From Candidatus Zixiibacteriota bacterium (GTDB taxonomy: Bacteria > Zixibacteria > MSB-5A5 > DSPP01), in the NCBI GenBank assembly GCA_022614805.1, contig JAKEHY010000016.1, positions 14,013 through 78,012 on the forward strand: a DNA stretch of 64,000 bases, given 5' to 3'. How positions within the stretch are numbered: the stretch's first letter is position 1; the number at the start of each line of letters is the position of its first letter. The position numbers were made by a program, and so were the translations under genes. Positions 1 through 64,000 of the stretch are shown piece by piece. Under the pieces are notes generated by a model. The model worked only from the letters and a program-made list of their open reading frames with translations. It had not been told where the DNA came from and searched no databases.

Positions 1-19
1 AAACCCCTAAGCCCCTTTT

Positions 20-1072
20 TCATAGTGTCCGGTTTTCTTTAAGCCAGACCTCCTTCTGGGCGAAACGTATTTTGGCATCCTTCAGCAACTGCAGGGCACG
101 CAGGCGCACCCCTTCAGCCGCAATTCCTTTTTTATCCAAATCGGAAACCCAGAAAAAAAGCGAAAATTCCAGGCCAGCCTCGGTCAAATCGGAAAGCAAA
201 AGGGCCGGCTCCGGTTCCCGCAAAATTCCAGGCGTGGCGGAAAGGGCCTTCTCGAAAATGTTTTTTGCTTTTTCCACCGGCGAATCGTGGGACAGAACGA
301 ATTTCAGCGAAACGCGGGCGCGCGGGTCGGGAAGGGAAAGGTTGGTGAGCCGGGTGCGGACCAGCTCCACGTTGGGTACGACCAGAATCGAACCGTCGTC
401 GTTCAAAAACCGGCTGGAACGCAGTCCGATTTCAACCACGATTCCGGATTCTCCGCTGGAGAGAGCCACCCTGTCCCCGACGCGGAAGGGACGGTCGGCC
501 ATCAAAATAAAACCGGAAATCATATTGGAAAGAGTATCCTGCGCGGCCAAGGCGAAAGCCAAAGAGGAGATGCCGGCGACGGCCAAAAGTCCCTTGATGT
601 CGATTTTGAAATGGTCCAAAATCACCAAGAGCGCCAGAAAAAAGATTGCGCCTTTCAGAATACGGTTGAAAAGAATCACAAACTGGGCATCCATCCCAGC
701 CTGCGTGCGGGCCGCCAAAAGCCGGGAATACCAGGCCAGTCCGGCGGCCGCAAGACGGTAGAGCAGATAGACAACCAAGGCCACCGCGATGATAAAAATC
801 AGCGCATCCAGCCCGTTAAAAATCCAGCCGGCCACCCGGGTGGGATAGGTGGCTTTCAGCCGGTTGAAAACCGCCACCAGTCCGCAGGCGACAATCAGGT
901 GAAAAACCGGCCAGCGGGAGGCAAAAAGGAGCTCGTCGGCCAGGGTCTTTCCTCTCTTCAGGAAAATTTGGGTGCGGGCCAAACGCAAAAAGAAGTTCGC
1001 CGCGGCGGCCGCCACGGTCGCAACCCCGAGAATGAGAAGACCGATTAGTACTTCCTTAAGCCATACCGGCAT
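20..1072 (-). CDS. MscS-family mechanosensitive ion channel
   Basis: Small-conductance mechanosensitive channel, an inner-membrane pore that opens on hypo-osmotic shock. The 350-residue protein has hydrophobic segments near residues 7-30, 55-70, 88-108 and 138-152. The Gly/Ala-rich pore helix follows at about 160-195 (GLLAVAGISSLAFALAAQD), then the cytoplasmic MscS beta domain with DRPFRVGDRV and a VVPN loop. The C-terminal part fits the alpha/beta vestibule. Length is normal for a short MscS with extra N-terminal helices. The ATG at 1070-1072 is the first in frame. It is divergent from the kinase gene starting at 1215; the 142-base gap holds no promoter I can call with confidence. The family is clear; the gating stimulus and ion preference are inferred. 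Confidence 0.93.
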   Translation of the reverse strand: MPVWLKEVLIGLLILGVATVAAAAANFFLRLARTQIFLKRGKTLADELLFASRWPVFHLIVACGLVAVFNRLKATYPTRVAGWIFNGLDALIFIIAVALVVYLLYRLAAAGLAWYSRLLAARTQAGMDAQFVILFNRILKGAIFFLALLVILDHFKIDIKGLLAVAGISSLAFALAAQDTLSNMISGFILMADRPFRVGDRVALSSGESGIVVEIGLRSSRFLNDDGSILVVPNVELVRTRLTNLSLPDPRARVSLKFVLSHDSPVEKAKNIFEKALSATPGILREPEPALLLSDLTEAGLEFSLFFWVSDLDKKGIAAEGVRLRALQLLKDAKIRFAQKEVWLKENRTL

Positions 1073-1214
1073 TTATCCCAATTTGCTCCTCCCCGCTCAG
1101 GGCGGAAGATAAGCGGGGAGAGAAACGAAGGCAAGAAAAACTAAGGTCAATCGCACGGTTGTTCCCACTTGGGGCTTTACTTTTGTTGTAAAAAGCTATT
1201 ATTAAATCCACCAA

Positions 1215-4172
1215 ATGATAGGTCAAACCGTCTCCCATTACAAAATTCTGGAAAAATTGGGCGAAGGGGGAATGGGGGTGGTGTACAAAGCCCACGATTC
1301 CAAGCTGGACCGGGATGTGGCGTTGAAGTTTCTGCCCCCTCATCTTGCCGCCGACCCGGTGGAAAAGGAGCGGTTTCTGCGCGAAGCCCGGGCGGCCTCG
1401 GCTTTGAACCATCCCAACATCACCACCGTTTTTGAAATAGATGAACACTTCGATCAGATTTTTTTGGCGATGGAACTGGTGGAAGGAAAGTCGCTCAAAG
1501 AACTTATTAAATCCGAATCGCTTCCCATCAAAAAGGTTCTGGAGATTGGCATTCAGGTTTGTGAGGGGCTGACCGACGCCGCGGAAAAGGGGATTGTTCA
1601 TCGGGATATCAAATCGGATAATATCCTGCTCACTCCCAAAAATCAGGCCAAGATTATGGATTTCGGGCTGGCCAAATTCAAAGGCGCCGGCCAGCTTACG
1701 AAGGCCGGCTCGACCGTGGGAACGGCGGCTTATATGTCGCCGGAGCAGGCCTCTGGCGAAGAAGTCGACCATCGGTCGGACATCTTCTCTTTTGGGGTAG
1801 TTTTGTACGAGCTTCTGACCGGCAAGCTGCCTTTTCGAGGTGAACACGCCGGGGGACTGGCGTATTCCATTCTGAACGAGGAGCCGCCGCCTTTGGCCCG
1901 TTTTAATGACAAAACCACGCTGGAACTGCAACGCATCATCAGCAAGGCCCTGGCTAAAGACAAAGCCGAGCGCTACCAGCACATCGACGACATGGCGGCC
2001 GATTTGCGGCACGAAAGAAAGAATTTGGAATATGCCAAAGCGCCGGTGGTGCCAAAACCGGAGGCAGTTCACCAGCCGAAGAAAAACCTGCTAAAAATCC
2101 TGGTTCCTGCTTCTGCCGCGGCCGTTTTGGTTCTTTTGTTTTTGATTTTCAACCCCTTCAAAGTGGAGGTCTCTCGGGACCAGACGGCCGAGGCCTCCCA
2201 GAATTCGTTGGCGGTTATGTATTTCGAAAACATTCCCGACCCGGAGGACAAGGATCATACCGGCGAAATGCTGGCGAATTTGTTAATCACTTCCCTCTCG
2301 CAGGTTCAAGGGTTGGAAGTAATCAGCCGGGAACGGCTGTATGATATACAAACCGAGTTGGGGAAAGCAGGCGGGGAAAAAATAACCCCCTCGCTGGCCA
2401 CCCAAATTGCCCAGCGGGCTGGTGTCAAAACGATGCTTTTGGGAAGCATCCTGCAAAAAGAGCCGGAATTGGCGGTAACCGCCCGTTTAATTGATGTCAA
2501 AACCGGAAAGATACTGAATTCTCAACGGATAACCGGCTATACGGCAGCCAAGATGTTTCCGATGGTGGATAGCTTATCGGTATTGGTGAGGAATGGGTTA
2601 AACGTGGTTGCCGTTCCGGCATCCCCGGCGAAATCGGTGGCGGAGGTGACCACCAGTTCTCCAGAGGCGTACCGCTCTTATTTGGAAGCGGAGGAACTGG
2701 CCAAGAAATTTTACACTGCCGAGGCCAAAGCAGCCGTGGAGCGGGCCATTGAACTGGACAGCAGCTTTGCTATGGCCTATTTCGGGCTTTCGCAGGCCAG
2801 TGGTGCTACTGGAGATGGCGTCGGTGAAAGAAAAGCTTTGCAGAAGGCCTGGCAGCTAAGAAAAAACGTGACGGAAAAGGAGCGTTTACAAATTGAAGCG
2901 GCCTATGCTCGAGAAGTTGAGAATGACTTAGTCAAAGGGACGAAAATATTGGAAAAGCTTTTACAAAAATATCCGCACGAACAGAGCGTTTATGACGAGG
3001 TGGCCCGAAACTACTTGGCAGTCCACGAATATGAAAAGGCCCGTCAAATTTACCTGGCGGGATTGAAAAACGATTCTTTGGATAAAGGTTTTTGGAATAG
3101 TTTGGCCTACTTATACGCTGGCCTGAACCAAAGGGAAGAAGCTATGGAAGCCGTCGGCCGGTATTTGAAAATAGCTCCCGGCGAACCGAACCCCTATGAC
3201 AGCAAAGGAGAAATCCACTTTGTATTTGGTGAAATCGATTCGGCTTTATACTGGTATCGGAAGGCCGTTTCCTTCCGCACCGATTTCGTCACCATAGAAA
3301 AATTAGGGTTCAATGCCCTTTTAAAGCTGGATTATGCCAATGCCGGGAAATATTTCCAGCTGTTTGGGTCCACCCCCGACGAGTTTCAAAAGCTACGGGC
3401 AACTTACGACTCCCTTTTGATTCCGCTTCACAAAGGGCAGCTCAAATGGACGGCGCAAGCGCTGCGGCAAGGTTTAGCCGCCTTCGAAAAGGAAGTCCCT
3501 CCACAAGTGAGGGGGGGTATCTACGGATTCTTTGGGCTTTTGGCTTTTGAAGCCGGTGACTATGTCGAAATGCTGAAATATGTTCAAAGAGCTTCCCAAG
3601 AGGCAAAAAAAGACCCCAGCGAAAAAATCTACGCCCGGGATGCGCTGGCACTGGCTTGGTTAAAAAACGGCAATCAAAAAATGGCTTACAAAATATTGGA
3701 AGAGCTCAAACGCGACGTGGCCGGCGAACCTCCCCGCCGTCAACAAATATACGATTACGCCGCTGCGGTTGTGGCTTATGAAGAAGGAAAGTTCGATATG
3801 GCCCTGGAAAAGTTCAAAAGTGCTTTAGGGCCCCAGTTTCCCAAGCGCGCCCCTCAATTTTACTATGCCGTATGCCTGCTAAAAACAAGGCACCTCGCCG
3901 AAGCCATCGAGGAACTCAAGCGGGTAACCTGGTGGTCACCGATCTCCCTTCCCACCATCAGCTTGAATTTTTTACCTGTTGCCGACTATTGGCCGATTGC
4001 GGCGGTGAAAGCCCATTACTGGCTGGGGGTGGCGTACGAGCAAAAAGGGGATAAAGAGCAGGCCCGGAAAGAATACGAAAAGTTTTTGGAAATCTGGAAG
4101 AATGCGGATTTCAATTCGCCGGAGATGGCGGACGCAAAGCAAAGATTGGAACGATTGAAGGGGAAAGCTTAG
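1215..4172 (+). CDS. Ser/Thr protein kinase with transmembrane segment and TPR repeats
   Basis: Hanks-type kinase anchored in the inner membrane, 985 residues. Residues 8-270 form the kinase domain: glycine loop GEGGMGVVYK, ATP lysine K38, catalytic HRD with D131, DFG with D149, and GTAAYMSPEQ as activation-loop end, so the enzyme looks active. One transmembrane helix follows at about 291-315. The outer part starts with a FlgO/TolB-N-like domain (about 330-450, NSLAVMYFENIPDP) and continues with TPR-type helices to the end. This kinase-TM-TolB-TPR layout is common in FCB and candidate-phylum genomes; targets are unknown. The gene stands alone between divergent mscS and convergent lipoprotein genes. 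The ATG at 1215 directly precedes the kinase domain; no strong Shine-Dalgarno is seen. Confidence 0.93.
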   Translation: MIGQTVSHYKILEKLGEGGMGVVYKAHDSKLDRDVALKFLPPHLAADPVEKERFLREARAASALNHPNITTVFEIDEHFDQIFLAMELVEGKSLKELIKSESLPIKKVLEIGIQVCEGLTDAAEKGIVHRDIKSDNILLTPKNQAKIMDFGLAKFKGAGQLTKAGSTVGTAAYMSPEQASGEEVDHRSDIFSFGVVLYELLTGKLPFRGEHAGGLAYSILNEEPPPLARFNDKTTLELQRIISKALAKDKAERYQHIDDMAADLRHERKNLEYAKAPVVPKPEAVHQPKKNLLKILVPASAAAVLVLLFLIFNPFKVEVSRDQTAEASQNSLAVMYFENIPDPEDKDHTGEMLANLLITSLSQVQGLEVISRERLYDIQTELGKAGGEKITPSLATQIAQRAGVKTMLLGSILQKEPELAVTARLIDVKTGKILNSQRITGYTAAKMFPMVDSLSVLVRNGLNVVAVPASPAKSVAEVTTSSPEAYRSYLEAEELAKKFYTAEAKAAVERAIELDSSFAMAYFGLSQASGATGDGVGERKALQKAWQLRKNVTEKERLQIEAAYAREVENDLVKGTKILEKLLQKYPHEQSVYDEVARNYLAVHEYEKARQIYLAGLKNDSLDKGFWNSLAYLYAGLNQREEAMEAVGRYLKIAPGEPNPYDSKGEIHFVFGEIDSALYWYRKAVSFRTDFVTIEKLGFNALLKLDYANAGKYFQLFGSTPDEFQKLRATYDSLLIPLHKGQLKWTAQALRQGLAAFEKEVPPQVRGGIYGFFGLLAFEAGDYVEMLKYVQRASQEAKKDPSEKIYARDALALAWLKNGNQKMAYKILEELKRDVAGEPPRRQQIYDYAAAVVAYEEGKFDMALEKFKSALGPQFPKRAPQFYYAVCLLKTRHLAEAIEELKRVTWWSPISLPTISLNFLPVADYWPIAAVKAHYWLGVAYEQKGDKEQARKEYEKFLEIWKNADFNSPEMADAKQRLERLKGKA

Positions 4173-4179
4173 AGAGAAC

Positions 4180-4222
4180 GGGCGGGTTAACCCTCGCTTT
4201 CGCTCGGGATATAAACCCGCCC
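4180..4222. repeat. Inverted repeat, possible dispersed element and terminator
   Basis: Outer arms GGGCGGGTT (4180-4188) and AACCCGCCC (4214-4222) enclose an inner CCCTCGC-TTTC-GCTCGGG hairpin. It lies between the convergent kinase and Ig-like lipoprotein genes, so it may end transcription from both sides, though there is no long T run. The inner core recurs at about 62563-62584 (CCCTCGGCTTCGCTCGGGATA), which points to a dispersed repeat family. Confidence 0.55.
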
Positions 4223-4233
4223 CTACAAAAAAC

Positions 4234-5847
4234 TTATCGTATTGTAATGTCCACTCCTTCGGTTTCGAAGCGGGCTCGGACAAAGACCGTATCCGGGTAG
4301 AAAAAGGCCGGTTCGGGGAAAGCAAACGGTGCGAGTGAACCCGGTTCGCGTTTTCGGTCATGGTTTTCGTCCACAAAGCCGGAAAGAAAATATTTTCCGG
4401 CCAGAAGCGGGATTGAAAAGGCGGAATCCAGAAGCGTTTCGGTTTTAACCCACCCGGAACGAATTTCACGGAACTCCAAGACGACTGTACCCGCCGGGTT
4501 TCCGACCAAAAGTCCGGTGACGGTTCCGAGCGAATCAAGAAAATAGGTGCGGAAGCCAAGCGTAAGCGAATCGGTGGAAGGATTTCCGGCCTTATCCGCC
4601 ACCACTCCAGCCGGAAGACGGAAGCGGTACCATTCCCCCGGGTGCAGAGGGACTTGGGGAGCGAAGAAAAAGGCGTTGGCCTGCGGCCGGGACCAGACCG
4701 CCGGCACGGCGGCGCCAAGAGAGTCCAAAAGCCCCGGCGCTCCGGCCTCAAATTTGGATAAGACGGGCTCCGAAAAGTATATTTTCAAGGTGTCGGAAAA
4801 GCCCATCCGCTCCCGCCGGTTGGGGGGTTCCGAATAAACAGGCTTGGGCGGGATTTCATCCGATTTGGCTCCAATTAAAAAAACGGCGCTGTCTTCTCCG
4901 CTCCGGCTTTCCGATTTGGCAACAAAATCGGAAAAATAAACGACGGCCTCTTTTTCCTCCATAGGAAGACCAGCGACCAAATGCAGTTTATCCTTCTGGT
5001 TGGGATTCCAAAAAACCGAGCGGACGGGAATCTCTTCGCCCGGGGCGCCGGTAAAAATCTTGAAATTGGCCGGCAAGGTATCGGGAAAATCCAGCGGACG
5101 GTTGAAGGTCAAAACCAAAAGCCGGTCGGCATTCATACGGGCGTCCTGGAGTTCCAACCGGGCGGTGTCCAGCGGTTCTAAAAAAATCTGGGCGGGGAGT
5201 GTTTTCTCGCCCACTCGGGCCGTTACAACGTCCCGATCATGCAGGCCGAACTTCTGGCCGGAGGAGGCCAAAAGCCGGTACCGGCCGGAAGGCAAAAAGG
5301 AAAATTTAAAGAGGCCATCCTTGCCGGAAGCAGTCTGATAATCCGGTTTTTTCCAGTCGGGGGGGGCCGCGGTATCGGCCATCCGAAAAGCCTGGACGAA
5401 GGCCTGGCTCACCGGGGCGGTTTTATCGAACACCTGACCGGCAATTTCGCCGGAATCGATTGTTTCCCCCGTGGAAAAAGCGAAGCTGTATGCTTGGGCC
5501 AGGGAATTTCCGTGCAAATCCCGAACCCCGGTCCCCAGCGAAATCACGTAGGTGGCGCCCTTTCTCAAGTATCGATTCGGATAAATCCGGTAGGTTTTCC
5601 CTCTAAGTTCATCACGAAACGAATCGGCCAAGGGCGGCGAAATGAAAACGTTGGCAGTCAGCGATGTGCGCACCACTTTTTCGGAGAAGACAAACTCGAA
5701 AAAAGCGCCGGTGTCGACCTGAAGGGAACCGGAAGGGGGGGAACAGGAGAGCACCTCGGGCGGGGTTTTATCCTCCGGCCCGCCGGGGGGGGCGCCGAAT
5801 TTGGCACAACTGGCGAAAAGAAGCGAAAAAAGGAAAGCCCTTCTCAA
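4234..5847 (-). CDS. Ig-like domain lipoprotein
   Basis: Exported protein of 537 residues. A short signal peptide ends in a likely lipobox (LFAS before C14), so it is probably lipid-anchored to the envelope. Residues about 27-125 look like a bacterial SbsA/Big_5 Ig-like domain ([15 protein letters not shown] start, FVFSEKV strand), and similar stretches recur near residues 235-300 and 335-420 ([13 protein letters not shown]). No catalytic motif is seen. Its ATG overlaps the stop of the upstream TPR lipoprotein gene by four bases, so the two are translationally coupled. Pairs like this are found in Bacteroidetes-like envelopes; the role (surface or gliding/secretion accessory) is unknown. Confidence 0.8.
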
Positions 5848-7424
5848 CGGGAGAGCTTTTCCTTCAGGGCCACATTTTCCGGGTCCATATCCAAAGCTTT
5901 CCGGTATTGAACGTGGGCTTCCTTCTTTTTGCCCATCGCCCGGTAAATATCTCCCAAATGCTCGACGATGATGGCGTCCTTGTTGTTTTTCTCCAAGGCC
6001 CGGCGGATGTACTTCTCGGCCTCCTTAAGCTTTCCCATACGGAACAACACCCAGCCGTAGCTGTCCAGGAAGGCGCCGTTTTCCGGCTCTTTTTCGAGCG
6101 CCTTTTCAATCATTTTTTTGGCTTCGGGCAGGTTTTCGTTGCGGTCGGCCCAGGTGTAACCCAGGTAGTTCAGGGCCTGGGCGTGCTCCGGCTCCAGGGA
6201 AAGAACTTTTTTGAAAACAACAACGGACGTATCGACGCGGCCGGAACGCTCCAGGGCGGCGGCGTAGGAGAAGAGGAAATTCAGGTTCTCCGGTTCTTCC
6301 GCAACCAACCGGTCAAAGACAGCTCGGGCGGAATCGTTTTGCTTTTGGGCGGCGAAGGCCTGCCCGACCCAGAAGCGGAGGTCGGGGCTTTCGGGAAATT
6401 TTTCCAGCCCCCGGCGGGCCACCGCGAGCGCTTTCTCCGGCTTTTCCCAGGAAAGATAGGTCAAGGCCAGCCCGGTGAACCCCTGCGGCAGGGTGTCGGC
6501 CCGTTGGATAAGCTTCTGGTAAAGGCTTTCGGCGCGGGAATAATCCGGCCGCAGAAAGGCGATACGGGCCAGGTAGAAAAGCGGCACGTAATCGGCGGAG
6601 TCCTCTGCCAGGCGAACCAGAACCGATTCGGCGGAGGCAAATTCCTTCAACTCGAAGTACAAATCCCCCAGGTGCAGGGCCACCGCCCGGTCGCTGGAAT
6701 CCCGTTCCAAAAGCTTTTGATAGACTTCCGCCGCCCGGGCATATTCCCCGCTTCGTTCCAAACTTTCCCCGAGCAAAAGATAGGCCCGCCCATCGGAGGA
6801 ATCCGACTCGAGGTACCGCTCCGCTTCCGCGGCCGCATCGGCGTGGCGGCCCCCCGCCCAGAGCAACTGCACCAACTGGTAAAAGTTGGAGTAGGAGGGG
6901 GAAAGGCGGGTCAGTCTTTTCTGCGCCCGGATGGCGGTTGCGGAATCTTTGGTCTGTTCCGAAATGCGGGCCAGATACCACCAGGCCGAAGTTCCGGAGG
7001 AATCAATGCTCACAGCCGAGAGGTAACGCTTTTTGGCCTCCTCCCAGTCGTTTAAGTGGCGGGCGCAGTCGGCCAAAAGCTGCTCCCGTTCCCAAGTCTT
7101 AATGGTCAGCTTTTCCCCTTCCAGCCGGGCGGAAGGGTAATCTCCGAGGAAAAAGTAGCTCTGCGCCAGGGCCAGGCGGATTTCGTAGGAATCCGGGTCG
7201 TAGCGCAGGGCCTTTTGAAACTCTTCGGCGGCGCGGCGGAAATCGCCCGAATGGCGGTACAAATCGCCGCTGACATAATGCTCGTAGGCCTCCTGACTGA
7301 ACAGGATTTTCACCTTTGAGGGTTTCCCGACTTCCACCTTTCCTTTTTGCCCGGCGCAAGCGGCAAACAGAAGAATAAAAAGAAACCCAAGAACCACGCT
7401 TTTGATAAAAAAACCGACCTTCAT
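5844..7424 (-). CDS. TPR-repeat lipoprotein
   Basis: A 526-residue TPR protein. The signal sequence ends in FILLFAAC, a lipobox with the cysteine at residue 23 from the chosen start. The rest is a long array of 34-residue TPR units (for example [43 protein letters not shown]), suited to scaffolding protein complexes at the periplasmic or outer-membrane face. I chose the ATG at 7422-7424, which follows GAAGGGG; an in-frame GTG at 7433 is the alternative. It overlaps the downstream Ig-like lipoprotein gene by four bases (ATGA), so the two products probably work together. No enzymatic motif is seen. Confidence 0.85.
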
Positions 7425-7467
7425 CCCCTTCACCTGAAATTTCTTACCCGAAAAACCGCCAAATTTT

Positions 7468-8346
7468 TCATTTTTTTTCCGCCATCACGATGCGCACCAC
7501 CCCAAACAGGTCAATAAAGGCGGTCGGTTCTTGATACGAATCGGTTTTTCTTATCCATTCGGAAACTTCACCGGCCTGGTTTTCCCCCACCTCCAAGGCC
7601 AAAAGCCCTCCCGATTTCAACGCCCGGGCGGCCTGGGTGGCAATTTGGGCGTGAAACCAAGTGCCCCCGTTTGGGCTTTCGAGGGCAAGTCTTGGTTCAA
7701 AATTCCGCACCGAGGAGGCGAGGTTTGAAAATTCGTCCGGCGACACATAGGGCGGATTGGAAACAATCAAATCGAACCGTTCCGGCGCCTTCAGCGGCCT
7801 CAAAAGATTTCCCCGCACGAATTGAATTCTTTTCTCCAGCCCCAGGCTGCGCGCGTTTTTCTTTGCCACCCAAAGGGCTTCTTTGGATATATCGGTCGCC
7901 ACCGCCCGGGCTTGGGGCAATCGCGAAAGCAAAGCCAAAGCGATGCAGCCGGAGCCAGTGCCAACGTCGAGGATGGAAACGGGATAGTCTTTCCCTTTCT
8001 TTTCAAAGAGCGACTGCACGCACTTTTCCACCAGCACTTCGGTCTCCGGTCGGGGAATCAAGACGGCCGGGCTTATTTTGAACTTCAGTCCGTAAAATTC
8101 GGTCTCCCCGGTTATATAGGCCAGCGGGCGGCCGCCCCGGCGCTGCAGGATGATTTCTTCCACTTTCTTCCCGGCCGAAGCGGGAGCCAGCCGGGGCAAC
8201 TCGGCCGCCAACCGCGCATTTTCCCAATCGGCGGCGAAAGACAAAACCCACCAAGCCTCCTGTTCAAAGTTGGGCACCCCCAAGCGCTCCAGTTTGGAGG
8301 AAGCCTGCTTAAGCAGTTGGGCGTAAGTCCTTTCAAAACGACTCAT
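7468..8346 (-). CDS. prmC: Release factor glutamine methyltransferase PrmC (HemK)
   Basis: SAM-dependent enzyme that methylates the glutamine of the GGQ motif in release factors. The N-terminal helical substrate-binding domain is followed by a Rossmann methyltransferase fold. Diagnostic parts are [12 protein letters not shown], the SAM loop [15 protein letters not shown] and the catalytic NPPYV. The 292-residue length is normal. I place the start at the ATG at 8344-8346; a TTG at 8379 would overlap the prfA stop but has no ribosome binding site. It lies immediately downstream of its substrate gene prfA, the classic arrangement. Confidence 0.95.
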
Positions 8347-8375
8347 GCTCTTTGCCCTTGCAACACCAGCGACCG

Positions 8376-9443
8376 TCAAAGGTTCGTGTTTTTCAGCCGT
8401 TCTTCCTGCTCCTTGGTCCGAAGGGCTTCCACGATGGCCTCAATTCCTCCTTCCAGAATGCTCTCCAATGAATGCAGGGTCAAGCCGATGCGGTGGTCGG
8501 TCACCCGGTTCTGGGGGAAATTGTAGGTGCGGATTTTTTCCGAACGGTCGCCGCTGCCGACCATCGAGCGCCGGGCTGTGTCGATTTTTTCCTTTTGTGC
8601 AATTTGGGCCTGGTCCAAAAGCCGCGCCCGCAAGACTTTCATCGCCTTGGCCTTGTTTTTTATCTGGGAGCGTTCATCCTGGCAGCTTACCACTAGGCCG
8701 GTGGGGATGTGGGTAATGCGCACGGCCGAATCGGTGGTGTTTACCCCCTGTCCCCCCGGGCCGCCGGCGCGGAAAACGTCGACGCGCAAATCGGCCGGGT
8801 TAATCTGAATATCCACATCTTGCGCTTCCGGCAAAACCGCCACGGATGCGGCCGAGGTGTGAATCCGGCCGGAGGCCTCCGTCGCCGGCACACGCTGGAC
8901 CCGGTGGACGCCCGATTCATGCTTCAATTTGCCGAAAGCCCCATTCCCCTCGATTAAGAAAACCACTTCCTTGAACCCTCCCAAGCCGGTGGGGTGGGAG
9001 GACAAAAGCTCCAATCTCCACTTCTGCCGTTCGGCAAAGCGCAGGTACATCCGGTAAAGCTCGGCCGCAAACAAAGCCGCCTCTTCCCCGCCCGTGCCGG
9101 CCCGGATTTCAACGATGACGTTCTTGGTGTCGTTCGAGTCGCGCGGGGCCAAGAGCAGTTTCAATTTCTCTTCCAACCGGTCCTTTTCCGGTTTCAGTTC
9201 TTCCAGTTCCGCTTTGGCCATATCTGCCAGTTCCCGGTCGGAGGCGCTTTTCAGTTTTTCATCCTCCTCAATTTGGGACAAAACCTGCCGGTAGCGGGTG
9301 GCGGCCTGCACGGTTTCCTCCATACCGGCCCGCTCCCGGGCGATTTTTTGGAGGCGGGGCGGTTCGGCCAAAACCGTCGGGTCGGACAAAAGCTCGGTCA
9401 GTTCTTTGTATTTGTTTTCAACTTTTTCCAGAAGTTTCAGCAT
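8376..9443 (-). CDS. prfA: Peptide chain release factor 1
   Basis: Class I release factor that ends translation at UAA and UAG. The 355-residue protein has the usual helical N-terminal domain, the anticodon-like domain, and the GGQ loop in [19 protein letters not shown], which reaches the peptidyl transferase centre and whose Gln is the PrmC target. The ATG at 9441-9443 follows a good AGGAG. The downstream neighbour on the same strand is prmC, separated by about 30 bases if prmC starts at its ATG. Confidence 0.97.
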
Positions 9444-9515
9444 GTCTCCTCAAAATATAAATTTGCCGACAAAATAGAAAGTCGCAAAACGGCTTAAAGA
9501 AACGGGTAAATGAAG

Positions 9516-10490
9516 CTAAGAAGCCGCCGCCGGAACGGACTCCGGCAGGGCCCCTTTCAGGGCGGCGATAGCCACTTCTATCTGGTCGTCGGAAGGGGGG
9601 CGGGTGGTGATTTTCTGCAGCCAGATGCCAGGGGCGATGACGGCTCGGCCGAGCCAGCTTTCCTTTATGCGGGCGGACCATTTTAGAACTTCATAGCTCC
9701 CCCCCGCCACCAGGGGTAAGAGCAAAAGATGATAACCGAACCGCTCGAAAACGTTGGGCGCTTCTCCGGCTACCAGAAGATAGGCCGCATCCGAAGCGGA
9801 GTAGATGAATATGGCCAGAAGCGCTACCAAAATTAGAAACGAGGTGCCGCAGCGGGGGTGCATCGTCGGATATTTGCGGATGGCACCGATTTCCAACGGG
9901 TCGCCGGCTTCAAAGGCGTAGATGGTCATATGCTCGGCCCCGTGATACTGAAAAATCCGCTGAAAATCTTTGAAACGTGAAAGCACAAAAAGATAGGCCA
10001 GAAAAATGGCCACCCGGAACCCGCCCGCTAAAAAATTGAAGGCGACGGCGTTGCGTTTAAGCCCGAAAAGATTGGAAAGCCAGATGGGGACAAAAAAGAA
10101 AAGCAGAATCCCCAACCCCAAAGCCAGAATGGTGGTCAAACCCAAAACCCAGTCCGACTGCTTTTTCACCGCTTTCGTTTCTTTTTCCGGGTTTTCTTTT
10201 TTCTTTTTCTCCTCCTCCGCGGCGAGAGCCACCTCGGCCGAAAAATTCAAGCTTTTGGAGCCGATGTAAAGCATTTCGAACAAGCCGACGACCCCGCGGA
10301 CGATGGGAACGTTCAGCCATTTGATGCGTTTGACGATGGGCAAGAACTCTCCATCAGTGGAAACGATTTGCCCGTCCGGCCGGCGCACGGCGGTGGCCAC
10401 CTTGGCCCATGAGCGAATCATCACCCCTTCGATAACCGCTTGCCCGCCGACGTTTTTCTCCGGGTTGTTGGCCAAACAGCAAGTAAACAT
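9516..10490 (-). CDS. DUF1385 family membrane protein
   Basis: A 324-residue protein with the DUF1385 signature: VGGQAVIEGVMIRS near the N-terminus, then YHGAEHMTIYAFE and HPRCGTSFL in the middle. Several transmembrane helices are visible (about 120-145, 155-180, 215-240, 245-265). A charged Lys/Glu stretch (EEEKKKKENPEKETKAVKK) sits before the first helix. The family is widespread and often lies next to rpmE and prfA, as here, and has been called a YqhQ-type membrane metalloprotein; its biochemical role is not established. The ATG is at 10488-10490. Confidence 0.88.
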   Translation of the reverse strand: MFTCCLANNPEKNVGGQAVIEGVMIRSWAKVATAVRRPDGQIVSTDGEFLPIVKRIKWLNVPIVRGVVGLFEMLYIGSKSLNFSAEVALAAEEEKKKKENPEKETKAVKKQSDWVLGLTTILALGLGILLFFFVPIWLSNLFGLKRNAVAFNFLAGGFRVAIFLAYLFVLSRFKDFQRIFQYHGAEHMTIYAFEAGDPLEIGAIRKYPTMHPRCGTSFLILVALLAIFIYSASDAAYLLVAGEAPNVFERFGYHLLLLPLVAGGSYEVLKWSARIKESWLGRAVIAPGIWLQKITTRPPSDDQIEVAIAALKGALPESVPAAAS

Positions 10491-10546
10491 TTAAATAATG
10501 CCCTTGTCCCCCACGGAAAAATATGGAATAAAGTTGGGCAAAAAAC

Positions 10547-10744
10547 TCAATTTTTCAAGGCCGCCCGCCAGTTCAAAATCGACAGAAAACCAAAAAACAG
10601 CAAGGCCGGGTAGGAAACCCAATGCGGAACGACCCACGCGCCAATCTGGACTTCTATGCTGTAAGCCAAGCGAAGCAAATGCAGCAAAAAAATCAGCGTA
10701 AATAAGAACCCGGAAATAATAAAAAGCGTTTTTTTCACAGGCAA
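10547..10744 (-). CDS. Small two-helix membrane protein
   Basis: A 65-codon ORF with two hydrophobic helices (FIISGFLFTLIFLLHLLRLAY and YPALLFFGFLSILNW) and a basic C-terminus. It starts with TTG at 10742-10744 or, more probably, with GTG at 10736-10738. It sits three bases downstream of the rpmE stop and upstream of the DUF1385 gene on the same strand, so it is probably in their operon. I do not recognise the family. The hydrophobic pattern and tight packing support a real gene. Confidence 0.6.
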   Translation of the reverse strand: MPVKKTLFIISGFLFTLIFLLHLLRLAYSIEVQIGAWVVPHWVSYPALLFFGFLSILNWRAALKN

Positions 10745-10747
10745 GAC

Positions 10748-10993
10748 TTACGTGTCGGTCTTGGCCGCGGCCGTCGATTTCGGCTTCTTTTCGACTTTCT
10801 TTTGATAGCGTTGGCGGAACTTTTCCACCCGGCCGGCGGTGTCAATCAGCTTCTGCTTGCCGGTGAAGAACGGATGGCAGGCCGAGCAGATTTCGACGTG
10901 TATGTTCCGTACCGTCGAGCGGGTCTGGATGACGTTCCCGCAGGCGCAGGTGATGGTCGTATCGTAGTAGGCCGGATGTATCTTTTCTTTCAT
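10748..10993 (-). CDS. rpmE: 50S ribosomal protein L31
   Basis: Zinc-type (C+) ribosomal protein L31. [19 protein letters not shown] and [13 protein letters not shown] carry the CxC and CxxC zinc ligands. The 81-residue length includes a lysine-rich C-terminal tail typical of some phyla. The ATG at 10991-10993 follows GGGAGCC. A promoter-like sequence lies just upstream. It heads a strand-uniform group with the small membrane protein, DUF1385, prfA and prmC. Confidence 0.97.
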
Positions 10994-11017
10994 TTATTGG
11001 CTCCCTTCAGAGACATT

Positions 11018-11046
11018 ATGATAGCTTAACGAACCGAAAAATGCAA
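11018..11046 (-). promoter_or_regulatory. Probable sigma-70 promoter of rpmE
   Basis: Read on the minus strand: TTGCAT, 17 bases, TATCAT, ending about 25 bases before the rpmE ATG. The -10 matches consensus at five of six positions and the -35 at four. Confidence 0.55.
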
Positions 11047-11154
11047 GCCATCTACTAAAACCGTGCCAGGTTCCCTTCGGTTCCCCGGGCACGACCAGGC
11101 ACCGGGAGTACCCCAAAAAGCGCCCTTCCCGTCGAAAATCGGGGCTATGATATG

Positions 11155-11790
11155 CTACTGCCGGGTCAAGGGGACGAAGCGAACCGGAACCCCTCTCTTT
11201 TTGACCACCCCCTCTTCCGTGCGGATGAAAAGATAAAGATACTGCTCCCGTTCCGTGCCGAGCGGAGCCACCAGCCGCCCCCCATTTTTTAACTGCCCCA
11301 AAAGCGGAGGCGGAAGCTCTTCGGCGCAGGCCGTTACGATTATGGCGTCAAAAGGAGCCATTTCCGCCCAGCCATTGTAACCGTCGGCTATTTTTATCCA
11401 GACGTTTTTGTAGCCCAGGGAGGTGAGCAGATCAGCCGCCCGTTTTCCCAGCTCCGCCACAATTTCAAGGGAATAAACCTCTCCCGCCAACTCGGCTAAG
11501 ATGGCGGTCTGGTAGCCGGAGCCGGTGCCGACTTCCAGCACCCGATGCTTGGGGGAAAGGGCCAAAAGCTCGGTCATCACCGCCACTATGTAGGGCTGTG
11601 AGATGGTCTGCTCCAAGCCAATCGGCACAGGTTCATCACTGTACGCTTCTTCTATGTACTCTTCTGGAAGAAAAAAATGGCGGGGGATTTTGCGCATCGC
11701 CCCCAGAACCCGCTGGTCCTTTACGCCCCGGGCTTCAATTTGGTGAGCCACCATCCGTTCGCGAAGTTTTTGGTACGGGTCGACGGTCAT
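11155..11790 (-). CDS. pcm: Protein-L-isoaspartate O-methyltransferase
   Basis: Repair methyltransferase that acts on isoaspartyl residues of damaged proteins. The SAM-binding motif is VLEVGTGSGYQTAILAEL, preceded by the family motif GLEQTISQPYIVAVMTELL and followed by DAIIVTACAEELPPPLLGQL and GGRLVAPLG. The 211-residue length is normal. I chose the ATG at 11788-11790, giving MTVDPYQKLRERMV; the upstream in-frame TTG adds five residues with no homology. Single gene, divergent from eno. Confidence 0.95.
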   Translation of the reverse strand: MTVDPYQKLRERMVAHQIEARGVKDQRVLGAMRKIPRHFFLPEEYIEEAYSDEPVPIGLEQTISQPYIVAVMTELLALSPKHRVLEVGTGSGYQTAILAELAGEVYSLEIVAELGKRAADLLTSLGYKNVWIKIADGYNGWAEMAPFDAIIVTACAEELPPPLLGQLKNGGRLVAPLGTEREQYLYLFIRTEEGVVKKRGVPVRFVPLTRQ

Positions 11791-11822
11791 AAGAACAATA
11801 TACAAAAAGAACAGTGTACCTT

Positions 11823-11911
11823 GTCATTTCGAACGAAGTGAGAAATCTGGGTGGGGAAGGGAGAAGTCCCTCCACCCCGCTGCCCAGATTCCTCGCTTTG
11901 CTCGGAATGAC
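11823..11911. repeat. Dispersed inverted repeat, copy A
   Basis: An imperfect palindrome of about 89 bases. The left arm begins GTCATTTCGAACGAAGTGAG and runs to AATCTGGG; the right arm runs from CCCAGATTCCTCGC to CGGAATGAC. It is closely similar in both arms to the element at 20608-20706 but differs in the loop. It lies between the divergent pcm and eno genes. Confidence 0.75.
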
Positions 11912-11976
11912 GATGAAGGAAATCTTCAGGCAACAAATCTCTTGCCCAAATTTTTTTTTCCTTTACTTTTGCGGCC

Positions 11977-13281
11977 GTGGAGCTGGCTTTCCTCAAAGCG
12001 CGGGAGATTCTGGACTCCCGCGGCAATCCCACTTTGGAGGTAATCGGCGGCACGGCGGACGGCGTGGTCGCCTCCGCCTCTGTTCCCTCCGGCGCCTCCA
12101 CCGGCACGCACGAAGCGTTGGAACTGCGCGACCGGGACCCCAAGCGCTACCGCGGGATGGGAGTCAAAAAAGCGATTGAAAACGTGGAGCGGCAGATTGC
12201 CCCGGCCTTTTTGAAAAGCCAGCCGGACATTTTCAACCAAGGAAGCGTGGACGGCTTTTTGTGCGAGCTGGACGGCACGGAAAACAAAAGCAAGCTGGGC
12301 GCCAATGCCATTTTGGGGGTCTCCATCGCCTGCGCCCGTCTGGCAGCCCGCAGCTTGATGCAGCCCTTGTATCAGTATCTCGGCGGGGTGTATGCCTCCC
12401 TTTTGCCGGTGCCGATGATGAACATCCTAAACGGAGGCAGGCACGCCGATTCCAACGTCGATTTGCAGGAGTTTATGGTTGCGCCGGTCGGCACCCCCAA
12501 TTTTCGGGAGTGCCTGCGGATGGGCTCGGAGGTTTTGTGGGCCTTGAAAGCCGTGCTCAAGGAGAAAAACCTTTCCACCGGCGTGGGGGACGAAGGAGGC
12601 TTTGCCCCCAACCTGCGCTCCAACCGGGAGGCCTTGGATTTGATTTCGGAAGCGGTCAAAAAGGCCGGATTCCATCTCGGCGAAGACGTCCTTTTCGCTT
12701 TGGACCCGGCCGCCAGCGAGTTTTTTGACGCCGGCAAAAGCCGCTACGTTTTGAAGGGGGAGAAAAAAGAGCTTTCGCCGGAGGAGATGGTTGCCTATTA
12801 TGTTGACTTGTGCAAAAGCTACCCCATCTACTCGATTGAGGATGGAATGGCGGAAGATGACTGGGACGGGTGGAAGTTGTTGACCGAACGGCTGGGGAAA
12901 AAAGTGCAGCTGGTAGGGGATGACATTTTCGTGACTAACCTTAAACGGCTATCGCTGGGCATTCAACGCAAAGTCGCCAACGCCGTTTTAATCAAGCCCA
13001 ACCAGATTGGAACTTTGAGCGAAACCTTTCAATGCGTGCAGGCGGCCCGGGAGGCCGGCTACGCCTCCGTGATTTCCCACCGCTCCGGCGAAACGGCCGA
13101 CAACTACATCGCCGATTTGGCGGTCGCCTGGCAGACCGGGCAGATTAAGACCGGCGCCCCCTGCCGGGGGGAACGGGTGTCCAAGTACAACCGGCTTTTG
13201 GCCATCGAGGATGAACTGAAAGGGCAGGCCCGCTGGGCCGGGCCGAAGATTCTGGAAAACTACCGGAGCAAGAATGTTTAA
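11977..13281 (+). CDS. eno: Enolase
   Basis: Glycolytic enzyme interconverting 2-phosphoglycerate and phosphoenolpyruvate. The 434-residue protein starts with [15 protein letters not shown]. It has [20 protein letters not shown], the metal-ligand segments [14 protein letters not shown] and VGDDIFVTN, the catalytic lysine region [13 protein letters not shown], and [18 protein letters not shown]. The last region reads [13 protein letters not shown] where most enolases have a serine-rich version, but the active-site Arg and Lys remain. The start is a GTG at 11977. Its end overlaps the FtsB-like gene by eight bases. Confidence 0.97.
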
Positions 13282-13666
13282 GCCGGCGCGAAAGGAAAGC
13301 TCCTTTGTCAGCCGCATACGCGACCGGGCTTTGGGGTCGAAAAAATCGTTCCGGCTTTTTTTGTGGCTGGCCGGCTCCATTGTGCTGTTGTATCTTTTTG
13401 CCACCGGCAATTTCGGCTTTTTGCGCATTTTGTCGCTTTATGAAAAGCGGGAAAACCTGATTCGGGAGAACCGTTATTTGACGGTTGTGCAGGCCGATTT
13501 GGAGTGGCGCAAGCGGGAGCTGGCCAAAAACCCTGTCTTGGTGGAGAAACTGGCCCGCGAAAAGATGGGTTTGACCAAAAAGGGGGAAATTCTCTACAAA
13601 ATCATTCCTCCCAAGGATTCCACCCCGAAGTTTGAAGAGGGGGCTTATGCCCCTTTACAAAACTAA
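13274..13666 (+). CDS. FtsB/DivIC-family septum formation initiator
   Basis: A 130-residue bitopic protein. A basic cytoplasmic N-terminus is followed by one helix ([18 protein letters not shown], about 34-52) and a coiled coil ([20 protein letters not shown]). It ends with the family-typical [25 protein letters not shown]. FtsB/DivIC proteins bridge FtsL and FtsQ at the division septum. The eno-ftsB order is conserved in many bacteria and supports the call. It overlaps eno upstream and recO downstream. Confidence 0.88.
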
Positions 13667-14426
13667 CGCCGTCGTCTTGGGCAGCCGCCGCTTCGGCGAC
13701 ACCTCCAAAATCATCTCCGCCTATACCGCCGAGTTTGGCAAGGTTCATCTTTTAGCCAAGGGTGCCCTGACGCCGAAGAGCAAATTTCTTTCCGCCTTGG
13801 AGACCTTTTCCGAAAGCGAGCTGGTCTTTTATCACAAGACCACAACCGAATTGCACCTCCTTTCGCAGGCAGCTCTTTTGAAATCTCACCTTCGCTTGGC
13901 GGATAAAGTCGAAATTTTCCCCTTCGCCGCCGCCGCCTGCGAAATAACGGATGAATGGATTAAAGGTGAGGAGCAAAACCCGGCCTACTATCAGTTGCTC
14001 GTGAGTTTTCTCAACCGGCTCGAGATGGCCACTCCGGTTCAAGCTCCTCTTTTCTTTTGGCTTTTCGTCTATTACGGCGCTTCCATTTTGGGCTTCCGTC
14101 CCAATTTGGAGGCCTGTTTTCGCTGCGGCAAGAAAGAAGATAAAAAGAGCTACCTTTTTCACCCCGAAAAAGGCGGCCTGGTCTGCGCCGAGGACGCCCG
14201 CGAAAGCGAAAGGTATTTGAAGGTCTCCGCTGACTTGAAGAATCTCGCCCAATCCCTCGCCCATTCCGATTTCGAAGCCGCCTCGCATCTGGAATCCCTT
14301 CCCTCGGATGCCTCGGGACAAGCCAAACTGGTCAAAGAGCTATCCGAGTTCTTGAAGGACTTCCTTCTGGTGCAGGGGGTCTGGAAGGAACTGCCGGGGA
14401 GTTTGGGGCTTGGACAAAAAAACTAA
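13647..14426 (+). CDS. recO: DNA repair protein RecO
   Basis: Recombination mediator that loads RecA with RecF and RecR. The 259-residue protein has the N-terminal OB fold ([36 protein letters not shown]) and a helical domain containing a partial zinc motif, CFRCGKKEDKK. The ATG at 13647 is preceded by GAAGAGGGGG, clearly better than the in-frame TTG at 13632. It overlaps the FtsB-like gene by 20 bases. Its last 20-odd codons recur twice downstream (15095-15157 and about 16146-16256), marking this 3' end as the border of an insertion hot spot. Confidence 0.93.
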   Translation: MPLYKTNAVVLGSRRFGDTSKIISAYTAEFGKVHLLAKGALTPKSKFLSALETFSESELVFYHKTTTELHLLSQAALLKSHLRLADKVEIFPFAAAACEITDEWIKGEEQNPAYYQLLVSFLNRLEMATPVQAPLFFWLFVYYGASILGFRPNLEACFRCGKKEDKKSYLFHPEKGGLVCAEDARESERYLKVSADLKNLAQSLAHSDFEAASHLESLPSDASGQAKLVKELSEFLKDFLLVQGVWKELPGSLGLGQKN

Positions 14427-14430
14427 GGGC

Positions 14431-14460
14431 TTGACTTGGCGGGGAAAATAATAATATTCA
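14431..14460 (+). promoter_or_regulatory. Possible promoter behind recO
   Basis: TTGACT, 18 bases, TATTCA, about 70 bases before the secreted-protein gene at 14532. A similar TTGACT follows the second recO tail, so promoter and tail appear to have been copied together. Confidence 0.45.
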
Positions 14461-14531
14461 ATTCCGGGAGGGGGCAATCTCTATAATCATTTTAGGCCGC
14501 ACGTTATGCGTGCAAAACGAAGGGAGATACT

Positions 14532-15038
14532 ATGCGTTTGAAGTTGATACTTATTATGCTTTTGCTATGTACGGGTTTTGCCGCCGGGCAGGATGTTCCA
14601 CTGGGTCAGGGCCTCACAGTTGGGGGTGCCGGCGGGGTTGCGTTCATGGATAACAGCGGCATCGATGCCCGTGCTTCGGCGTGGTTCCATGTGACCAAAT
14701 TCTTAGACCGCACCTGGGGGCTAAGTGTTCTGGTTCAAGGAGTCCCTATGAGCGTCCTTGGTGCGGACTTTGCTTTAGCTGGCGATCCGGGCGTAGTCGC
14801 ACGCGTTGCCAAAGGGCGGGTTCTATTTCGGGCTGGACCGAGTATTTTAATGCCATTCGGCGGAGGAGAAGGGGCGCAAGCTCACTTGGGAGGGCACGTC
14901 GGGATTGCTTGGGCACCGCTTGACCTCGGCAAGGTCTCGTTCTACATCCAAGGGATTCAACACTTCTATTCCGTTAATGGCAGTTTCGTCCGTTATCCCG
15001 GAGTCGGAATCGGACTAACCACGTTAGGCCGACCGTAA
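14532..15038 (+). CDS. Small secreted protein, probably beta-rich
   Basis: A 168-residue protein with a clear signal peptide (MRLKLILIMLLLCTGFAAGQ, cleavage after AAG or AGQ). The rest is Gly-rich with alternating strands (LTVGGAGGVAFMDNSG, ILMPFGGGEGAQAHLGGHVG), which resembles a small outer-membrane or periplasmic beta-barrel. No domain is recognised. GAAGGGAG precedes the ATG. It lies between intact recO and the first extra recO tail, so it belongs to the accessory material at this locus. Confidence 0.7.
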   Translation: MRLKLILIMLLLCTGFAAGQDVPLGQGLTVGGAGGVAFMDNSGIDARASAWFHVTKFLDRTWGLSVLVQGVPMSVLGADFALAGDPGVVARVAKGRVLFRAGPSILMPFGGGEGAQAHLGGHVGIAWAPLDLGKVSFYIQGIQHFYSVNGSFVRYPGVGIGLTTLGRP

Positions 15039-15094
15039 CGGCGATACTACCGCGTCTCTACTTGAAATGCGGAGGTTTCACGCTATTCTTATGG

Positions 15095-15157
15095 AAGGAT
15101 TTCCTTTTGGTGCAGGGGGTCTGGAAACAACTGCCGGGGAGTCTGGGGCTGGGCTAA
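15095..15157 (+). pseudogene. recO 3'-end remnant, copy 2
   Basis: In frame this reads KDFLLVQGVWKQLPGSLGLG followed by TAA, against KDFLLVQGVWKELPGSLGLG in intact recO at 14355-14426. The nucleotide sequence differs mostly at third positions, so the copy diverged under coding constraint before it came to lie here. It is followed, as in recO, by a TTGACT promoter-like hexamer (15172-15177). No other part of recO is present. Confidence 0.85.
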
Positions 15158-15171
15158 AGCAGCCAAAGCGC

Positions 15172-15199
15172 TTGACTCCCTCTCGGGGGGCATTATTTT
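15172..15199 (+). promoter_or_regulatory. Possible promoter behind recO tail copy 2
   Basis: TTGACT, 16 bases, TATTTT, about 85 bases before the beta-barrel gene at 15285. Its place relative to the recO remnant matches the promoter-like element behind intact recO. Confidence 0.45.
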
Positions 15200-15284
15200 A
15201 CATGCAAGCGAAAGGAGTTTCTGAAGGCATAGTTAACGAGGTACGAGCTTTCCAAAACGCCCGTACGGGCAGAAAGAGGTTAAC

Positions 15285-16145
15285 ATGCTTAAGAAGAGCA
15301 AACAAAACGCAAGCTGGCTGGCCTTGGCCATCGCCCTCGTTTTAATCCCGTTCATCCCCGATTTAAACGCCCAGGAGCTTCCATCCTACCTGCGGGATCG
15401 GGGCACCGGCGTTCCCTCCTCGATGTTTGGCACTTACTTGCAAAAAGGGGAGCTGCGGGTCTATCCCTACTTCGAGTGGTACGCCGACTCGGACCTCGAA
15501 TACAAGCCAAGCGAACTGGGTTATTGGCTGGAGGTCGACTACCGCGGGCGTTACCGCGCCTCCGAGTGGCTTTTGTTCCTTGGTTACGGCCTCACCTCCG
15601 ACCTCGTCCTCGAGTTCGAGGCGGCGGCCATCTCCGCCGAGTTGGAAAAATCCTCCAACGACACCTCGGCTATGCCCCAAGACGTGGAAGAATCCGGCTT
15701 GGGGGACGTGGAGGCGCAGCTTCGCTGGCGTTTTCTTCGTGAGAACCAAAGCCGGCCGGAGGTTTTTACCTACTTCGAGACGGTCTTCCCGCTGCAGAAA
15801 ACGAGGCGGCTCATCGGCACTTCTGACTGGGAGTTCAAGCTGGGTTTCGGCGCCGTCCGGGGGTTTGGCTGGGGGACGATGACTTTGCGCTTGGCCGTGG
15901 ACTACACCCGGGCGGAGCGGAAGTTCGAGGCCGGCAGCTATGCGCTCGAATACTTGAAGCGTCTTTCGCCCGCTTGGCGGGCGGTCGCCTTAATCGAGGG
16001 GAATCAGTTCGACGAAGTGGAGCTTATCACCGAGATGCAGTGGTACATAAACCCGCGCACCTACCTCAAGTTCAACAACGGCTGGGGGCTGACCACAAAC
16101 GCCACCGACTTCGCCCCTGAAGTGGGCCTTATGTTTTCGTTTTGA
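15285..16145 (+). CDS. Outer-membrane beta-barrel protein, uncharacterised
   Basis: A 286-residue exported protein with a signal peptide of about 30 residues ending LNAQ. Many aromatic-rich amphipathic strands follow (ELRVYPYFEWYADSDLEY, YRASEWLLFLGYGLTSDL, TYLKFNNGWGLTTN) and the C-terminus is GLMFSF, the terminal aromatic residue expected of an outer-membrane barrel. It resembles alginate-export or transporter-type barrels only in general pattern. AAAGAGGTTAAC precedes the ATG. Its TGA stop is immediately followed, in the same frame, by the third recO tail. Confidence 0.75.
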   Translation: MLKKSKQNASWLALAIALVLIPFIPDLNAQELPSYLRDRGTGVPSSMFGTYLQKGELRVYPYFEWYADSDLEYKPSELGYWLEVDYRGRYRASEWLLFLGYGLTSDLVLEFEAAAISAELEKSSNDTSAMPQDVEESGLGDVEAQLRWRFLRENQSRPEVFTYFETVFPLQKTRRLIGTSDWEFKLGFGAVRGFGWGTMTLRLAVDYTRAERKFEAGSYALEYLKRLSPAWRAVALIEGNQFDEVELITEMQWYINPRTYLKFNNGWGLTTNATDFAPEVGLMFSF

Positions 16146-16256
16146 TACCTGCTCGTTGTTCGGGCCAAGTTTTTGCAGGACTTCCTTTTGGTGCGGGGGA
16201 TGTGGAAGGAAGTGCCGAAAAGCTTAGAATTACAAAAGAGTCGCCCTTCTAATTGA
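16146..16256 (+). pseudogene. recO 3'-end remnant, copy 3
   Basis: In frame from the stop of the beta-barrel gene this reads LLVVRAKFLQDFLLVRGMW, then KEVPKSLEL, ending at TGA 16254-16256. It aligns with the recO tail FLKDFLLVQGVWKELPGSLGL but is more diverged than copy 2. Protein similarity persists while the DNA differs, so it probably comes from a different recO allele rather than from a recent duplication of the neighbour. Confidence 0.78.
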
Positions 16257-16312
16257 AAATTTCTATTAAATCAATTAACTTGGCCTTCACCTTGAAAGGA
16301 GGAACAAGCAAT

Positions 16313-16618
16313 ATGCCAAAAAGCTCCTATTATTTAACTTCTCTCAGTAAAGACAGAACGCCTGTCGCTTGGGCGATTACAAACGGGGATATAAAGACAG
16401 AACTAAAACAAATTTTAGAGCGAAAACCAAAAAAAGAGGAAATAGAAATTGCTACTAAAATGATTGGTGAGGCGATTTCCGATTGGCCAGTGATTTTAAG
16501 TGAAAACCTAAACTGGATAACGGATGTGAAACGAAGAGAAGATTTAATGCGGAGGTATACACAACCCCAAAAAGCAGGACGGGTGCAAAATGGAGAAATT
16601 CACAAGAATAAAAAATAG
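16313..16618 (+). CDS. Hypothetical protein, first gene of the HNH cassette
   Basis: A 101-residue soluble protein with no recognised domain; the N-terminus is MPKSSYYLTSLSKDRTPVAW and the C-terminus is lysine-rich. The ATG at 16313 has a very good Shine-Dalgarno (AAAGGAGGAAC); the in-frame upstream extension to 16253 overlaps the recO remnant and is rejected. Base composition is clearly more AT-rich than in eno, recO or uvrA. Its stop overlaps the next gene by 29 bases, so the three cassette genes are coupled. Confidence 0.65.
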   Translation: MPKSSYYLTSLSKDRTPVAWAITNGDIKTELKQILERKPKKEEIEIATKMIGEAISDWPVILSENLNWITDVKRREDLMRRYTQPQKAGRVQNGEIHKNKK

Positions 16619-16874
16619 GGTTGACCATCTCGCAAAGGGGGATGTGGTAACCCTTGAATTGGGCTTTTGTCCATTTTGTAAAAGTTTAACAGATTTTAGG
16701 GGGGAATTTCTCCCCTGTTGCGGTGAAGACATTGATACTTTACGGAATGAAAAAAAATCAAGCACCATAGTTTTTGAGGCAAAAGTTACGGCCATTAATG
16801 AATTAGACCTGCAAAAGCTTTCCGCCTTCACCAAGCGCATCTTTAAAGGAAGACATACCGAATGGAAAAGTTAG
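16590..16874 (+). CDS. Small protein with Cys pairs, second gene of the HNH cassette
   Basis: A 94-residue protein with a CPFC motif at residues 27-30 and a later Cys-Cys pair (LPCCGED), which could form one zinc ribbon. The rest is charged and soluble (STIVFEAKVTAINELDLQKL). No family is recognised. It overlaps the preceding gene by 29 bases and the HNH nuclease gene by 13 bases. Such tight overlaps and shared AT-rich composition argue that the three products work together. Confidence 0.6.
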   Translation: MEKFTRIKNRVDHLAKGDVVTLELGFCPFCKSLTDFRGEFLPCCGEDIDTLRNEKKSSTIVFEAKVTAINELDLQKLSAFTKRIFKGRHTEWKS

Positions 16875-17626
16875 AACGCATAGTCTGGAAAGAAAACGAG
16901 AATGCCGTAGAATTAGGCTTCGAGTTTTATCTTCAGCTTTTGGAGAAAAGAATTAAAGGCAAAGACATCTCATTAGTCCAAGAATTGCGGAAATTCTTCA
17001 AAAACCAACTCGGAATTTCTCTTCGCGAAACCCAGGCTCGTGGGCTGATGCACAAAAGTTCATCGATATTCATTGACTATGTTGAAACTGTTGCTGGAGA
17101 AAATTTTAATCCGACAAGTGAATTCTGGGCAGCACAAGGCATCGACAAATTTTTGGAATGGAAAAAGAAATGGGAATTTTTGAAGAAACAAGAAGCGGTT
17201 GATCTTGAAATACCTGCTCAAGAAGCCGAAGAATCAGCGCCCAAAAAATCAACGACAACCATAACGAGAACTATTCGGGATAATGCCTTGAGTCGTTTCT
17301 TAAAGGGTGTTTATGATTACCAATGTCAAATCTGCACCTTCACCTTTTTGACTCCCAAAGGAGTTCATTACGCCGAAAGCCATCACATAAGGCCACTGGG
17401 CCGCAAACATAACGGGATAGATAAGGAAACAAATATGTTAGTCTTGTGCCCGCTCCATCACGCAATGTTTGATTTCGGTGCAATTGCGGTCGAACCAAAG
17501 AAAAGAATAATTTTAAGCATTGATGAGGGCGTAAAGGAAGTCGGCAAGAAAATGGCTTTAGAAAAGCACAAACTTAACACGGACTTTCTGGAATATCATC
17601 TTAACTATATCTACGACAAGGTTTAA
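16862..17626 (+). CDS. HNH endonuclease
   Basis: A 254-residue protein with a C-terminal HNH nuclease domain of the restriction-enzyme type. Zinc cysteines are C155 and C158 (YQCQIC), the catalytic pair is H174-H175 (SHHIRPLG), and the second half is NMLVLCPLHHAMFD with C196, H199 and H200. The N-terminal 145 residues are helical and charged with no recognised domain and may bind DNA or a partner. Gene order and overlaps tie it to two small upstream genes. A role in restriction or anti-phage defence is plausible from family and location but not shown. Confidence 0.85.
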   Translation: MEKLERIVWKENENAVELGFEFYLQLLEKRIKGKDISLVQELRKFFKNQLGISLRETQARGLMHKSSSIFIDYVETVAGENFNPTSEFWAAQGIDKFLEWKKKWEFLKKQEAVDLEIPAQEAEESAPKKSTTTITRTIRDNALSRFLKGVYDYQCQICTFTFLTPKGVHYAESHHIRPLGRKHNGIDKETNMLVLCPLHHAMFDFGAIAVEPKKRIILSIDEGVKEVGKKMALEKHKLNTDFLEYHLNYIYDKV

Positions 17627-17676
17627 TTACCGGTAAGGGCACACCCCAACCCCCACCTACCCCCACCAAATACTAA

Positions 17677-17705
17677 TTGCCTCTCCCCTGAAATTTTGGT
17701 ATTTT
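17677..17705 (+). promoter_or_regulatory. Probable promoter of uvrA
   Basis: TTGCCT, 17 bases, TATTTT. The predicted transcript start near 17712 would exclude the TTG at 17712 as translation start and supports the GTG at 17775. Confidence 0.45.
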
Positions 17706-17774
17706 ACGGGCTTGCCTTTTGAGGTGGTGTGGTTCGACCAGCTCACCCATCTCGAGGCCGAGGAGTACATACCG

Positions 17775-20597
17775 GTGATAGAGACAATCCGAATTCAGGG
17801 CGCAAGAGAGCATAACTTAAAGAACATAAGCTTGGAACTCCCCCGCGATAAGCTGGTGGTATTCACGGGGTTATCCGGGTCGGGCAAGTCCAGCTTGGCG
17901 TTTGACACCATCTACGCCGAAGGTCAAAGGCGCTATGTGGAATCCCTCTCCGCCTACGCCCGCCAGTTCTTGGGGCTGATGGAAAAGCCGGACGTCGATT
18001 TAATCGACGGCCTCTCCCCGGCCATCTCGATTGAACAAAGGAGCTCGGCCAAAAACCCCCGCTCCACCGTCGGCACGGTCACCGAAATTTATGATTATTT
18101 GAGATTGCTCTTTGCCCGTATCGGCATCCCCCACTGCTACAAATGCGGCCGCAAAATCTCCAAGCAGACCACCGACCAGATTGTGGATAGGGTGCTGGAA
18201 TTTCCCAAGGGGGCCAAAATTCAAATTCTGGCCCCCCTCGTCTCCGGCCGCAAAGGGGAGCACCGCGAGGTCTTAGAGGAAGCCAAAAAGAAGGGCTTCA
18301 TCCGCGCCCGCGTGGATGGCAAAGTGGCGGAGATTTCCGACGAGATTAAGCTGGACAAAAAGAAAAAACATTCGATTGAAATCGTGGTGGACCGGCTGGT
18401 GGTGGAAGCGAAAATCCAAAAGCGGCTGGCCGATTCGCTGGAGACGGCGTTGAAGTTGGGCTCCGGGGTGGTAGTCGTGAACGAGATTGGCAAGGAAGAC
18501 CATCTTTTTTCGCAAAACTACGCCTGCGTCTATTGCGGCATTTCGTACGAAGAGCCGACCCCGCGCCTTTTCTCCTTCAACTCCCCCTTCGGCGCCTGCC
18601 CCGAATGCGACGGGCTGGGGTCCAAAATGGAAATCGACCCGGGTTTGGTGGTGCCCGACTCCAAACGCTCCATCAACGCCGGCGCCATCGCCCCCTGGGG
18701 GATTAATTTGGGGGGCTGGTTTCAGTTTATGGTGCGGGGGGTTCTGGAAAATTACGGCCAGAACGCCAATACGCCGTTTTACAAGCTGCCGGAGGAGGTG
18801 AAGAAGGTTCTGCTCTACGGCTCCGGCGCCAAGGAGATGAAATTTCAATACGAGCATTCGGAAGGGCGTGGGAAGGGGGAGTATCTCTCCAGCTTCGAGG
18901 GAATCATTCCGCAGTTGGAACGCCGCTTCCGCCAGACCGAATCGGAGGGGGTGCGGAACTGGATTGAGCAGTTTATGACCGTCCGCCCCTGCCCCAAATG
19001 CGAAGGCGCCCGGCTGAAAAAGGAGGCCCTTTCGGTTAAAATAGCCGACCGGTCGATTCGGGACGTCACCGCCTTTTCGGTCAAGGCGGCCGCCGGGTTT
19101 TTCAACAACCTGTCGCTTTCCAAAAAAGAGCAAATCATCGCCCGGCAGATTATCAAGGAAATCCGCGAGCGGCTCACCTTTCTGGTCAACGTCGGGCTGG
19201 ATTATCTGACCTTGGACCGGAGCGCCTCCTCCCTTTCCGGCGGGGAGGCCCAGCGCATCCGCCTGGCCACCCAAATCGGTTCGCGGTTGATGGGCGTGCT
19301 CTATATTTTGGACGAGCCCTCCATCGGCCTGCACCAGCGGGACAACAAGAAGTTGCTGCGGACCTTGACCGATTTGCGCGACATCGGCAACACCGTGATT
19401 GTGGTGGAGCACGACCGGGAAACGATCGAAATGGCCGACTGGGTCGTGGATTTGGGCCCCGGCGCGGGAAAAGACGGCGGGGAGGTGGTGGCGCAGGGAA
19501 CGCCGGAGGCGATTTCGCGAAACGGACGCTCGCTGACCGGGCAGTACATCTCCGGCAAAAAATTCATTCCCATTCCGCCGCGGCGTCGGAACGGCAAAGG
19601 AGAGCACATCTATCTTTTTGGCGCCGCCGGCAACAATTTGAAAAAAATCGAGGTGAAGTTTCCGTTGGGGCTTTTCATCTGCGTCACCGGCGTTTCCGGC
19701 TCGGGGAAATCGACTTTGGTGAACGAAACGTTGTACCGGATTCTGGCACAGGAGTTCTACAACTCCAAGACCCCGCCGCTTTCCTACGAAAAAATCGAGG
19801 GGCTGAACAGAATAGACAAAGTGATTGACATCGACCAGTCACCGATTGGCCGCACGCCCCGCTCCAACCCGGCGACCTACACCGGCGTTTTTACTTACAT
19901 CCGCGACCTTTTTGCCCAGCTACCGGAGGCCAAGATACGCGGCTATGCGCCGGGGCGGTTTTCCTTCAACGTCGCCGGCGGGCGCTGCGAGGCCTGTGAA
20001 GGGGACGGCATCATCAAAATCGAAATGCACTTTCTGCCGGACGTCTACGTTCCCTGCGAGGTTTGCAAGGGGGCGCGCTACAACCGGGAAACTTTGGAGG
20101 TGAAATACAAGGGAAAATCGATTGCCGAGGTTTTGGATATGACCGTCGTCGATGCCTTGGAATTTTTCGAGAACATTCCCAGAATCCGTAAAAAATTGCA
20201 GACCCTGGCCGATGTCGGTTTGAGCTACATCCATCTGGGCCAGCAGGCCACCACCCTTTCCGGTGGCGAGGCCCAGCGTGTCAAACTTTCCACCGAGCTT
20301 TCCAAGACCGCGACGGGAAATACTTTTTACATTCTGGACGAGCCTACCACCGGCCTGCATTTCGAAGATATCAAGATGTTGTTGGGCGTTTTGAACGCGC
20401 TGGTGGAACGCGGCAACACCGTTTTGGTCATCGAGCACAATCTGGACGTAATCAAAACCGCCGACTACATCATCGACTTGGGGCCCGAAGGCGGCGACGC
20501 CGGCGGCAAGGTGGTGGCCAGCGGCACGCCGGAAGAGGTGGCCGCCGTCCGCGAATCCTACACCGGTCAGTTTCTGCGCAAGACGTTGAGCGATTAA
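17775..20597 (+). CDS. uvrA: Excinuclease ABC subunit A
   Basis: DNA-damage recognition ATPase of nucleotide excision repair. It carries two ABC ATPase units with Walker [15 protein letters not shown] and [15 protein letters not shown], signature motifs [17 protein letters not shown] and [16 protein letters not shown], and Walker [14 protein letters not shown] and [13 protein letters not shown]. Zinc modules are CYKCG with CVYCG...CPECDG and CEACEGDG...CEVCKG. I place the start at GTG 17775, preceded by AGGAG at nine bases; this gives [17 protein letters not shown] at the N-terminus and 940 residues, the usual UvrA size. The TTG at 17712 would add 21 non-homologous residues. Confidence 0.96.
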
Positions 20598-20607
20598 TCC
20601 CCCGTTT

Positions 20608-20706
20608 GTCATTTCGAACACGGTGAGAAATCTGGGCGGAGGGGCCGGGAAACTCCACACCACTCAACCCAGATTCCTCGTCCGCCTTCGGCGGACTCGG
20701 AATGAC
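20608..20706. repeat. Dispersed inverted repeat, copy B
   Basis: An imperfect palindrome of about 99 bases. The left arm begins GTCATTTCGAACACGGTGAG and the right arm ends CTCGGAATGAC; the outer arms match copy A (11823-11911) almost base for base while the loop differs. It lies between convergent uvrA and birA, where it could also act as a terminator. Confidence 0.75.
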
Positions 20707-20715
20707 ATCTATATT

Positions 20716-21702
20716 CTATAAAACCGAAACCTCTCCCGAAATCGCCCGGTAATCGCCGGATTTCGTCTCCAACAATAAAGCCCCGTCCGGCGCCAGGCCC
20801 GCCACTTTGCCGGCTATAATATCTTTGCCGGCGGCCAGCGTCACTTTCTGTCCCAAAAGCGCCATCCGCCGCTCGATTTCTTGGATAAAGGGGGCGATGC
20901 CGGACTTTTTGAATTGCAGATAAAAATGCTCGAATTCTTTCAGAAAGAGGGCCAGAATCTCCGCCCGCTGCCATTTCTGTTTCGTTTCAATGGCCAATGA
21001 AGTCGCTTTCGACCGCAAAGGTCTTGGAAAATCGCTTTTTGTCTGATTCACGTTCAGCCCCACTCCAACAATAATGAAATTCACTCGGTCGAGCTCGGAC
21101 GATAGCTCGGTCAGAATCCCCGCCGCCTTTTTCCCTGCAATCTGGCAGTCGTTGGGCCATTTTATCTTGGCTTCCATCCGGCAGTGGCTTTGAATGCTTT
21201 GCGCCAAGGCCAAAGCGGTTAAAAGCGAAAGCCCCGACGCTTCCGAGGGCGGGATTTCCGGCCGGAGCACGAGCGAAAACCAAAGCCCCACCCGCGGCGG
21301 CGAATGCCAGCTTCGTCCCAATCTCCCCCGCCCCGCCGTCTGCCGGTCCGCCACGACCACCGTTCCCTCAACCGCCCTTTCTTCCGCCAGTTGCCAGGCG
21401 GTGGTGTTGGTGGAGCCGATGGACTGGTAGCTGTGAATTTTCTGCCCGAAAACCTTCGTGGAAAGATAGTGCCGGATGGCGAAATCATTGACAAAATTCC
21501 CCACCTCGACCAGTTTCAACTGGCCTCCCGATTCCCTGACTTTATATCCCCACCCGCCCAAAAGTTCGGCTAATTGCCTAAGCTGTGGAGTCGAGACGGA
21601 AAGCTGTCTTTCCGCTTGCTCAAGGGCAACCCCGCCTCCAATTCGGTCTCCCAAGAGGGTCAAAAAACGGTCGGCCAGTTCAAGTTGGTCTTTTCTTATC
21701 AT
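20716..21702 (-). CDS. birA: Biotin--[acetyl-CoA-carboxylase] ligase
   Basis: Attaches biotin to the carboxyl-carrier protein of acetyl-CoA carboxylase. The 328-residue protein has an N-terminal winged-helix-like domain (about 1-65) that could make it a biotin repressor as well. The catalytic domain has SIGSTNTTAWQLA, TAGRGRLGRSWHSPPRVGL with the biotinyl-AMP loop, KWPNDCQIAGKKAAGILTE and GVGLNVNQ. A C-terminal SH3-like cap follows. The ATG at 21700-21702 overlaps the nadC stop as ATGA, which decides the start; the longer ORF to 21861 lies inside nadC. Confidence 0.95.
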   Translation of the reverse strand: MIRKDQLELADRFLTLLGDRIGGGVALEQAERQLSVSTPQLRQLAELLGGWGYKVRESGGQLKLVEVGNFVNDFAIRHYLSTKVFGQKIHSYQSIGSTNTTAWQLAEERAVEGTVVVADRQTAGRGRLGRSWHSPPRVGLWFSLVLRPEIPPSEASGLSLLTALALAQSIQSHCRMEAKIKWPNDCQIAGKKAAGILTELSSELDRVNFIIVGVGLNVNQTKSDFPRPLRSKATSLAIETKQKWQRAEILALFLKEFEHFYLQFKKSGIAPFIQEIERRMALLGQKVTLAAGKDIIAGKVAGLAPDGALLLETKSGDYRAISGEVSVL

Positions 21703-22592
21703 TTCACGATTTTCAAGCTGAAATCCAGCGCCGGGGCCGAGTGCGTCAACGCTCCGGCGGAGATGAAATCGACTCCCGTATTGGCGACTCGCCGCACCAT
21801 TGCCATTTCCACGTTTCCCGATGCTTCCAGCCAGATTTTTGTCGTATGCTTTTTCTCCCACTCGCGGGCTTTTTGAACCACTCCGGCCAGTTCCGGCAAA
21901 GGGAAATTGTCCAGCATTAAAAACCGCGCTCCGGCATTCAAGGCCAAAAGCATTTCCCTTTGACTTTTCACCTCAATTTCAAAAAGCGGTTTGGTCTTCA
22001 AATCATTTTTCCAGCTGGGGTAGTTCTTCTTCAAAAAAACGAGGCTTTTCTTCACCGCATAAGCCACGGAACCAACTTGAGTAAGATGATTTTCTTTCAC
22101 CAAAATCTGATCAAATAACCCAATACGGTGGTTTTTTCCTCCGCCTACGCGAACGGCGTATTTCTCCCAAGCGCGCAGCCCCGGCAAGGTCTTGCGGGTA
22201 TCCAAAATTCTAACGCCGGTACCCTGCAGGGCATAAACGAATTGCGCCGTCAGTGTCGCCACGCCGGAAAGATGGCATAAAGCATTTAGAGCCGAACGCT
22301 CCGCTGTTAGAAGAACATTGGCACACGCGGTTATTTCAGCCACTTTCATATTAGGGATTACCTTGTCTCCGTCCTCGGCATACCAGCGAAACCGAGAGCG
22401 GAGCTCCAAATAGGAAAAAAACGCTTCAAACAGTTTTTTCCCTGCCAAAACACCTCGTTCCTTGGCCCAAAGGATTGCTTTCGCGTTCTTACCGGGAACC
22501 CCAAGAGCCCATGAAGTTAAGTCCTCTTCATCTTTACCCAAGTCTTCGGCCAAAACCCAGGCAACAAAATCGTAATCGACTTTCGGAATCAC
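21699..22592 (-). CDS. nadC: Nicotinate-nucleotide pyrophosphorylase (carboxylating)
   Basis: Quinolinate phosphoribosyltransferase of de novo NAD synthesis. The 297-residue protein has AERSALNALCHLSGVATLT, DTRKTLPGLRAWEKYAVRVGGG, the NHR phosphate contact, and ending segments EIEVKSQREML, FLMLDNFP and EASGNVEM. The start is GTG at 22590-22592, one base after the flavin-reductase stop. It is translationally coupled to birA downstream. Genes for NadA and NadB are not in the window. Confidence 0.95.
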   Translation of the reverse strand: MIPKVDYDFVAWVLAEDLGKDEEDLTSWALGVPGKNAKAILWAKERGVLAGKKLFEAFFSYLELRSRFRWYAEDGDKVIPNMKVAEITACANVLLTAERSALNALCHLSGVATLTAQFVYALQGTGVRILDTRKTLPGLRAWEKYAVRVGGGKNHRIGLFDQILVKENHLTQVGSVAYAVKKSLVFLKKNYPSWKNDLKTKPLFEIEVKSQREMLLALNAGARFLMLDNFPLPELAGVVQKAREWEKKHTTKIWLEASGNVEMAMVRRVANTGVDFISAGALTHSAPALDFSLKIVK

Positions 22593-22593
22593 G

Positions 22594-23208
22594 TCACTCT
22601 CTTTTTATCCGCGGCCGCTGCATTTCGAAAATATCTCTCGTTTTCGTATAGCGCGGGCCGGACATCCGCCCGATGGCAAAGAGCTTTCGAACGTCCACCT
22701 CCCCATCCCCCCAGAGCTCGTCTTTGATGTGAAATAGAAGCACCTCCCCCAAGGTTAAATAAGAAGCATACGGAGATTCGCCGACCTTGGACATCTCCAC
22801 CAGCCGGCATTCCATCGAAATGGGGGATTCCTCCACCCTTGGCGGTGTTACCAAAGTGGAGGGCAAAGGGGTAAGGCCGGCCGCTTCAAATTCGTTCACC
22901 TCCGGCGGATAGTCGCCGGATGCCACGTTCATTTTTTCGGCTATCTCTTCCGTCACGATGTTCACCACGAACTGGGCGGTTTCCTGAATGTTGGTGGCGG
23001 TATCTTTGGGGCCGGAGGGGCGCTCGATGATGGAAACGGCGATCGTGGGTGGGTGCGAACACACCCCCATAAAGTAGGAAAACGGCGCCAGATTCAAAAT
23101 CCCGTTTTTGCTCACGGTGGAAATGAAGGCAATCGGCCGGGGAACGATTACGCTTATCATCAACCGGTACAGCTCCCCCACCTGTTTCGATTTTGGCTCT
23201 ATCTGCAT
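22594..23208 (-). CDS. Flavin reductase-like FMN-binding protein
   Basis: A 204-residue flavin-reductase-domain protein (split-barrel FMN fold). Typical features are VIVPRPIAFISTVSKNG, LNLAPFSYFMGVCSHPP and a late GRMSGPRYTKT. Such proteins bind FMN and reduce flavins or act as oxygenase partners; the substrate cannot be read from sequence. It is the first gene of a minus-strand group with nadC and birA and is divergent from queG, with a 32-base gap. Confidence 0.9.
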   Translation of the reverse strand: MQIEPKSKQVGELYRLMISVIVPRPIAFISTVSKNGILNLAPFSYFMGVCSHPPTIAVSIIERPSGPKDTATNIQETAQFVVNIVTEEIAEKMNVASGDYPPEVNEFEAAGLTPLPSTLVTPPRVEESPISMECRLVEMSKVGESPYASYLTLGEVLLFHIKDELWGDGEVDVRKLFAIGRMSGPRYTKTRDIFEMQRPRIKRE

Positions 23209-23240
23209 TTTGACCTGCTTTCTTTCTTATATTTGGAAAG

Positions 23241-24194
23241 ATGAAAATCGAGGCCGGTGCTGCAGTTGTCAAGGCAAATTCCGAACGGATGAAAAAACTG
23301 GCATTGGAAGCAGGTTTTGCCAAAACCGGCATCGCCGCACCGGTTGTGGATGCGAAAACCAAAGCCCACTTTGCCGAATGGCTGTCGAAGGGCTTCCACG
23401 CCGATATGGATTGGATGGAAGAAAACGCTGAAAAACGTCTTGACCCAAAGAAGGTGATGCCGGAAGTCCGCTCGGTCGTTTCTCTGGCGCTGATTTACAA
23501 TACCCCCTTTCGACATTCAAATGACCCATCCGAAGGAAAAATCTCCCGCTATGCCTGGGGGAAGGATTATCATCTGGTCATTCAAGACAAACTGAAAAAG
23601 CTGATTTCCCGTCTGCAAGACGAGTTTCCCGGCTCCAACTGGAAGGGCTGGGTGGACACCGGCCCCACGATGGACAAATACTGGGCCGCCCGTGCTGGAA
23701 TTGGCTGGCAGGGGAAGCATACGAACGTTTTGGCCAAAGGGCTCGGCTCTTACTTCTTTCTGGCGACTTTATTCACGGACATGGAACTCGAGCCGGACAC
23801 GCCTGCAAAGGATATGTGCGGCAATTGTACTCGCTGTATCGAGGCCTGCCCCACGCAGGCCATCATCGAGCCGTATTTGTTGGACTCCAACCGCTGCCTT
23901 TCCTACTGGACCATCGAATATCGTGGTGAACAAATACCTTCCGACATTGCGGAAGAAATGAACGGATGGCTTTTTGGCTGTGACATTTGCCAGGAGGTTT
24001 GCCCGTATAACAAAAAGCCGGTGTTCAGTTCTGAAGAGGATTTTCTCCCCTATTTGGGCGAACCCGAGCTAAATTTGGAAACCGTCGCAAAGATGAGCCA
24101 GCCGGAATTTTCCCGCCGCTTTGCCAAAAGCGCCGTCAAACGAACCAAACATTCCGGCCTCGTGCGCAACGCCAGACAGCTTTCCGGCCGCTGA
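23241..24194 (+). CDS. queG: Epoxyqueuosine reductase
   Basis: Cobalamin-dependent iron-sulfur enzyme that makes queuosine from epoxyqueuosine in tRNA. The 317-residue protein contains ARAGIGWQGKHTNV and two 4Fe-4S motifs, CGNCTRCIEACPTQAI and CDICQEVCPYN, plus LDSNRCLSYWTIEYRG typical of QueG. It lacks the C-terminal HEAT extension seen in some homologues. The ATG at 23241 follows GGAAAG. No other queuosine gene is in the window. Confidence 0.95.
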   Translation: MKIEAGAAVVKANSERMKKLALEAGFAKTGIAAPVVDAKTKAHFAEWLSKGFHADMDWMEENAEKRLDPKKVMPEVRSVVSLALIYNTPFRHSNDPSEGKISRYAWGKDYHLVIQDKLKKLISRLQDEFPGSNWKGWVDTGPTMDKYWAARAGIGWQGKHTNVLAKGLGSYFFLATLFTDMELEPDTPAKDMCGNCTRCIEACPTQAIIEPYLLDSNRCLSYWTIEYRGEQIPSDIAEEMNGWLFGCDICQEVCPYNKKPVFSSEEDFLPYLGEPELNLETVAKMSQPEFSRRFAKSAVKRTKHSGLVRNARQLSGR

Positions 24195-24215
24195 TTTATT
24201 ATTCTCTCCTCCTGA

Positions 24216-25844
24216 ATGAAAAATTGGCTTGCCCGACGTTGGCCCGCGGCCGCAGCCGTATTGCTGCTTTTGGCGACGGTATCCATTATTTTAAACTCCT
24301 CTCTCAAACACAATCAGAGGAAATTGATATATGCCTTGGACGACCCCTACATCCATATGGCCATCGCCAAAAACTTTGCCCAAGATGGCGTTTGGGGGGT
24401 GACCAAATACCAGTTCAGCAATTCCTCCTCCGCGCCGCTCTGGACTTTGCTGATTTCCCTTTTCTATTTCCTGTTCGGCGTTTCCGAAATCGTCCCTCTC
24501 CTGCTCAATTTGATAACCGCTTCCACCCTGCTTTTTTCGGCTTATTATGTGCTCGAAAAGTTTCAAACCTCGAATTTTTACAAATTCGTTGTATTGATTG
24601 CCATCCTCTACTTCACCCCTCTCCCCACCCTCATTTTCAGCGGGCAGGAGCATATTCTGCATGCCCTTTTAACCGTCCTTTTTGCCCATTTGGCCGCCAA
24701 AGAACTATCCGGTGAAGCGGCCGCTTTAAGAGGCCGCAGGGCCGGCTTGATGGTTTTGGCCCCTGCCCTTGCTTCCATCCGCTACGAGGGGCTGTTTTTG
24801 GCCGCGCTCGTTTCTCTTTTCTTCCTTTTTCGCAAACGCCGGCTGTTTTCAATTCTTTTGGGGGCACTTGCGCTTGCCCCTCCCATCGTTTACGGTTTGA
24901 TATCCTTGTCCAAAGGCTGGTTTTTCTTTCCCAACCCCATCCTTGTGAAATCCATCCTCCTTATGCTGCCGGGGGAGAAAAATGTTTTCAGCCTGCTGGG
25001 CTACCTCGTCACCGGTGCGTATCAATTGTTTTTCGCAATCCGTCACTTCACTTTTCTTTTTATTTCAGCTTTGCTGGTTTACGCCTGGCGCGGGTGGGAG
25101 AAAAAAAAGTTCTGGAACCAAAACCAAATCCTGCTTCTTTTTTTCATTGGTTCGACTCTGCTGCACATCCTTTTCGCCAACGCCGGCTGGTTTTTCCGCT
25201 ACGAAGCTTATCTGATTGCCTTCGGCCTCTTCGCCATTTCGGCCGCCATCTTTGAATCCCTGTCGGACCCGGGACCGGAAATCCAAACGCAAAAAAAACC
25301 TGTTCTTCGCTATGCCATCATTTTTCTATCTCTTCTTCTTATCTCCCCCCTCGTCCGCAGAGGATTTTTGGCCTTGCAGCAAACCCGCACGGCCACCACC
25401 AATATCTACGAGCAGCAGTATCAAATGGGGCTTTTTGCCAAGGAATTTTATTCCGAAAGACCCGTTGCCGCCAACGACATTGGAGTCATTTGCTTTTTGA
25501 GCAATGCCCGCTGTTTCGATTTGTGGGGACTGGGGAACAAAGAAACGGCGATTTTGCGAATCTCCGGCTACTATGGCCCGGAGGAAATTGACGCTTTGAC
25601 TTTTCCGATGGAGGCCGTAATCGTTTACGAAGAGTCCTTTGTGGATGTAATGCCGGCCCGGTGGATAAAAACCGGGCAGTGGAAAATTTCCGACAACATT
25701 GTAGCAGCTTACGATTCGGTCGCCTTTTTCGCCCCCGATTCCGCCAAAGCCGCGCGCTTGATGGAAAATTTGAAAGCTTTCGCCCTCCGGCTTCCCAAAA
25801 CGGTTGTCCAATCCGGAAAATATCTTGATTATATTGGAGAATAA
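24216..25844 (+). CDS. Polytopic membrane protein, GT-C glycosyltransferase-like
   Basis: A 542-residue protein with about ten or more hydrophobic helices. The first periplasmic loop carries LDDPYIHMAIAKNF, whose paired acidic residues and aromatic Tyr fit the catalytic loop of GT-C glycosyltransferases (ArnT/PMT type). The C-terminal 140 residues are soluble and contain NDIGVICFLSNARCFDLWGL, a segment seen in similar proteins of unknown function. It would use a lipid-linked sugar donor at the periplasmic face; donor and acceptor are unknown. Its TAA overlaps the rhodanese ATG. Confidence 0.72.
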   Translation: MKNWLARRWPAAAAVLLLLATVSIILNSSLKHNQRKLIYALDDPYIHMAIAKNFAQDGVWGVTKYQFSNSSSAPLWTLLISLFYFLFGVSEIVPLLLNLITASTLLFSAYYVLEKFQTSNFYKFVVLIAILYFTPLPTLIFSGQEHILHALLTVLFAHLAAKELSGEAAALRGRRAGLMVLAPALASIRYEGLFLAALVSLFFLFRKRRLFSILLGALALAPPIVYGLISLSKGWFFFPNPILVKSILLMLPGEKNVFSLLGYLVTGAYQLFFAIRHFTFLFISALLVYAWRGWEKKKFWNQNQILLLFFIGSTLLHILFANAGWFFRYEAYLIAFGLFAISAAIFESLSDPGPEIQTQKKPVLRYAIIFLSLLLISPLVRRGFLALQQTRTATTNIYEQQYQMGLFAKEFYSERPVAANDIGVICFLSNARCFDLWGLGNKETAILRISGYYGPEEIDALTFPMEAVIVYEESFVDVMPARWIKTGQWKISDNIVAAYDSVAFFAPDSAKAARLMENLKAFALRLPKTVVQSGKYLDYIGE

Positions 25845-26173
25845 TGATGGATGAAAATGTACCCCCCCTTGAACTGAAAAAACTCCTGGAAGGGCCGCGC
25901 GATTTCATACTTTTGGATGTCCGTCAGCCCTGGGAAAATCAAAAAGTAGCCCTGCCCGACTCCCTTCTTTTCCCCCTGAACCGGCTGGTGATGGAGAAGC
26001 CGGATATTCCGGAAGACCGGGAAATCATCGCCTACTGCCACCACGGCGTCCGCAGCAAAACCGCCTTGGCCCTTTTGAAACGCCACGGTTTCAAAAATGT
26101 CAAGCATTTGGCCGGCGGCATCGATTTGTACTCCCAAACCGCCGACCCCTCGGTGCCGCGGTATGTCAAATAG
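25844..26173 (+). CDS. Rhodanese-like sulfurtransferase
   Basis: A single rhodanese domain of 109 residues. ILLDVRQPWENQ is the N-terminal CH2-like motif and IIAYCHHGVRSKTALALL holds the active-site cysteine loop; HLAGGIDLYS closes the domain. Such proteins carry persulfide sulfur or act as thiosulfate sulfurtransferases. The start ATG overlaps the stop of the upstream membrane-protein gene by one base, so the two are co-transcribed, though the functional link is unclear. Confidence 0.93.
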   Translation: MMDENVPPLELKKLLEGPRDFILLDVRQPWENQKVALPDSLLFPLNRLVMEKPDIPEDREIIAYCHHGVRSKTALALLKRHGFKNVKHLAGGIDLYSQTADPSVPRYVK

Positions 26174-26263
26174 CTTGACAACTGGTATGCTTCACCTGAC
26201 CTTATCCCCGATGAATGCGGGTGACCGGCAAGAGCAAATCAAAGACGATACCGTAAAATAAAA

Positions 26264-26800
26264 ATGAGTCACCGCGGGTGGACGAGTAGGGCATGGCACC
26301 GAACTCAAGTGGGCGTTCTGCTGGCGATGGCGATTTTAGCGGCGGCTTACGGCTGCCGGAGCAAAGAAATGCGAACGAACGAAGAAGATTGGCGGGCTAT
26401 TGAGGCCATTGTGTCGGGAATGGAACAGGCATGGGCCAAAGGCGATGGCCAAGCTTGGGCCGGCCACTTCGCTGCAAATGCAGATTTTACCGTATGGTTC
26501 GGACTCTATCTGTCCGGGCGGGATTCCATCGCGGCGGCGCATCAGCAGATTTTCGACTCTTTCTATCGCAACACCAAACTGCGACTCGAGGTCCGCGACC
26601 TGCGGTTTCTCCGGCCGGACGTGGCGGTGGTTCACCTCAATGGATGGGTCGCTAACCAAGGTGAAGAGTTCTCCGAGCAGCCCCACATAGTTCCCGTGGC
26701 GATTCTTACAAAGGATGGCGGACAGTGGCGAATAGCTGTATTCCATAACACAAAAAACACTGTGCAGGAGCATCTCGGTAAAGGGGATATCCGGAAATAA
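26264..26800 (+). CDS. SnoaL-like (NTF2-fold) lipoprotein
   Basis: A 178-residue exported protein. A signal region with GVLLAMAILAAAYGC gives a likely lipobox with cysteine 31. The remaining part matches the SgcJ/EcaC-type NTF2-like domain: IVSGMEQAWAKGDGQAWAGHF, ADFTVWFGLYLSGRDSI and WRIAVFHNTKN. Such small barrels bind hydrophobic ligands or are enzymes; nothing here fixes the function. A separate gene with 90 bases before it and a GNAT gene after it. Confidence 0.78.
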   Translation: MSHRGWTSRAWHRTQVGVLLAMAILAAAYGCRSKEMRTNEEDWRAIEAIVSGMEQAWAKGDGQAWAGHFAANADFTVWFGLYLSGRDSIAAAHQQIFDSFYRNTKLRLEVRDLRFLRPDVAVVHLNGWVANQGEEFSEQPHIVPVAILTKDGGQWRIAVFHNTKNTVQEHLGKGDIRK

Positions 26801-26825
26801 CCGGGGCTGACCCTCGGTGTGGAAA

Positions 26826-27368
26826 ATGCCGCAGGTTTTGGAATTGAAAACCGAACGCCTGATTTTGGAACCCCTGCAATCCCGCCACGCCGCTTTGCTG
26901 TTCCAAACGCTCTCCGACCCCGCCATCTACATCTTCATCCCATTCGACCCGCCTAAATCGGTGGAGGCGCTGGCCGAGCGCTACGGACATCTCTCCGTCG
27001 GCCACTCGGCGGACGGCAAAGATATCTGGCTGAACTTCGCCCTGCGGAAATTGGAGGACGACGCATACGTAGGCACCGTTCAGGCCACCATAACCGGCAA
27101 GCGTGCCTATGTTGCCTACGAACTCGGCCCGGCGCATTGGGGAAAGGGCTACGCCACCGAAGCCGTCCGCACCCTCATCGCGCATCTGTTCAAAGATTAC
27201 AAAGTCGAGGTAATCCGCGCCGAGACCGACACCCGCAACGACCGTTCCGCCACCCTGTTGGAGCGCCTCGGTTTTGTCCAAATCGAAAAGAAAGAAAACG
27301 CCGACCATTTCAAGGGCTCCCCCAGCCACGAGTTTATCTATGAACTGCTTCGGGAGGCGTGGGGATAA
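26826..27368 (+). CDS. GNAT-family N-acetyltransferase
   Basis: Acetyl-CoA-dependent acetyltransferase of the RimJ/RimL type, 180 residues. It starts with LKTERLILEPLQSRHAALLF and has the acetyl-CoA loop ELGPAHWGKGYATEAVRTLIAHLF followed by RAETDTRNDRSATLLERLGF, both typical of the family. The substrate may be a protein N-terminus or a small amine and cannot be told from sequence. I use ATG 26826; a GTG at 26817 is the alternative. Confidence 0.9.
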   Translation: MPQVLELKTERLILEPLQSRHAALLFQTLSDPAIYIFIPFDPPKSVEALAERYGHLSVGHSADGKDIWLNFALRKLEDDAYVGTVQATITGKRAYVAYELGPAHWGKGYATEAVRTLIAHLFKDYKVEVIRAETDTRNDRSATLLERLGFVQIEKKENADHFKGSPSHEFIYELLREAWG

Positions 27369-27398
27369 AACACTTGGTAATCACAGGCTAACATTCAA

Positions 27399-28634
27399 AT
27401 GGTAAAAGTATCTTTTTTAATTGGCTCAGGGTTCTCGGTGCCAGCCGGCTATCCAACCACAAAGAACATTAACAAGAAATTGCAGAGAATTAACGCTTCA
27501 GAAATTTGCGTATCTTCAAATCGACAAGCTTGGTTTCTAAATGATCAGCCCGATCCAAATTCATGGATAAATGCTGAACAACGGCAATTTGTCCAAGAGT
27601 TTCTGGAATTCTACGATACTCAAGTTCTGAAACAAGGAGAAAGTTTTCATTACGAAACGTTTTATGACTATTACATCTCAGCATATAAAACCGGTTCACA
27701 TTCGGAGGCGCTCCACAATTTCTTAAAAAGCTTTAAGAACAAATACAACAAAAACTTCGATAATCTTGATCTTCAAAATCTATTGGGGACCTTCCATGAC
27801 ATTTTTTCTCAACTGCTGGCAGGGCAACTTAATAAACCCCTAAGACGTGTCCATCGCTGCGAACCTTACGGTTCAGAATGTAACGCATTTCTTGTTTTGG
27901 TTGGAAAGCTCGCACAGAGTTCAAATGTTCATTTTCACAGCTTAAACCACGACTTGTATCTAGAAAACTTGGCTTTATCCGATACCATGCAGGGCGATTT
28001 AGACGATGGCTTTGAGGAATTAGGTTCACAACTCTACGTTAAAAAATATGACGAATACGCAACATACATGATTCGCCTTAGACGATTTACAAACAAATAC
28101 GAAAGTCGGTTTTGCTTGTATAAACTGCATGGTAGCATCGATCATTACTGGTGCAACTTTGAAGATGGATTTGATCTTGTGAAACTCCCTTGGACGTCTG
28201 GTTTCTTAGCTCATGAAATTTACAAAGAATTTAATCGAAACGGAAAATATGCATACGACAACAGGTCGACGGACGTAGTACCCGACTTTCTCTCTGGAAC
28301 AACGCACAAACCAAATCAATACGACCGGGGGCCATATTACCCTCTTGTTCATGAACACTTTAAGAAGAATTTAACGGAATCAAAAAGTCTTATCGTTATA
28401 GGTTATGGTTTCGGGGATTTAAGAATAAACAACTACATAGAAGAAAACTTCCTGACGGATTCGGACAAAGTCATGTTTGTTGTTGACATTGAAAGACCGG
28501 AAAATGCTTACTTAGATCGTCCCAATGTGCATTTCATCGAGGGCGGCGTTTCAGGAATGAATACCAAAACGATTCTAGAACGTATCTCCTCAAATATAGG
28601 AAACTTGAAGGATAGTTGTGGCACGGTAAAATGA
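27399..28634 (+). CDS. SIR2-like domain protein, candidate defence NADase
   Basis: A 411-residue protein with a SIR2-like fold. The nucleotide loop is IGSGFSVPAG at residues 8-17; the N..D catalytic motif lies in FHSLNHDLYLE (N183, D185); the catalytic-type histidine is H244 in YKLHGSIDHYW; and LIVIGYGFGDLRINNYI is the late SIR2_2 segment. In anti-phage systems such domains degrade NAD+; whether this protein deacylates, hydrolyses NAD or senses is unknown. No second domain is obvious. The gene is much more AT-rich than its neighbours, consistent with transfer. Its TGA overlaps the ATG of a 31-codon membrane peptide gene. Confidence 0.82.
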   Translation: MVKVSFLIGSGFSVPAGYPTTKNINKKLQRINASEICVSSNRQAWFLNDQPDPNSWINAEQRQFVQEFLEFYDTQVLKQGESFHYETFYDYYISAYKTGSHSEALHNFLKSFKNKYNKNFDNLDLQNLLGTFHDIFSQLLAGQLNKPLRRVHRCEPYGSECNAFLVLVGKLAQSSNVHFHSLNHDLYLENLALSDTMQGDLDDGFEELGSQLYVKKYDEYATYMIRLRRFTNKYESRFCLYKLHGSIDHYWCNFEDGFDLVKLPWTSGFLAHEIYKEFNRNGKYAYDNRSTDVVPDFLSGTTHKPNQYDRGPYYPLVHEHFKKNLTESKSLIVIGYGFGDLRINNYIEENFLTDSDKVMFVVDIERPENAYLDRPNVHFIEGGVSGMNTKTILERISSNIGNLKDSCGTVK

Positions 28635-28726
28635 AAATAACTTTCACAGTCCCAATTGTTGCACTGGTTTGCTTAACCATCGTTATTCGAATAATCGCGG
28701 TAGAGTATGTCCATGTCAATAATTAA
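28631..28726 (+). CDS. Putative 31-residue membrane peptide coupled to the SIR2-like gene
   Basis: This short ORF starts with ATG at 28631, overlapping the SIR2-like stop as ATGA, and ends at TAA 28724-28726 inside the start of the next gene. The peptide is almost entirely one hydrophobic helix (FTVPIVALVCLTIVIRIIAV) with a polar tail. Its start has no Shine-Dalgarno, so expression would depend on translational coupling. It could be a real toxin-like or sensor partner, or a chance ORF. Confidence 0.4.
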   Translation: MKITFTVPIVALVCLTIVIRIIAVEYVHVNN

Positions 28727-29174
28727 GTTTATTATCTGGGTCGCGATCGTCACAGGGGTGGCAACCATTGTAAATATGATTCTAATTCTCCCACTTGGCA
28801 TCTATGCACAGAAAAAATGGGGACCTCGCTGCGAGACTCCACTTACAGAGGGCGTTCCTATCTTAAATGCGATTCCCAACAAGGGTGTGATGCCCATTCT
28901 GTACGGCCTTTTCTGCGGCATTCTCGTCGGCGGAGGTATAGCGCTCATCACTCGATTGTACGTAAGCCCACATTGGTTCTACCAAATTTTTCTTGCTTTA
29001 GGCTTCTTCTTCGCAGCCGGTAAAGTGCAAAAACGGTACCTGACAACAGGAACTCGAGGTCCTTTTATGTTCGGGCTTACAGGTGACCGCACCATCGCCG
29101 CTATGTATGGTTTTTATAGCTGGGGCGCTCTTTTTGCCATCATTGCGCTCGGCCTCTGGTCGTGGCTGGTGTAG
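28707..29174 (+). CDS. Four-helix membrane protein, unknown
   Basis: A 155-residue protein with about four transmembrane helices (about 5-27, 68-88, 92-108, 130-153) and a conserved-looking loop TTGTRGPFMFGLTGDRT. No family is recognised. It starts within the 3' end of the micro-peptide ORF behind the SIR2-like gene, so the three may share a transcript. Composition is closer to the chromosomal average than that of the SIR2-like gene. Confidence 0.6.
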   Translation: MSMSIIKFIIWVAIVTGVATIVNMILILPLGIYAQKKWGPRCETPLTEGVPILNAIPNKGVMPILYGLFCGILVGGGIALITRLYVSPHWFYQIFLALGFFFAAGKVQKRYLTTGTRGPFMFGLTGDRTIAAMYGFYSWGALFAIIALGLWSWLV

Positions 29175-29202
29175 TACCGCTTTATTCTGTTCTGGATGGA
29201 TA

Positions 29203-29364
29203 ATGAACAAAGCAATGACAGAAAGGATAAACGTGATCAAACAAAGTAAGAGGAGAGAAGCCGGCTTTCGTTGTCCGCATTGCGTTAAGCCGGTTTCTGA
29301 AATTACTGGGAAGTTACCGCTTAAAATGAAGCAGAAGGAGGATAAATCACTATGCGAACGCTGA
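29203..29364 (+). CDS. Possible 53-residue zinc-motif protein
   Basis: The ORF reads MNKAMTERINVIKQSK at its start, contains FRCPHCVKPVSE, and ends in CER. The CPHC knuckle with a distant C-terminal Cys could bind metal, or the ORF could be the remnant of a longer zinc-ribbon gene. It overlaps the start of the next gene by 13 bases. Its ribosome binding site is weak. Confidence 0.3.
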   Translation: MNKAMTERINVIKQSKRREAGFRCPHCVKPVSEITGKLPLKMKQKEDKSLCER

Positions 29365-29633
29365 TTATCATAATCTGCGGCGTAGCTCTCTGGGGCGGGT
29401 TTCTTGGGGCAGCCAAGTTCTTTGGCAATGCCGGCTCGAAAGGGATGGGCTTGGCCACTTACCTGTTTATCGCGCTCTGGTTTTTAATTTCCGCCGGAAA
29501 TATGTGGATGGGCGTGGCGCGGGCCGGTTATTCCGTCCGGGAAGAACTTCCCATCTTTCTTCTCATCTTTTTGCTGCCCGCCGCGCTCGCGTTGTTCGTT
29601 TACTGGAGATTTTTGCGGACGGACGGCGGATAA
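29352..29633 (+). CDS. Small three-helix membrane protein
   Basis: A 93-residue protein with three hydrophobic segments (about 3-22, 36-56, 65-84) and a short acidic end. The ATG at 29352 has an excellent AGGAGG ten bases upstream. It is close to the TMEM175-like gene (six-base gap) on the same strand. The family resembles small unannotated membrane proteins found beside channels; no function can be given. Confidence 0.65.
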   Translation: MRTLIIIICGVALWGGFLGAAKFFGNAGSKGMGLATYLFIALWFLISAGNMWMGVARAGYSVREELPIFLLIFLLPAALALFVYWRFLRTDGG

Positions 29634-29639
29634 TAACCA

Positions 29640-30224
29640 ATGAGTAAACACCGGCTGGAAACCTTCAGCGACGGCGTTTTGGCCATCGTCATAACCATAA
29701 TGGTTTTGGAAATGAAAGTGCCCCACGGCGCCAGTTTGTACGCCTTAAAGCCGGTTTTGCCCGTCTTTTTAAGCTACGTCTTGAGCTTCGCCTACCTCGC
29801 CATCTACTGGAACAACCACCACCATATGTTGCACACCGTGCAAAATGTCACCGGCCCCGTCCTCTGGGCCAACCTGCACCTCCTTTTCTGGCTCTCCCTC
29901 TTCCCCTTCACCACCGGCTGGGTGGGGGAAAACCATTTCGCCCCCGCTCCAATGGCCCTCTACGGCGCCGTTCTCCTGATGGCCGCCATCGCCTATTTTA
30001 TTCTGCAAACGGCCATTATAAAAAGCCAGGGCACGGGCTCCCTCTTGGCCCGGGCCATCGGCAAGGACGTAAAGGGAAAAATCTCCCCGGTTCTCTACGC
30101 AGTCGCCATCCTCGCCGCCTTCTTCCAGCCCTGGATAGCGGGTGGCATCTATGTCCTTGTCGCCCTGATGTGGCTGGTTCCCGACCGCCGGATTGAACGC
30201 GCCTTGGGTGAAATCGAAAAATAG
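29640..30224 (+). CDS. TMEM175/DUF1211-family potassium channel-like protein
   Basis: A 194-residue membrane protein with the family signature FSDGVLAIVITIMVLE in helix 1. In bacterial TMEM175 proteins this motif lines a K+-selective pore, and the proteins work as tetramers. Further helices lie at about 40-60 (with YWNNHHHM), 75-95, 105-125 and 150-180. It overlaps no gene but sits six bases after the small membrane protein. Channel function is known for the family and inferred here. Confidence 0.88.
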   Translation: MSKHRLETFSDGVLAIVITIMVLEMKVPHGASLYALKPVLPVFLSYVLSFAYLAIYWNNHHHMLHTVQNVTGPVLWANLHLLFWLSLFPFTTGWVGENHFAPAPMALYGAVLLMAAIAYFILQTAIIKSQGTGSLLARAIGKDVKGKISPVLYAVAILAAFFQPWIAGGIYVLVALMWLVPDRRIERALGEIEK

Positions 30225-30318
30225 CAGCGTAAAATCCCCGCCTATTGCCATTGCTATAGGTATTCCCGCTTTTTGCCGATGTTTTGGATAACGGATGAGA
30301 ATTAAAAAGGGGGAATAA

Positions 30319-30951
30319 ATGGCATTGGCGGCTAAACAAAGGCAAAAAACAGAAAACGATTTAACCTGCCCCCATTGCGGTGGGCCGGTATCGCCAAAAG
30401 CCCAAACCTGCCCGCATTGCAATGGGCCTCTGTTTCACGATGGAACGACGATTGAAACCCCCGTTTGTCCCCGCTGCCACGTTGAATTGAAAAAAATGAA
30501 AACCGAAGGTGAAGACGAAGTTGAAACCTGCCCCCAATGTCACGGCCTCTGGCTCGATTATCAAAACTTTGCCCGCGCCACCAATCCCCAGCGGCTGTCA
30601 AAAGAATACGCCGATTCCAAAAACCACTGGCACAAGCCGGAATCCGGCCCCATTCACTACGTCTCCTGCCCCCGCTGCGGGCGCTATATGAACCGGGAAA
30701 ATTTCTCCAAAATCTCCGGCATCGTCATCGACCGCTGCGGCGACCACGGCGTCTGGCTGGATGAAGGCGAGCTGGACCGCATCCGGCTCTTCATCGCCTC
30801 CGGCGGCCTGGAACGCCTGCAGGATAAACGGCTGGACAAAATGCACGAGGAAATGCGCGAACTGGCCAGCCGCGTGCAGGGCGAGGAATTTATGACCCGC
30901 CTGCTCCAGTTCTGGAACCCCAAGCGCATCTTCTTCAAAGGCCGCATTTAA
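30319..30951 (+). CDS. zf-TFIIB-domain zinc-ribbon protein
   Basis: A 210-residue soluble protein rich in zinc knuckles: CPHCGGPVSPKAQTCPHC, then CPRCHVELKK...CPQCHGLWLDYQNF, then CPRCGRYMNR...DRCGDHGVWLDEGEL. The last two are zf-TFIIB-type ribbons, recognised by the GVWLDEGEL ending. A helical tail follows. Function of these bacterial proteins is unknown; DNA or protein binding is possible. AAAGGGGGAATAA precedes the ATG. Confidence 0.85.
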   Translation: MALAAKQRQKTENDLTCPHCGGPVSPKAQTCPHCNGPLFHDGTTIETPVCPRCHVELKKMKTEGEDEVETCPQCHGLWLDYQNFARATNPQRLSKEYADSKNHWHKPESGPIHYVSCPRCGRYMNRENFSKISGIVIDRCGDHGVWLDEGELDRIRLFIASGGLERLQDKRLDKMHEEMRELASRVQGEEFMTRLLQFWNPKRIFFKGRI

Positions 30952-30956
30952 CCCTT

Positions 30957-30981
30957 CCCCCTTCCCGTTTCGGGAAGGGGG
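30957..30981. terminator. GC-rich hairpin behind the zinc-ribbon gene
   Basis: A perfect 11-base stem, CCCCCTTCCCG and CGGGAAGGGGG, with a TTT loop, starting five bases after the TAA. There is no T run, so it may act as a weak terminator or an mRNA 3' stabiliser. Confidence 0.5.
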
Positions 30982-31041
30982 TCAGGGGGTTAGGTTGTCT
31001 TTCCGGCAACTTTCCTCGCAATTCCAGCGTAAAGTAAATCG

Positions 31042-31614
31042 ATGAATCGCAGGAACTTCTGGCGCGGCTTCTGGGGGCTTTTCTTGATGGTGGTTGGAAT
31101 CCTCTGGGTGCTGAATAACTTTGACGTCATCGATTTCGATTTTGGAGACGCGCTGGCGCTCTTTTTCCCCCTGCTTTTGATAGCCATCGGCCTGCTTATG
31201 CTTTTGCGGCCGCGGCCTCATACCTATGGCGGCGAAGGAGCGGCGGACAAACATATCTTTCGCGCTTTTGGGGACGTCAAGCTTTCCGGCGAAAATCTAG
31301 ACCCCAACGGGCTGGAAGTTTCCACCGGTTTTGGGGACGTGGAGTTGGACTTGAGCAAGGCCCGCTTTGCGGACGGTGAAAACGTTTTGTATGCCCGGAC
31401 CGCCTTCGGCGACGTGGAAGTGAAAGTACCGGAAGGAGTGGCCGTTTCTGCATCGGGCGGCTCCGCCTTCGGGGACATTAAAATTCTGGGCAAAATGGAA
31501 AAGGGAATCGGCAACCAGCTTTCTGCTTCCGACCCGAATTTTGAAACCCAAACCAGGCGGCTGCGGGTGAACGCTTCGACCGCTTTCGGGGACATTGTAA
31601 TCTCGAGAAATTAG
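31042..31614 (+). CDS. LiaF-like membrane protein (toastrack domain)
   Basis: A 190-residue protein with a short cytoplasmic start (MNRRNFWRGFWGLFLMVVGI), two helices (about 10-25 and 40-56) in the LiaF/PspC-associated N-terminal arrangement, then a beta-repeat domain. The repeats FRAFGDVKLSG, STGFGDVELDLS, RTAFGDVEVKVPEG, GSAFGDIKIL and STAFGDIVISR show five F-G-D-V/I turns of the toastrack fold. LiaF proteins regulate cell-envelope stress responses. No LiaRS pair is adjacent. Confidence 0.85.
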   Translation: MNRRNFWRGFWGLFLMVVGILWVLNNFDVIDFDFGDALALFFPLLLIAIGLLMLLRPRPHTYGGEGAADKHIFRAFGDVKLSGENLDPNGLEVSTGFGDVELDLSKARFADGENVLYARTAFGDVEVKVPEGVAVSASGGSAFGDIKILGKMEKGIGNQLSASDPNFETQTRRLRVNASTAFGDIVISRN

Positions 31615-31628
31615 GCCTCGAGCAAAAC

Positions 31629-31662
31629 AAAAAGGCAGGGCCTCTGCTGACCCTGCCTTTTT
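31629..31662. terminator. Bidirectional Rho-independent terminator
   Basis: Arms AAAAAGGCAGGG (31629-31640) and CCCTGCCTTTTT (31651-31662) with a ten-base loop give T runs on both strands. It lies between the convergent LiaF-like and aquaporin genes and should end both transcripts. Confidence 0.9.
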
Positions 31663-31679
31663 GCATTCAAAGTCCGGTT

Positions 31680-32354
31680 TTAAGCTCTCTTTGCAAAGAA
31701 CTTGTTATAAACCAAGGCCGCGACTACGCCCCCCAGTATTGGCCCGACCCAGTATACATAGTGATTGGCCCAAAAGCCGGCCGCCAAGGCCGGGCCGAAG
31801 GCCCGCGCCGGGTTCATAGCCGCGCCGGTCAAAGGCCCGCCGACCAAAATTCCCATCGTTATCGTTAGCCCGATGGAAAAAGGAAAAATCGCCTTCGGCC
31901 CCCGCTCATCCACGGCTGTGGCCAAAACGACGTGAACCAGAAACATCGTCAGGAATGCCTCAATCAAAATAGCTCGGCCAGCATCAATGGAATCGCTCAC
32001 TGCCGGGGCCCCCAAACTGACCGGGCCCCAGATATCGATTGAGAAAATCAGGCGCAAAATAAAAGCAGCCACCGTCGCACCCAAAAGCTGGGCGATGAGG
32101 TAGCCGACTGCTTTGGCGGCATCGATTTTCTTGGCCAAAAGCACGCCGATGGTGACGGCCGGGTTGAAATGCGCCCCGGAAATGTAGGAAAAAATCGAAA
32201 CGCCAATAAATATCGCCAGGCCGTGCGCCAGCGCGATGCCGACCAGGCCGACGCCGCCAACTGTGAAACCATCCGTGCAGACGGCCCCCGCCCCGACAAA
32301 GATTAAAATGAAGGTGCCGAAAAATTCCGCCAAAAGCGGACGCAATCGTTCCAT
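31680..32354 (-). CDS. Aquaporin / glycerol facilitator (MIP family)
   Basis: A 224-residue MIP channel with six helices and both NPA half-helices: HFNPAVTIG and MNPARAFGPAL. The N-terminus MERLRPLLAEFFGTFILIFVGAG and the EAFLTMFLV helix are typical. The arginine after the second NPA is present. The narrow-size sequence looks more like a water channel than a glycerol channel, but this is a guess. The ATG is preceded by GAGGAGGG and by a good promoter on the minus strand. Confidence 0.93.
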   Translation of the reverse strand: MERLRPLLAEFFGTFILIFVGAGAVCTDGFTVGGVGLVGIALAHGLAIFIGVSIFSYISGAHFNPAVTIGVLLAKKIDAAKAVGYLIAQLLGATVAAFILRLIFSIDIWGPVSLGAPAVSDSIDAGRAILIEAFLTMFLVHVVLATAVDERGPKAIFPFSIGLTITMGILVGGPLTGAAMNPARAFGPALAAGFWANHYVYWVGPILGGVVAALVYNKFFAKRA

Positions 32355-32397
32355 CGTACCCTCCTCTGATTGACGGCTTCTTTTTCCGTCCGTGCAG

Positions 32398-32426
32398 AAT
32401 ATACAACGCTGTCAAAGTATGCGCAA
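32398..32426 (-). promoter_or_regulatory. Probable promoter of the aquaporin gene
   Basis: On the minus strand: TTGCGC, 17 bases, TATATT, about 45 bases before the ATG. Confidence 0.5.
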
Positions 32427-32451
32427 AAATTTCCGCGGCTGTCTTTTATAC

Positions 32452-33111
32452 TCATGGCGTAACTTCTTCCTGCGCTGGACGAAGCCATTTTCTTAAAATT
32501 GCCGTCACGGTCATCGAGATAAATGCTCCCGTTGCCGCCATCGTCATATCCTTTTGCGCGTCCCAAATATCCCCCTGCGTCCCCAGCCAGGCATCGCCGG
32601 TGCCGGGGGCAACCATTGCGGCAATCAGCCATTCCATAATTTCGTAAGCGGCGGAAAAAGCCAACGTAACGTCGAAGGGCAGATAGTAGGCCCAAAAACC
32701 CCGGACGGAGGCAACCCGCAAAAAAACTTCCCGAATCGGGTAGGCCAGCAAAAACCCAAAGGAAAAGTGAACGATACGGTCGAAATGATTGCGCGAAAAA
32801 CCAAAGGCATCTTTAAGCCAGTATCCCAGAGGGACCTCGGAATAGGTCCAGTGCGCGCCAATGGTATGCAGACTCATAAAAACGGTGATGAGGATGTAGG
32901 AAAGGTCGGAAAGAGGAAAAATCCGGTAGGTGCCGAACATCAAACCAACCGCCGCAACGACCAGAATGTTTTCCAAAATCCAGTCATGCCGGTCGAGCGG
33001 GCTTATGGCCATTACTATCCAGAAAACCAGATACCAGCCCAAAAGGATTTGCAGAAGCCGGTTTTGGCGAAAGTCCGCCCTCACCCGCATCGTGGAAGTG
33101 GTAAAGCCCAC
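32452..33111 (-). CDS. DUF2238 family membrane protein
   Basis: A 219-residue membrane protein of the YjdF/DUF2238 type. Typical segments are SLHTIGAHWTYSEVPLG, FSRNHFDRIVHFSFGFLLAYPIRE and AAYEIMEWLIA with GTQGDIWDAQKDM. About six helices can be traced. Function is unknown; the His/Asp/Glu pattern of the loops suggests metal or haem contacts in the family. The GTG at 33109-33111 follows GGAGATTTA and overlaps the glyS stop by one base; an ATG at 33090 is less well placed. Confidence 0.88.
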   Translation of the reverse strand: MGFTTSTMRVRADFRQNRLLQILLGWYLVFWIVMAISPLDRHDWILENILVVAAVGLMFGTYRIFPLSDLSYILITVFMSLHTIGAHWTYSEVPLGYWLKDAFGFSRNHFDRIVHFSFGFLLAYPIREVFLRVASVRGFWAYYLPFDVTLAFSAAYEIMEWLIAAMVAPGTGDAWLGTQGDIWDAQKDMTMAATGAFISMTVTAILRKWLRPAQEEVTP

Positions 33112-34415
33112 TAAATCTCCACTTTCTTCTGCAGAATTCCCGCCAGTTCGGAAATTTTATGCCTCGTTTGCTGCATCGTGTCCCTTTCTCGGATGGTAAC
33201 GGTTTCATCCTGCAGGGTTTGGGAATCGACGGTGAGGCAGAAGGGAGTGCCGACTTCGTCCATTCTTCGATACCGCCGGCCGACGGCACTTTTGTCATCG
33301 TAGAAGATTTTGAACTTTTTACGCAAAGCGTCATAGATTTTTGTGGCAACCTCCGGCATTCCATCCCGATTGACGAGCGGGAAAATGGCCGCTTTGAAAG
33401 GGGCGATAGGGGGGGCCAGCCGCAAAACCGAACGGGTCTCCCCTTTCACTTCCTCTTCGTAATAGCCGTCAATTAAAACCGTGAGCAGGGTCCGGTCACA
33501 GCCGGCCGAGGTCTCAATGATGTAGGGGATAAAACGCTCCTTGGTCGGCTCGTCAAAGTAGGAAAGCTCCTTGCCGGTCGCCTGCGAGTGGCGCGACAGG
33601 TCGAAATCGGTGCGGTTGTGAATCCCCTCCAGCTCCTGCCAGCCGAAGGGAAACTCGTACTGGATGTCGTAGGCCGCCTTGGCGTAATGCGCCAGCTCCT
33701 CCGGCCCGTGTTGATGAAAGCGCAGTTTTTCCTTGCGGATGCCCAACTGGTGGTACCATTTCATCCGCTCCTGCCGCCAGAGCTCGAACCATTTTTCGTC
33801 CTCCTTGGGGTGGACGAAAAACTGCATCTCCATCTGCTCGAACTCCCGCATCCGGAAAATGAAATTGCCGGGGGAAATCTCGTTGCGGAACGCCTTGCCG
33901 ATTTGGGCGATTCCGAAGGGGACTTTTTGCCGGGAAGGCACCAGTACGTTCAGAAAGTTGACATAAATCCCCTGCGCCGTTTCCGGGCGCAGGTAAACGA
34001 TGGCGGCCTCCTCCTCCACCGGGCCCATAAAGGTCTTGAACATCAAGTTGAACTGCCGGGCCTCCGTCAGTTCCCCGCCGCACTTGGGACAGCGACCGGA
34101 GACTGCTTCGTCGGCCCGGAAGCGTCCCTTGCACTTTTTGCAGTCCACCATCGGGTCGGTGAAGTGGGCCACGTGGCCGGAGGTTTCCCAGACTTTGGGA
34201 TGCATCAAAATGGCGGCATCCAGCCCCTCGATGTCGTCCCGCAGAAGGGTCATCGAGCGCCACCAGAATTCCTTGATGTTGCGTTTCAACTCCACCCCCA
34301 TCGGGCCGTAATCCCAGCAGGCGTTCAAGCCGCCGTAGATTTCGGAGGATTGAAAGATGAAACCCCGGCGCTTGGCCAGGGAGGAAAGCTTGTCCATTAC
34401 GTTATTTTCCGCCAT
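33111..34415 (-). CDS. glyS: Glycyl-tRNA synthetase, alpha2 (single-chain) type
   Basis: Class II synthetase charging tRNA-Gly. The 434-residue protein is the homodimeric form found in eukaryotes, archaea and some bacteria, not the alpha2beta2 GlyQ/GlyS pair. Features are KRRGFIFQSSEIYGGLNACWDYGP, the zinc insertion CKKCKGRF...CPKCGGEL, motif 2 around FRNEISPGNFIFRMREFEQMEMQFF, motif 3 SAGCDRTLLTVL, and a C-terminal anticodon domain (APPIAPFKAAIFPL). It has a strong promoter upstream and shares a transcript with the DUF2238 gene. Confidence 0.96.
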   Translation of the reverse strand: MAENNVMDKLSSLAKRRGFIFQSSEIYGGLNACWDYGPMGVELKRNIKEFWWRSMTLLRDDIEGLDAAILMHPKVWETSGHVAHFTDPMVDCKKCKGRFRADEAVSGRCPKCGGELTEARQFNLMFKTFMGPVEEEAAIVYLRPETAQGIYVNFLNVLVPSRQKVPFGIAQIGKAFRNEISPGNFIFRMREFEQMEMQFFVHPKEDEKWFELWRQERMKWYHQLGIRKEKLRFHQHGPEELAHYAKAAYDIQYEFPFGWQELEGIHNRTDFDLSRHSQATGKELSYFDEPTKERFIPYIIETSAGCDRTLLTVLIDGYYEEEVKGETRSVLRLAPPIAPFKAAIFPLVNRDGMPEVATKIYDALRKKFKIFYDDKSAVGRRYRRMDEVGTPFCLTVDSQTLQDETVTIRERDTMQQTRHKISELAGILQKKVEI

Positions 34416-34465
34416 TTCTTATCCTCTCACAAATCGCAAATTTCCAGTCTTTGCCGGAAGCGGCC

Positions 34466-34494
34466 AATATAGACGAAGCCTGACGGCTTTTCAA
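34466..34494 (-). promoter_or_regulatory. Probable sigma-70 promoter of glyS
   Basis: On the minus strand: TTGAAA, 17 bases, TATATT, about 50 bases before the glyS ATG; five of six matches in both boxes. I see no T-box leader. Confidence 0.65.
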
Positions 34495-34502
34495 GGCGCA
34501 TT

Positions 34503-34529
34503 AAAAAGGCAGCCGACTTACTGCGGCTG
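34503..34529 (-). terminator. Hairpin with T tail on the minus strand
   Basis: On the minus strand CAGCCG, an eight-base loop, CGGCTG, then CCTTTTT. It stands upstream of glyS with no minus-strand gene in front of it, so what it would terminate is unclear; it may stop antisense transcription out of the PLP-enzyme gene. Confidence 0.45.
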
Positions 34530-34667
34530 ACATTTAAGTGTCGGGAGCACACCGAGGCTGACTTTAATAAAGCTGCACCTGCTCGCTTTTCTGTTTGATT
34601 TTTTGCCGTCCGCCCTTAACTTTCATTTATAGCCCGGCGAGCAAATGCTCCAGGGAAGCTTAAAACT

Positions 34668-36044
34668 ATGGCGATGATAGAAAACATCCTGAAGGGGATA
34701 GGCAAAACCCCTTTGGTGCGCCTGAACAAGATGGTGCCGGCGGAGGCGGCGGAAGTCTGGGCGAAAGCCGAGTTTTTAAATCCGGCCGGCAGCGTCAAGG
34801 AGCGGATGGCCGTCTACATCATCGAAAAAGCCGAGCGGGAAGGGGTTTTGAAACCGGGGGGAACGATTGTCGAGGGTTCTTCCGGCAATACCGGTTTGGG
34901 AATCGCAATGGTGGCGGCCTTGAAAGGTTACAGGGCCGTAATCACCATCTCCGACAAGATGTCGGCTGAAAAGGTGAACCAGCTGAAGGCCTTCGGCGCC
35001 AAGGTGGTCATCTGCCCGGCCAACGTTCCGGCCGAATCGCCGCATTCCTATTACGAAACGGCTAAACGCATCGTGCAGGAAACCCCCGGGGCTTTTTATC
35101 TGAACCAGTACCACAACCCCGAAAATATCGAGGCCCATTACCGCTGGACCGGGCCGGAGATTTGGGAGGAGACCGGCGGCAACTTCGATGCTTTCGTGGC
35201 CGGCATCGGCACCGGCGGCACCCTTTCCGGCATCGGCCGGTTTATCAAGGAAAGAAATACCCAGATCAAAATCATCGCCGTCGACCCCGCCGGCTCGGTC
35301 TTCTACTCTTATTTCAAAACCGGCAAACTGCCGGCTCCCCACGCTTACAAAGTGGAGGGAATCGGCGAGGATATGCTGGTCAAAGCGATGGATTTTTCGG
35401 TGGTGGATGATGTGGTCCAGGTGACCGACCGGGACTGCTTTTTGACCGCCCGGCGGCTGACCCGCGAGGAGGGGCTTTTTGCCGGCGGCTCTTCGGGCGG
35501 GGCGGTCTTTGTGGCGTTGAAAGTGGCGGAGGAGCTGGGGGCTGGTAAACGGGTGGTTACGCTTTTGCCCGATTCCGGCAATCGCTACCTCTCCAAGGTT
35601 TTTTCCGACGAATGGATGCGGGACAACGGCTTTTTGGACGAAGAACCGCGCCTGGGCCGGGTGAAAGACATTTTGAACTTGCACAAGCGCAAGGTGATAA
35701 CCGCCGCTTCCAAAGACCTGGTGCACCGGGTCATCGATAAAATGAAGCGCTACGACATCTCCCAACTGCCGGTGGTGGACGAGGGCCAGCTGGCGGGCAT
35801 TATCCGGGAAGTTGACTTGCTGAACTATATGGTCACCGGCCGGCACCGGATTTCCGAGCCGATTGAAACCATTGTGGAGAAAAATGCGGAAACGATAAGC
35901 CCGGAGGCTTCCATCTCTCTCCTTTCGGAAAAATTTATGGCCAATCAGGATACCGCCGTGGTGGTGGTGGAAGGGGAAAAAATCATCGGGCTGGTTTCCA
36001 AAATTGATTTAATCGACTACCTCGCCAAAAAGTTCAAAGATTAA
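34668..36044 (+). CDS. Cysteine synthase/cystathionine beta-synthase-type PLP enzyme with CBS domain pair
   Basis: A 458-residue PLP fold-type II enzyme. The PLP lysine is in NPAGSVKERMAVYI, the phosphate/substrate loop is EGSSGNTGLGIAMVA, and the second PLP loop is AGIGTGGTLSGIGRF with GGSSGGA later. Residues about 330-458 hold two CBS domains (VHRVIDKMKRYDISQLPVVDEG and QDTAVVVVEGEKIIGLVSKIDL), which bind adenosyl ligands such as SAM and could regulate the enzyme. The layout equals eukaryotic-like cystathionine beta-synthase, but cysteine synthase activity is also possible. A single gene with 250 bases of leader. Confidence 0.9.
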   Translation: MAMIENILKGIGKTPLVRLNKMVPAEAAEVWAKAEFLNPAGSVKERMAVYIIEKAEREGVLKPGGTIVEGSSGNTGLGIAMVAALKGYRAVITISDKMSAEKVNQLKAFGAKVVICPANVPAESPHSYYETAKRIVQETPGAFYLNQYHNPENIEAHYRWTGPEIWEETGGNFDAFVAGIGTGGTLSGIGRFIKERNTQIKIIAVDPAGSVFYSYFKTGKLPAPHAYKVEGIGEDMLVKAMDFSVVDDVVQVTDRDCFLTARRLTREEGLFAGGSSGGAVFVALKVAEELGAGKRVVTLLPDSGNRYLSKVFSDEWMRDNGFLDEEPRLGRVKDILNLHKRKVITAASKDLVHRVIDKMKRYDISQLPVVDEGQLAGIIREVDLLNYMVTGRHRISEPIETIVEKNAETISPEASISLLSEKFMANQDTAVVVVEGEKIIGLVSKIDLIDYLAKKFKD

Positions 36045-36225
36045 ACCCCAAGCGGTCCGGCCGCCGCACCATCCGGGGTCCGCTCGCCCGCCTTGCCTGC
36101 CTCTAAATATTTTCTATCTTTCGGCGCGAATGCGTGGCCAACAAGACCGGTGGTTCGGCAGCTTCCCCTCGGAACCCTTCCCCAACCCCAGAAACACCCC
36201 CCCGCGTTTGGCCGGGGAGGGGTAA

Positions 36226-36798
36226 ATGCCCCACGAAGAGGACTCCGCATTAATCAAGAAAGCCCTGTCCGGCGACCAGGCCGCCTACCAGAAGTTGGTG
36301 GCCCGCCACCGGCAGGCGGTCTTTCACGTCGTTTTCAAAATGGTGCGCAACCGGGAGGAGGCGGATGACCTGGTGCAGGAGGCCTTTATGAAGGCGTTCG
36401 CCTCCCTCGCGAGCTATCGGGAGGAGTTCCGCTTCACCACTTGGTTGTACCGCATCGCCGCCAACGCCGCCATCGACTCCCTGCGCCGGCAGAAAATAGA
36501 AGCGATGTCTTTGGACGAACCGGTGGAAACGGAGGAGGGCACCGTCGGACTGGAAATTGCCGACACTTCCTACAACCCGGAGGAGGATGCACTAAAAAAA
36601 GAAAAGGGGCTTTCGATTATGGATGCCATCGCCTCGCTCCCCCCCAAATACCGGGAAGTGATTGAGCTGGTTCATTTGAAGGAAAAACCGTACGATGAAA
36701 TCGCCGCCATTTTGAGAGTCCCTGTCGGCACGGTGAAAGCGCGTATTTTTCGCGCCCGCGAGCTGTTGAAAAAGAAGTTGAAATCAATTCGGAGTTGA
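36226..36798 (+). CDS. RNA polymerase sigma factor, ECF (sigma-24) type
   Basis: A 190-residue sigma factor. Region 2 is AYQKLVARHRQAVFHVVFKMVRNREEADDLVQEAFMKAF in part, with FTTWLYRIAANAAIDSLRRQ; region 4 is LPPKYREVIELVHLKEKPYDEIAAIL and GTVKARIFRARELLKKKL. No region 3 is present, as usual for ECF factors. The ATG follows GGGGAGGGG. No anti-sigma gene is recognised next to it; the gene overlaps or abuts the bactofilin-like membrane protein, which may take that role. Confidence 0.93.
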   Translation: MPHEEDSALIKKALSGDQAAYQKLVARHRQAVFHVVFKMVRNREEADDLVQEAFMKAFASLASYREEFRFTTWLYRIAANAAIDSLRRQKIEAMSLDEPVETEEGTVGLEIADTSYNPEEDALKKEKGLSIMDAIASLPPKYREVIELVHLKEKPYDEIAAILRVPVGTVKARIFRARELLKKKLKSIRS

Positions 36799-36878
36799 TA
36801 AATATGCGAGAAGCCCTTCAGGAAGAATCGAATAAATTCTGCAACTTTTTGCACTCGAAAAACGATATATATAATGGA

Positions 36879-38177
36879 ATGGTGAAAAGACTGTTTATAT
36901 ATGCGCTTGCGGCTCTATTTTTGACCGCAGGCTCCGCTCTTGCACAGGACACCGGCCAAACGGCGGCGCGCAAGAAAACCCGCTCCTCTCCCAGCCCGCC
37001 AAAGGTGACTATTCAAAATGACTCGGTCCGGGTGATTGTGGGCGAGGACGAAATCATTGTCGAAACCCCCTCCGGTAAAACCAAGGCCATTCCAATTCCG
37101 CCTGAAGAGGCCCTTCAGATGTCCCGGTTAAAGGTCCTCGAAGCCCAAAAAAAATACGAAAAAAGCGGATTTGTTCTGGGGGATTCGGTCTTTCTGGAGG
37201 AGCCGCCGGAGGTGGAAAAAAGCTATCGGGCCCGCATCTCTTCCGGCGACCGGGTGGCGTTTGGCCGCACCGTCCGGGTGGAAGAGAATGAAGAAATAAC
37301 CGGCGACGTGGTGGCCATTTTCGGCCGGGCCGAAATCGAGGGGAAAGTCAACGGCGATGTGGTGGTTCCTTTTGGGAGCGTCTATTTGGGCCCGCGAGCC
37401 GAAGTGAACGGGGATTTGGTTTCGGGCCATTTGGATAAAGCCGAAGGGGCTGTTATCCACGGTGATTTGGTTACGGTAGGCATGTCTACCCGCGGCCTCG
37501 GAGTATTTAAGGGGACACCCCCCGCCCTTGTTTATAAAGGGAAACGGTATGACTTTGACGACGGCGGCCCCTTCTCCAACCCGCCCATTTTTCTGATAGT
37601 CACCCTTCTTTCCACCGGCATTCTGCTTTTGATTTACATTCTCACCTGGGCCTTGGTCCCGCAGCGGGTGGAGACGGTTCGCAATCAGGTAATGAACGGC
37701 TTCTTAAAGTCCTTCCTTATCGGCTTTCTCGGAATGCTATCCATCCTCCCCGTTTTCATTCTCCTTTTGGTGACCATCATCGGCATCCCGGTTGCCCTGA
37801 TCGTGCTTCCGCTCGCCCTAATTCTGGCCACGCTCTTGGGGGATACCTCGATATGCCTCGCCGTTGGGGAGCGAATCAAAAAAACCCTTAACTTCACAAC
37901 GGATTCCAAAATCTTTTTAATCGCCGCGGGCCTGTTGGTGCTCGAGCTTCCTTTTTTGCTCGGCGCTTTGCCTTTGGCTATGGAAGGGGCAGCCGCCGGA
38001 ATGGGAATTTTTCTCCTCGTTTTCGGATGTCTGCTCAATTTGGTGCTCTGGATGGTGGGCTTCGGCGCCGTGATTTTGACCCGCTATGGTGGGCGGGCCA
38101 AACTGGCCGCCGCCGCCGCCGCCCCGCCGGCTGCGCCGATGGTTCCCCAACCTTCAACCCCACCTGCAGGGGCTTGA
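36879..38177 (+). CDS. Polymer-forming (bactofilin-like) membrane protein
   Basis: A 432-residue exported membrane protein. The signal peptide is MVKRLFIYALAALFLTAGSALAQ. A beta-helix-like stretch of polymer-forming type follows (NEEITGDVVAIFGRAEIEGKVNGDVVVPFGS in part, AEVNGDLVSGHL, AVIHGDLVTVG), then six or so helices from about residue 240. The C-terminus is Ala/Pro-rich. In frame the ORF continues upstream to ATG 36804 or TTG 36795, four bases into the sigma gene; the extra 25-28 residues look unrelated to a signal peptide, so I use ATG 36879. The sigma gene, this gene and the next form one operon. Confidence 0.72.
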   Translation: MVKRLFIYALAALFLTAGSALAQDTGQTAARKKTRSSPSPPKVTIQNDSVRVIVGEDEIIVETPSGKTKAIPIPPEEALQMSRLKVLEAQKKYEKSGFVLGDSVFLEEPPEVEKSYRARISSGDRVAFGRTVRVEENEEITGDVVAIFGRAEIEGKVNGDVVVPFGSVYLGPRAEVNGDLVSGHLDKAEGAVIHGDLVTVGMSTRGLGVFKGTPPALVYKGKRYDFDDGGPFSNPPIFLIVTLLSTGILLLIYILTWALVPQRVETVRNQVMNGFLKSFLIGFLGMLSILPVFILLLVTIIGIPVALIVLPLALILATLLGDTSICLAVGERIKKTLNFTTDSKIFLIAAGLLVLELPFLLGALPLAMEGAAAGMGIFLLVFGCLLNLVLWMVGFGAVILTRYGGRAKLAAAAAAPPAAPMVPQPSTPPAGA

Positions 38178-38178
38178 T

Positions 38179-39042
38179 ATGAAACTCTCGAGCACTTTCT
38201 GGATTGCCGCTTTGTTTGTGATGCCCACCTTGACGCCAACCGCTCTTGCCCGCCGCACCGTCACCGAACAGAAAACCATCCCCCTGAAAAACGAAAAAAC
38301 GCTGGAGACATCACTGGACTTCGGCGCGGGCGAAGTGGAGTTGAAGCCCCTTTCCGGGCGCGTCAACCTTTTTGAGGGGCATTTTACCTTCCGTCCCGGC
38401 AAAATCGAGCCGGAAGTCCGTTATTCAGCCAGCCGCACGGTCGGCCGCCTCGATTTGGAAACCCATTCGATTAAAAAATTCTTTTCCGACAACGATGCCC
38501 GTAACGAATGGGACCTCCGCTTTTCCACCGAAGTAACCCACGCCTTCGACATCGACGTCGGCGCCTGCGAGGCAAAGCTGGATTTCTCCGGGCTTCCCAT
38601 CGAGGAGATGCTCTTCGATTTGGGGGTGGGGGACTGCGAGATTTTCTTTCATGCCCCCAACCCGGTCGAAATGAAGAGGCTCGAAATCAATGCCGGCGCC
38701 TCCGAGTTGACCATCATCGGGCTGGGAAACGCCCGCTTCCAAAACCTAAATTTTGACGGCGGCATGGGGGATTTTACCCTCGACTTCTCCGGTGACTTGG
38801 ACGGCGACCGGCACGCCGACATCTCCGTGGGGTTGGGCTCGGTCGAAATTCGCTTCCCGCCGGAGCTGGGGGTGCGGGTTCACAAGGACGGGGCTTTGTC
38901 TTCGGTCGATTTCGACCCCGACTTGGAAGAGGTTTCCGACGGGGTCTGGGAGAGCTCCAATTACTCCCGGGCGAAAAACCGGTTGACCATTGAACTTTCA
39001 ATTGGAATGGGCTCGGCCGAATTGAAGCGGGCCGAGAATTAA
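38179..39042 (+). CDS. Secreted toastrack/DUF4097-like protein
   Basis: A 287-residue protein with a signal peptide (TFWIAALFVMPTLTPTALA) followed by beta-rich repeats of the toastrack kind: DFGAGEVELKPLSG, DIDVGACEAKLDFSG, DLGVGDCEIFFHA, NAGASELTIIGLG, DGGMGDFTLDFSG, SVGLGSVEIRFPPE and SIGMGSAELKR. These G-x-G/A-x-x-E turns recur about every 35 residues. It starts one base after the preceding stop. The fold is shared with LiaF-like proteins; a structural or sensory envelope role is inferred. Confidence 0.78.
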   Translation: MKLSSTFWIAALFVMPTLTPTALARRTVTEQKTIPLKNEKTLETSLDFGAGEVELKPLSGRVNLFEGHFTFRPGKIEPEVRYSASRTVGRLDLETHSIKKFFSDNDARNEWDLRFSTEVTHAFDIDVGACEAKLDFSGLPIEEMLFDLGVGDCEIFFHAPNPVEMKRLEINAGASELTIIGLGNARFQNLNFDGGMGDFTLDFSGDLDGDRHADISVGLGSVEIRFPPELGVRVHKDGALSSVDFDPDLEEVSDGVWESSNYSRAKNRLTIELSIGMGSAELKRAEN

Positions 39043-39045
39043 CGG

Positions 39046-40938
39046 CTACTTTTTCGGCCGGAAGATGTGCCGCACCAAAGCCGAACTTCCGTCCCCGATG
39101 AAAACGGTCGTGTCGAACGAGAGCGGCTCCTTGCCGAAGCCGGGGTGCTTTAAGCTCACCTTGTAGGAACCGGATTCAAGACTGGTGTCAAAGGCCGGCC
39201 CTTCTTTTCCGACTGGCCGGCCGTCAATAAAAAACGAAGCCTTGGGAACGGCCCGCAGGCTAAGCTCCCCCTTCGGCAAGGTATAGGTGACCGTTACCGG
39301 TTTGCCGGAGGGAACCTGAACGGTTTGCACAAAGCCGGTGCGGTTGGGAACCTGTACGGAAACCGTTTGCGTGCCGGAAACCACCTCTAATTTCTGCCCG
39401 TTGTAATCAATCGCAACGTCATTCAATAAAACCCGGGCCCCCCTGGGTACCCCCTTCAAGGTAATCCACTGCGCCAAACCCGGCAGCCGAAGGGTGCCGA
39501 AGTTTTTGCTCTCCCCCGGGGAGAGTTCGAACTCGATGGTGGTATCGCGGTAATCGGCGGCGGTCAGCCGGAGCGAATGCCTCCCGGGCGGAATGGAAAC
39601 CGCCCCCTCGGTGGAAACCGGCTGGCCGTTCAAGAAAACCTTCGCCCCCGGCGGGTCGGTGTTCAAGACAAAACTCCCCTTTTGGTCCGGCAGAGGGGCC
39701 GCCTGGGCTCCGTTTGTTGCATTCACATCCAGTTTTTGATTTTTCCCGGAAGCGATTTGAACCCCCTTCTTCCATATGACCTGGCCATCCTTTTCGATGG
39801 AAAGCTCGTATTCCCCTTCCGCAAGGGACAGCCCCTCGGGGGAGTAATCGGTCCTTTTACCGCCCACTTTTAAAACCCCGTCACCAGGAAAGTTCTCCAA
39901 AGTCAACCTTCCGGGAGGGGAAATCAGGCGAAACTTTTCATCCTTCTCCGGCCGGGAAGCGATTTGCAGGACAACGAAAATCCCGATGGCTCCGAGAATC
40001 AAAACCACGGCGCTGGCGGCCGCCGCCCGCTTGAGATTGAAGGCCAAAAGCCGGCTCGCCAGCGTTTCCGCTCCTTCCGGTTTCGGCTTGAAAAGTTTTT
40101 TCTTCTTTTTCTTTTCCGGCGGCATCGACTGCAGGGCCACCAGCATCGCTTCCGCCGACTGAAAGCGGTCGTCCGGGTTTTTTTCCAATGCCCGCAGGAT
40201 GATGAGCTCCAAGCTGGAATGCACGTCCGGATTTTTGGAAGAAGGGGGCGGCGGCGGCTCTTCGATATGCGCTTTCATCAAAAGAAAATGGTTTTCAGTT
40301 TCGAAGGGGACATGGTTGGTGGCCATCTCGTACAAAGTCGCCCCCAGCGAGTAGATGTCCGTGCGGGCATCCACCGGTTTATGCTCAATCTGCTCCGGGG
40401 AGATGTACAGATAGCTGCCGACGACGCGGCTGGTGGTGGCTAAAGTCTGGGCACCCGAGCCGGCCACTTTGGCGATTCCAAAGTCCATAATTTTGACCGA
40501 ACCCTCTTTGGTGACCATTATGTTGGAGGGTTTGATGTCCCGGTGGATGATACCCGCCTTGTGGGCCATCGTGAGGGCCGGCAGGACCTGCTTCATTATT
40601 TCCACAATTCTTTCGGTTTTTAACGCCCCTTCCGTTGACAAGAGCTGGTCGACTGTTTGACCTTCGATGAACTCCATCGCCAGAAAGTTATTCATCTCGT
40701 CGAACTCGTAGAGGATGGCGATGTTGGGGTGGTTGAAGCGGGCCAAAGCTTTTGCTTCCAGCCGCAGGCGGTCGCGCAGCCTTTGGTCTTCGGTGATTTC
40801 CGTCAAAAGGACTTTCAAAGCCACCGGCCGGTCGAGGGTCAAATCGGTTGCTTTATAGACCGCCCCCATCCCCCCTTCTCCCAACTTTTCCTCGATGCGG
40901 TATTTGCCGACGATGTGTCCTACTAAAAGTTCAGCCAT
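39046..40938 (-). CDS. Ser/Thr protein kinase with PEGA domains
   Basis: A 630-residue Hanks-type kinase. The catalytic domain has GEGGMGAVYKATD, lysine K42, HRD with D134, DFG with D152 and SYLYISPEQ, so it should be active. A transmembrane helix lies at about 303-325. The outer part holds three or more PEGA repeats (FVLNTDPPGAKVFLNGQPV, ITLKGVPRGARVLLNDVAI, LSLRAVPKASFFIDGRPV), short beta domains found in surface proteins. With the TPR kinase near 1.2 kb it is the second receptor-like kinase of the window. Convergent with the toastrack gene three bases away. Confidence 0.93.
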   Translation of the reverse strand: MAELLVGHIVGKYRIEEKLGEGGMGAVYKATDLTLDRPVALKVLLTEITEDQRLRDRLRLEAKALARFNHPNIAILYEFDEMNNFLAMEFIEGQTVDQLLSTEGALKTERIVEIMKQVLPALTMAHKAGIIHRDIKPSNIMVTKEGSVKIMDFGIAKVAGSGAQTLATTSRVVGSYLYISPEQIEHKPVDARTDIYSLGATLYEMATNHVPFETENHFLLMKAHIEEPPPPPSSKNPDVHSSLELIILRALEKNPDDRFQSAEAMLVALQSMPPEKKKKKKLFKPKPEGAETLASRLLAFNLKRAAAASAVVLILGAIGIFVVLQIASRPEKDEKFRLISPPGRLTLENFPGDGVLKVGGKRTDYSPEGLSLAEGEYELSIEKDGQVIWKKGVQIASGKNQKLDVNATNGAQAAPLPDQKGSFVLNTDPPGAKVFLNGQPVSTEGAVSIPPGRHSLRLTAADYRDTTIEFELSPGESKNFGTLRLPGLAQWITLKGVPRGARVLLNDVAIDYNGQKLEVVSGTQTVSVQVPNRTGFVQTVQVPSGKPVTVTYTLPKGELSLRAVPKASFFIDGRPVGKEGPAFDTSLESGSYKVSLKHPGFGKEPLSFDTTVFIGDGSSALVRHIFRPKK

Positions 40939-40993
40939 TCTTTCTCAATATAGTTTCGACAGAAAATATACCAAACCGAGCCGCTCCCGCCAG

Positions 40994-41026
40994 CAAAAAA
41001 AAGAGGCCGGACAGCGCCCGGCCTCC
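40994..41026 (-). terminator. Rho-independent terminator of the cupin gene
   Basis: On the minus strand GAGGCCGGGC-GCT-GTCCGGCCTC is followed by eight T residues; it begins about 20 bases after the cupin stop. Confidence 0.85.
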
Positions 41027-41045
41027 GTCTGAAGATAAAGCCCGA

Positions 41046-41555
41046 CTATTTGTCCATTTTGGTTTGGCGTGGGTCGTCGGCCGGGTTGACATAGTTGATT
41101 CCCCACGGCCCCATTGCGTGCACCTGAATCTCGCTCTCCTTTTTGGCCATTGCAAAATGGCGGGTGCCGGTAACCATCATGGCAAATCCCCCCGGCGGAA
41201 GCTCCTTCATCCCTTTTTCGTCGAATTTTTCTCCCAGTCCCATAAACAAACTTCCGGAAATGACGGTTACGTGCTCATCCGCCGGATGCCAGTGAGGTGG
41301 AACTTTATAGCCGGCCGGAACCTTAATCCGCATCGTGAAAAGCGCCGGTTGAGCCGGATCTCCCTCGAGCACAGCCATTTTGGCGCCTGGCGGCAAAGCC
41401 GGCGGGGCATCCTTCCAGGCAAGCTCCATCCCCGTGAACATAACGTGGTCCGGTTTGGCGGCTTCCTGTTTCCCTTCCGTCTTATGTTCCTGGGCCAAAG
41501 CGAAAGCCACGACCAGAACAGCCGCAACGGTGGCCAAGGCAACTAAGCGTTTCAT
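41046..41555 (-). CDS. Exported cupin-domain protein
   Basis: A 169-residue protein with a signal peptide (MKRLVALATVAAVLVVAFALAQ) and one cupin barrel. Metal ligands are expected in PPHWHPADEHVTVISGSL (three His and one Glu) and the second motif GTRHFAM. Similar proteins with an ELAWKDAPPALPPGAKMAVLEG start have been annotated as DUF4437-type cupins of unknown function. The ATG at 41553-41555 has AAAAGGAGGTAG before it, which rejects the longer ORF. It has its own promoter and terminator. Confidence 0.88.
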   Translation of the reverse strand: MKRLVALATVAAVLVVAFALAQEHKTEGKQEAAKPDHVMFTGMELAWKDAPPALPPGAKMAVLEGDPAQPALFTMRIKVPAGYKVPPHWHPADEHVTVISGSLFMGLGEKFDEKGMKELPPGGFAMMVTGTRHFAMAKKESEIQVHAMGPWGINYVNPADDPRQTKMDK

Positions 41556-41585
41556 TTCTACCTCCTTTTGTTCTTCGTTGGCGTA

Positions 41586-41614
41586 AATATCGCAGCGCAA
41601 GCAAAAGTTGTCAA
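41586..41614 (-). promoter_or_regulatory. Probable sigma-70 promoter of the cupin gene
   Basis: On the minus strand: consensus TTGACA, 17 bases, GATATT, about 30 bases before the ATG. Confidence 0.65.
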
Positions 41615-41620
41615 CTGTAA

Positions 41621-41650
41621 AGAAAATAAGACCGGTTTCCCGGCCTTTTT
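41621..41650 (-). terminator. Terminator behind msrBA
   Basis: On the minus strand AAGGCCGG-GAAA-CCGGTCTT is followed by ATTTTC, about 25 bases after the msrBA stop. The GAAA tetraloop is typical. Confidence 0.65.
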
Positions 41651-41674
41651 AATGCAGGTGCTCTTCTCATCGTA

Positions 41675-42646
41675 CTAAAACCGCTTCACCGGGCGGTGGC
41701 AGTACGGCTCCTTGCCGGTTTTGGCGTAGTAATCCTGGTGGTAATCTTCTGCCGGCCAGAACTCCTTGGCCGGGCGCAATTCGGTGGCCACCTTGAACCC
41801 TTTCGATTTCAGCAAGCCGATTAGTTTTTCGGCGGTCTTTTTCTGTTCGTCATCAACGTAGAAAACCACCGATTTGTACTGCTCGCCGATATCCGGCCCC
41901 TGACGGTTCACCTGGGTGGGGTCGTGGATTTCGAAAAAGAGTTTGGCCACTTCCTCGTAGCTGGTCTTGGCCGGGTCGAAGGTCACCTCGTTGGTTTCGA
42001 TATGCCCGGTGGTGCCGCTGCAGACCTCCTTGTAGGTCGGATTTTTCTTATCCCCCCCCATATAACCGACTTTCACGCCGGTGACCCCTTTGGCCTGTTT
42101 GAGGTAATATTCCGTTCCCCAGAAGCAGCCGCCGGCAAAATACGCCTTTTGCGTCTTCATTCGAGTTTTTCCCTCCGTTTTGGACGCTCCCGCCGGTATG
42201 AATTTCAAAGAAACCGAATTGACGCAGTGCCGGGTATCCTTGTCCGTGAACCCTTCGCCGGTGAAAACATGCCCCAGATGAGCGCCGCAGTTGAGGCAGA
42301 TGATTTCCGTGCGCATGCCGTCCGGGTCGGGAATTCTTTTGACCGCGCCGGGAATTTCATCGTCAAAGCTGGGCCAGCCGCAGTGGGAATCAAACTTATT
42401 TTCCGAGCGATACAGCTCCGCCCCGCACCGCCGGCAGGTGTAGGTTCCCGCCTCTTTATTATTCAGATACTCCCCGGTAAAGGGCATCTCCGTCCCTTTA
42501 TGGACAATTACCCGCTCCTCTTCGGGGGTTAACTTATTGTACGTCACTTTCTTAGTCTCCTCCTTCTTCTTCCCCTGTGACAACACCAGCCCAAATACCC
42601 CCATAATCGCTATCACCAACCCTATAAGTATAATGGTCGTTTTCAT
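41675..42646 (-). CDS. msrBA: MsrB-MsrA fusion methionine sulfoxide reductase
   Basis: A 323-residue bifunctional enzyme that repairs both epimers of methionine sulfoxide. An N-terminal membrane anchor (IILIGLVIAIMGVFGLVL) places it in the envelope. The MsrB domain comes first (EERVIVHKGTEMPFTGEY), with zinc pairs CRRCG and CLNCG and the catalytic cysteine in DTRHCVNSVSLKF. The MsrA domain follows with its catalytic AGGCFWGTEYY and GYMGGDKKNPTYKEVCSGTTGH. It ends QDYYAKTGKEPYCH, where the last Cys can resolve the disulfide. The order B-A is the reverse of the commoner A-B fusions. ATG 42646 is chosen over GTG 42664. Confidence 0.95.
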   Translation of the reverse strand: MKTTIILIGLVIAIMGVFGLVLSQGKKKEETKKVTYNKLTPEEERVIVHKGTEMPFTGEYLNNKEAGTYTCRRCGAELYRSENKFDSHCGWPSFDDEIPGAVKRIPDPDGMRTEIICLNCGAHLGHVFTGEGFTDKDTRHCVNSVSLKFIPAGASKTEGKTRMKTQKAYFAGGCFWGTEYYLKQAKGVTGVKVGYMGGDKKNPTYKEVCSGTTGHIETNEVTFDPAKTSYEEVAKLFFEIHDPTQVNRQGPDIGEQYKSVVFYVDDEQKKTAEKLIGLLKSKGFKVATELRPAKEFWPAEDYHQDYYAKTGKEPYCHRPVKRF

Positions 42647-42793
42647 ACCGGCAATAACCTCCACAAAACCCGGGATGTTCCAGGTTTTTTTGAAAAGTTT
42701 AACCCTTGGTTTCTACTTCTGTCCTGCTGGAATTCCTGCTTGCGGCATCTACAACAAGTCACGACAGGTTTTTGTTCCCCTTTTATTTTTCAT

Positions 42794-42822
42794 TTGACAG
42801 GCCGGGCAGATAGTTGTAAAAT
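42794..42822 (+). promoter_or_regulatory. Near-consensus sigma-70 promoter of the DUF885 gene
   Basis: TTGACA, 17 bases, TAAAAT, about 25 bases before the ATG at 42847. The best promoter match in the window. Confidence 0.75.
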
Positions 42823-42846
42823 GTGCGGACGGGAATGGAATGACCA

Positions 42847-44673
42847 ATGAAAAAACAACTCGGGTTAATATTGTTTAGCTTCATTATGGCACTCCCTGCA
42901 ACAGTTACCGCCCAAAACCAGACGACCGGTTTCCAAAAAAACTGCACGGACATTGTTCAATCCAAAGGAAAAACAGCCGATTCGGTGCGCTTGCACCAGC
43001 TTTTTGATTTGACCTGGAAGCACGGCTTGGAGGATAACCCGGAGTGGGCCACCTTTATCGGCTATCCGGGGCTGAATGACAAATGGGGGGATCGCTCGTT
43101 TGCCGCCATCGAGCGGCGCAAAAGGGAAAACCTTTCAACTATGGAGGCAATAAACTCCATAGCCAAAGAGAAGCTTTCCGATGAAGACCGTCTCAATTAC
43201 GACCTATTTAAAGACCAAACCGCTCTGAATATTGAAGGGGCGGAGTTCCCCGGCGAGCTGATGCCCATTTCGCAGATGGGGGGTGTACAGCAGGATATTG
43301 CCCAAATGCTTGTCATTACCCCTGCCAATACGGTTAAGGACTATCAGGATATTTTGGCCCGGCTGAAAGCGGTTCCCGCGTTGGTCGGGCAGGTGCGGAC
43401 GCTTTTGGAGCGGGGCTTGAAAGAAGGGATAACTCCCCCTCAAATTACTTTGCGGGACGTTCCCCAGCAGGTAAAAAACCAAATCGTAAAAGACCCATCC
43501 GTTGCTCCGGTCTTGGTTCCATTCAAGGAGTTTCCCAACTCCATTCCAAAAGCGGAACAGGAAAAGCTAAGAAAAGAAGCGTATTCAACATATACGAGCC
43601 AGATTGCGCCGGTTTTTGACTCGCTGGCCGCCTATCTGGAAAAAATCTACATCCCCGGCTGCCGAAGCGGCATCGGTTTGTCCGCTCTTCCCAACGGCAA
43701 AAAGTGGTACGCCTATCTGGTCAAATCCTACACCACCACGGCGATGACGCCGGAGGAAATTTTCAATCTCGGGGAAAGCGAAGTCCGGCGCATCCGGGGG
43801 GAAATGGACAAGGTAATCAAGGAAACTAAGTTCAAGGGGGATTTTGCTGCTTTTTCCGAGTTTTTGCGCACCGAACCGATGTTTTTCTTTACCAAGGCGG
43901 AAGACCTCGTGCAGGCGTACCGGGATATTTGCAAACGGGCCGACCCGGAGTTGATTAGGCTGTTTGGACACCTCCCCCGCCTCCCCTATGGGGTCAAGCC
44001 GGTGCCACCGTATGCGGAAAAATCCCAAACCACCGCCTATTACGAAGGCGGCTCGCTCAAGGCCGGCCGACCCGGATACTTTTTCGCCAACACCTATGAT
44101 TTGAACTCCCGTCCCAAATGGGAAATGGAGCCGTTGAGTTTGCACGAGGCAGTCCCCGGCCACCATCTGCAGACCGCTATCGCCCAGGAGCTGGAGGACC
44201 TGCCGGAATTCCGGCGCTGGGGCTGGTACACCGCCTATGGCGAGGGCTGGGGGTTGTATTCCGAAACGCTGGGCTACGAAATGGGTTTTTACGAAGACCC
44301 CTATACCAAGTTCGGGCAGTTGAGCTACGAAATGTGGCGGGCCATCCGCTTGGTGGTGGACGTGGGAATGCACTGGAAGAACTGGAGCCGGCAGCAGGCC
44401 ATCGATTATTTTACCCAAAACGTCGGCAAGGCCGAACACGACATTACGGTGGAAGTGGACCGCTACATCGTCTGGCCCGGGCAGGCCCTGGCGTACAAAA
44501 TCGGCCAGTTGAAAATCAAGGAATTACGGGAAGCGGCGCAAAAGGATTTGGGGGAAAAATTCGACATCCGCGCCTTTCACGATTTGGTTTTGGGCAGCGG
44601 CCCGGTTCCCTTGAATATCCTCGAGCAGATGGTCAAGGATTGGGTCAAAAAAGCCAAAGACAGCAAAAGCTGA
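42847..44673 (+). CDS. DUF885-family exported metallohydrolase
   Basis: A 608-residue protein with a signal peptide (QLGLILFSFIMALPATVTAQ) and the DUF885 fold, related to HExxH-like carboxypeptidases. The core is SLHEAVPGHHLQTAIAQEL with possible metal ligands H and H-H, then AYGEGWGLYSETLGYEMGFY, supplying the distal Glu, and WRAIRLVVDVGMHWKNWSRQQAIDYF. It is a likely periplasmic peptidase or amidase; the substrate is unknown. It has its own strong promoter and stands alone. Confidence 0.9.
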   Translation: MKKQLGLILFSFIMALPATVTAQNQTTGFQKNCTDIVQSKGKTADSVRLHQLFDLTWKHGLEDNPEWATFIGYPGLNDKWGDRSFAAIERRKRENLSTMEAINSIAKEKLSDEDRLNYDLFKDQTALNIEGAEFPGELMPISQMGGVQQDIAQMLVITPANTVKDYQDILARLKAVPALVGQVRTLLERGLKEGITPPQITLRDVPQQVKNQIVKDPSVAPVLVPFKEFPNSIPKAEQEKLRKEAYSTYTSQIAPVFDSLAAYLEKIYIPGCRSGIGLSALPNGKKWYAYLVKSYTTTAMTPEEIFNLGESEVRRIRGEMDKVIKETKFKGDFAAFSEFLRTEPMFFFTKAEDLVQAYRDICKRADPELIRLFGHLPRLPYGVKPVPPYAEKSQTTAYYEGGSLKAGRPGYFFANTYDLNSRPKWEMEPLSLHEAVPGHHLQTAIAQELEDLPEFRRWGWYTAYGEGWGLYSETLGYEMGFYEDPYTKFGQLSYEMWRAIRLVVDVGMHWKNWSRQQAIDYFTQNVGKAEHDITVEVDRYIVWPGQALAYKIGQLKIKELREAAQKDLGEKFDIRAFHDLVLGSGPVPLNILEQMVKDWVKKAKDSKS

Positions 44674-44755
44674 TTTCTTCTTCATGTTTCAGACTATAAA
44701 GTCTTTCGATAGTTTTTAAAGAAAATTCTACACTCTTGTAACAACTAAAAATTCA

Positions 44756-45775
44756 TCAATAAAGCCTGCAAAACCTATGTCCTAAACTCCCACCTTGTTG
44801 CAGTCCAAGTTTCCAATCTAACACCTTATTTCTTATAAAACGGGCCTCATCCCCAAGATTAACAACATTCAAAAGAGCTTTAGGCTTTGCGGCCTCGAAC
44901 ATCTCCTTAATCACTTCATCTTCCGCTCTGTAGCCAATCAAGAAAATTTCTGTTGCCTGAGCAATCATGTTTTGCGCTATCGTAATTATCCTTTCCTTAA
45001 ACCCTTCAAAATGCTGATACAATTTGGTTGTAAAAGGCAGAAGAATAAGAGGATAGCAATATTGGTTTTCAAATGTATCCGCTGCGATTATTTCCTTTTC
45101 ATCGAGAATTTTATGAGAAGGAGGCCAAACGACTGGTTGCCCAATGGGAGTATTGTTTGCGAACATTTGGCTGCTGGCAAGATTGAGTCGAACCTTTATA
45201 TCCCTGCTTCCTTCAGATCGAGGAATTAGCGGATCGTTTTGCCTTCTTCGGCTAAACCAATTCACTGAGCCATGAGGCTTAAAATAGTTTGACTCAATAT
45301 ATCCATTTATTGTAGTCAAATTAAATCCATAAATCTCCTGTAACGCTCAATCTAAGAGTGTATCGTAATTGAAATTTATTATTCCGAAGTTTTCATCTAT
45401 TGTTCTAAGTTTTTTTAGAAAGCTTCTATAGAGGTTGGTGTCGTTATAGGTATTTGATACACCTTGCAACAAACGCCAGAGGTAGAAGGCGATTTTTCCA
45501 AATTCTGTCCGCTCTGCTTGTATTCTTGAAGGAGTTTTAAGTTTTGTTATTCCAAGCCACCTTTCAGTGAGCCACTGTTCAATAGAATCATTAGGTTTTT
45601 TAGCACGAGAAAACTCCTCAAACTGCCCTTTTGAAAAACCTAACTCATCAAAATAAGATAAATAGCGAGGATGAAATAGCTCGTTGACGAGAGGTGCTCT
45701 CTGACCATCTGAAAATCCTCTCATATTAGCCTGAGAAGCCGCCGATGCACCTGCTCCAAGAATAAAAACTTTCAT
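44756..45775 (-). pseudogene. SIR2-like gene interrupted by one in-frame TGA
   Basis: Two ORFs in the same frame, 45347-45775 and up to 45319-44756, are separated only by TGA at 45347-45349; the nine codons after it continue without a shift. Without the stop the protein would have about 339 residues. The first part has the SIR2-like loop VFILGAGASAASQ and the motif IINFNYDTLLD; the second has KPHGSVNWF, LLPFTTKL and ATEIFLIGYRAEDEVI, as in SIR2_2 proteins. A CGA-to-TGA change in place of Arg would explain it. The gene is AT-rich and lies beside tRNA-Ser, suggesting an acquired defence gene that has been lost. It could also be a sequencing error. Confidence 0.8.
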
Positions 45776-45783
45776 TAGGGCTT

Positions 45784-45789
45784 ATTATA
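45784..45789 (-). promoter_or_regulatory. -10 box of the broken SIR2-like gene
   Basis: A perfect TATAAT on the minus strand, preceded by TTTG and only eight bases from the ATG, so the transcript could be leaderless. No clear -35 is seen. Confidence 0.4.
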
Positions 45790-45884
45790 CAAAATTTTGT
45801 GAGATGTCGAGAACTCTCAAGTTGGCAGGCAAAAAAAGCCCATCAATTCCTCGACGCGCCCCATTGGGGCTCGCTCGGAATAAA

Positions 45885-45971
45885 CGGAGAGGGAGGGATT
45901 CGAACCCTCGAGACCCGCAAGGGCCTAACGGTTTTCGAGACCGCCCCATTCAACCGCTCTGGCACCTCTCC
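45885..45971 (-). tRNA. tRNA-Ser(CGA)
   Basis: An 87-base type II tRNA. Acceptor arms GGAGAGG and CCTCTCC pair, the anticodon loop is CTCGAAA (anticodon CGA, codon UCG), a long variable arm follows, and the T arm contains GGTTCGAATCC. CCA is not encoded. The discriminator is G, as expected for serine. Confidence 0.95.
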
Positions 45972-45990
45972 TGAAAAACCGGGCGAAAAT

Positions 45991-46479
45991 TTACGCCCCT
46001 CCCGTGAAACCCAAAAGCTTTTTGACCAGCTCCGGCCGGGGGCGCAAAAACTGGTAGCCAAGCAGGTTGAAGACCAGAAGCAAAAGACCTTTTTCCACCT
46101 GCCCGCCCAAGACAAAATACGCAAATCCTAAAACGGCGGAAACCAGGCAGAGGGCGTAAATGGTGATGGTGGTGCTCAAAAGAACCCCCGAAAGAGGGGA
46201 CTTGCGTACTTCCGCCAAGGTGGAAAGCCGCGAAGGGGTGAGCAGAAAGTAGCGCATCCAGGCCGCCACCCCCAAATCGGCCAGGGAAACGAGCAGGAAG
46301 AGAATAAAGGTGACGTTCAGCGCCTCCGGCGCCACATGCAAAACGTTGCCGGTGCCGGTCAAAAAGTAGGCCACCAGCAAAAGCCCGGTGGGAATGCCCA
46401 GATTCATAAGCATCCCCCAGATTAAAACCCGCTTTAAGGTCTCTTCAAAAACCTGTCGGGTCATCAATTCCTGAACCAT
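45991..46479 (-). CDS. Four-helix membrane protein, unknown
   Basis: A 162-residue protein with four hydrophobic helices (about 20-42, 55-75, 97-120, 128-146) and short basic loops. No family is recognised. It starts with ATG at 46477-46479, overlapping the tadA stop by one base, so it is co-transcribed with tadA and followed by tRNA-Ser. Confidence 0.7.
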   Translation of the reverse strand: MVQELMTRQVFEETLKRVLIWGMLMNLGIPTGLLLVAYFLTGTGNVLHVAPEALNVTFILFLLVSLADLGVAAWMRYFLLTPSRLSTLAEVRKSPLSGVLLSTTITIYALCLVSAVLGFAYFVLGGQVEKGLLLLVFNLLGYQFLRPRPELVKKLLGFTGGA

Positions 46480-46958
46480 TATTCTTTCGCCTTCTCCGAA
46501 TCGGTCCGCAAAGTTTTGAAAAACTTTTTTAAAAGCGCCTCCGCCTCCGGCAGCGGCTTGAACTCCACTTTTACTTGATGATTGAACTTCCCGTCGGCCA
46601 AAATATCCACCACCGAGCCGCAGGCTCCCGCCTTGGGGTCCTTAGCGGCAAAAACCAGCCGGTCGATACGGGACAAAATGGCCGCCCCGGCGCACATCAC
46701 GCAGGGCTCGAGGGTGGTGAAAAGCGTAACGCCCGAAAGCCGCCAGCCTTCCAAAGTTTGGGCGGCGGCGGTCAAGGCAATCATTTCGGCGTGGGCGGTG
46801 GCGTCCTTCAGCGATTCGACCTGATTATGCCCCCGGCCGACGATGCGGTTTTCAAATACCGCGACTGCCCCGATCGGCACTTCTTTTTTTTCGGCGGCCA
46901 AAAGCGCTTCGGCCAGGGCCTTTTTCATCCAGAAACTGTCATCAGCGGAGGGGAGCAT
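46479..46958 (-). CDS. tadA: tRNA adenosine-34 deaminase
   Basis: Zinc deaminase that makes inosine at the wobble position of tRNA-Arg(ACG). Its 159 residues contain the zinc ligands and proton-shuttle Glu in TAHAEMIALTAAA and PCVMCAGAAIL; VGRGHNQVESLKDATAHAEM and the FAAKDPKAGACGS tail are typical. The ATG at 46956-46958 excludes the longer ORF that runs through the upstream tRNA-Arg gene. Its substrate, tRNA-Arg(ACG), is encoded only 60 bases upstream on the same strand. Confidence 0.95.
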   Translation of the reverse strand: MLPSADDSFWMKKALAEALLAAEKKEVPIGAVAVFENRIVGRGHNQVESLKDATAHAEMIALTAAAQTLEGWRLSGVTLFTTLEPCVMCAGAAILSRIDRLVFAAKDPKAGACGSVVDILADGKFNHQVKVEFKPLPEAEALLKKFFKTLRTDSEKAKE

Positions 46959-47016
46959 ATCGGTTATGTTTCTTACTTGCAGTCGGCTGGAACTCGACCG
47001 TTTTTTCGAATTAAAG

Positions 47017-47090
47017 CGCGCCCAGGAGGAGTCGAACCCCCAACCTTCTGATCCGTAGTCAGATGCTCTATCCAATTGAGCTATGGGCGC
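47017..47090 (-). tRNA. tRNA-Arg(ACG)
   Basis: A 74-base tRNA. Acceptor arms GCGCCCA and TGGGCGC pair, the D arm is AGCTCAATTGGATAGAGC, the anticodon loop is CTACGGA (anticodon ACG) and the T arm GGGGGTTCGACTCCTCC. CCA is not encoded. The A34 is the TadA target. Confidence 0.95.
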
Positions 47091-47096
47091 ACATAC

Positions 47097-47813
47097 TTAC
47101 TTAAACCACTTCTCTTCCAAACCGTGCAAAACCCCGGAAGTTTCCAGTTCCGTCAAAGCCGCATTGAACCTTTCCAGCCGCGGGTCCCCCTTGCGCAAAG
47201 CTATGCCGTAGTTCTCCGAGGTCAAGGTGGTGTCCAAAAGCCGGGCGGATTTCTTCAAGGCGACAAAGCGGGCCGAAACCGGCCGGTCGTTGACGATGGC
47301 GTCCAGTTGTCCGTTTTCCAAATCGATAAAAGCAGCCGAGATGGCATCGAAGCTCATCACCTTGGCATTCGGCACGGTGCCCGCCAGTTTTTCGCCAGTG
47401 GTGCCCAACTGTGCGCCAATCTTTTTTCCCTTCAGGTCCGTAAACGATTTAATCTTTTCCTCGTTGACGCGCACGGCAATCGACTGCCCCGCATTCATAT
47501 ACGGTGTTGTGAAATCGACCTCCTTCTCTCGCTCCGGCGTGATGGTAAAAGAGGAAATGATGGCGTCATATTTACCGGTCTTAAGCCCGGCGACGATGCC
47601 GTCGAACGGCACCTCGACATATTCGACTTGGTATCCCATCCGGCCGGCCAAAGAATCCATCAAGTCGATGTCGAATCCGGCAATTTTGCCGCTCTGAACG
47701 TCTTTATATTCCATCGGCGGATAGGTGGTGTCCGTCCCGACTTTCAAAACCTGCGTCCCTTTTTTGGCGCAGGCCAGGGCCAAAAATAAAAAAAACCACG
47801 CGAATTTCTTCAC
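47097..47813 (-). CDS. Amino-acid-type solute-binding lipoprotein
   Basis: A 238-residue extracellular solute-binding protein of family 3. A short signal with LFLALAC gives a lipobox (cysteine 15). LKVGTDTTYPPMEYKDVQSGKIAGFDIDL in part, then VEVPFDGIVAGLKTGKYDAIISSFTITPEREKEVDFTTPY, is classic for amino-acid binding proteins, and NYGIALRKGD is the second-lobe motif. No permease or ATPase gene lies beside it, so the partner is elsewhere or the protein works as a receptor. The start is GTG at 47813. Confidence 0.92.
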   Translation of the reverse strand: MKKFAWFFLFLALACAKKGTQVLKVGTDTTYPPMEYKDVQSGKIAGFDIDLMDSLAGRMGYQVEYVEVPFDGIVAGLKTGKYDAIISSFTITPEREKEVDFTTPYMNAGQSIAVRVNEEKIKSFTDLKGKKIGAQLGTTGEKLAGTVPNAKVMSFDAISAAFIDLENGQLDAIVNDRPVSARFVALKKSARLLDTTLTSENYGIALRKGDPRLERFNAALTELETSGVLHGLEEKWFK

Positions 47814-47830
47814 AACCTCGTAAAGATAAT

Positions 47831-47868
47831 AAAAATCCCGCCGGTTTCAAAGAAGTCCAACCGGCGGG
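47831..47868 (-). terminator. Terminator behind the cysteine-motif secreted protein gene
   Basis: On the minus strand CCCGCCGGTT and AACCGGCGGG enclose a 12-base loop and are followed by ATTTTTATT. It begins 12 bases after the gene's stop. Confidence 0.85.
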
Positions 47869-47879
47869 AAAATGTAGGG

Positions 47880-48266
47880 TTACTTCGCTTCCGCCACCGT
47901 GTTGAGGTTGAAAATCTTGGCCCCGCCCCGCTCAAACCAGCGGCCGGTCAAAGCCACCTTCTTGCCCGCAAACGGCTGCAAATCAGCGTTCGCCCCGGTG
48001 TGTCCTTTGACCACTAGATATACATTGCCGGTCTTATCTTCCAGAATCCCCATCGGCACGCCCCGTTTGGCGCAGGAAGCGGCACAGGCAGCGTGCTCGG
48101 GTCCTCTCGATTCGTGGTCCGCGTAGCAGGAAATGCAAATGACTTCGCCGACCAGCTTCGCCTCCGTTTTCGGGGCGGCTTCGGTCTTTCCTTTCGTGTC
48201 GGAAGCCAAGACCGCAACCGAAGCAACCAAGGCCGCCGTTGCGGCCGCCATTAAAACTTTCTTCAT
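47880..48266 (-). CDS. Secreted protein with CxxC...C...C motif, unknown
   Basis: A 128-residue protein with a signal peptide (MKKVLMAAATAALVASVAVLA). The core GEVICISCYADHESRGPEH, then AACAASCAKRGVPMGIL, holds four or five Cys and two His that could bind metal or form disulfides, and LVVKGHTGANADLQPFAGKKVALTG follows. Small secreted proteins with a C-Y...H..CA..CAK.G.P.G pattern are common in Acidobacteria-like and related genomes but have no assigned function that I know of. GAAAGGAGGAATT precedes ATG 48266. Confidence 0.8.
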   Translation of the reverse strand: MKKVLMAAATAALVASVAVLASDTKGKTEAAPKTEAKLVGEVICISCYADHESRGPEHAACAASCAKRGVPMGILEDKTGNVYLVVKGHTGANADLQPFAGKKVALTGRWFERGGAKIFNLNTVAEAK

Positions 48267-48334
48267 AATTCCTCCTTTCATAGTTGGTATACTCTTTTAC
48301 CCAAAAAACTATTGGTTCGTCTTAAGAAAGATTT

Positions 48335-49348
48335 CTAAGATTTTGGATTAAACAGGGAAGGCAGAAATTTCACACCATCGGCATTGATTTTTAAAGAGGG
48401 CGTCTCCAAAGGGGCTTCCAGCGACTGGGCGTCGAACCCCCGCTGGCGCAAAATTTCAGCGAATTCGACGAAGCCGTGCAAGGTGTACACTTTTTCCGGC
48501 TGCGCTTCTTCGAGGTAGGCCAAAAGCTGGGCAAAATCGGCATGGTCGGAGAGGGGCAAAACCTCGTCCGCTTTGAACGACTGCCGGCTGCCTTCGTCCA
48601 GCCCCCAGCCGGAAAGGAAAAAAACCTTTTTCGGCGCCAGCTGCGCCGCCATCCGCGAACGCCATAAATAAGGAGGAATAATGACCGCTTTTCGGGCCGT
48701 CGATTGATTGGATAAAACGTCCAGATTTTTGAACTCGACCCCGCAGCGGGCGTAAATCTTGCAAATTTCAAAAATCGTGGGATGCACGAAAACCGCATAC
48801 CCCCGCTCCCCCAAAAGCTTGGCCGCTTCCTGTGACTTGCCGAGTGGATAGGCCAAAAAAATCGGCGTTTTCCCCTGGGCAAACGTTTCCTCCGTCTTCC
48901 GGCAAATCAAATCGGCCACTTCCTCCCGGGTGGGAAACTGGTAGCGCGGCAGGCCGTAGGTCGATTCCATAATCACGATGTCCGACTTGGGAATCTCGGC
49001 CGGCGGCGAAGTCCAGCCGGGGCTCAAGGTAAAGTCGCCGGTGTAAACAATCCGTTTGCCGCGATGCTCCAGCAAAATCTGCGCCCCGCCGAGGATGTGG
49101 CCGGAGGGAAAAAGTTCCACTTTGACCCCGCCGATGGTTTGCTTCCGCCGCAGGGGCAAAGCCCGCGCCACCACTTTTTTGTAGCGGTGGCGGAAAAACA
49201 AAAGGGTCTCCGGCGTGGCCAGGACTTTCCGGTGGGGGGCGATATGGTCAAAATGGGCGTGGGAAACGAAAGAAAAATCAACCTTGGTGCGGGCATCCAG
49301 ATGGAACGGAACCCCCTCTATTTTTATCCCTTTTTCGAAGGAAATCAT
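48335..49348 (-). CDS. Metallo-beta-lactamase-fold nuclease-like protein
   Basis: A 337-residue protein with the MBL motif [14 protein letters not shown] (HxHxDH), later [14 protein letters not shown] and [11 protein letters not shown], and a C-terminal RMMBL-type end with [13 protein letters not shown] and YTLHGF. This is the beta-CASP/RNase-J or YSH1-like architecture used in RNA or DNA end processing. The beta-CASP middle is short and divergent, so an exonuclease role is a family inference. The ATG at 49346-49348 overlaps the stop of the adenosine-specific kinase gene (ATGA). Confidence 0.87.
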
Positions 49349-49827
49349 CGCTTGTATCCGATTTTGCGCAAGAATTCTTTTCGTTTGACTACATCCTCGG
49401 CGGTTTCGACCCCTTTCGGCTTGGAGCCGTCCACGACCCCCAGAACTGCCCGCCCCTGTTCCGTTTCCGCCAAAATGACCTCGACCGGATTGGCGGTGGC
49501 GCAAAAAACCCGACAGACCTCCGGACAGTTTTTAATCTGATTCAAAACGTTTATCGGAAACCCGCTTTTGATGAAGACCAGAAAGGAATGCCCCACCGAA
49601 ATCTTCAAAAGCTCCCGTTCGGCCTTTTTCTTCAATTCATCATCGTTTCCGTCCGAGCGGATGAGGCAGGGGCCGGAGGCCTCCGAAAAGGCCAGCCCAA
49701 ACTTCAAGGCTACACCGGAGCCGACTAAGATTTCGTACAAATCCTCGGCCGTCTTGATGAAATGGCTGTGGCCGAAGATTAGGTTGGCGTCCGCCGGAAG
49801 GTCAATCTTTACGGAAAGGGTATTCAT
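49345..49827 (-). CDS. Adenosine-specific kinase (DUF355)
   Basis: A 160-residue protein of the DUF355 family. Diagnostic parts are [40 protein letters not shown] and [31 protein letters not shown] thermophile homologue binds adenosine nucleotides and was reported to have adenosine-phosphorylating activity. It is translationally coupled to the MBL nuclease-like gene. GAGAAGAGA precedes the ATG. A small operon for nucleotide salvage after RNA decay is a guess. Confidence 0.9.
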
Positions 49828-49853
49828 TCTCTTCTCTATCCCAAAGTTAATCC

Positions 49854-51866
49854 TTATTCAATTTTCTGCAAGGCAATCGATTTAATTTCAAATGCATCCC
49901 CAATTTGTATCTGGTCCACCACATCCATTCCATTCACGACCCGGCCAAATATAGTATATCGCCCGTCCAGATGGGGCTGGGGGGCGTGGCAAATAAAAAA
50001 CTGGCTTCCGCCGGTATCCTTCCCGGAAAGCGCCATTCCCACCGTTCCCCGCTCGTAGGTCAGGCCGTTGTATTCGCAGCGGATGGTGTATCCCGGCCCC
50101 CCCCAGCCGTCCCCCCGGTTGCAGCCGTCCTGCACCACAAAGTTGGGGACGACCCGGTGGAAGGCCCGCCCGCTGAAGTATCCCTTGGCGCACAAAAGCC
50201 AAAAGTTGGCCGCCGTGCGGGGAGCCCGGTCCCCCAAAAGCTCGATGGTCACGTCTCCCTCTTCGGTCGCCAGGGTGACGAAAACGTGATACTCCTGCAA
50301 ACGGTGAACGTAATCCAGAATCGAATCCTCCTGAATAGTAGGCCGAAACGTCCCCAGCCGGTGGGAAAAATCCCGGCCGGCCGATTTCCCCAATTCAATC
50401 GCTTTTTTGCGAATCAGCCGGTCCGGGTCGGCCAAACCCATCCTCAAAAGCGAATCCACCCGCTCATCACCTTTGGCCGCCGCGCCCGAATCGACTAAAA
50501 CCTTGGCCGCATCCAGCCAGGAAAGCTTGAAGTCGATTTCCTTCTCGTTGATGTTTTTTTGATATACTTCGACAATATCTGAAAGCATCGACGTATCCTT
50601 GCGCACCCCGATGATTTCACAGGCCGTTGCCGCCATCGCAAAATCATCGCTGCCAAGCCCCGTCTGCAAATACGGCCGCAGGTCTTTGTCTTTATATTCT
50701 CCCATCCCTCCCAACGCGGCGTATCGTACCCGATAGTCGGGGTCGCTGATGAGTTTCTTCAAGACTTCAAAGGCCTCTGCCTGTCCGACGGTTCCAAGCC
50801 CTTCCGCCGCCTTGGCCCGCACCCGCCACTCCTCATCTGTGGCCAGCCTGTCCAGGTCCTTGACCACCGCGGCGCTTTTGTACGAGGCCAGAGCCACAGC
50901 CGCCCAGGCCCGCAGAAATGTCTCCGGACGCTTGGCCAGCCGTCGCAGCAGCTCTGTCCCCGCTGCATCCTTGAGCGTTCCCAAGGCCATTGCCGCTTCG
51001 ACTGTCAGATGATAGTTCGGCTGCCGCTTCGCCAGTTCTTCGGTCAAGATTCTTCTCAAAACCGGCGCCTGTCCGGTCGCCTCCATCGCCGCCAGGGCCC
51101 GACAGGCGTTCACCCGAACCTTCCAATCCGGGTCGGCCTGCACCAGCCCGGCCACCTCCGGGGCCGCCTGTTTAACTTTCAATGCGCCAAGTGGACGTAC
51201 CACTTGTGCGCGCACATAGCCGTCCGCATCGTTAATCGATTGTTGCAAAGCCGAAATGGCGGCCGAATCCGGAAAACGGGCCAAAGACCAGGCCGCCCCG
51301 AAGCGCACCCGGGGAACCGAATCGGAAAGCAGGTAGGACAGACCGGGCGTAAGCCGTCGGCTCTTGAACTTCCAGGCCGAAACCGCCGCGGCGTACCGGA
51401 CAGTCGGACTTTGATGTAAAAGCAACTTGTCAACAATGGGCACCGAGCCGCTGTCCGCGAGCTTGGCAAGCGCCTCCACCGCTCCGGCCGCCAGCTCCGG
51501 CGGCCCGTCCAAAGCCGCTTCCTCCAAGGCCAGGCGCCCCTTTTTTCCCCCCATCTGGCCCAAAGCAAAAGCCGCCTCGGACGAAATCCGGTAGCCCCGG
51601 AATTTCAGGATGGGAATGAGGACCTCGGCGGTCAGGGTGTCCCCGATGATGCCCAATGTCCGCACGGTGCGGAGGGCCAGTTCCGAATTCGGGTCGGCAT
51701 TCGCGAGGGTGATAAAGCGGGCCGCCTGCGGCCAGTTGACGGCCGAACTGTCCTCCATCATCAAAAGAGAATCATACTCCGCCCGCCAGGCAGATTTTGC
51801 CCCAGACTCCTCAAAAAAAGCGAACATCGCTGCCAGAAAGAGAAAGTAGGGGGGTTTTACCTTCAC
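49854..51866 (-). CDS. HEAT-repeat protein with C-terminal cyclophilin domain
   Basis: A 670-residue exported protein. The N-terminus (GTG start) has a hydrophobic segment ([19 protein letters not shown]). Residues about 50-490 are HEAT/PBS-like helical repeats ([52 protein letters not shown]). The last 160 residues are a peptidyl-prolyl isomerase: [53 protein letters not shown] and [19 protein letters not shown]. The active-site Arg and Phe are present, so it should be active. A periplasmic folding scaffold is inferred. Confidence 0.9.
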
Positions 51867-51977
51867 GGCGGCGCTAAAGATACCCTTTCATTTTCAAATG
51901 CAAAAGAACTCTTTTCTTGCCAAAAAAGGAATGGAAAAGGCCGTATAATTGCGTATATTTGAACGAGAGACCGGCAA

Positions 51978-52154
51978 ATGAAGCGGCATCTTTGGCTGAC
52001 CATAGGGGCAACTGTCCTTTTTTATTTTGAAGCCGGCTTGCAGGCCCAACCGGCCTACCAGCGGGGAGTTTCCGCCATACCTGCTACCGACCCCGCCGGA
52101 CCCGCATTCTGGCCCACTTCCGATCCGGTGTTGGAAAAGCTACACCGAATTTAG
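51978..52154 (+). pseudogene. Orphan signal-peptide ORF, possible 5' fragment
   Basis: A 58-codon ORF beginning with a signal peptide (MKRHLWLTIGATVLFYFEAG) and ending abruptly after FWPTSDPVLEKLHRI. The mature part is only about 35 residues with no known domain. It reads like the first part of a longer exported protein, cut just before the operon at 52285. It could also be a genuine small secreted peptide. Confidence 0.4.
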
Positions 52155-52284
52155 GATATGATTCAGTAATGAAGCCGGTCATACCAAAAATCTCCTGATT
52201 TGACAACAGGTTATCAGCTGGCAAGGCCTTTGCTTGCAAATATGGGTATGATACCGAAGAATCGATTAAGGAGGTTTGTTGATT

Positions 52285-52731
52285 ATGCCGGAAATTAAGC
52301 TGATTGAACTCCATATGGCTTCAGCCCATTTTCCAATTGCACTGCTTATGTCGAACGCCTTTTTCGACGTGGCCGGGCGTTTGTTGAAAAGGCAGGCGTT
52401 GCGCACTACATCCTATTGGATTCACCTTCTCGGGGTTATATCAGCGGTGGTGACGATTCTCTTAGGAGCTTTGGGAAACCCTTATCTGGAAGATGTAGGT
52501 CTTTTGGGGAATCCTTGGACAGATTATGGCAATAAAATGACCCAGAAGGCGGTTCAACACTCCTGGTTCGGAATCGTTAGCTTCCTGTTATTTGCCGTTC
52601 TGGCGGTCTGGCGGGTAAAAAGGAAGGATGAGTTCTTGAGAGCCGAATTGGGTATCTATCTGTTTGCCACGGGAGTGGGCGTTGCCCTGCTCGGGCTGAC
52701 AGGCTATCTTGGCAGTCACGTGATGGATTAA
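52285..52731 (+). CDS. DUF2231-like four-helix membrane protein
   Basis: A 148-residue membrane protein with four helices. IELHMASAHFPIALLMSNAFFDVAG starts the DUF2231 pattern with a histidine in helix 1, and WIHLLGVISAVVTILLGALG, HSWFGIVSFLLFAVLAVW and LLGLTGYLGSHVMD follow, each helix carrying or flanked by a His. DUF2231 proteins are thought to be haem or metal-handling membrane proteins. The ATG at 52285 has AGGAGG ten bases upstream. First gene of a four-gene operon with two secreted cysteine-rich proteins and a barrel. Confidence 0.82.
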   Translation: MPEIKLIELHMASAHFPIALLMSNAFFDVAGRLLKRQALRTTSYWIHLLGVISAVVTILLGALGNPYLEDVGLLGNPWTDYGNKMTQKAVQHSWFGIVSFLLFAVLAVWRVKRKDEFLRAELGIYLFATGVGVALLGLTGYLGSHVMD

Positions 52732-52767
52732 AGTGAAACTAAAAACCAAAAAAACAAAGGAGGAAAT

Positions 52768-53280
52768 ATGAAGAACAGGTTGGTTGGAAAGATTTGGCTT
52801 GGTGCGCTCGCCATTCTGCTGGCGTTTGCACCTGCCCGTTCTGGGCGGGCCCACGAAGCTAAATGCCCGCACTGTGAGGCTGACGTGGCTCAAGACACAC
52901 CGGAGCAGGACAACGAGGTGGCCTTGAAGTACGGGAAAAAGCGGATCGAGTACCGTTGCGTGATGTGCGCCATCGCGGACGCCGAGAAATCCTACAAGGG
53001 AGATTTGAAAATTCTGGCGCCAAGCGAGAAAAAAGGGAAACCGGTTGAAATTTCCCGCATAGAGGGAAAGTGGTCCGCGCCGGAGAGCACGGTGTTCATC
53101 GGCCACAAAATAAAGCACCGCTATTGCGAAAGGGGCTACCGGGCTTTCACCACGATGGCCGCCTTCACGGTGCACGTGGAAAAGAACAAGGCGCAGCTGA
53201 AGGGCGCCAAGCCCATAACGCTTGCCGAAATCGTCCAGATCGCTAAAAGCGACGTGGTTGAAGACAAAAAGGAGAAGTAA
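52768..53280 (+). CDS. Secreted five-cysteine-domain protein, NosL-like candidate
   Basis: A 170-residue exported protein. The signal peptide runs to about residue 28 (IWLGALAILLAFAPARSGRA). The mature part has C33-x-H-C36, then YRCVMCA (C64, C67), and KHRYCERGYRAF (C120). The same framework, with spacings 27, 2 and 53, recurs in the C-terminus of the 540-residue neighbour. The C-x2-C/late Cys layout recalls copper-binding NosL proteins, but no NosL match can be proven by eye. AAAGGAGGAAAT precedes the ATG. Metal or persulfide binding in the periplasm is inferred. Confidence 0.72.
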   Translation: MKNRLVGKIWLGALAILLAFAPARSGRAHEAKCPHCEADVAQDTPEQDNEVALKYGKKRIEYRCVMCAIADAEKSYKGDLKILAPSEKKGKPVEISRIEGKWSAPESTVFIGHKIKHRYCERGYRAFTTMAAFTVHVEKNKAQLKGAKPITLAEIVQIAKSDVVEDKKEK

Positions 53281-53283
53281 ATC

Positions 53284-54906
53284 ATGCATTCTCTGACCCG
53301 CTTTTGGGTGACCCTTTTGATGGCCTTGGGTTGGGCTTTCAGTTCCTTGGCGCAAGCACAAACAGAACCCTTGCCCAAGAGGGAGGGCATTCCCGGGAGG
53401 GAGGAGGCGCCGGGCCTCAATACCCTTCCACCTTTGCCGGAGGACCTGCCCGGTTGGTTTAACAACAAGGGAAAAAACCATATTTTCTATAAGCGGGGAC
53501 CTTACAACTTTGACATCTATAACATCAAGCGCCTGGCCTATGACCTTAACGCCGTGGCCGTGGGGCATTCCATGGCCTATGAGGATATGGTTACAGGCAA
53601 AGCCGCTGGTCTGGATACCGAGACCTTTGAACGGATCAATTGGGTTCTCAACCACCCCCCGAAGTTTATGCCGGATGAAGCCAACGTCTCCCCCACCTTT
53701 GGGCGGAAATACGGGGTGCTGGAGTTGGTATTTGACTGGACCCACATCCTGCACGCCCAGACCGTTGACGTGCTGGCCAGCACAAAACTTTCCGAAGCTG
53801 AGAAGGACAGGGAAATTCAGGCGCTCTGGAAGTTTTACTTTGAGAGCGTGCCCTACGCCATTTCACCTTTGCCGATGAATATGGCGTTTCTGGACGGCCA
53901 GCCCTACAGCATGGCTTTCCGAAATAAATATCCCAAAGTAAACGGGCTTTTCTGGGGTTATCACTGGTTGCAGGGGGCGATGTACGACATGCTCTTGAGC
54001 AAGACCTTGCCTCAGCAAAGAATGATCTATGATGTGCTGGGCGACCGCTACCATGCTATTGAGTTATATCGAACCAACCGCCCGTTTATGCCGATGTTCG
54101 CCGAGACCAGCCCCCGGTTTTCGGAAAAGTATCCCTACATCGCCAACGCCTTCGATAACCTGCATATGCTGCACGATATGGTGAACGACATTCTGGCATC
54201 CGACTGGATACCGGAACCGGAGAAAGAGAAACAGATTCTCCGGGCCATCTGGATTGCTTCCGCCACCGCCCACCAAGGGGAAAGGCCGGGTGATGTGAAG
54301 GAAGAGGGCGGCCTGCACGACCACCGGCATATGGTCGGTATGCCCGGGATGGGAATGATGAAGTATGCTACGGAGGACGTGATGTGGATGGACAACATGG
54401 GCTGGATGCCGACCGGGGACTGCCATCACTGCACTATGCCGCTGCCCGAAGGGGAGGAGGCCTGGAAAGCTCCCACCGTCTCGGCCCAAGGGTGGACGAT
54501 GCGTGTCCGCTGCCCGCTTTGCGCCCGGGACATGGCGGCTGAAACCAAGGGCGCGGTCATTTTCCACATCCCGACCGAAGACCCGCTGAAACCTGTGGTC
54601 ATCATCTCTGACGAACAGGGGAATTTGACGACGGACAACCCGGGAGTTCTGTTTCTGGAGGAAGCAGCGAGCCACAGAAAATGCAATCGCTGGTCTTCGG
54701 CTTTCTCCTCCCGGAAGGCCTTCGAAGAGTATGTCGCCACTAATCCAGAATTTAAGGACGCAAAGCCCCTTTCTTTTGAAGAGTGGGCGGCAGTCGAAGT
54801 CAGCGGCAAAAAACCGGACACTTACGTAAAACCCGAAGGGCCGGAAGGCAACCCTTACGACAAAGCTCAAGATGACGAAACTCAGGCGCAGAAAGAGGAG
54901 GAATAG
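53284..54906 (+). CDS. Large exported His/Cys-rich protein, uncharacterised
   Basis: A 540-residue protein with a signal peptide (FWVTLLMALGWAFSSLAQAQ). The middle holds three helix motifs of the pattern F-x3-H-x-L-[HQ]-x4-D-x-[LI]-[LA]-S: F150/H154/D162, F223/H227/D235 and F290/H294/D302. A Met/His stretch GGLHDHRHMVGMPGMGMMKY lies at about 340-360. The C-terminal domain has C380-HH-C383, RCPLCA (C410, C413) and SHRKC (C467), the framework of the preceding small protein. The end is acidic. No family is recognised. Histidine and cysteine placement suggests metal (copper?) or haem binding. Confidence 0.75.
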   Translation: MHSLTRFWVTLLMALGWAFSSLAQAQTEPLPKREGIPGREEAPGLNTLPPLPEDLPGWFNNKGKNHIFYKRGPYNFDIYNIKRLAYDLNAVAVGHSMAYEDMVTGKAAGLDTETFERINWVLNHPPKFMPDEANVSPTFGRKYGVLELVFDWTHILHAQTVDVLASTKLSEAEKDREIQALWKFYFESVPYAISPLPMNMAFLDGQPYSMAFRNKYPKVNGLFWGYHWLQGAMYDMLLSKTLPQQRMIYDVLGDRYHAIELYRTNRPFMPMFAETSPRFSEKYPYIANAFDNLHMLHDMVNDILASDWIPEPEKEKQILRAIWIASATAHQGERPGDVKEEGGLHDHRHMVGMPGMGMMKYATEDVMWMDNMGWMPTGDCHHCTMPLPEGEEAWKAPTVSAQGWTMRVRCPLCARDMAAETKGAVIFHIPTEDPLKPVVIISDEQGNLTTDNPGVLFLEEAASHRKCNRWSSAFSSRKAFEEYVATNPEFKDAKPLSFEEWAAVEVSGKKPDTYVKPEGPEGNPYDKAQDDETQAQKEEE

Positions 54907-54909
54907 AAC

Positions 54910-55707
54910 ATGCGAATTCGCCTTCTGGCTAATGCTTGGCTGCCGCTGGTTCTCTTTCTTTCTGCACACTCGTCACTCCGCGCGGTTGACCACAACAATG
55001 TGGATGCCGGGCGGCCCTTAAGTTTTGATGACGCGGAGGCAATCGCTTTTCGAGAGCGTGCCGCCGAGATAGGAACGGGTGGAATTTACCCGAAGGGTGG
55101 CCCGGCGGGACTTGCCTTCAGCACGGAGTTTCTTTACGGTTTTGCGCTCAATTCTCATTTGAGTGTCGATTTGGACGCCGCTGCTGGCGGCCGAGCCGGA
55201 ACGCCCGAGAAGGATTTCCAAGTTGGCAAGTTGGGTCTCGGCCTTTTTCACAATTTCAACCGAGAATACGGCAATGCCCCCGCCTTCTCGATTCGAGGCG
55301 ATGTGGCCCTGCCCACTGAGAAAGGGGCAAAAGGTGTTGAAATCCGTTTGCGGGGGATTGCTAGTAAGGCGCTGATTCAGTACGACCGTCTTCATCTAAA
55401 TCTGGACGGCATTGTAACTACCGCTCCCGAGACCGGTGAAAGGCGATTTCGGCCGGGAGTCGTCCTCGGCTACTCCAAACCAATCGGTTATCCCCGCAGT
55501 TTCATTCGCACGGGCGTGGCCGAGGTATCTCTTCAAACCCCGGAACAAAAGGGAACGGGGCCAGTGATGTCTTTGGGGGTAGGACTCCGCCAGCAAGTCA
55601 CCGTTCGCTCCCTATTCGACATTGGAATCCGGTCGGATGTCTTAGCCCTGGACAAAGCGCCACACGAAGATATCCAGATTATAGCCGGCTTTTCTACAAG
55701 TTTCTGA
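54910..55707 (+). CDS. Outer-membrane beta-barrel protein
   Basis: A 265-residue exported protein with a signal peptide, a conserved-looking N-terminal plug-like stretch (DAGRPLSFDDAEAIAFRERAAEIG) and amphipathic strands to a C-terminal FSTSF, as in outer-membrane transporters. Strands such as LGLFHNFNREYGNAPAFSI and RFRPGVVLGYSKPIGYPR support a barrel. It is the last gene of the four-gene operon, four bases after the large His/Cys protein; it could be the exit or entry pore for whatever the operon handles. Confidence 0.72.
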   Translation: MRIRLLANAWLPLVLFLSAHSSLRAVDHNNVDAGRPLSFDDAEAIAFRERAAEIGTGGIYPKGGPAGLAFSTEFLYGFALNSHLSVDLDAAAGGRAGTPEKDFQVGKLGLGLFHNFNREYGNAPAFSIRGDVALPTEKGAKGVEIRLRGIASKALIQYDRLHLNLDGIVTTAPETGERRFRPGVVLGYSKPIGYPRSFIRTGVAEVSLQTPEQKGTGPVMSLGVGLRQQVTVRSLFDIGIRSDVLALDKAPHEDIQIIAGFSTSF

Positions 55708-55722
55708 CTGTTTTTCAATTAA

Positions 55723-55803
55723 CTACTTCTTCCCAAAAATCTTATGCAACACCCACCGCACCGGGTCGAAAAACCAGTAGGCCAAGTGCTTCCCATTCCT
55801 GCC
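55723..55803 (-). pseudogene. 3' fragment of an unknown minus-strand gene
   Basis: On the minus strand the frame reads GKHLAYWFFDPVRWVLHKI then FGKK and TAG (55723-55725). The aromatic-rich, basic end looks like the C-terminus of a real protein, but no start or upstream part exists on this side, where the YVTN remnant follows. It is probably debris of a rearrangement. Confidence 0.45.
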
Positions 55804-55806
55804 CTA

Positions 55807-55953
55807 GACGTTTTCAGCTTGGTATATCTAAACTGTGAAGGGAATCACGTTTCACCGTATAAGGTTTATGTGGTCAACACAATTGCCAAAACAGTCGTAG
55901 ATACTATTGATGTAGGCCGATACCCCAACGGCATTGCAGTACTAAAACCCTGA
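55807..55953 (+). pseudogene. YVTN beta-propeller 3' fragment
   Basis: The last 48 codons of a plus-strand frame read VYLNCEGNHVSPYKVYVVNT and TVVDTIDVGRYPNGIAVL, the repeat style of YVTN/NHL seven-bladed beta-propellers. The rest of the propeller is missing; upstream the frame enters the minus-strand fragment. This is a truncated gene end. Confidence 0.6.
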
Positions 55954-55975
55954 AGTTTGGAAAAAAGGAGTTTAA

Positions 55976-56023
55976 ATGAAAATGGGGCGTCAAACAGGCA
56001 CAGAATTCGCTGTAACCTATTGA
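55976..56023 (+). CDS. Possible 15-residue leader peptide before the subtilase gene
   Basis: ATG 55976 follows a strong AAAAAAGGAGTTTAA, and the frame MKMGRQTGTEFAVTY ends at TGA 56021-56023, one base before the subtilase ATG. The good ribosome binding site belongs to this short ORF, not to the subtilase, which would be translated by re-initiation. Confidence 0.35.
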   Translation: MKMGRQTGTEFAVTY

Positions 56024-56024
56024 G

Positions 56025-59018
56025 ATGAAAAGGGTTCTGCTTTTCTTTTTTTTCTTAACTCCTTCTCTCGCTTACCCAAAGGCGGCCATAGACCCCCGCT
56101 TGCAGGCGCAATTGGATTCGCTTCCTGTGCAAGGGGTTATCGAGGCGTTTCTGGTGGTGAAAAACCGAGCCCCCATCGGATTTTTAAAGGCCTCCCTGCC
56201 GGACGCCACCCGCCAGAAACTGCACACCGAAGTGGTCAACCGCTTGAAGGAGACCGCCTCAAAGCAACAGGCCCAACTGCGTGCCCATCTTGCTTCTGAA
56301 AAGGGGCTTGGTCGCGTCTTAGATTTCAAAAGCTACTGGATTGACAATTACGTTTTCGTCCGCTGCACAAAGGAAACACTGTTAAAGCTGGCCGAGCGGG
56401 GCGACGTCACCGAAATATTCGAAAATCCCAAGTTGATTTTAGTTGCACCGGTCCAGGAAAGCGTGGCAGTTCCCGTTATTCCGACGACCTTCAACGTTAC
56501 CGGCCGGGCCCAGCGCAACCTCGTAGCCATAGGCTGCCGCCAGATGTGGAAGCGCGGGCTGACCGGCAAAGGGCGGCTCGTATGCACGCTGGATACCGGC
56601 ATCGACGGCAACCATCGCTCCTTCAAAACCCGCTGGCGCGGAAACCGGCCGGGAATCAGCCACGAGGCCGCCTGGTTTGACCCGGTCCAAAGCCGTCCCT
56701 TTCCGCATACGTACTCTATAACCCAAACCACCCGCAATCACGGCACTCACGTTTTGGGGATTATCTGCGGGCTGGATACGGCGCGAACCATAAGCCCAGA
56801 TTTAATGGATACTACCCTCTTTGTGGATACAATAGGCGTGGCACCGGAGGTGGAATGGATTTCGGCGGCGGTGATTGACAACGGCGCCAACGGCTCCGGA
56901 ATGCTGGATGCATTGGAATGGGCCGCCGACCCCGACGGCAACCCCAACACGGTGGAAGACGTCCCCGACGTGGTCAACAATTCCTGGGCCTATCCGACCG
57001 TTGGGATAGACAACAACCTAAGCTGTCATCCCTTCTTCTGGCAGGCAATTGATAATCTCGAGGCGGCCGGGGCCGTAGCGGTCTTCGCCGCCGGCAATCG
57101 TACCCACGTGTCATCTCGCAGCATCGGCAATCCGGCCGACCGGGGGACAGCCCCTTTTTCCAGCTTTGCCGTCGGCAATTTCGACATCGACACTGTAATT
57201 GTTGATTCCACCAACACCGATTCGGTGGTCGAAGTCACCGGCCTGGTGGCCAAATCCTCCTGCATCGGCCCGACCGAATGCGGTCCCGACAGCTTGAAAC
57301 CGGAGACGGTGGCCCCCGGCAGCTTCATTTATTCCTCCATTCCCGGAAATCTATTTAGCGTCTTTACGGGAACCTCGATGGCTTCGCCGCATGTGGCCGG
57401 AGCGGTCGCCCTGCTGCGGCAACACAATCCCAACGCCACGGTTGATGCCATCAAATCAGCGCTGGCCCTCTCTGCCACCGACGTTGAAGCCCCCGGGCCG
57501 GACACCATCTCCGGCTTCGGGCTGATTAACCTGCCGAAAGCGCTGACTTTAATGCCTCCCAACCAAGGTATTCACGTTTACGTTCAAAAAGACAGCATTG
57601 CCGACGCCGCCGGCCAGAGGCCGTATGCCGGCGGAATTTTCAAAATCTATTTGACTCTTTCCAACAATGGGGTGGAGACTACCTATGACCTGGCTGGCCG
57701 TTTGAGTCCGTCCGATGCTAAAAGCACCGTCTTGCAGGATTCTGTTTTCTGGGGCGACCTGCCTCCCGGCGGCGCCGCTTCCAACCCGCAGGAACCCTTT
57801 CAAGTCCAACTGGCATCCGGGCTAATCCCGGGAGAGACCTTTCGTTTCAACCTGGACCTGTCCGGCGCCAACGGCTTTACGCAGACCCTGAATCTTACCT
57901 TTCCCGTAGGGGAACGCTTGGTCAAAAATCTCTACCATCATCGCAACGGAAACGTGGAGTTCACCCTCTCCAATTTCGGCGGGTACGGTTTTGAAGCGGG
58001 GAGTCTGGAGATGCGTTCCCTCCCTGTCTTTGACGAGGGGTTGGGCTTTGAAAGAAAGACCGAATTAAAAGTAAGCCGCCTTTTCGAGGCTTCTTTCATC
58101 GCCGGAGTGAACGATTCGATGGTTTCCAACCATGCCTCCAACGACTTCTGCTGCTTTCCCCAAGTGCTTCAAACTCCGGATGCCGATTTTGCCGTTCATC
58201 CGGGCGGAAACTTGCAAATCCTGGAGCCGGGGCCGGCGGGTGGAAACGAAACTTTTTCCATCTTTGACGACCGTCTGGCCAAATATCCGCTCGGTTTGGC
58301 AGTGGCACAAAAAAGCTACAGCTACGACAGCATCGGGCAGGACAACTTCGTGCTTTTGGAATTCACTCTGAAGAACGGAAGTAGCTCCACTTTGGACGGT
58401 CTGCGAGCCGGGCTTTTCTTCGACTTCAACTTCTTTTCCCTGACGGCTCAATATCTGGGGGACCTAGCCGGTTTTGACCGTAGCCTCCAGTTGGGTTACC
58501 AGTACAACGACTCTTCTCCCGCCTATCGGGGCATCGCCGCCGCCGATACGGGAGGGCTTTCCACCTTTAACGCCGTGCGAATTTTCCCCGGTGTGTCGGA
58601 TGGTTTCACGCTGGCGGAAAAATGGCAGGTCTTAAGCTCCGGGTTTGCGGATACCGCCATTTCTTCTCCGATTGATGGGGCGATGCTGGCAGCCAAAGGG
58701 CCGTTTTCCCTCCCGCCCGGGGATTCCGTAAAAATCGCCTTTGCCCTCGTGGCGGCAACGACTTTGGACAGCTTGAAAACTTACACCCAGACCGCCCAGA
58801 ACATCTACCGCCGGCTCACTTCTGCCAGGGGGGACGTCAACTTTGACGGCCGCTTCAGCGGGGCTGACGTGGTAACGGAGATTTACTGCGTCTTTCTCAA
58901 CCAAGGGAATTGTCCCCTCGAGCGTGCCGATATGAACTGCGACGGGATGGTTACGGCCAATGACATCATATATTTAATTAACCGCGTCTTCCTGGAAATT
59001 CCACCCCTCTGTCCTTGA
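56025..59018 (+). CDS. Secreted S8 subtilase with dockerin-like C-terminus
   Basis: A 997-residue serine protease. After a signal peptide (VLLFFFFLTPSLAYPKA), an inhibitor-like propeptide runs to about 130. The catalytic triad is D190 (LDTGIDGNH), H239 (NHGTHVLG) and S451 (GTSMASPHVAGA). Residues about 530-930 are a beta-rich extension, and the end holds two Ca-binding-type repeats, GDVNFDGRFSGADVV and ADMNCDGMVTANDII, with a LINRVFL helix. Such dockerin-like ends are used in several candidate phyla for surface assembly. It may be translated by coupling with the leader ORF at 55976. Confidence 0.92.
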   Translation: MKRVLLFFFFLTPSLAYPKAAIDPRLQAQLDSLPVQGVIEAFLVVKNRAPIGFLKASLPDATRQKLHTEVVNRLKETASKQQAQLRAHLASEKGLGRVLDFKSYWIDNYVFVRCTKETLLKLAERGDVTEIFENPKLILVAPVQESVAVPVIPTTFNVTGRAQRNLVAIGCRQMWKRGLTGKGRLVCTLDTGIDGNHRSFKTRWRGNRPGISHEAAWFDPVQSRPFPHTYSITQTTRNHGTHVLGIICGLDTARTISPDLMDTTLFVDTIGVAPEVEWISAAVIDNGANGSGMLDALEWAADPDGNPNTVEDVPDVVNNSWAYPTVGIDNNLSCHPFFWQAIDNLEAAGAVAVFAAGNRTHVSSRSIGNPADRGTAPFSSFAVGNFDIDTVIVDSTNTDSVVEVTGLVAKSSCIGPTECGPDSLKPETVAPGSFIYSSIPGNLFSVFTGTSMASPHVAGAVALLRQHNPNATVDAIKSALALSATDVEAPGPDTISGFGLINLPKALTLMPPNQGIHVYVQKDSIADAAGQRPYAGGIFKIYLTLSNNGVETTYDLAGRLSPSDAKSTVLQDSVFWGDLPPGGAASNPQEPFQVQLASGLIPGETFRFNLDLSGANGFTQTLNLTFPVGERLVKNLYHHRNGNVEFTLSNFGGYGFEAGSLEMRSLPVFDEGLGFERKTELKVSRLFEASFIAGVNDSMVSNHASNDFCCFPQVLQTPDADFAVHPGGNLQILEPGPAGGNETFSIFDDRLAKYPLGLAVAQKSYSYDSIGQDNFVLLEFTLKNGSSSTLDGLRAGLFFDFNFFSLTAQYLGDLAGFDRSLQLGYQYNDSSPAYRGIAAADTGGLSTFNAVRIFPGVSDGFTLAEKWQVLSSGFADTAISSPIDGAMLAAKGPFSLPPGDSVKIAFALVAATTLDSLKTYTQTAQNIYRRLTSARGDVNFDGRFSGADVVTEIYCVFLNQGNCPLERADMNCDGMVTANDIIYLINRVFLEIPPLCP

Positions 59019-59019
59019 A

Positions 59020-59841
59020 CTACCTTTTCTGACAGCGGGGGCAGAAATGGGTGGAGCGCTGGCCCATCACGATGCGCCGGATTTTCCCGCCGCAAACCGG
59101 GCAAGGAAGGCCGGTCCTCTGATAGACCTTATGTTCGATTTGAAAATATCCTCTTCGCCCATCCAGGGCGGAATAGTCCCGGATGGAACTGCCCCCCGCC
59201 CGTATGGCCCGGGCCAAAACTTTTCTCATTGAAGCGTAAAGACGGGACAGTTTTTCTTTTGAAAGCCGAAAGCTGGTTGCGGCGGGATGGAGTTTTGCCA
59301 GAAAGAGAGACTCGTCCGCGTAGATGTTGCCCAACCCGGAGATGGCCGTTTGCTCCAACAGCAGGGGCTTGAGCATCCTTTTCCTTTTCTTCAACCGTTC
59401 GGCAAATTCATTCGCCGAAACCTCCAAGGCATCCGGCCCCAGGCGGGCATATTCCTTGAACCGGCCAAGCTCCTCTTTTCGCAAAAGTTTAAGCCGCCCG
59501 AACCGTCGCTGGTCGTAAAAGACCAGCTTTTTGCCCAAGGGTTGAAGTTCAAAAGCAGCGGCGTCAAACTTCGTTTCCGGCTCGTCCAGTCCCAAAAGCC
59601 AGAGCTTCCCGGTCATCCTGAAATGCAGCCACAAAATCCATCCGTCCGAAAGCTCGAAGATGATTTGTTTCCCTTTGCGTTGAACGGCTCGAATGGTTTT
59701 TCCCGAAACCTGCTCTGAAAAATTCTTGGGATTTACCCTTTTCAACTGTCTGGTTAAAAGTCGGGCGCGGGCAATCCGCTGGCCGACGATAACCCGGCGC
59801 AGTCCGGCGACGACCGTTTCCACTTCCGGCAACTCCGGCAT
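59020..59841 (-). CDS. mutM: Formamidopyrimidine-DNA glycosylase
   Basis: Bifunctional glycosylase/AP lyase that removes 8-oxoguanine. The catalytic N-terminal Pro-Glu is in MPELPEVETVV; the lysine for beta elimination is in LWLHFRMTGKLWLL; GNIYADESLFLAKLHP contains the helix-two-turn-helix; and the C-terminal zinc finger is CPVCGGKIRRIVMGQRSTHFCPRCQ. The 273-residue length is normal. It is convergent with the subtilase gene two bases away. Confidence 0.97.
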   Translation of the reverse strand: MPELPEVETVVAGLRRVIVGQRIARARLLTRQLKRVNPKNFSEQVSGKTIRAVQRKGKQIIFELSDGWILWLHFRMTGKLWLLGLDEPETKFDAAAFELQPLGKKLVFYDQRRFGRLKLLRKEELGRFKEYARLGPDALEVSANEFAERLKKRKRMLKPLLLEQTAISGLGNIYADESLFLAKLHPAATSFRLSKEKLSRLYASMRKVLARAIRAGGSSIRDYSALDGRRGYFQIEHKVYQRTGLPCPVCGGKIRRIVMGQRSTHFCPRCQKR

Positions 59842-59890
59842 ACCGGAAGTATAAAGAAAAAAAGCCGAAAGAATGAGGGGAACCGCCGGC

Positions 59891-59919
59891 TTGGATTTCC
59901 GGTTCGGTTATGTTAGATT
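59891..59919 (+). promoter_or_regulatory. Possible promoter of the AAA/VWA operon
   Basis: TTGGAT, 17 bases, TAGATT, about 30 bases before the ATG at 59948. Confidence 0.4.
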
Positions 59920-59947
59920 TGTTGCGGCAGTTCAAGAAGGAGAAAAG

Positions 59948-61420
59948 ATGGAAAAACGCCCGACGGTGCTGAAGGAATTGAAGGAAGCCGGATACCAGGT
60001 CCTGCCGGTCAAGGAGGAAATCCGCAAAAACGTCATTTTGAAGTTGAGGCGCAAAGAGGAGCTTTTCCCCGGCATCGTCGGCTATGAAAAAACCGTTATC
60101 CCCCAGCTGGTCAACGCCCTTTTGGCCAAGCACGACTTCATCCTCCTGGGGCTGCGCGGCCAGGCCAAGACCCGAATCCTTCGCCAGCTCCCCAATTTTC
60201 TGGACGATTTCGTGCCCGCCGCAGCCGGTTGTCCGGTGAACGACAACCCCTTTGCCCCCTTCTGCGCCCGCTGCCGAAGGCTGGTGAACGAAATGGGAGA
60301 CAAACTCCCGATTGCCTGGCTGCCCAAAGACCAGCGCTTCCAGGAAAAACTGGCCACGCCGGACGTTTCCATTGCCGATTTGATTGGCGACGTCGACCCG
60401 ATTAAAGCGGCCCGCGAAAAATTGGACTTCTCCAGCGAAGAGGCGATTCACTACGGCATCATACCGCGCACAAACCGGGGCATTTTTGCCATCAACGAGC
60501 TACCGGATTTGCAGCCCCGCATTCAGGTGGGGCTTTTGAACATCCTCGAGGAAAAGGATTTTCAAATCAAGGGCTTCCCCGTGCGGATGCCTTTGGACAT
60601 TCTGGTCGTCTTTTCCGCCAACCCGGAGGATTACACCAACCGGGGGAACATCATCACCCCCCTGAAAGACCGCATCGATTCGCAGATAATGACCCATTAT
60701 CCGTCGTCGGTGGATGAGGCCCAAAAAATCACCGAGCAGGAGGCCTGGCTGGAACGGGGAGGCAAGCTGGAGCTGCCGGAGTTTTACAAAAAGACCGTAG
60801 AACACATAGCCTTTGCCGCCCGCAAAAGCGAGTTCGTGGACCAATCCTCGGGGGTCTCGGCCCGCCTTTCCATTTCCGCGTTGGAAAACATCGTCTCCAA
60901 CGTCGAACGCCGCGCATTGAAAACCGGGGAAAAGAAACTGCATCCGCGTATTTGCGACCTGTATGCCGCCCTTCCCTCCATCACCGGCAAAATCGAGCTG
61001 GTGTACGAGGGGGAACAGGAGGGGACCGGCGCCATTGCCGCCAATTTGCTTGGCCGGGCGGTAAAAGAAGTCTTCCTCTCCCATTTCCCGCCTCCCCGCA
61101 AGCCCAAGCAGACGGTGGAGGAGGAGGATTACACCTACTCGGAGGTTTTAAGCTACTTCTCCAACCGCCATCACATTGAAATTTCCGACGAGTCCCCCTT
61201 CGAGGAGTACTCCGCCGCCCTGCACAAGGTCAAGGGGCTGAAGAAATTGGCCTCGGCCCACTTTCAAACCTCCTCGCCGGAAGAGGAGGCCTTGATAATG
61301 GAGTTGGTTTTGGAAGGGCTGCACCAGCATAACCTGATTGCCAAGGAGCATTTGGAAAAGGCCTTCCGTTATTCCGACGTTCTGGCCACGATGCTGAAGG
61401 ATATGGAGGAAGCCGACTGA
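59948..61420 (+). CDS. AAA+ ATPase, magnesium chelatase/MoxR-like
   Basis: A 490-residue AAA+ protein. The P-loop region reads LLGLRGQAKTRILRQLPNF, a relaxed Walker A with K-T retained. Walker B is GIFAINELPDL, and sensor and ChlI-type motifs (ILEEKDFQIKGFPVRMPLDILVVFSANPED in part; NIITPLKDRIDSQI) follow. A CPVNDNPFAPFCARC cluster suggests a zinc insertion. The partner VWA protein follows one base downstream, as in MoxR-VWA pairs that insert metals or assemble complexes. AAGGAGAAAAG precedes ATG 59948, which excludes the upstream extension. Confidence 0.9.
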   Translation: MEKRPTVLKELKEAGYQVLPVKEEIRKNVILKLRRKEELFPGIVGYEKTVIPQLVNALLAKHDFILLGLRGQAKTRILRQLPNFLDDFVPAAAGCPVNDNPFAPFCARCRRLVNEMGDKLPIAWLPKDQRFQEKLATPDVSIADLIGDVDPIKAAREKLDFSSEEAIHYGIIPRTNRGIFAINELPDLQPRIQVGLLNILEEKDFQIKGFPVRMPLDILVVFSANPEDYTNRGNIITPLKDRIDSQIMTHYPSSVDEAQKITEQEAWLERGGKLELPEFYKKTVEHIAFAARKSEFVDQSSGVSARLSISALENIVSNVERRALKTGEKKLHPRICDLYAALPSITGKIELVYEGEQEGTGAIAANLLGRAVKEVFLSHFPPPRKPKQTVEEEDYTYSEVLSYFSNRHHIEISDESPFEEYSAALHKVKGLKKLASAHFQTSSPEEEALIMELVLEGLHQHNLIAKEHLEKAFRYSDVLATMLKDMEEAD

Positions 61421-61421
61421 C

Positions 61422-62519
61422 GTGCGCATTCGCTATTCCAAATACGACCCGGAGGCGGTTCGCAAGCTCAAGGACTTCGCCGAGCTTTTAAAGCTTTTCA
61501 ACTACCTCGTTCTGGCCTCTTCCGGCGACATCGAAAAAGTGCTCCGCTATATGAAAATGCTCCAGAAGCAGGGGTATCTGGACAAGGATTTTAATCTGGA
61601 CGAATTCGTCAACCAGCTCGGGGAGGAAGGCTACGTTCAAAAGGTCAAAAACCGACTTTCTTTGACCCCCAAGGGGGAGCGTAAAATCCGTCAGGACTCC
61701 TTTCAGGCGATTTTTTCCAACTTGAAAAAAGGGGGCTTCGGCAACCACCCGATTCCCCACGAGGGGGGCGGCACCCGCGAGCAGCTGCCGGAAAAGCGCC
61801 CCTATGAATTCGGGGATGAAACTGAAAACATCGATTTTCCGGCTTCCATCAAAAACTTAATCCAGCGCGCCGGTTTGAGCTCCGATTTTTTCTTCGAGGA
61901 AGGCGACCTCGAAGTTTTCGAGACCGAATCGGTTTCCTCCTGCGCCACGGTTTTGCTTTTGGACATCAGCCATTCGATGATTCTCTACGGGGAGGACCGC
62001 ATCACCCCGGCCAAGCAGGTGGCGCTCGCTTTGACCGAACTGATAATGACCCAGTATCCCAAGGACAGTTTGAACGTGGTGCTTTTCGGCGACAACGCCA
62101 AGGAAGTGCCCATTAAAGAGCTGGCCTACGCTTCGGTCGGCCCGTTCCACACCAACACCAAGGCCGGCTTGATTCTGGCCCGCCAGATTTTGGGCCGCAA
62201 AAAGCATCCCAACAAGCAGATTATCATGATTACGGACGGCAAGCCCTCCGTGATTATCCGCCCCAACGGCACGATTTACAGAAACCCGGTCGGTTTAGAC
62301 CCGATAATCGTCAACCGGACCTTGGACGAGGCGGTCATCTGCCGCAAAAGAAGAATCCCGATAACCACTTTTATGATTGCCTCCGACCCCTATTTGCAAA
62401 ATTTCGTGGAGAAGCTGACCGAACTGAACAAGGGCCGGGCCTATTTTACCACCCCCGACCGGCTGGGGGAGTTCATCCTCTGGGACTTCGTCGCCAACCG
62501 CCGCAAGAAAATACGGTAA
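61422..62519 (+). CDS. VWA-domain protein, partner of the AAA+ ATPase
   Basis: A 365-residue protein with a von Willebrand A domain. The MIDAS motif is VLLLDISHSM (DxSxS-type; it reads D-I-S-H-S), with later Thr in GPFHTNTKAG and Asp in IIMITDGKPS. The first 140 residues are helical and charged, possibly the contact to the ATPase. It starts with GTG at 61422, one base after the ATPase stop. AAA+/VWA pairs act in metal-cofactor insertion or protein remodelling; the client is not apparent here. Confidence 0.9.
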   Translation: MRIRYSKYDPEAVRKLKDFAELLKLFNYLVLASSGDIEKVLRYMKMLQKQGYLDKDFNLDEFVNQLGEEGYVQKVKNRLSLTPKGERKIRQDSFQAIFSNLKKGGFGNHPIPHEGGGTREQLPEKRPYEFGDETENIDFPASIKNLIQRAGLSSDFFFEEGDLEVFETESVSSCATVLLLDISHSMILYGEDRITPAKQVALALTELIMTQYPKDSLNVVLFGDNAKEVPIKELAYASVGPFHTNTKAGLILARQILGRKKHPNKQIIMITDGKPSVIIRPNGTIYRNPVGLDPIIVNRTLDEAVICRKRRIPITTFMIASDPYLQNFVEKLTELNKGRAYFTTPDRLGEFILWDFVANRRKKIR

Positions 62520-63073
62520 GACACCTAACCCCCCGACTTCCCTCGACAGGCTTTCCTCGGCTATCCCTCGGCTTCGCTCGGGATAAACGCTCGGAACAAG
62601 TCGGGACAAGTCGCTCGGGACAGGCCCGATGCGGGCAATGGCGCATCGTGAAACATTGACGATTGAAAAACAAAAGCAATCAAGGGGGAAATTTGGCGAA
62701 AACGATAGGAAAAGAGTTGTGGTTTTGGAAACTTGGATGGTGGGGAAAGAGGGGTGAAATTGTAGATTTTTTTGAAAAATCGCGAAACAAAAACTGTTGG
62801 AAAATGCTTGCGAATTTGGGTGAAAGTGCAATTTAATACACATCCTTAAACCCAATGTCCGGGAGCGGATTGCGAAATGTGACCAATTATTTTTCGGCCT
62901 TCGGCCTGAAGGGCTTGCATAGGATGAACTTGCGCCACACATTTTTTAAGGGGTTTTTGGACAGGTAAAAGCGGAAGTGAAAACTTGCCGAAGCGGGGGT
63001 GGATTTGACAAAATGGGGGGATCTAATACAAAAACTGTTTGGCGGATTGCGGCAAACTTATTAAATTAGCCGC
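62520..63073. other. Long gene-free region with repeat fragments
   Basis: No convincing gene in about 550 bases. Bases 62521-62640 hold a GC-rich mosaic of direct and inverted fragments around TCGGCTTCGCTCGGGATA and CTCGGGACAGG, related to the inverted repeat at 4180-4222. The rest is AT-rich with a short hairpin (CGGCCTTCGGCC near 62896-62907) and a duplicated AAAAACTGTT (about 62788 and 63030). A promoter-like element stands at its end. Confidence 0.5.
63005..63032 (+). promoter_or_regulatory. Possible promoter of the DNA methyltransferase gene
   Basis: TTGACA, 16 bases, TACAAA, about 40 bases before the GTG at 63074. Confidence 0.4.
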
Positions 63074-63934
63074 GTGTCAAGCGGGAGGGTGAGCGTTCGA
63101 AAAAGGCTTGATCTGCAAAAGTTTGTTTCCCCTGCAAACGACAAAAAAACTGCGTTTTACGGATGGTATCTCTACAAACACGGGTACTCCCGCCAGATGG
63201 TATTTGAAATGTTGAACATGCTTGGAATCAAGAAAGCCCAAACCGTTCTGGACCCCTTCTGCGGGGGGGGGACAACCCTTTTGGCAACTTCGGAGAAGGG
63301 AGTTAACTCGGTCGGTTACGATATAATGCCATTTGCGGTTTTTGTTACGAATGCCAAAAGGCATCAACCTAAAGTGGAAGAAATAGAAAAAATAGAAAAG
63401 AGATTTACGGATTCTTTGTTGTTCGTTAAAAATGGGAAAGCACGATTTGATGTTGAAACTATTCACAAAGCATTTACCCCATCTGTTTTGAGTTTTTTAG
63501 TGACACTTCGCCACGAAATTGGGGAAATTCGTAATTCCCGAGTTCGAAACTTTTTTCTGCTGGCTTTTTTGAGGACTGCTGATTTTGCAAGTATAGCAAA
63601 GAAAGACGGAGGGTTTTTGCGAATCACCAATGAGGGGGTTACTAACAAACGTAAGGTTTTTGATTATTTCAAGAAGACTTTGGGTGAAATGAAAAGAGAT
63701 ATTTTTATTCCGGGGATTAGATTTACCGGAAATTCTACCGCCCATTTGGGCGATAGTCGATCCTTTCAGGATGAGGGAGATTACGATGCGGTAATTAGCT
63801 CCCCGCCATACCCAAACCGTCATGACTATACGCGGGTATACCTATTGGAAGAAGTTCTAGGTTTTGGAGATAACAACTCCAAGATCAAAAAACTACGGTA
63901 TGCCGTGCCCCACTTAAGATTTGGACAGGTATAA
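63074..63934 (+). CDS. DNA methyltransferase, possibly shortened
   Basis: A 286-residue amino-methyltransferase. The SAM motif is VLDPFCGGGTTLLA (D60-T68) and the catalytic motif is SSPPYPNRHDYTR (S243-Y246), the SPPY form found in N4-cytosine enzymes. Here the SAM motif precedes the catalytic motif, the reverse of the usual order for SPPY enzymes. The ORF ends only 40 residues after SPPY, while many relatives run longer, so it may be truncated or split. It starts at GTG 63074 (a second GTG lies at 63089). The gene is AT-rich against its neighbours and is followed by another gene, as in a restriction-modification locus. Confidence 0.78.
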   Translation: MSSGRVSVRKRLDLQKFVSPANDKKTAFYGWYLYKHGYSRQMVFEMLNMLGIKKAQTVLDPFCGGGTTLLATSEKGVNSVGYDIMPFAVFVTNAKRHQPKVEEIEKIEKRFTDSLLFVKNGKARFDVETIHKAFTPSVLSFLVTLRHEIGEIRNSRVRNFFLLAFLRTADFASIAKKDGGFLRITNEGVTNKRKVFDYFKKTLGEMKRDIFIPGIRFTGNSTAHLGDSRSFQDEGDYDAVISSPPYPNRHDYTRVYLLEEVLGFGDNNSKIKKLRYAVPHLRFGQV

Positions 63935-63951
63935 TTGGTCAAGGAGGTTAA

Positions 63952-64000
63952 ATGGAGACAGCGACGATGCCTGTTCAGATCCGGAAGGTTTCGGGTAGGA
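63952..64000 (+). CDS. Start of a gene that leaves the window
   Basis: ATG 63952 follows AAGGAGGTTAA, an excellent ribosome binding site. The first 16 codons read METATMPVQIRKVSGR and then the window ends. Position 17 bases after the methyltransferase stop suggests a partner, perhaps the restriction enzyme or the rest of the methyltransferase unit; this cannot be told from the sequence. Confidence 0.55.
   Translation, partial: METATMPVQIRKVSGR

Follow-up and report, generated by a model that had tools for sequence, protein, structure and literature searches.

The closest described counterparts of the operon analysed here are the Pco/Cop copper-resistance systems, which comprise PcoA, a multicopper oxidase, and PcoB, an outer-membrane barrel (PMC7558416; PMC12509749), and where PcoA is stabilised by the N-terminal domain of PcoB (PMC12509749). 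At the level of predicted fold, the relevant proteins are MerB, the organomercurial lyase, and NosL, a Cu(I) protein (PMC7558416). These two share structure according to Taubner 2006, as cited in PMC8261052, whose reference list also names a report on a copper-binding MerB mutant (Wahba 2016). The operon lies in a stretch of 64,000 nucleotides from a Candidatus Zixiibacteriota bacterium, referred to in full as the window, and has the following features, with the basis of each assignment in parentheses:

52285-52731, + strand: P1, DUF2231 inner-membrane protein, an optional accessory (148 aa, ATG start; Pfam PF09990)
52768-53280, + strand: P2, exported Cys protein of predicted MerB/NosL fold (170 aa; alignment of 29 relatives, AlphaFold2 model)
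53284-54906, + strand: P3, exported two-domain protein (540 aa; 55 related loci, alignment, AlphaFold2 model)
53416-54363, + strand: P3 core, residues ~45-360, two-repeat helical domain (conserved His, AlphaFold2 model)
54409-54801, + strand: P3 C-domain, residues ~376-506, predicted MerB/NosL fold (structure matches, homology to P2)
54910-55707, + strand: P4, probable outer-membrane beta-barrel and partner of P3 (265 aa; PF13557 matches in relatives, linkage)

An earlier note on this DNA had described four tightly packed genes, each with a ribosome binding site, whose products are all exported or membrane-bound, and this description held. The genes all lie on the + strand, 36, 3 and 3 bp apart, and every start codon has a purine-rich Shine-Dalgarno sequence ahead of it; for P1, a TTG start 9 bp upstream of the ATG at 52285 is also possible. 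P1 is a DUF2231 membrane protein, and the N termini of P2, P3 and P4 resemble signal peptides on inspection of the sequences. Chance open reading frames can be excluded, because the set is conserved in unrelated phyla. Upstream of P1 there is a short palindrome, which by eye does not exceed chance.

Profile searches of all four proteins, as proposed in the earlier note, assigned P1 alone, a member of PF09990 (DUF2231) with an E value of 9e-16 and 58.6 bits against a curated cut-off of 26.4, whereas P2, P3 and P4 stayed below the cut-offs of Pfam and NCBIfam. The suspicion that this is not a known system was therefore borne out, as no library searched names P2, P3 or P4. Likewise, no description of the P1-P4 set was found in the literature covered, most subscription-journal literature lying outside the search.

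Because related sets are found in several unrelated phyla, frequently near genes for copper export, P1-P4 would probably represent an undescribed copper-protection system, with a logic like that of Pco/Cop and different parts. The likenesses are as follows. First, an exported protein with copper-type motifs adjoins an outer-membrane barrel within one operon. Second, copper pumps are encoded near many P3-P4 relatives, and Met/His-rich segments occur. Third, P3 from Methylobacterium has a Tat-like signal, again as read from its sequence. The differences concern the proteins themselves. P3 is not a multicopper oxidase: it has no Cu-oxidase match, no PcoA-type multicopper oxidase was found in the operon, and the HCH-type motif of these enzymes occurs in no open reading frame of the related loci; two Cu-oxidase_3 matches are found elsewhere in the window's genome. 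No CopB/PcoB model matches P4, neither PcoC nor PcoD could be recognised, and P2 and P3 carry domains of predicted MerB/NosL fold. The likeness to PcoA/PcoB is best seen as one of logic, not of ancestry, with an unrelated P3 apparently taking the place of the multicopper oxidase.

Relatives of P3 were sought in 85,000 genomes, yielding 55 loci in Armatimonadota, Cyanobacteriota and scattered Actinomycetota, Acidobacteriota and Chloroflexota MAGs; the taxonomy of the MAGs follows the titles of their records, and binning errors may be among them. P4 is the same-strand neighbour of P3 in each of the 54 loci in which it is visible (the contig of L036 ends within P3, and this locus was left out). 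The two genes are often translationally coupled, with a 4-nt overlap between the stop of P3 and the start of P4 in 31 of the 49 loci measured. All 33 loci that have the P3 C-domain and a contig reaching upstream also carry P2 as a gene of its own (L008 and L014, with contigs that start too late, were not counted), and the 20 loci whose P3 lacks this domain have no P2 gene. DUF2231 genes lie upstream of P2-P3-P4 in nine loci besides the window. Thus, the invariant core is P3-P4, P2 comes with the Cys domain of P3, and P1 is optional. The neighbourhood survey called for in the earlier note accordingly showed that the four genes do not form a fixed unit.

The same loci provided the context by which the earlier guess of copper came to be well supported, together with the predicted MerB/NosL fold and the Met/His-rich tails considered below. 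Genes for Cu(I)-type P-type ATPases, with CPC, YN and MxxSS motifs, are present in 25 of the 55 loci; 29 loci have one or more strong copper markers, 21 have two or more, and 26 have none within the DNA covered. Recurrent neighbours include a CsoR-family repressor (above the Pfam cut-off), a CopZ-like HMA protein, CopM/DUF305 (above the NCBIfam cut-off), a cupredoxin, a Csp-like DUF326 protein, and an RND pump with its adaptor. Upstream in most Armatimonadota loci, a gene encodes a protein that bears Cys and a YtkA-like domain, and in cyanobacterial loci a MerR-type regulator is often found upstream of P3. These regulators all score below the cut-offs of the MerR, CadR and CueR models, and of the two cysteines of CueR, the first is missing from them. 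The 55 loci are not independent, many being near relatives from Fimbriimonadaceae and Microcystis; the copper context appears separately in Cyanobacteriota, in Armatimonadota, and in the Acidobacteriota, Actinomycetota and Chloroflexota MAGs. In the window itself, the operon stands apart from any copper genes, and the Cu-type ATPases of its genome are encoded on other contigs (C1 and C30). A mercury-type cluster, with a MerT-HMA fusion and CsoR-type and MerR-type regulators, is also present in this genome (C17:101000-107000, L081). The 26 loci without markers, the kinship among the loci, the sub-threshold matches of the cyanobacterial regulators and the isolated position of the window operon speak against a copper role; on balance, we consider a link between the operon and copper to be likely.

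The two cysteine-domain proteins recognised in the earlier note proved to be related to each other, as P2 and P3 residues ~376-506 are homologous in a profile-profile comparison (probability 99.6, E 6.8e-24) and share the ligand motifs CxxC, CxxC and HxxC. In P2, the alignment of 29 relatives showed conservation of C33, C36, C64, C67, H117 and C120; in the P3 C-domain, the invariant residues are C380, H382, C383, C410, C413, D416, H464 and C467. AlphaFold2 models, with a mean pLDDT of 87.7 for P2 and 86.9 for P3, were compared with known structures using VIA-align, and MerB and NosL stood well above the other matches, with Z scores of 12.6 and 8.7 for P2 and of 11.6 and 7.2 for the P3 C-domain. 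The Foldseek E values of these matches are modest, from 1e-3 to 5e-3. Both domains are predicted to adopt the MerB/NosL fold.

P2 of the window matches neither the NosL (PF05573) nor the MerB (PF03243) model; no other Pfam or NCBIfam model reaches its cut-off, and a search of PDB sequences gave no credible relative. Among its 29 relatives, one matches PF05573, with an E value of 0.012, short of a family-model match, and 13 match PF03243 weakly (best E 1.5e-5). Profile alignment of P2 or of the P3 C-domain to a single MerB sequence was uninformative, and P2 matches to PHF5 and zinc-ribbon Pfam models were judged to be chance. Compared with NosL, a Cu(I) chaperone, and MerB, with which they would share a fold at Z 7-13, the two domains have only about 10% identity and their own ligand set, CxxC-CxxC-HxxC; moreover, their genetic linkage is to P3/P4 instead of nos or mer genes.

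The assignment of P4 as a probable outer-membrane barrel, also made in the earlier note, is supported by its relatives, 11 of 39 matching PF13557 (Phenol_MetA_deg barrel) at E <= 0.01 (best 5e-6). The window protein itself matches neither PF13557 nor any Pfam or NCBIfam model above cut-off, and has no credible relative among PDB sequences. When P4 and 38 relatives were searched against all of Pfam, PF13557 was the sole match, so that membership of the CopB/PcoB family was not found. Unlike the Phenol_MetA_deg family, the window P4 has an N-terminal DHNN...RPLxFDDA segment of its own, and linkage to P3. The PF13557 family is broad and says nothing about copper, which counts against the copper reading.

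With regard to P1, we know of no function assigned to the DUF2231 family (PF09990); this protein differs from other DUF2231 membrane proteins in being an optional part of the present set. In Armatimonadota (L017:8672-9484 and similar loci), several of the DUF2231 proteins upstream of P2-P3-P4 have an N-terminal fusion that carries a CxxCH haem-type motif. In the window's genome, the ATPase gene on C30, which encodes an HMBD-bearing P-type ATPase, adjoins a DUF2231-like gene that lies between it and an RND pump gene (C30:20000-28000, L082). This DUF2231-like gene scores below the Pfam cut-off, and the locus is a second metal context for DUF2231.

The P3 protein, which has no sequence match in Pfam, NCBIfam or the PDB, is modelled with a core of two homologous halves and four long helices (residues 82-103, 144-165, 217-237 and 284-305). 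Six invariant histidines, H95, H154, H157, H227, H294 and H297, are placed near the middles of these helices, and an HDH motif is found in the core at residues 345-347. The relative from Gemmatirosa keeps all six, H95 as judged by eye; in that of Methylobacterium, five align clearly and the position of H95 is uncertain. In the model, this arrangement would look like a buried metal site. It is tempting to speculate that with this core P3 founds a class of coupled dicopper proteins of its own, with pseudo-symmetric repeats contributing the triads H95+H154+H157 and H227+H294+H297 to a type-3-like site, which as a cuprous oxidase or oxygen-reacting protein would replace multicopper oxidases; we regard this as unlikely. 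Structural matches of the core to helical proteins (GPCRs and others, Z up to 4.2) were not credible, and ANIS5_cation-bd Pfam matches in three of 45 P3 relatives were judged to be chance.

In cyanobacterial P3 proteins, a Met/His-rich tail stands in place of the C-domain, with Met plus His reaching 27% against a background of 5% (best p 9e-13) and, in some, MPGMNH-type repeats. Such tails, the many conserved ligands and the Csp-like copper-storage protein gene near some loci would also suit a P3 that acts as a periplasmic copper sponge, for storage or buffering, with P4 merely an anchor or an unrelated porin and no export or oxidation. We consider this unlikely, as P3 and P4 stay together without a break from phylum to phylum, which suggests that they work jointly, and the core histidines are positioned in helices like a structured site. 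Copper acquisition, or supply to an enzyme such as an oxidase in the manner of NosL, with P4 as an uptake porin, could draw on the NosL fold of the Cys domains and on the nearby cupredoxin genes; this appears improbable given that the partner genes serve mainly efflux and stress (CopA, CsoR, RND, CopM). Mercury or organometal detoxification, in which the P3 C-domain would be a MerB-like lyase with C413, D416 and C467 standing for Cys96, Asp99 and Cys159, could appeal to MerB as the best fold match, the CxxD and later Cys of P3, the cyanobacterial MerR-type regulators and the mer-type cluster of the window's genome, and is highly improbable, since the C-domain is missing in 20 loci that retain P3-P4, the loci are surrounded by copper genes and not mer genes, and P2 has no constant Asp at the Asp99-like position.

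We therefore favour, with some confidence, an envelope copper-detoxification module. The analysis itself shows that the genes are linked, that copper genes lie around many of the loci, that a MerB/NosL fold is predicted for the Cys domains and that ligands are conserved; copper binding, the direction in which copper moves, its transport across the outer membrane, any oxidation or other redox step, and contact between P3 and P4 are inferred. In this module, CopA-type pumps would deliver Cu(I) to the periplasm, where it would be taken up by P2, as a carrier of NosL/MerB fold, and by P3 through its C-domain or Met/His tail. The six-His core of P3 would bind copper and perhaps oxidise it, P4 would either anchor P3 at the outer membrane or give copper an exit through it, and P1 would be an inner-membrane accessory.

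The distribution of the module suggests that it has spread horizontally, because it is patchy and because distant P3-P4 pairs (~30% identity) are found on Methylobacterium and Gemmatirosa plasmids, with the order reversed in Gemmatirosa, where P4 precedes P3. The P3 profile matched 45 of 291 genomes in the Armatimonadota set (a few by the Cys domain only or weakly) and eight of 386 in the cyanobacterial set. P3 was not found in 131 other genomes of the window's phylum, one of them of the same genus, and its vertical inheritance within the phylum was accordingly rejected; the same-genus genome lacks P3 and has a 73% identical relative of the subtilase next to the operon. In the P3 tree the window protein falls between groups with weak support, so no donor can be named.

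The genes flanking the operon look unrelated to P1-P4. On one side, an exported-looking HEAT-repeat protein is fused to a C-terminal cyclophilin peptidyl-prolyl isomerase domain (49854-51866, - strand); on the other, a subtilase with a C-terminal dockerin (56025-59018, + strand) is followed by a formamidopyrimidine-DNA glycosylase gene. The subtilase-dockerin protein has 58 matches in the same-genus genome, mostly to its dockerin-like end, hinting at a dockerin-rich exported proteome there. Two candidate gene remnants, one upstream in the form of a short frame that begins like a signal peptide (~51978-52154, + strand) and one downstream with a beta-propeller-like stretch (VVNTIAKTVVDTIDVGRYPNGIAVLKP, by eye; ~55800-55955, + strand), are possible insertion scars on both sides of the operon.

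With its six-His core, P3 is an exported protein conserved in several phyla that has no Pfam entry. The P1-P4 set would place the MerB/NosL fold beyond mer and nos operons, and it provides DUF2231 with a likely context. Bloom-forming cyanobacteria of the genus Microcystis, as well as Armatimonadota and other bacteria, may depend for copper protection on a route missed by current annotation.
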